Of a stretch of 15,689 nucleotides of DNA, positions 1 through 15,689 are shown piece by piece (the first letter of the stretch is position 1; every line of letters starts with the position of its first letter). Origin of the DNA: Acidobacteriota bacterium (GTDB lineage Bacteria; Acidobacteriota; UBA6911); contig JAIRVC010000036.1 of the NCBI GenBank assembly GCA_031254095.1, forward strand, positions 1-15,689, read 5' to 3'. The notes under the pieces were generated by a model that worked only from the letters and a program-made list of their open reading frames with translations, had not been told where the DNA came from and did no database searches. Made by a program: the position numbers and the translations under genes.

Positions 1-115
1 CAGGCAGGGCGTCAACAACGCCAACCAGCTCCGCTTCAGGCAGCGACGCGTACACCCTTGCGTGATGCTGCCCCAGCGCCCCGACCCCGATTACCCCCAC
101 GCGAATTTTGTCCAT
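1..115 (-). CDS. Gfo/Idh/MocA-family NAD(P)-dependent oxidoreductase, N-terminal fragment
   Basis: Only the first 38 codons are inside the window; the gene runs off the left edge. The peptide starts MDKIRVGVIGVGALGQHHAR and shows the N-terminal Rossmann beta strand and glycine-rich dinucleotide loop (GVGALG, about residues 10-15), followed by the HHARVY segment and a second strand (AELVGVVD) typical of Gfo/Idh/MocA dehydrogenases. These use NAD(P) to oxidise or reduce sugars and similar substrates in the cytoplasm; the substrate cannot be told from this piece. The ATG at 115 is preceded by an AAAGGA ribosome-binding site about six bases upstream. It is the last visible gene of the minus-strand lipid A cluster. 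A member of this family next to lpxI suggests an envelope or sugar-nucleotide role, but that is inference. Confidence 0.85.
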   Translation of the reverse strand, partial: MDKIRVGVIGVGALGQHHARVYASLPEAELVGVVDALP

Positions 116-130
116 GGCATCCTTTCTAAG

Positions 131-158
131 TGGTCAGTGATCAGTGGTCAGTGGTCAG
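131..158 (+). repeat. Left array of 7-base units (TGGTCAG-type)
   Basis: Four consecutive units read TGGTCAG, TGATCAG, TGGTCAG, TGGTCAG and are followed by TTTTTG. The array runs into the 3' end of the minus-strand gene at 141-506 and supplies its last residues (L-T-T-D-H) and stop codon. Confidence 0.9.
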
Positions 159-506
159 TTTTTGGATGAGAGATGAAAGCATTTTACCGACTTCTTCAGA
201 CAGACCCATTGCTGTATTGATATCCGCTTCTGATAGATATCCAATCTCAACACATATTAATAATTGTGTTTGCAATTCCGCTTTTGAACCTCTTGCGATT
301 GATAAAAACTTTGTAAATTCCTTTGTTGAATTTCGAGCTTGTCCCTCAGCAATATTTGAAGGAATAGATATTGCCGCTCTCCGAACTTGACTTGAAAGCC
401 CATACAATTCTTCCTTTGGCAATTTCGTGGTCAAACAATATATTTCCTTTACCAAAGACATGGCTTTCTGCCAAACAATCAACTCTCTATATTGCTGTAC
501 GCTCAT
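141..506 (-). CDS. Four-helix-bundle protein (23S rRNA intervening-sequence protein / S23 family)
   Basis: This 121-residue protein has the hallmarks of the 23S rRNA IVP family (Pfam 23S_rRNA_IVP, TIGR02436): an N-terminal YRELIVWQKAM segment, a central SIPSNIAEG motif near residues 48-56, then EFTKFLSIARGS and EL-TQL helices. The family forms pentameric four-helix bundles. Relatives are encoded in intervening sequences of 23S rRNA genes, and the Avd accessory protein of diversity-generating retroelements shares the fold. The biochemical role of stand-alone members is unknown. The start is the ATG at 506, with no strong ribosome-binding site. The C-terminal residues L-T-T-D-H and the TGA are encoded by the flanking repeat array, so gene and repeat appear to have moved or evolved as one unit. 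It interrupts the spacing of an otherwise compact lipid A operon, which argues for later insertion. Confidence 0.9.
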   Translation of the reverse strand: MSVQQYRELIVWQKAMSLVKEIYCLTTKLPKEELYGLSSQVRRAAISIPSNIAEGQARNSTKEFTKFLSIARGSKAELQTQLLICVEIGYLSEADINTAMGLSEEVGKMLSSLIQKLTTDH

Positions 507-523
507 AAATCTACTTCATTTTT

Positions 524-558
524 CTGATCACTGACAACTGACCACTGATCACTGACTA
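524..558 (-). repeat. Right array of 7-base units (CTGATCA/CTGACCA-type)
   Basis: Five units read CTGATCA, CTGACAA, CTGACCA, CTGATCA, CTGACTA, preceded by TTTTT. They are the inverted counterpart of the array at 131-158 and end directly at the lpxI stop codon. In RNA the two arrays could pair into a long stem around the enclosed gene. Confidence 0.9.
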
Positions 559-1371
559 TTAAACAGGCAGCGCGACAATGGCGATGCCGTGTTTGTCGGC
601 TTTTTGCCGGACGGCCTCCCTGTCAAAAACCAGCGTGCGGCCGGCGTCGATAACCAGCGCCGTCGCGCCGCACTCGATCATATTATCCACTGTCATGATG
701 CCTATGACCGGAATATCAAAGCGCATGTCCTGCATGGGCTTGCTGACCTTGACGATGGTCAGGTCTTTTTTGCACGCCAGCTCTCCGGCGCGCAGAATTG
801 CCGCGTCCGTTCCTTCCATCGCCTCAACCGCGACAACCGCCCGGTTGCGCACAACGATGGTCTGGCCTATGTCCATCCCCGCGATTTTACGCGCAATCGG
901 CCGCCCGTAGTCAACATCCGCCTGCTCGGATTTGTTCAGCCCCCGGCGCGTCAGCCTGCCCGGCGCGGCAAGGTGAGGCTCAATCAGCGTTGAGGAATCG
1001 AGCAGCGTGATTCCGTTTTCCTCCAGTACGCGGGCTGCGCCGCCAATGAGCGAATCGGTGTTTTTTTGCTTCAGCCCGGCCAGCATTTTAATCATGGTCC
1101 AATCCGGAATGCCGGAGCTGAATATCTGAACGTGCTTGACCTGCCCGGCCATAATAGCTTTACAGACCCCGGCCTCCCGGAAAATCCGGACGAGTTTGCC
1201 GAGTTCGCCAAGCCTCAGCCAATGAACCGGAAAACCGGCGGATTCGATTTCGGGCGCGGCTTCTTCTTTAATGGCGGCAACGACGATATCTATATTCTGC
1301 TTCCGCGCGGAATCGAGAACAAGAAAGGGGAATTGCCCGTTTCCCGCGATTACTCCGATTTTTTCGTTCAT
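559..1371 (-). CDS. lpxI: UDP-2,3-diacylglucosamine pyrophosphatase LpxI
   Basis: This 270-residue protein matches the LpxI (DUF1009) family in length and pattern. The N-terminal domain begins MNEKIGVIAGNGQFPFLVLD, and the C-terminal catalytic domain (about residue 140 on) contains GRPIARKIAGMDIGQTIVVR, AVEAMEGTDAAILRAGEL and a final FDIPVIGIMTVDNM...ALVIDAGRTLVFD stretch. LpxI hydrolyses UDP-2,3-diacylglucosamine to lipid X and UMP, the fourth step of lipid A synthesis, and replaces LpxH in lineages that lack the latter. It acts in the cytoplasm at the membrane face. It follows lpxA directly on the same strand: the gap is only 25 bases and is filled by a hairpin repeat, so co-transcription is likely. 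The ATG at 1371 fits the family start. The downstream four-helix-bundle element begins right at its stop codon. Confidence 0.93.
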   Translation of the reverse strand: MNEKIGVIAGNGQFPFLVLDSARKQNIDIVVAAIKEEAAPEIESAGFPVHWLRLGELGKLVRIFREAGVCKAIMAGQVKHVQIFSSGIPDWTMIKMLAGLKQKNTDSLIGGAARVLEENGITLLDSSTLIEPHLAAPGRLTRRGLNKSEQADVDYGRPIARKIAGMDIGQTIVVRNRAVVAVEAMEGTDAAILRAGELACKKDLTIVKVSKPMQDMRFDIPVIGIMTVDNMIECGATALVIDAGRTLVFDREAVRQKADKHGIAIVALPV

Positions 1372-1380
1372 TTAGCTACC

Positions 1381-1398
1381 AGCCGCCGTGAGACGGCT
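1381..1398 (-). repeat. Hairpin repeat in the lpxA-lpxI junction
   Basis: On the minus strand this reads AGCCGTCTCACGGCGGCT. As RNA it can form a 7-base-pair stem (one G-U pair) with a UCAC loop. The lpxA stop codon TAG overlaps it. The hairpin at 10519-10536 (AACCGCCTTACGGCGGTT) has the same stem length and a UUAC loop and differs only by transitions, so both look like members of one repeat family. Confidence 0.7.
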
Positions 1399-2176
1399 AC
1401 CGAATAAAGCCCCGTTCGGAGCTTTCAATAAATCCGACAAGAAGCTCTACTTCCGGGAATGTCCAGGTTTTCGCTTTTACTCCGGCTATCGCCTCGCCGG
1501 TGTTCAGGCCGGAGCGGAACAGCAGGCGGTACGCCCGTTTCAGTTCCCGGATACATTCTTCTGAAAACCCCTTGCGCCGCAGCCCGATCGCGTTTATGTC
1601 GTAAATTCCGGCTTCATTGCGCGCGCCGACCGTTTTAACAAAAGGCAGGGCGTCGCGCGTGACGACTGAAAAACCGCCGATGAAGGCATGTGTGCCGACC
1701 CGGCAAAATTGATGCACCGCCGAAAAAGCGCCGATTGTCGCGTGGTCGCCGATTGTGACATGCCCGGCCAGCGTGGCGGCATTGGCCATGATGACGCTGT
1801 TGCCCACTATGCAGTCATGCGCGACGTGAGCGGACGCCATTATAAAATTATTGTTTCCGATGACCGTCTCGCCATTCCCGCCCGGCGTGCCGCGATGCAG
1901 AGTGACAAACTCGCGGAACACGTTGCCGCCGCCTATGCGCAGATACGTTTTTTCGCCGTTGTATTTGAGATCCTGCGGGTCAGCGCCGACGGATACGTGA
2001 CTGTAAAAGCGGCAGTTTTCTCCTATCGCCGTCCAGCCGTAAACGTGGACATGCGCGTCAAGCGTCACGCCCGCGCCTATGGACGTTTCCGGGCCGATGA
2101 CGCAGTACGGCCCCACGGAAGCCGTTGAATCTATTTCGCAGGAGGAATCAATAATCGCGGTAGGATGTATGGGCAT
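1397..2176 (-). CDS. lpxA: Acyl-ACP--UDP-N-acetylglucosamine O-acyltransferase LpxA
   Basis: This 259-residue protein catalyses the first step of lipid A synthesis, transfer of a 3-hydroxyacyl chain from ACP to UDP-GlcNAc in the cytoplasm. The N-terminal two thirds is a hexapeptide left-handed beta helix (repeated IG/VG units). The family motifs DPQDLKY (66-72), LHRGT (93-97) and SAHVAHDC (115-122) are present; His120 aligns with the catalytic His125 of E. coli LpxA, and VHQFC and the SERGFIR end also match. The segment after VHQFC carries a Gly-Gly like the E. coli enzyme, which accepts long (C14) chains, but I would not predict chain length from this alone. I prefer the ATG at 2176; an in-frame TTG at 2200 would add eight residues (PAPRENK) without family support. 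Neither start has a strong ribosome-binding site. Confidence 0.95.
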   Translation of the reverse strand: MPIHPTAIIDSSCEIDSTASVGPYCVIGPETSIGAGVTLDAHVHVYGWTAIGENCRFYSHVSVGADPQDLKYNGEKTYLRIGGGNVFREFVTLHRGTPGGNGETVIGNNNFIMASAHVAHDCIVGNSVIMANAATLAGHVTIGDHATIGAFSAVHQFCRVGTHAFIGGFSVVTRDALPFVKTVGARNEAGIYDINAIGLRRKGFSEECIRELKRAYRLLFRSGLNTGEAIAGVKAKTWTFPEVELLVGFIESSERGFIR

Positions 2177-2220
2177 TTTGTTTTCACGCGGGGCGGGCAA
2201 TTGTTGAAGAAATTGTCAAC

Positions 2221-2322
2221 CCGGATATTTCATGAGGATTCGCAGCGAGGAGGCTGAACGAGCGCAATGCAGCCAACACGCCTGGTTGCGCCGCCGCAGT
2301 AGAATCCTCATGGAATATCCGG
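2221..2322. repeat. MITE-like palindromic element between fabZ and lpxA
   Basis: Arms at 2221-2241 and 2302-2322 are inverted copies matching at 20 of 21 positions (outer part CCGGATATT, inner part ATGAGGATTC). The 60-base interior contains a second, shorter inverted pair (GCGCAA/TTGCGC). It has no open reading frame and no obvious target duplication. It occupies nearly the whole gap between the fabZ stop (2330) and the lpxA start (2176). It may be a non-autonomous transposable element or a structured RNA in the operon transcript. Confidence 0.75.
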
Positions 2323-2329
2323 CTTAAAC

Positions 2330-2758
2330 TCACGGGCGATCGACCACGGAACATGAAAGCTCTCCTTCAGCCGCCACGCCGCCGTCAACCAGCGCCCGGC
2401 CTTTCATTTTGAAGTAGCGGCGAGAACGCTGGCGCAGGAGGCTGACCTCTATACGAAGCTGATCGCCGGGAATGACAGGCCGCCGGAAGCGGCAGCGGTC
2501 AATGCCTGAAAAATAAACCAGTTGGGTTTTTCTGTCGGCGTTTTTATAAAAAAGAAGCGCCGCGCCTACCTGCGCCATCGCTTCTACAAGCAGCGCGCCC
2601 GGCATGACCGGATGATCGGGGAAATGCCCCTGAAAAAACGGTTCGCCGCGTGAAACATTTTTTATCCCGACCATAAACGTTTCGCCGTCGGTTTCCAGAA
2701 TGCGGTCAACCAGCAGAAACGGATACCTGTGCGGCAAAATTTCCAGAATATCTCTCAT
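2330..2758 (-). CDS. fabZ: 3-hydroxyacyl-[ACP] dehydratase FabZ
   Basis: This 142-residue hotdog-fold enzyme dehydrates 3-hydroxyacyl-ACP in fatty-acid elongation, competing with LpxA for 3-hydroxymyristoyl-type substrates; the adjacent lpxA reflects this shared pool. The diagnostic EILPHRYPFLLVDRI opening, the FQGHFPDHPVMPG motif with catalytic His45, and LLVEAMAQ with catalytic Glu59 are all present. The protein starts at the ATG at 2758, only a few residues before the conserved LPHRYP motif, as is normal. No Shine-Dalgarno sequence is visible: the bases immediately upstream are the repeat array at 2761-2880, so the native upstream region seems to have been replaced. Translation may depend on coupling or on the repeat sequence. 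It lies in the minus-strand lipid A cluster downstream of ompH. Confidence 0.95.
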   Translation of the reverse strand: MRDILEILPHRYPFLLVDRILETDGETFMVGIKNVSRGEPFFQGHFPDHPVMPGALLVEAMAQVGAALLFYKNADRKTQLVYFSGIDRCRFRRPVIPGDQLRIEVSLLRQRSRRYFKMKGRALVDGGVAAEGELSCSVVDRP

Positions 2759-2760
2759 GA

Positions 2761-2880
<120 letters not shown>

Positions 2881-2882
2881 AT

Positions 2883-3464
2883 TTACGGTTTTTTCGCGGC
2901 GGGCGGGATGGTCGGAACGCCGGCCGGATAAGCCTGATTATATGCCTTGATTACATCTTCCGTCACATTCAGCGCGGGATTGATCCAGGCGTCACGCTGC
3001 GGATTAAGGAGCAGGATGGCGTCAAGACCTTTTTCAAGGGCAACCTTTTCAATGATCGGCCCTATTTTTGCGGAAATGTTATTAATCAGCCGCTGACGCC
3101 GGGCGGTGATGTCTCTCTGCGTGTCTTCCTGAAATCTTTGCAGCTTGAGTTCCTGTGAACTCGCTTTTTCATCAAGATCCATAAGGGCTTCGTCGGTCAG
3201 CTTTGCAGCCTGTACTTCCAGTCTGTTGCGCAGCTCTTCAAATTCCCGCCTCATAGCGTCAAGCTCCGCGTTTTTCGCGTCAACGAATTTCTGCATGTCG
3301 GCCATTATTCTGGCGCCTTCGTCACAGGTTTGAATGACCTGATCGGCGTCTAACCATCCTATTTTAACCGTTGGCGCGTGGACTGCGGTCGCCGCCGTCT
3401 GGGCAACGCCGGCAGCCGGCAACGTCAGGGCGACGATAAAAACAGCCAGTAAAAATCGATTCAT
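2883..3464 (-). CDS. OmpH/Skp-family periplasmic chaperone
   Basis: This 193-residue protein has an N-terminal signal peptide (MNRFLLAVFIVALTLPAAGVA, cleavage near residue 21) and a long charged helical region at about residues 50-125, rich in heptad-like Leu, Glu, Lys and Gln, as in the coiled-coil tentacles of Skp. The KIGWLDADQVIQTCDEG segment and the C-terminal VALEKGLDAILLLNP...DVTEDVIKAYN pattern match the OmpH family. Skp-type proteins hold unfolded outer-membrane proteins in the periplasm on their way to BamA, encoded immediately upstream in the same direction. An AAGGAG site lies ten bases before the ATG at 3464. An aromatic-poor, Pro-rich tail (TIPPAAKKP) ends the protein. Confidence 0.9.
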   Translation of the reverse strand: MNRFLLAVFIVALTLPAAGVAQTAATAVHAPTVKIGWLDADQVIQTCDEGARIMADMQKFVDAKNAELDAMRREFEELRNRLEVQAAKLTDEALMDLDEKASSQELKLQRFQEDTQRDITARRQRLINNISAKIGPIIEKVALEKGLDAILLLNPQRDAWINPALNVTEDVIKAYNQAYPAGVPTIPPAAKKP

Positions 3465-3484
3465 GAAATCTGTTCTCCTTGAAA

Positions 3485-3533
3485 ATCCGGCGGCGTTCCG
3501 TCCGGATTGTTAAACGTGCCGGATGTATCCGGC
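3485..3533. other. Two short inverted repeats in the bamA-ompH gap
   Basis: ATCCGG at 3485-3490 pairs with CCGGAT at 3502-3507, and GCCGGAT at 3518-3524 pairs with ATCCGGC at 3527-3533. In the minus-strand transcript both could form hairpins between the bamA stop and the ompH ribosome-binding site. No T-run follows either one, so they look more like processing or stabilising hairpins than terminators. Confidence 0.45.
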
Positions 3534-3562
3534 GCTAAATTTAAGTTACATTTACATTTTGG

Positions 3563-6151
3563 CTAGAAGCTTCTTCCCACCGTGAATTTTATGTCTCTTT
3601 TTGGTTCGTTCAAAGTATACACCGCTCCGTTTGGAGTAGTAATCGAACCGGAGAGCCTCTGCGGGTTGTAAGCGAAAATCAGCCGGAAGGGCGCGTTCAC
3701 AACCGGGAGCGTAAATTGAATTTCCACTCCCGTGGAGCCGCGCAGCTTGCTGTTTGTTCCATCGACGATATTCACGGAGCTGCCGCCGAAATCTCCCATC
3801 GAACTTTTCCGCATGGCGCGCGTAACGCCGATGTCGTAAAAACCCGCCATCATGAGCGGACCGGCGATCGGAATGCGATACTCGAAATTAAAGACGCCCA
3901 TGCTGTCGCCGCCCACGGCAAAGGGCGAGGATTCCAGCGTCTGGGGCAGGCCGGTTTTAGGGTCGATGATCGGATTGCCGTAAAAGTCAAACTGCGGGGT
4001 CGAAGTCACCGCGATCGGGCTTATTGAGCGTATGTCGAATCCGCGTATTGTGTCTTCTCCCCCGATAAAGAAACGGTCAAAGAAAGGAACTACCGATCTG
4101 CCGTATGACTGAACGTACTGCAACTGGAGGTTGAACGCGAAAACGTTCCGCCCGTTGCTTATCCATTTGTCCGCTATAAAATGCCTGACTCCCAATGACG
4201 GGCGAAACATACTGAAATCGCCGCCGAAAATTCCGCCCGCAATGGCGGTCGACACGAACAGGTTTGTCCCCGCCGTGGCGTTGTAATAGGCGTTGGTTGT
4301 GTTGTATTGAACCGTTGGGGTAATTTCGCTGCGTATAATTCCTGAGAGCGCGTCGTTCGCGTCGCCTGAGGTGAAACCGACAAACTGGCCGAGCGCGAAA
4401 TTTTCAAATCCCGGAGCGATGCTGCTGACGCCGATCCTCTGATATGTATAGCTGATGCCGGCGCTCCAGGGCCAGCGTATCCGCCGGCTCAGATTCAGCG
4501 TTACGCCGGTTGTGCGCTGCGTGAAAAGTTCGGAGGCGTTGCCCTCGTAGTCGGTCAAACCGTAAGTGGTGTATGTGTCGTAGCGATACCGGGTGTTGAA
4601 AAACTGTACTCCCGTGTTCCAGCGCGTATCAAGCAGATGAGGCTCCTGAAAACTGACGAGGTAGTTGGTCTGCCGTGTTCCGCCCATAATGCTGACGTCT
4701 ATGGTTTCGCCGCGGCCAAGGAAATTGTTAGTCGAATAATTGGCGCCGATGAAACTTCCGGAAAGACCGCTTATGCCGCCGGAAAAGCTGATCGACTGCT
4801 GACTTTTTTCCTTTACCGTGATGTCCACATCCACCATGCCGGTTTGTTCATTGGGTTTTACATTGTAATCTTTTTCCTCTATCGGCTCAAAATAGCCCAA
4901 CTGGTTCAGCGCCAGTACCGACATTTCAAGCGCTCTGCTGTTAAAAGCCCGTCCTTCCTCCAGAGAGAACTCGCGGCGCATTACCTTGTCGCGGGTCTTG
5001 GTGTTTCCGAGAAAATTGATGCGGTTGACGAAGAACATTTTGTCCGGCTGCATGGTCATCGTCACATTGTAGGTATTTTTCTTTTCAGGGTCGCGCTGCA
5101 TGTCCGGCAGATAGGAGAAATTGATATAGCCCAGGTTTCCATAGGCCTTTTTGATCTCCTCCATGGTGTCCCGGACTCCCTTGAAATTGAATATGTCTCC
5201 CTCTTTCATGCCGAACGCAGGTACAAGTGCTTCGCAATTCAGGACGCCGCATTCTTTCAGTTCAAGTGCGCCCAAACGGTACTGCTCGCCCGCTTCGATG
5301 GGAACTTCGACATAGAACTGATGTTTTGTTTTGCGCAAAAACGGAATTATGCCGCGAGGGCCTTCGAATATGCGGGTGACTGGATATCCGAGCTGCACAT
5401 CCATATAGCCGTGCTGCTGGTACAAGGATTTCACGTTGGTTTCAATGTCGTATTCCAGCTTTTCCCTGTGGTATCTGTCCGTACCCTTGAACATGGTAAA
5501 GACGGATCGTTCCTTGTTGAGCTGTAGCGCTCCGCGCAGTTCGGAGTCTTTAAAAACCTTGTCTCCCGTAAAATTTATCGTGCCTATGCGGACATTGTCT
5601 CCCTCGTCCACGACGAAGCGAAGCCGGACGTGATACGGGGGAATATCTCCGACTTCCGAATGGATGCTTCCAAGCGGCTTGCCGCTCTGAATCATCAGAT
5701 CCCGTAAAAGGCGCTCCGCCATTTTCACCTTGGAAGGATCGTACTGGCTGTCCACTGTCAGGCCGAGCTTTTTTTCCTTAAAAGCGTCAAGGATGTCGGA
5801 TTCAGAGAAGGATTTATTGCCGGCGTATTCGATGGCGCGGATCAGGGGTTTTTCACTTACTATAAAAGTTATGATTTTCCCGATATCGCCGTCTCTTTCC
5901 TCCACCACGATATTTTCAAAATAATTCTGGCGATGAATGGCGCGCAGGTCAAATTCGACACGCGACGCCTCGAATGGCTCGCCGGGGCGCGTCTGTATTA
6001 TCTGGGAGCGGATGGTATCTTCAGGTATACGGCGGCTGCCGCGGATGTCTATGCGTTCTACGATAACCGCGTTGTTGGACTGTGCCATCGCCGGAATCGT
6101 CGATAAAAGGATTCCCAGAAGACAGATTCCAAAACTGACTGCTTTACTCAT
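3563..6151 (-). CDS. bamA: Outer-membrane protein assembly factor BamA
   Basis: This 862-residue protein is the central Omp85 subunit of the BAM complex, which folds beta-barrel proteins into the outer membrane. It has a signal peptide (first 23 residues, ending AMAQ), then five POTRA-like domains at about residues 28-450 (visible strands include VERIDIRGSRRIPEDTI, IRAIEYAGNKSF, VRIGTINFTGD and VNRINFLGNTKTRDKV), and a 16-strand-type barrel from about residue 453 to the end. The conserved RGF motif of the L6 loop is at 703-705 (DTIRGFDIR), and the protein ends in the C-terminal phenylalanine (FTVGRSF) expected of a barrel signal. An Asp/Pro-rich insert (FDFYGNPIIDPKTG) follows RGF. The ATG at 6151 has a GGAGG site four bases upstream. 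It is the first gene of the envelope cluster, followed by ompH. Confidence 0.96.
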   Translation of the reverse strand: MSKAVSFGICLLGILLSTIPAMAQSNNAVIVERIDIRGSRRIPEDTIRSQIIQTRPGEPFEASRVEFDLRAIHRQNYFENIVVEERDGDIGKIITFIVSEKPLIRAIEYAGNKSFSESDILDAFKEKKLGLTVDSQYDPSKVKMAERLLRDLMIQSGKPLGSIHSEVGDIPPYHVRLRFVVDEGDNVRIGTINFTGDKVFKDSELRGALQLNKERSVFTMFKGTDRYHREKLEYDIETNVKSLYQQHGYMDVQLGYPVTRIFEGPRGIIPFLRKTKHQFYVEVPIEAGEQYRLGALELKECGVLNCEALVPAFGMKEGDIFNFKGVRDTMEEIKKAYGNLGYINFSYLPDMQRDPEKKNTYNVTMTMQPDKMFFVNRINFLGNTKTRDKVMRREFSLEEGRAFNSRALEMSVLALNQLGYFEPIEEKDYNVKPNEQTGMVDVDITVKEKSQQSISFSGGISGLSGSFIGANYSTNNFLGRGETIDVSIMGGTRQTNYLVSFQEPHLLDTRWNTGVQFFNTRYRYDTYTTYGLTDYEGNASELFTQRTTGVTLNLSRRIRWPWSAGISYTYQRIGVSSIAPGFENFALGQFVGFTSGDANDALSGIIRSEITPTVQYNTTNAYYNATAGTNLFVSTAIAGGIFGGDFSMFRPSLGVRHFIADKWISNGRNVFAFNLQLQYVQSYGRSVVPFFDRFFIGGEDTIRGFDIRSISPIAVTSTPQFDFYGNPIIDPKTGLPQTLESSPFAVGGDSMGVFNFEYRIPIAGPLMMAGFYDIGVTRAMRKSSMGDFGGSSVNIVDGTNSKLRGSTGVEIQFTLPVVNAPFRLIFAYNPQRLSGSITTPNGAVYTLNEPKRDIKFTVGRSF

Positions 6152-6173
6152 CCCGCCTCCAGCCGCTCAATAT

Positions 6174-6209
6174 AAAAAAGTAAGATATTAAAACAAACTT
6201 ATATCTTAC
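6174..6209 (-). terminator. Hairpin plus T-run just upstream of bamA (attenuator or terminator candidate)
   Basis: GTAAGATAT (6180-6188) and ATATCTTAC (6201-6209) are a perfect 9-base inverted repeat. Read on the minus strand the stem is followed at once by six T residues (6179-6174), the layout of an intrinsic terminator, but the stem is AT-rich and would be weak. It lies only 22 bases before the bamA start codon and points at it, so it might attenuate bamA transcription or instead be a protein-binding operator. Confidence 0.45.
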
Positions 6210-6475
6210 GATAAAACAGCCTTCCCGCGCAAGCGTAACGCCGCATCAATCATGGCGAGCGCATTAAAATATAAAACACATCAAATCAGCGCCGGAGGCG
6301 CGAGACGTGACTAGCCGCCGGTTCCGCGAGCTACACTCGCTCCGCCAACGGTTAGCCATAAATATATATGAACGCTAAATTCCGATATTCGTTCAATTAT
6401 TTTTATTGACGCCGCGCGGTGTAAAAGGCGGCAAACGTTCCGCGCTGTCAATAACCGTAAGTATCGTAGGGCGGC
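6210..6475. other. Gene-free region upstream of bamA and the toxin-antitoxin pair
   Basis: I see no convincing gene here. Two imperfect palindromes occur: arms 6311-6330 and 6336-6355 (14 of 20 positions paired, five-base loop), and ATTGAC...GCGCGG at 6405-6419 against its inverted copy at 6440-6452. The bamA promoter should lie here on the minus strand, but I find no pair of boxes that I trust. The AT-rich stretch at 6357-6405 differs in composition from its neighbours. Confidence 0.5.
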
Positions 6476-6504
6476 TTGACATTTATCAATTTACATATTA
6501 CAAA
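6476..6504 (+). promoter_or_regulatory. Promoter of the toxin-antitoxin operon
   Basis: A consensus -35 box TTGACA lies at 6476-6481. With a 17-base spacer the -10 box is TACAAA (6499-6504, four of six matches). The predicted start of transcription is near 6511, only a base or a few before the antitoxin ATG codons at 6512 and 6515, so the mRNA would be leaderless. No ribosome-binding site is seen before these ATGs, which agrees. Confidence 0.6.
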
Positions 6505-6514
6505 TTGTAATATG
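6494..6514. promoter_or_regulatory. Palindromic operator over the -10 box and start codon
   Basis: CATATTACAA (6494-6503) and TTGTAATATG (6505-6514) are perfect inverted arms around a single central A. The site covers the predicted -10 box and the first ATG of the antitoxin. Ribbon-helix-helix antitoxins commonly bind such palindromes to repress their own operon, so this is a good autoregulation site. Confidence 0.65.
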
Positions 6515-6787
6515 ATGACAATTTTAAGCGATAAAATAACTACCGCGAGGCTTCCTGTTGATACCAGGAATAAACTTCTCGCTCTCTCCAAAATTAAAAA
6601 AAAGACAAAATCCGATATCATTATAGAATCGCTGGAAATGTACTATACGCAGGAAGAGAACGAGATAGATTCCTTCAGTCTTGGCGAAGGCTTTTTCGGC
6701 AAATACGGGTCGGGTGAAAACGACCGGGCAACTACATATAAAAAACGAATAAAAGAGAAACTTTCAGGCAGGATGGCGGCTTGCTGA
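6512..6787 (+). CDS. Ribbon-helix-helix (CopG-like) antitoxin of a VapBC-type pair
   Basis: This 91-residue protein (starting MMTILSDKITTARLP) shows the ribbon-helix-helix pattern: a short beta strand (ITTARLP, about residues 9-15), helix A (DTRNKLLALSKIKKKT) and helix B (KSDIIIESLEMYY). The C-terminal half (from about residue 45) is charged and includes a basic KKRIKEKL stretch, as expected of a tail that wraps the toxin. The N-terminal domain would dimerise and bind DNA, probably the palindrome over its own start. The ATG at 6512 or 6515 is preferred to upstream starts because the promoter ends there and the family begins shortly before the strand. Its stop overlaps the toxin start by seven bases, indicating translational coupling. 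AT-rich base use differs from nearby genes and suggests acquisition by transfer. Confidence 0.8.
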   Translation: MMTILSDKITTARLPVDTRNKLLALSKIKKKTKSDIIIESLEMYYTQEENEIDSFSLGEGFFGKYGSGENDRATTYKKRIKEKLSGRMAAC

Positions 6788-7197
6788 ACTCAATACTCAT
6801 TGATGCGGGCCCCTTGATTGCCCTTTTTGATTCAAGCGAAAAGAACCACCGGAAAATACTGGCTTTCCTCAAGGCGCATCCGTACAGGTATGTAAGCACC
6901 ATAGCGGTGTTTACCGAAGTTTCCCATTTGCTGGATTTCAGCACTGACGCACAGCGGGATTTTTATGAGTGGGTTATGTGCAAGGGCGTAATTATCGGCG
7001 ATATAAATCAAAATGACATGCCGCGCATTGTGGAACTGACGGGCAAGTACGCAGATATACCCATGGATTTTGCCGATGCCACGCTGGTAATCACGGCGGA
7101 GAAAACCGGCATCAGGGAGATCATTAGCCTTGATAAAGATTTTGATATTTACCGGCTTCCCGGCAAGGAGCTGATTCGCAATATCTACAGACCGTAA
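6781..7197 (+). CDS. PIN-domain ribonuclease toxin (VapC-like)
   Basis: This 138-residue protein is a single PIN domain. The acidic metal-binding residues are visible: Asp8 in LIDAGPLIALFD, Glu46 in VFTEVSHLL, Asp99 in DFADATLV (with Asp96 close by) and Asp118 in SLDKDFDIYR. VapC toxins cleave specific tRNA or rRNA sites and stop growth unless the antitoxin occupies the active site. The start is a TTG at 6781 that overlaps the end of the antitoxin gene; an AGGATGG stretch upstream may serve as ribosome-binding site. All catalytic residues are intact, so the toxin is probably active. It is convergent with the FN3 lipoprotein gene, and a palindromic element lies between them. The target RNA cannot be predicted from sequence. 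Confidence 0.88.
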   Translation: MLNSILIDAGPLIALFDSSEKNHRKILAFLKAHPYRYVSTIAVFTEVSHLLDFSTDAQRDFYEWVMCKGVIIGDINQNDMPRIVELTGKYADIPMDFADATLVITAEKTGIREIISLDKDFDIYRLPGKELIRNIYRP

Positions 7198-7220
7198 TGC
7201 TATCTTTCGGTTTCGCCCTC

Positions 7221-7348
7221 AAGGGAACCTCTAAAAACCCCAAACTCTGCGTTGCGCGGCCGATCCAAAATGCCCATTTACCTCAAATGCAAACTCCGCT
7301 TTTGTCCCGGCCGCGAGCCTTGATTTTGGAGTTTTTAAAGGTTCCCCT
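7221..7348. repeat. MITE-like inverted-repeat element between convergent genes
   Basis: The arms at 7221-7244 and 7325-7348 are inverted copies matching at 21 of 24 positions (shared GGGAACCT and TAAAAAC blocks). The interior of about 80 bases has no gene but a partial inner pair (GCGCGGCC / GGCCGCG). The right arm supplies the last codons (G-N-L) and stop of the lipoprotein gene. The element lies between the toxin and lipoprotein 3' ends and could act as a two-way terminator. It may be a miniature transposable element; I cannot assign a parent IS. Confidence 0.7.
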
Positions 7349-8417
7349 CAATGGTTTCGCCGGCGTTGCCCCGCCCGTCCACAGCCTGGATTTCATAAAT
7401 GTACGCGCCGTCCGGATCCGTGTTTTCGTCCACGTAGCTTATCCCAGTGATTAATTCATCACGCAATGGTTTACGCGATCCCGCCCGGTCTTTCCGAAAA
7501 ATGCGGTATCCCGCGACATCCGGCGAAGGCGACGGCGTCCAGAAAAGCGTGACCTTGCCGTTTCCGGCGATCACAGTGAAGCTCCCCGGCGACAACGGCG
7601 GGAAAATATCCCGCGCTTCGACTTTTAAAATTTCTGAGCGCCCGCTTTCCGCCGGAGGATTCGAGGCCGCGGCAACGCTGACGGCGTAATAGTAGGTTTT
7701 ATCAAGCTGAAAATCGGAGTCCGCATATTCGGCCGCCTGAATCGGCGCGCCGTTTGCCGGAGCGAGCGGAAATTCATCCGGGTTCTCCGAGCGATAAATA
7801 TTATAGGCAATCCGGAATGGCCGCGCGGCGTTCGCGCTTTCCGGCGGCGGCGTCCAGGTTACGCGAATTTCTTTTTCAGTTAAAACGGCGGCGAGGCCTT
7901 CCGGCGCGGGCGGCAAAACCACCGGTTGAACAACCGCGCGTCTGCCCAGACCCGCCGCCTGATTTTTTTCGTTTACGAAAACCGCCGCGTAGATGAACCG
8001 CAGAGAATGAAAGCTTTCTCCCGGCGCTACGCGCGGCGCATCGCGTATGACAAAAACATTTCCCCGCGTATATTCCTCAAAACGCGAGGCGGGAATCGAA
8101 AAAATATGCGCCGCGCGGTCGAGGAAATTTTCTTCGGAAAGCTCCGCGGAAAACGCCGGGATTTCCGCTCCGGCCTTTTCCGTAATCCGGAAAATTTCCA
8201 GGGAGCGGATCGTCCGCGCCGGACTCCCGTCGGTATTTCGTTCTGGAAGGGAAAAAGTCAGAGTTATTTCTTCGCCGGTTTGACGCGCCTCAAGGTCGCG
8301 CACGGTTTCGGGAACGCGGCGTTCAGGCGGCTTGGGGGCGGCGATGCGGGCACAGCCTGAAAAAAAGACGCAGAGCGCGCAGCAGAGAACCGCAGCCGGA
8401 AGTTTTAGAGAGTTCAT
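7335..8417 (-). CDS. Lipoprotein with fibronectin type III-like domains
   Basis: This 360-residue protein begins with a lipoprotein signal (MNSLKLPAAVLCCALCVFFS) ending in a lipobox F-S-G-C, with Cys22 as the acylation site, followed by a Pro-rich linker. Three FN3-like beta-sandwich repeats follow, roughly 38-140, 168-265 and 272-355; the last two have typical W-T-P-P/W-T-P-S-P strands and YNIYRSEN / YRIFRKD followed by YYYAVSV / YIYEIQAVD. It is presumably anchored in the outer or inner membrane and exposed to the periplasm or surface; its function is unknown. The ATG at 8417 lies three bases after the hslU stop, so it is translated as part of the hslVU operon. Its last codons are provided by an inserted palindromic element, so the native C-terminus may have been slightly changed. 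Confidence 0.8.
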   Translation of the reverse strand: MNSLKLPAAVLCCALCVFFSGCARIAAPKPPERRVPETVRDLEARQTGEEITLTFSLPERNTDGSPARTIRSLEIFRITEKAGAEIPAFSAELSEENFLDRAAHIFSIPASRFEEYTRGNVFVIRDAPRVAPGESFHSLRFIYAAVFVNEKNQAAGLGRRAVVQPVVLPPAPEGLAAVLTEKEIRVTWTPPPESANAARPFRIAYNIYRSENPDEFPLAPANGAPIQAAEYADSDFQLDKTYYYAVSVAAASNPPAESGRSEILKVEARDIFPPLSPGSFTVIAGNGKVTLFWTPSPSPDVAGYRIFRKDRAGSRKPLRDELITGISYVDENTDPDGAYIYEIQAVDGRGNAGETIEGNL

Positions 8418-8420
8418 TTG

Positions 8421-9821
8421 TTATAAAATATAGCGGCTCAGATCCTTATCCTGCGCTATGCCTTCCAGTTTCCGGCTGACGTATTCCGCAGTTATCCGGA
8501 CGTTTTTCGGCTTGCGCTGTTTTCCTTCAAACGCCACGTCGTCAAGCAGCGCTTCAAATATCGTATGCAGGCGGCGCGCGCCGATATTTTCGTTGCTTTC
8601 GTTTACCCTGCCGGCCAGGCGGGCGATTTCGCGTATGGCGTCGTCGGTAAAATCAAGCATCAGCCCTTCAGTGCCGAGCAGCGCCGTGTACTGCTTTATC
8701 AGGGCGTTTTTCGGCTCCGTAAGAATACGGATAAAATCGTCTTCCTTGAGATCGGTCATTTCCACGCGGATGGGAAAGCGCCCCTGTAGTTCCGGTATGA
8801 GATCGGTCGGCCTTGAGGTATGGAACGCTCCGGCGGCGATAAAAAGAATATGATCGGTGCGCACCATGCCATAGCGCGTATTTACCGTGGTTCCCTCTAC
8901 GATCGGCAGAATGTCACGCTGTACGCCCTCGCGGCTGATGTCCGGGCCGTGTCCCGATTCCCGCCCGGCGATTTTGTCGATCTCGTCAAGAAAGATAATG
9001 CCGCTTTCCTCCACGCGATCGAGCGCCATGCGGGCGACCTGATCCATATCGACGAGCTTCTGCTCCTCCTCCTGCACGATGTATTCAGCCGCTTCCTCGA
9101 CCGACATGCGCCGCTTTTTGGGCTTTCCGTCCATCATGCCGGCGAAAAAGTCGCGCATATTGTACTGAACCTCTTCCATGGTGGCGCCTTCAAAAAACTG
9201 CATCGCCACAGGGTTGGCTAAATGTTCGCGAATGTCGATTTCAATGACGCGTTTGTCAAGCTTGCCGTCGCGAAACTGCTGCCGCATTTTTTCGCGGTGA
9301 TTTTCGATGCGGTCAAGGTCTTCGCTTCCTTCCGAAAGAGCGTTTTCACCCGGTATGCGGGACGCCGCGCCAAGCAGCAGATCAAGCACGCGCTCCTCCG
9401 TGTTAAGCTCGGCTTTTTCCTCGATCTCCATGATTTTTTCTTCGCGAACCATATCGACGGCGATTTCCGCCAGATCGCGCACCATTGACTCCACGTCTCG
9501 GCCGACATATCCGACCTCGGTGAACTTTGTCGCTTCGACTTTCAGAAAAGGAGAATTGGCCAGCCGCGCGAGGCGGCGGGCGATTTCGGTCTTGCCGACG
9601 CCGGTAGGGCCTATCATGATGATATTTTTGGGCGCGATCTCGTCGGCCATTTCTTCATCGAGCTGTCTGCGGCGGACGCGGTTGCGCAGAGCGATGGCGA
9701 CCGCTTTTTTGGCGGCCTGCTGCCCCACGACGTAACGGTCAAGTTCAGCCACGATCTCTTTTGGAGACATTTCATCAAGTCCGCGAGGCCTGGTTTTACG
9801 CGGTGTCGGAGTTTTCGACAT
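8421..9821 (-). CDS. hslU: ATP-dependent unfoldase HslU (ClpY), subunit of HslUV
   Basis: This 466-residue AAA+ ATPase unfolds substrates and feeds them into the HslV protease in the cytoplasm. Key elements are the IVAELDRYVVGQ N-terminus, Walker A GPTGVGKT (71-78), the pore loop GYVG (104-107), the charged I domain (about 110-250), Walker B IIFLDEID (275-282), the sensor-2 NIGARRLHT region and the C-terminal SRYIL tail that docks into HslV. I choose the ATG at 9821 (MSKTPTPRK), preceded by AAGGGA; an ATG at 9854 would add eleven residues (MEAMGMGKGNK) that come from a degenerate repeat, and the ATG at 9770 would give the E. coli-like start but has no better site. It follows hslV on the same strand with a 96-base gap holding a repeat relic. 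Confidence 0.95.
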   Translation of the reverse strand: MSKTPTPRKTRPRGLDEMSPKEIVAELDRYVVGQQAAKKAVAIALRNRVRRRQLDEEMADEIAPKNIIMIGPTGVGKTEIARRLARLANSPFLKVEATKFTEVGYVGRDVESMVRDLAEIAVDMVREEKIMEIEEKAELNTEERVLDLLLGAASRIPGENALSEGSEDLDRIENHREKMRQQFRDGKLDKRVIEIDIREHLANPVAMQFFEGATMEEVQYNMRDFFAGMMDGKPKKRRMSVEEAAEYIVQEEEQKLVDMDQVARMALDRVEESGIIFLDEIDKIAGRESGHGPDISREGVQRDILPIVEGTTVNTRYGMVRTDHILFIAAGAFHTSRPTDLIPELQGRFPIRVEMTDLKEDDFIRILTEPKNALIKQYTALLGTEGLMLDFTDDAIREIARLAGRVNESNENIGARRLHTIFEALLDDVAFEGKQRKPKNVRITAEYVSRKLEGIAQDKDLSRYIL

Positions 9822-9858
9822 TTTATTTCCCTTACCCATACCCATAGCTTCCATCCCG

Positions 9859-9919
9859 GAAGTCGCCTGAAAGATGGCTCACGGCAAATTTTCTGATCAC
9901 TGGTCACTGCAAGGCGGTT
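9859..9919 (-). repeat. Degenerate half-copy of the 7-mer element, hslV-hslU gap
   Basis: Read on the minus strand it starts AACCGCCTTGC at the hslV stop codon, has units CAGTGAC and CAGTGATCAG, then AAAATTTGCCGTGAGCCATC and ends ACTTC. The plus-strand sequence at 10519-10609 has the same order of parts in the opposite orientation (AACCGCCTTAC, 7-mer units, TTCAG, AAAAATTCGCCGTGAACCAT, ACTTC). The non-7-mer part matches at most positions, so the two are true homologues flanking hslV. Confidence 0.7.
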
Positions 9920-10460
9920 ACAGTTCATCCACTGTGATTTCGCAGTTGGTGAAGACGCATATTTCGCTGGCGATTTTAAGAGACTCCTCGGCGATTTTGC
10001 GGGCCGGCAGTTTGCTGTTGCGCATAAGCGCCCGCGCCGCCGCAAGCGCGTAAGCGCCGCCGGAACCTACCGCGAGCAAACCGTCGTCCGGTTCAATTAC
10101 ATCGCCTGTGCCCGAAATCATGTAGACATTTTTACCGTCGGCGGCAAGCAGATATGCCTCAAGATGGCGCAGCGCGCGATCCGTGCGCCATTCCTGCGCG
10201 AGTTCAACGGCGGCGCGGTTCAAATTTCCCTGAAACTGCTCAAGCTTGGCCTCAAGGCGCGCCACAAGCGCAAAAGCGTCCGCCGTCGCTCCGGCAAAAC
10301 CGACAAGAACCTTGTTGTTATAGACGCGCCGAATCTTACGGGCGCGCTGTTTTATAACCGTGTCGCCGAAAGATACCTGTCCGTCGCCAGCCAGAACGAC
10401 CCGCCCGTCTTTTTGAACCAGCAGGATTGTCGTCCCATGAATTTTTTCCCTTCCTGACAT
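9918..10460 (-). CDS. hslV: ATP-dependent protease peptidase subunit HslV (ClpQ)
   Basis: This 180-residue threonine protease forms two stacked hexameric rings that are capped by HslU. The conserved HGTTI opening marks the catalytic threonine (Thr10 counted from the ATG at 10460), which becomes residue 1 after a nine-residue propeptide is removed. The family motifs [48 protein letters not shown] and the [15 protein letters not shown] metal/turn region are intact, and the end ITVDEL matches family length. A TTG six bases further upstream is also in frame, but it lies before the predicted transcription start. Using the ATG, the transcript would be nearly leaderless. It is the first gene of the hslV-hslU-lipoprotein operon. 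Repeat half-copies flank it on both sides. Confidence 0.95.
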
Positions 10461-10468
10461 AGACAAGG

Positions 10469-10498
10469 AGTATAGATGCCGGAAGGAATGTCTGTCAA
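10469..10498 (-). promoter_or_regulatory. Sigma70-type promoter of the hslVU operon
   Basis: On the minus strand a perfect -35 TTGACA (10498-10493) and a near-perfect -10 TATACT (10474-10469) are separated by 18 bases. Transcription should start near 10462-10463, two or three bases before the ATG at 10460. No heat-shock-type promoter elements were seen. Confidence 0.75.
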
Positions 10499-10518
10499 AT
10501 AAAGAGGTGAGCCGCGTG

Positions 10519-10609
10519 AACCGCCTTACGGCGGTTAGTGGTTAGTGGCCCGTGGCCAGTGGTCATTGTTCAGAAAAATTCGCCGTGAACCATCTTTGAG
10601 AGTAACTTC
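10519..10609 (+). repeat. Half-copy of the 7-mer element upstream of hslV, with hairpin
   Basis: It begins with a perfect hairpin AACCGCCTTACGGCGGTT (10519-10536), continues with units TTAGTGG, TTAGTGG, CCCGTGG, CCAGTGG and TCATTGT, and then TCAGAAAAA and the GCCGTGAACCATCTTT block that is also found at 9859-9919 in inverted orientation. It sits between the divergent hslV and flavodoxin genes, upstream of both promoters, and has no coding capacity. Confidence 0.75.
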
Positions 10610-10700
10610 ATGGAATAGAAGTTTTAGGCGAGGACGACGGCAGTCCCGCATCAAAGATTTCTATGACTTTTACGGAGCGCGCCCGTCCGTAAGATTTTGC

Positions 10701-10750
10701 TTGTTACACGAACGTTTTCCGGTAACAATACAGGGATTAAAATTTGGAGG
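10701..10750 (+). promoter_or_regulatory. Promoter/operator and ribosome-binding site of the flavodoxin gene
   Basis: TTGTTA (10701-10706) and AACAAT (10724-10729) form a plausible -35/-10 pair with 17-base spacing. They coincide with an inverted repeat, TTGTTAC (10701-10707) and GTAACAA (10722-10728), so a dimeric regulator or a hairpin could control the promoter. A strong GGAGG (10746-10750) lies four bases before the ATG at 10755 and fixes the start. Confidence 0.5.
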
Positions 10751-10754
10751 AAAC

Positions 10755-11369
10755 ATGGAAAGAAGAACTTTTTTGAATATCGGCGCGGGACTTGGCTCGC
10801 TGGCTATTGCCGCGCCATTGCGGGCTCAGTTTATCCCTCAACCGTCCCAGTCCAAGGAGAAATGGGCGGTTCTGTTCGCGACAATGTACGGAACGACTCG
10901 CGACGCCGCCGCATGGGTATCCGAAGGCATGGGCGCAATTGCCGATGTGTATGACGTCCGCAAACCACCGGCCGACATCGCGGCTTATGACAATCTGGTG
11001 ATTGGATCCGCTATTATGGGGTTCACAATACTTCCGGAACTGAATAAATATCTTGAGGCGAACGCCGCCAAAATTAAGGGAAAGGTTCGCGGGCTTTTCG
11101 TGGTATGCGGCAACCTTCGCAATATGCCCGGCGATGAACAGGTTAAGACGTATATCGACGGCATATTGGTAAAATCGGCCGGAGTCGCTTCGTCTGTTCC
11201 CCGCGCCGCGTTCGGCGGGCGCATCACAAAAGCCGTCTGGGATCCAAAAGTCTATAAAGACAATATGGATACATACGCGAAGATGGGCGTATCAACGGAT
11301 GATTTTGATAATCTCCGCCGGGCGGACTGCATGAAGCTGGGCGCGGAAATACTGGCAAAAAAAGCCTGA
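10755..11369 (+). CDS. Tat-exported flavodoxin-domain protein (HemG/Flavodoxin_5-like)
   Basis: This 204-residue protein begins MERRTFLNIGAGLGSLAIAA, a twin-arginine signal with RRTFL and a probable cleavage after Ala24 (LRA-QF). The mature part is a flavodoxin-type fold: strand AVLFA, then the FMN phosphate loop TMYGTTR (43-49), AYDNLVIGSAIMGFTILPEL near residue 80, and a KGKVRGLFVVCGN strand. The pattern resembles the HemG/Flavodoxin_5 group (menaquinone-dependent protoporphyrinogen oxidase type) more than small electron-carrier flavodoxins. Tat export would carry the protein out already folded around FMN, so it probably acts in periplasmic electron transfer; a haem-synthesis role would be odd outside the cytoplasm. 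Upstream in-frame codons (to 10545) lie in a repeat and are not used. Gene neighbours give no pathway. The enzyme activity remains unassigned. Confidence 0.78.
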   Translation: MERRTFLNIGAGLGSLAIAAPLRAQFIPQPSQSKEKWAVLFATMYGTTRDAAAWVSEGMGAIADVYDVRKPPADIAAYDNLVIGSAIMGFTILPELNKYLEANAAKIKGKVRGLFVVCGNLRNMPGDEQVKTYIDGILVKSAGVASSVPRAAFGGRITKAVWDPKVYKDNMDTYAKMGVSTDDFDNLRRADCMKLGAEILAKKA

Positions 11370-11596
11370 TTCCCGGCTTTTGAAAATCCGGCCCGGATGT
11401 TTTGTGGAATTTTCCGCGAAATATACGGGCCGGGCGTTCGCAAGGTTTAAGCAGCGCGCCGGTGCGCGCAGTCACCCTTTACGGATTTAGCCCCCTCCCC
11501 CGTTTTTACGCAACTTTCGCCGCGCGCGCCTCTCAATATATGAAGCCAGAGCGAGTGCATTTAAATTTATTTCCTAAATTCCAGAAAAAACTATGA
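11370..11596. other. Gene-free stretch after the flavodoxin gene
   Basis: Only one structure stands out: CCGGCCCG (11388-11395) and CGGGCCGG (11426-11433) are perfect inverted arms around a 30-base loop. This GC-rich hairpin might end the flavodoxin transcript, but no T-run follows it. The rest shows no coding pattern that I trust. Confidence 0.45.
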
Positions 11597-11780
11597 CTAC
11601 ATCGGGACGTCAACACCGAAAGCCTTCTGAGCGCTGGATGAAATCCAGCACCATCTCGGACGTTTCCTTGTATTTCGCTTTGAACGACGCAAAGTTCGGA
11701 ACGCGTGCGGGCATCGGAGTGAATCCAGTCAAACCCGTAATGCCGATCAGACCGGTCAGTCGAAAGGCAGGCGCAAACCC
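11597..11780 (-). pseudogene. C-terminal gene remnant, truncated at a MITE-like element
   Basis: The minus strand has a short open frame with protein-like composition, including the stretches PARVPNFASFKAKYKETSEM and VLDFIQRSEGF, preceded by Gly/Thr/Leu-rich GFAPAFRLTGLIGITGLTGF. It ends at a TGA near 11612 (...EGFRC) or, if one base was inserted at about 11622, in GVDVPM and TAG at 11597. No start codon or upstream domain exists: the frame runs into the inverted-repeat element at 11781-11916. I do not recognise the parent family. The likely history is decay of a gene after insertion or deletion, but a chance open frame cannot be excluded. Confidence 0.4.
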
Positions 11781-11916
11781 TCAGGGCAGACGCATCTAAA
11801 TTTTCCGCCTGAATTGCGGCTTATTGTGCGATTGAACATTTTGAACACCTTAAAAAAATATAGGTCAAAACGCTAAGGTATTCAAAAATCACGCTTTTTT
11901 GATGCGTCTGCCCTGA
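11781..11916. repeat. MITE-like element with 16-base perfect terminal inverted repeats
   Basis: TCAGGGCAGACGCATC (11781-11796) is perfectly inverted as GATGCGTCTGCCCTGA (11901-11916). Inside, 11837-11852 and 11874-11889 form a second inverted pair (13 of 16). The 136-base unit encodes nothing. The termini suggest a non-autonomous copy of an IS element, with ISAs1-type elements a possible parent from memory of similar ends; this assignment is weak. No target duplication is obvious. Confidence 0.7.
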
Positions 11917-12141
11917 CTCCATAAGGGGTTGAACAGTACCGTTTATTTCAAGACAGGGGGGGGGTAATGCGCTCGCTACGGCGTCAAACGGGCGCGCCGT
12001 AAAACGATCCCATTGTACAAAATTCCGGGCAGGATTAATATTTGAGCCTGGGAAACGCTGATTAATTGTCCGCGCGGGCTGTTTCGGCGTCCCAAAATTG
12101 AAATAATAAACACCAAATAATGAAATGGCGGTTCTGCTCCC
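11917..12141. other. Region upstream of the cation-chloride cotransporter gene
   Basis: No gene is evident. A run of nine G residues lies at 11956-11964, about 180 bases before the start codon. The sequence between 12040 and 12125 is AT-rich and should hold the promoter, but no -35/-10 pair stands out and the start codon at 12142 lacks a clear ribosome-binding site. Confidence 0.45.
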
Positions 12142-14358
12142 ATGCTGCCTGATGTAAAGAAATTTTCCACGTTTGACGGCGTCTTTACGCCCGCGATTAT
12201 GACGATAATCGGCGTTGTGATATTTCTGCGCGCCAATTTTGTAGTGGGACACGCGGGGATTTATCAGGCGCTCATTATCCTTATTCTGGCCAAAGCGATA
12301 ACCTCGCTCACAGGGCTGTCCATTTCCGCCATCGCGACCAACACCGAGGTCAAGGGCGGGGGCGCTTACTACCTAATCTCGCGCTCCATAGGGCCCGAAT
12401 TCGGAGGGGCCGTCGCGCTCACGATATTTATTTCCCAGTCCCTATCAATCTCGTTTTACATTATCGGTTTTTCGGAAGCGGTGATACGCACTTTTCCCGC
12501 GCTCGACCCGTACTATGCCTATATAGCTTACGCGGGTTTTGCCATCATGGCCTTTTTCGCGTTCAGGGGCGCTTCGATAATTATCAAGACCCAGTTTGTG
12601 GTCATGGTCATAATGGGCCTGTCAATCGCGTCATTCCTCATCGGCGCGGCGTTAAAGTTTGATCCACGGGTCTTTATGGAAAACACCGGGGCGCTTGAGG
12701 GGAGCCCGTACTCTTTCTGGGTGCTGTTCGCGATCTACTTTCCGGCAGTCACAGGAATAATGTCGGGAGTCAACATGTCCGGCGACCTCAAAAACCCGGC
12801 CCGCTCGATACCGCTTGGCACGCTTCTGGCCATCCTTGTCGGGTTCGTGATATACGCCGCGCAGATACTCCTTTGCGGCGGCGCAATAACGCGGGGCAGC
12901 CTTACGGATAATCCGTATGACAGCCTTATCGGGCTCTGGCCTTATTTAACAACCGTACTGGTGGTTGCGGGCGTCCTTGCCTCCACCATGTCAAGCGCGC
13001 TGGCGACAATCCTGGGCGCGCCGCGCGTCCTGCAGTCGCTCGCCCACGACAAGCTGCTCAAGCCCGTCAACATGTTCGCGAAGCTGACGCCGCAGGGAGA
13101 ACCGCGAAGGGCTCTCCTTCTGACCCTGTTTATCAACATAACCGTCATATATTTCGCGTGCAGGGAAGGCAGCGGCGGCGAGTCGTTCAACATGGTGGCG
13201 TCGATCGTCTCAATGTTTTTCCTGTGGACCTACGGAATTGTAAACCTTGCCGCTTTCGTTGAATCTTTCAGCCGCAATCCTTCTTTTCGCCCGAGATTCA
13301 AGTTTTTTCACTGGTTCGGCGCGTTGGCCGGCGCGGTTGCAAGTTTCGCCGTAACCCTTCTCATCGACTTTAAGGCGGCGATTCTGGCGGCGGTTATCTT
13401 CGCCGGCCTGTTTTACTACGTGCGCAAGTACGTCATGTCGGCGTCCTTCGGCGACGCACGCAGAGGTTTCTTCTATTCAATGGCGCGTGACAATCTACTG
13501 ACGCTCTCTTCCCTGCCCGTACATCCCAAGAACTGGCGTCCGACAGTGGTGGTCTTTGCCGGCGACCACGACGAAAGACTCCATCTGATCAAGTACGCCG
13601 ACTGGCTCTCAAGCGGCCGCGGCATCCTGACCATAGCGTCGATGATCGAAGGAAATTTCGCCGAGATGGCGGACAAACGCGCCGAGGCGGTATCCTCGTT
13701 CAACGAATTCCTGAAAAAAAACCGGATCAAGGCTTTTCCCGAGGTTCTGGTCACGCCCGACTTCGACATCGGAATGAGCCATTTTCTACAGGCGAATTCT
13801 ATAGGCCCGATAAAGCCAAATCTGGCGATCCTTGGCTGGTCGAGCGACAAATCCCGTGCGCGGACGTTTATGAACAGCATCACGACCGCCGCAAGCCTCA
13901 ATATGAGCGTCGGGCTGATTTACGGCAAAGAGGTGCCGGTTGCGCGGGAATACGGCAATGACCGGATGATCGACATCTGGTGGAGAGGCATGGACAACGG
14001 CTCTCTCATGGTCATCCTCGCATACCTGCTGTCGCTCAACCCGGAATGGTCGGACTCAAAAATAAGAATTCTTCGCGGCGTAAACACGCCGGAGGAAAAA
14101 GAGAGCGCCCGCGAGGAAATGGAAAAGCTCATTGAGTCCGCCCGCATGGATATAGCCATAGAGACGATTTTGTCCGACGACAGCTTCCCCAACACGCTGC
14201 GCCGATATTCCGGATCGTCCGCCGTCGTGTTTTTGGGTTTCAGCGTTGACGCCGACACGGATCCCGCGCATTTTCAGGAGACCTACACGGAGCTGCTGCG
14301 GGGAATGCCCACTACGATTATTGTGCAATCGACCGGTGAAGCGTGTTTGCTGTCTTAA
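12142..14358 (+). CDS. Cation-chloride cotransporter family permease (SLC12/APC superfamily)
   Basis: This 738-residue membrane protein matches the cation-chloride cotransporter family. About twelve membrane segments fill residues 15-430. Signature stretches include TIIGVVIFLRANFVVGHAGI (first broken helix), VKGGGAYYLISRSIGPEFGG, FAIYFPAVTGIMSGVNMSGD and SALATILGAPRVLQSLAHDK; all have close counterparts in animal NKCC/KCC proteins and in the archaeal homologue. The soluble C-terminal part (about 431-738) has alternating strands and helices as in the universal-stress-like regulatory domain of these transporters (WRPTVVVFAGDHDERLHLIK near 465). It probably moves Na+ and/or K+ with Cl- or amino acids across the inner membrane; the ions cannot be read from sequence with confidence. 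The fic gene follows 30 bases downstream on the same strand. The start ATG at 12142 precedes the conserved KKFSTFDGVF. Confidence 0.88.
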   Translation: MLPDVKKFSTFDGVFTPAIMTIIGVVIFLRANFVVGHAGIYQALIILILAKAITSLTGLSISAIATNTEVKGGGAYYLISRSIGPEFGGAVALTIFISQSLSISFYIIGFSEAVIRTFPALDPYYAYIAYAGFAIMAFFAFRGASIIIKTQFVVMVIMGLSIASFLIGAALKFDPRVFMENTGALEGSPYSFWVLFAIYFPAVTGIMSGVNMSGDLKNPARSIPLGTLLAILVGFVIYAAQILLCGGAITRGSLTDNPYDSLIGLWPYLTTVLVVAGVLASTMSSALATILGAPRVLQSLAHDKLLKPVNMFAKLTPQGEPRRALLLTLFINITVIYFACREGSGGESFNMVASIVSMFFLWTYGIVNLAAFVESFSRNPSFRPRFKFFHWFGALAGAVASFAVTLLIDFKAAILAAVIFAGLFYYVRKYVMSASFGDARRGFFYSMARDNLLTLSSLPVHPKNWRPTVVVFAGDHDERLHLIKYADWLSSGRGILTIASMIEGNFAEMADKRAEAVSSFNEFLKKNRIKAFPEVLVTPDFDIGMSHFLQANSIGPIKPNLAILGWSSDKSRARTFMNSITTAASLNMSVGLIYGKEVPVAREYGNDRMIDIWWRGMDNGSLMVILAYLLSLNPEWSDSKIRILRGVNTPEEKESAREEMEKLIESARMDIAIETILSDDSFPNTLRRYSGSSAVVFLGFSVDADTDPAHFQETYTELLRGMPTTIIVQSTGEACLLS

Positions 14359-14388
14359 TTTTTTGCACTCCCAAAGGGAAGGCCGGCC

Positions 14389-15138
14389 ATGTTTGAAGAA
14401 CTTGATACTCTTTACAGTAAACTGAAAAGCATAAGGCCGTTATCTCCCGAAAGCGTCAGGCGGCTGTCCGATGACTTTATGATAGATTACACCTATCACT
14501 CAAACGCGATTGAGGGCAGTACTCTCACGCTTGAAGAAACCGCCCTTGTGCTGAAAGAGGGCGTAACAATCGGCGGGAAACCGCTGCGGCACCATCTGGA
14601 AGCGATCGGACACAGGGACGCCTACTGCTATGTTGAGGATCTGGTAAGAAACAAAATCCCTGTTTCCGAACGGGTCATAAAGGATATACATTCTCTCGTC
14701 TTGATGGACAGGCGGACGGATAAGGGCGTGTATAGAAGCGTACCCGTCAGGGTCGGCGGCTTTCATCCCTGCCAGCCTTACGAAGTGCCTGTACAGATGG
14801 AGCGGTTGAAGCTTGATTACGATGGGGAAATGCAAAATCTGCACGTTGTCGAGAGGGCTGCGGTTTTTCATTTGAGGTTTGAAACGATACATCCATTTAT
14901 CGACGGCAACGGGCGCGTGGGAAGGCTGCTCTTAAATCTTGAATTGATGAAAGAGGGTTACCCGCCTGTCAATATCAAATTTTCGGACAGGACAAAGTAT
15001 TACGACTGCTTTAACCATTACCGCGAAAATGACAACGACGCTTCAAAAATGACCGGGCTTATCGCGGGATACGCGATTGATGAGCTTAAACGGTACATTG
15101 AAATCGCGGAACAGTCCGATAATCTCAGGAAACGCTGA
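14389..15138 (+). CDS. Fic-domain AMP transferase with N-terminal inhibitory helix (class II)
   Basis: This 249-residue protein has the complete catalytic Fic motif HPFIDGNGRVGR (168-179), with catalytic His168 and the phosphate-binding GNGR. The N-terminal motif S38-N-A-I-E42-G43 fits the (S/T)xxxE(G/N) inhibitory helix, whose Glu blocks productive ATP binding; this places it in class II, where the enzyme is self-inhibited. GVYRSVPVRVGG (113-124) contributes the flap that holds the target. Such enzymes usually AMPylate a Ser, Thr or Tyr of a protein and may also reverse it. A C-terminal helical tail (about 220-249) lacks a clear winged-helix domain. The ATG at 14389 has an AAAGGGAAGG site. 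It lies 30 bases after the cotransporter gene and just before an integrase, so it may belong to the accessory region. No separate antitoxin gene is needed or seen. Confidence 0.92.
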   Translation: MFEELDTLYSKLKSIRPLSPESVRRLSDDFMIDYTYHSNAIEGSTLTLEETALVLKEGVTIGGKPLRHHLEAIGHRDAYCYVEDLVRNKIPVSERVIKDIHSLVLMDRRTDKGVYRSVPVRVGGFHPCQPYEVPVQMERLKLDYDGEMQNLHVVERAAVFHLRFETIHPFIDGNGRVGRLLLNLELMKEGYPPVNIKFSDRTKYYDCFNHYRENDNDASKMTGLIAGYAIDELKRYIEIAEQSDNLRKR

Positions 15139-15236
15139 GTAATTGCCTGCGAAAATAGCGTATCGTTGAACAACGTTGAGACTTGCATATAGTTTATTAT
15201 TCAACATGTTACAGTGATTCGCCTCACGAGTACGTT

Positions 15237-15255
15237 TTGTTGTATACTACAACAA
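15237..15255. promoter_or_regulatory. Palindrome with embedded -10-like box upstream of the integrase gene
   Basis: TTGTTGTA (15237-15244) and TACAACAA (15248-15255) are perfect inverted arms around TAC. TATACT (15243-15248) lies inside and resembles a -10 box; no good -35 is found. The site could be a repressor operator or an integrase/excisionase binding site. No tRNA gene is present in the 166 bases between fic and the integrase gene. Confidence 0.5.
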
Positions 15256-15304
15256 TCAACTATTTTAAGTGGGGTACAATGATGGATAAAGGAGAACACT
15301 GTAC

Positions 15305-15689
15305 ATGCCTAAAAAAGCTAAAGAACTATCAGCCCTCACAGTTTCAAAAATCAAATCCGAAGGTCGTTACGCCGTAGGCGGCGTTGACGGCCTTCATTTT
15401 TGCGTCGTCGGCAATTCCCGTTCATGGGTTCTGCGAATCGCTGTCGGAACACGGACGAACGGCAAAGGTGAAACCGTCACCCGCCGCCGCGACATGGGAT
15501 TAGGAAGCTATCCTGAAGTATCCCTTGCCGAAGCCCGCGACAGAGCGCGTGAGATGCGCAGTCAGATCAGAAACGGCATTGACCCGCTTGAACAGAAACA
15601 GCGTAGCAAAGAAGCCCTGCGCATACAACAGCGGCAATTGAAAACTTTCCGCGAGTGCGCCGAAGTCGTTATTGAAAACAAAGCACGTG
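15305..15689 (+). CDS. Tyrosine-type (P4-like) integrase, N-terminal part
   Basis: The frame opens with ATG at 15305 (GGAG ten bases upstream) and runs 128 codons to the window edge without a stop. MPKKAKELSALTVSKIKSEG then GRYAVGGVDGLHFCVVGNSR match the arm-binding domain (DUF4102 type) that starts P4-like integrases: the pattern of xGLxxxV followed by SRSWVLRIAVGTR and RRRDMGLGSYPEVSLAEARDRA is diagnostic. The core-binding domain begins at about residue 115 (TFRECAEVVIENKAR), and the catalytic domain lies outside the window. Such enzymes insert genomic islands, ICEs or prophages at a chromosomal att site, often a tRNA gene. It shows that mobile DNA begins here or nearby. Whether the fic gene lies inside the island is unclear. 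Confidence 0.92.
   Translation, partial: MPKKAKELSALTVSKIKSEGRYAVGGVDGLHFCVVGNSRSWVLRIAVGTRTNGKGETVTRRRDMGLGSYPEVSLAEARDRAREMRSQIRNGIDPLEQKQRSKEALRIQQRQLKTFRECAEVVIENKAR

Follow-up and report, generated by a model that had tools for sequence, protein, structure and literature searches.

Genes of the 23S rRNA intervening-sequence protein (IVP) family are flanked by matching inverted arms, most of them arrays of tandem heptamers, and this hairpin-armed architecture is real and general. The units so defined probably form a selfish, hairpin-based mobile family distributed across bacteria, with autonomous and non-autonomous forms, of which the unit described here would be an autonomous member. This unit lies in a 15,689-nt stretch of an Acidobacteriota genome (the window; its genome is labelled G000, and other G, C and L numbers denote genomes, contigs and loci). 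The mobility of these elements is well supported by sequence comparison; the movement itself and the enzyme behind it we infer. The first-pass annotation had taken the window unit for a mobile element, and turnover at junctions, arms at other loci and deletion derivatives all argue in favor of that proposal.

The element occupies positions 129–556 of the window as a single unit, filling the gap from the stop codon of lpxI to the start of an oxidoreductase gene. Its upstream neighbor is lpxI (559–1371, minus strand), and downstream lies the 5′ part of a Gfo/Idh-type oxidoreductase gene (1–115, minus strand), named by eye from its translated start. The IVP gene (141–506, minus strand) encodes 121 amino acids. 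In gene orientation, the 5′ arm (524–556, minus strand) consists of 4.7 tandem heptamers of the AGTGGTC/AGTGATC type and the 3′ arm (129–159, minus strand) of 4.4 tandem heptamers reading ACTGACC; repeat detection on the window reports them as CTGACCA (4.7 copies at 524–556) and AGTGGTC (4.4 copies at 129–159). Positions 133–159 and 530–556 are 96% complementary over 27 nt (26/27), in line with the 26 of 28 matching positions that had been claimed for the inverted arms. The gene had also been placed exactly between the arrays. The family assignment and the arrays hold, but the gene overlaps the 3′ arm, because its final codons and stop, CTG ACC ACT GAC CAC TGA, are array sequence, as the same annotation had itself pointed out. 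Its placement of the unit against the lpxI stop and before the oxidoreductase gene is borne out: 2 nt separate the 5′ arm from the stop codon at 559, and 13 nt separate the 3′ arm from the oxidoreductase start codon at 113–115. The predicted RNA fold of positions 120–575 (minus strand) has an energy of −126.4 kcal/mol, compared with −104.8 (sd 5.0) for shuffled sequences (z −4.3), and both arms form its outer stem. An Rfam search of the window gave no match.

In profile searches, the window protein matches PF05635 (23S_rRNA_IVP) with 142.7 bits (cut-off 33.8, E 5.8e-42) and TIGR02436 with an E-value of 3.7e-39. Its predicted structure comprises four helices with a mean pLDDT of 94.5. A structure search with this model returns Xcc0516 first (PDB 2gsc; 44–46% identity), followed by BT_0352 (2rld; 25–26%), both from the same family and both titled as proteins of unknown function, and then by Avd of diversity-generating retroelements (DGRs), alone (4dwl) and in the DGR ribonucleoprotein (8ube, 8ub7), with TM-scores of 0.76–0.79. 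The kinship with Avd that had been suggested from the sequence is therefore confirmed at the level of the fold (4dwl, 8ube). The sequence match is weak, with 36.3 bits against the bAvd profile (cut-off 40) and 34.6 bits against NF033474 (cut-off 80), both below threshold. IVPs are small helical bundles for which we know of no catalytic activity. The resemblance of PF05635 to Avd has already been published (passage of PMC10053308), and an excerpt of PMC4990558 describes the Xcc0516 oligomer as a pentamer and gives the function of IVP/S23 proteins as unknown.

A PF05635 match is present in 104 of 199 relatives, in 99 of them above the family cut-off. For the analysis of flanks, the 300 nt upstream of each IVP gene were aligned with the reverse complement of the 300 nt downstream, and arms were called at a score of at least 12. 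The same-phylum set comprised 90 loci (the window, 29 others and 60 more) from the best-scoring part of the PF05635 match list, with two loci containing an internal stop and G069:C223:5714 omitted; a second G000 element, on contig C29 (L062), was dropped on account of its short flank. Matching inverted arms are found at 82 of these 90 loci, compared with 2.9 expected from pairing with other loci; at a score of at least 16 the figures are 75 and 0.8. In direct orientation the same comparison yields 10/90 and 5/90. Arrays with a lag of 7 occur upstream of 49 and downstream of 42 of the 90 loci, and in control windows 700 nt away at 3/87 and 2/86. The second commonest lag is 8 (8 and 11 of 90 loci), and other lags are mostly near zero except for multiples.

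The architecture extends beyond the phylum. Among the best 80 of 586 loci found in named genomes (Clostridia, Bacteroidota, Planctomycetes, Acidobacteria, Xanthomonas, Rhizobium, candidate phyla and others), 79 had enough flank and 64 of these have arms (3.0 expected; control windows 2/68). Viral contigs contributed 39 IVP loci, 38 with enough flank and 31 with arms (2.0 expected). Six plasmid loci were examined out of 30 plasmid records with a match: two from Calothrix, one from Nostoc and one from Riemerella have arms (scores 17–31), and two from Trichormus have none (score 10). No arms were found at 8/90 same-phylum, 15/79 named-genome and 7/38 viral-contig loci. Such arms are rare around control genes, at 1/27 for lpxI and 18/378 for the ORFs of an array-rich genome. 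Other IVP genes thus bear borders of the kind seen in the window. Since the arms match at 82 of 90 loci, chance is excluded as their origin, a conclusion also reached from the test of own arms against those of other loci, the control windows, the control genes and the reversed patterns.

Several viral contigs with IVP loci (L285–L296) have partly homologous flanks, and one, L287, has a very long array (lag-7 score 196). A phage origin of the window element was rejected, as its protein has no match in 50,697 phage records, though the 39 viral-contig loci exist.

The repeat unit is private to each element. We analyzed 161 elements with arms scoring at least 14, whose 5′ arms fit best to a period of 7 in 122 cases, 8 in 18, 9 in 6 and 6 in one, the other 14 having none; G exceeds C in the 5′ arm of 147 of the 161. 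The two arms of one element match each other, and units differ among elements, even inside one genome. The elements of G148 have the units AGTGGTC, GGTTTTG, GGTTATC, AGTCGTC, AGTTGTT, AGCTCTC and GTCGATG, and those of G095 (nine IVP matches, L323 and the fragment L324 being left out of scoring) include AGGACTG, GGGTCTA, GAGTCTTGG and GGGTGACA. Similar IVP proteins often carry different arms, and protein similarity correlates weakly with arm similarity (Mantel r 0.19, p 0.0005; 126 elements without homologous flanks), on which ground strict co-evolution of protein and unit was rejected. In 40 of 47 elements, the order of variant units agrees between the two arms better than the mean of permutations, with p ≤ 0.1 in 14 of 47, so that copying of whole arms with the unit order kept is supported in part only.

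Orientation, spacing and junction ORFs were called mechanically rather than by a gene finder, and the two callers that we used differ somewhat in their orientation counts. The elements have a median length of 482 nt (n = 136). From the upstream sense stop codon to the 5′ arm the median distance is 4 nt (within 20 nt in 80 of 107 cases), and from the 3′ arm to the next ATG it is 13 nt (80 cases). Where both neighbors are co-directional, the IVP gene is in the sense orientation at 47 of 50 loci in relatives (47:3) and 51 of 56 in named genomes (51:5); when the other ORF caller is used and loci with homologous flanks are counted once per group, the figures are 40/46 and 40/43. This stop-to-start placement and sense excess suggest that the elements of cellular genomes lie mostly within transcripts, between genes and in reading direction, as expected if the element passes through RNA or needs read-through from the upstream gene. 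In viral contigs the IVP gene is mostly antisense (sense to antisense 5:19, p 0.007; 4:9 after grouping by homologous flanks).

The contents of one junction change among relatives. Retention of the gene at the lpxI junction in relatives had been named beforehand as evidence against an element; hmmsearch found no IVP there in any of 14 same-family lpxI loci (G009 extending only 150 nt past lpxI). At nine of the 14 junctions there is no heptamer array (lag-7 score ≤ 3, hairpin score ≤ 8); three (G001, G008, G011) bear inverted heptamer arrays that enclose no gene and have units other than those of the window; the array of G007 is weak (score 11), and the 150 nt of G009 contain none. On C29, the second G000 contig with an lpxI–oxidoreductase junction, the site holds another IVP element, with a protein 57% identical and an AGTGGCT-like unit. 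On the oxidoreductase side, the two contigs show two differences in the first 118 nt, which extend to the arm; on the lpxI side, about 23 nt were compared and several differences were seen. The C29 element may represent strain variation within the bin, or else a second copy.

Three further junctions show such exchange. Between rpsG and fusA, G193 has an IVP element and G172 a gene-less hairpin with another unit, an GCAGAGAC-like 8-mer, with flanks 97–98% identical; seven further relatives have other sequences there, six of which fold strongly. The rpsG–fusA hairpins of G172 and G072 (L381, L376) are both built of 8-mers of the GCAGAGAC / ACACAGAG type, a repeat type that may be widespread among environmental genomes. 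Between pdhA and pdhB, the IVP element of G172 lies between TAA and TTATGG, and the empty junction of G141 reads TAATTATGG. No target-site duplication is seen in this comparison, which is between different species and concerns the sole junction with an empty relative. The same junction in G193, G165 and G072 (L382, L357, L384) has other small genes without clear arms, toxin–antitoxin or nucleotidyltransferase-like by eye. At a tdh–kbl-like junction (named by eye), L100 and L102 share an element and L156 has another, within flanks 96–98% identical; the IVPs of L100/L102 and L156 are 56% identical and their arms are unlike. The divergence between L102 and L156 extends about 50 nt into the next gene, and the swapped elements could have come in as divergent alleles through recombination.

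In four swapped pairs, window and C29 among them, synonymous sites are saturated (pS 0.74–0.89) beside flanks 92–98% identical. Seven vertical pairs, elements staying at one site, have dN/dS values of 0.04–0.16, indicating strong purifying selection on the IVP. Fast protein evolution was rejected as the source of the swaps on these two sets of values. In Flavobacterium, some elements (L205, L207, L231, L241 and L218) remain at one site across species, which fits long residence.

Gene-less copies accompany the elements. Matches to the ACTGACC type (at most 3 mismatches, overlapping) number 220 in G000, compared with 4 for the reversed pattern, and the genome has two IVP genes. We searched for two-unit patterns of three units in 30 genomes, ten of them without an IVP match. 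For each of the three, genomes with a cognate IVP gene have two-unit copies at a distance from it. GGTTATC is found 20 times in G148, where that element resides, and 4 times in the other 29 genomes. AGTGGTC is found 15, 22 and 14 times in G000, G172 and G148, each with an element of this type, and 1 to 11 times in eight further genomes, one of them with 5 matches in the reversed control; its matches in G060, G084, G179 and G193 are uninformative because the IVP units of these genomes are not all known. AGGACTG is found 2,046 times in G095, which holds the element (reversed control 0), and 4 times elsewhere. G045 also holds an AGGACTG element and has 22 matches versus 17 in the reversed control, and it was not counted as a second case. 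None of the three patterns occurs in the ten IVP-less genomes.

Gene-less hairpins of G000 have inner edges like those of the IVP element (by eye). Two of them retain the start of an IVP gene: the C44 hairpin (arm score 13; 79% over query positions 1–94, E 1.3e-15) and the C184 hairpin (arm score 21; 84% over 1–44, E 4.9e-5). By sequence similarity, they are identified as internal-deletion derivatives of an IVP element, as MITEs are of transposons. Three other G000 hairpin loops tested contain no IVP gene remnant.

The window contains a gene-less hairpin and a single array that are additions to the earlier account of it. The hairpin (2762–2878, minus strand) has arrays at 2762–2806 and 2839–2878 around a loop of about 33 nt, with inner edges resembling those of the IVP element, and fills the junction of an OmpH/Skp-like ORF (2883–3464, named by eye) and fabZ (2330–2758, identified by profile search). 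The single heptamer array (10533–10562, no strand assigned) apparently lies within a longer dispersed repeat of G000 (by eye). This repeat, of about 120 nt (window about 10508–10630; also L032, L040, L046, L050, L056 and L057), has a body with a TAACTTCAT..GAAGTTA hairpin and GATGGTTCACGGCGG, and adjoins a GCCG..GGCGGC hairpin and a single heptamer array. Among nine different contexts listed for an exact 28-nt array in G000, about six include the body of the 120-nt repeat (by eye). This repeat may represent another type of satellite that bears heptamers. Elsewhere, the window has an inverted repeat without heptamers beside the lpxA start and the fabZ stop (2177–2329; score 18, CCGGATATTTCATGAGGATTC), a PIN-domain gene (PF01850) preceded by a small gene in a toxin–antitoxin-like arrangement (6476–7197 for the two), a Fic/DOC-domain gene found by profile search (14389–15138), and the start of an ORF resembling a phage-type integrase by eye (15305–15688).

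Among known systems, the 23S rRNA intervening sequence (IVS) of Coxiella burnetii is close in plan. As described in an excerpt of PMC4990558, it has 428 nt, an S23p/IVP ORF and a 28-bp terminal stem, with tandem GACAGAT heptamers ahead of the start codon whose number varies among strains and at the first of which RNase III cleaves. The window element has an ORF of the same family, about the same size, a terminal stem and heptamers, which strengthens the common plan that the first-pass annotation had recognized. The Coxiella IVS lies in a 23S rRNA helix, whereas the window element lies between protein genes; with an ORF and a long stem but no 23S location, we regard it as IVS-like and do not class it as an rRNA IVS. 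The authors of that paper recall ideas that rRNA inserts are remnants of transposition or formerly mobile. In our survey, none of the 80 IVP loci searched matched an rRNA family in Rfam, so rRNA inserts look like a special case of IVP elements.

Insertion sequences and MITEs offer a parallel in the internal-deletion derivatives on C44 and C184, but the window arms enclose the IVP gene alone, with no transposase. An ordinary insertion sequence and an rRNA IVS were therefore both rejected, for lack of a transposase and of a location within 23S rRNA. DGRs share the Avd fold, but reverse transcriptase and template and variable repeats are absent within the window unit of about 430 nt, and the Avd profiles score below their cut-offs. 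A passage of PMC3936711 reports 18 IVP genes at cas loci and does not mention arms.

Heptamer repeats have been described on their own. GGGNATC repeats of Xanthomonas and Nostoc form 70 and 75 inverted pairs in two Xanthomonas genomes (passages of PMC4692102), and no spreading mechanism is evident for the TAACTGA repeats of Beggiatoaceae (passages of PMC4679880). Like the arms of IVP elements, both are heptamer arrays, mostly intergenic and near stop or start codons, as excerpted from these papers. Both the published GGGAATC and the unit of the IVP locus L237, GGGGACC, recur genome-wide in X. codiaei. The terms 'S23', 'intervening sequence' and 'four helix' are absent from the texts of PMC4692102 and PMC4679880, and neither the architecture nor a link of IVP genes to heptamer hairpins was found described in the open-licence PMC papers searched.

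As to how such elements could move, the IVP oligomer, a pentamer in Xcc0516 (excerpt of PMC4990558) and with the fold of Avd, which is part of the DGR ribonucleoprotein, would bind the arm hairpin of its own element in a read-through transcript. RNase III-type cutting could then free the hairpin RNA or render the hairpin harmless inside operons. A host enzyme would copy the hairpin in trans into a new junction, reverse transcriptase or the replication machinery being the simplest candidates, and the intervening sequences of rRNA would be family members inserted into rRNA helices. Within the mobile-family reading, such an RNA route is quite possible, if short of probable.

Among the close analogs are REPINs, inverted doublets that form hairpins and are tied to one gene type (passages of PMC3116915), and the best reading is that of a REPIN/RAYT-like family whose only protein is an Avd-like bundle. 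Both systems comprise extragenic inverted doublets that act as hairpins, one cognate gene type, and gene-bearing and gene-less forms, but RAYT is a tyrosine (HUH) transposase and the sole gene of the element is an IVP. Dispersed inverted hairpin doublets are present in G095, where 574 kb contain 86 arrays that form 28 inverted pairs of a single polarity with short loops (37–103 nt), and no pair of opposite polarity within 300 nt. We know of no REP ends made of tandem heptamers. Of the 28 hairpin loops, 24 resemble none of the rest and four form two matching pairs (one over 96 nt, the other over only 15 nt), so most hairpins are not simple recent copies. It is conceivable, if somewhat unlikely, that the hairpin moves as single-stranded DNA, cut in trans by a host HUH or other recombinase, with the IVP as a specificity factor only. 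The REPIN precedent, the constant polarity and short loops in G095 and the missing target duplication at pdhA–pdhB would suit such a DNA route, but a symmetric DNA hairpin gives no reason to expect sense bias and stop-to-start placement, unless selection alone is responsible, and the element has no HUH gene.

Distinctly less likely is a role in host regulation in which nothing moves, the IVP being an RNA-binding regulator, the heptamer hairpins its sites at operon junctions (for processing, stability or attenuation) and its own arms a means of autoregulation. Purifying selection on the IVP is consistent with this, as is the position of the G095 hairpins at gene 3′ ends: arms scoring at least 16, ordinary terminators included, are found at 44/152 tandem and 22/47 convergent junctions and are rarer at divergent promoters (4/35). 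The rpsG–fusA junction folds strongly in 7 of 8 relatives without an IVP there (by comparison with shuffles that keep base composition only), and the Xanthomonas and Nostoc repeats, which are transcribed, are found close to start and stop codons (passages of PMC4692102). However, one genome may hold several IVP genes with unrelated units, the unit changes completely between close relatives, and the distribution is patchy (104/199 genomes); the deletion derivatives, swapped elements and array-free junctions look like element biology. Improbable, finally, is a spread of intergenic heptamer arrays by slippage or an unknown process with IVP genes merely settling among them, since, although gene-less arrays far outnumber IVP genes in G000, other ORFs of an array-rich genome seldom have inverted arms, the arms flank the IVP in one polarity with a gene-specific unit, and the three tested units are absent from ten IVP-less genomes.

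For a mobile family speak the arms, the different units within one genome, the dispersal of units, the deletion derivatives, junction turnover, the swaps, the sense bias, the short distance from upstream stop to 5′ arm, the low dN/dS of vertical pairs and the Avd fold. Against it count that no movement or enzyme was seen and no target duplication at pdhA–pdhB, along with the mostly unrelated loops of G095, the same-site elements of Flavobacterium, the weak Mantel correlation, the IVP loci without arms, the agreement of unit order in 14 of 47 elements, the antisense excess in viral contigs, the possible origin of swaps by recombination and the 17 control matches in G045.

A bolder and tentative proposal is that these units represent a new class of element: a heptamer hairpin borne on a transcript, carrying or borrowing one non-enzymatic, Avd-like ring protein, copied through RNA in trans, inserted in sense from stop to start, and with a private unit that changes fast. 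If so, rRNA intervening sequences and the scattered heptamer repeats of bacteria would be one system. The link between protein and hairpin joins two puzzles, the commonness of IVP/S23 genes (104 of 199 relatives) and the heptamer repeats of Xanthomonas, Nostoc and Beggiatoaceae, which have no known means of spreading. If it is true, the intervening sequences would mark rRNA as one special insertion site of an element that is widespread, and the function of PF05635 would become testable, with the own heptamer hairpin as the candidate binding target. Avd of DGRs would gain relatives that serve a simpler hairpin element, and bacterial genomes would harbor a second REPIN-like lifestyle, one without a transposase gene.
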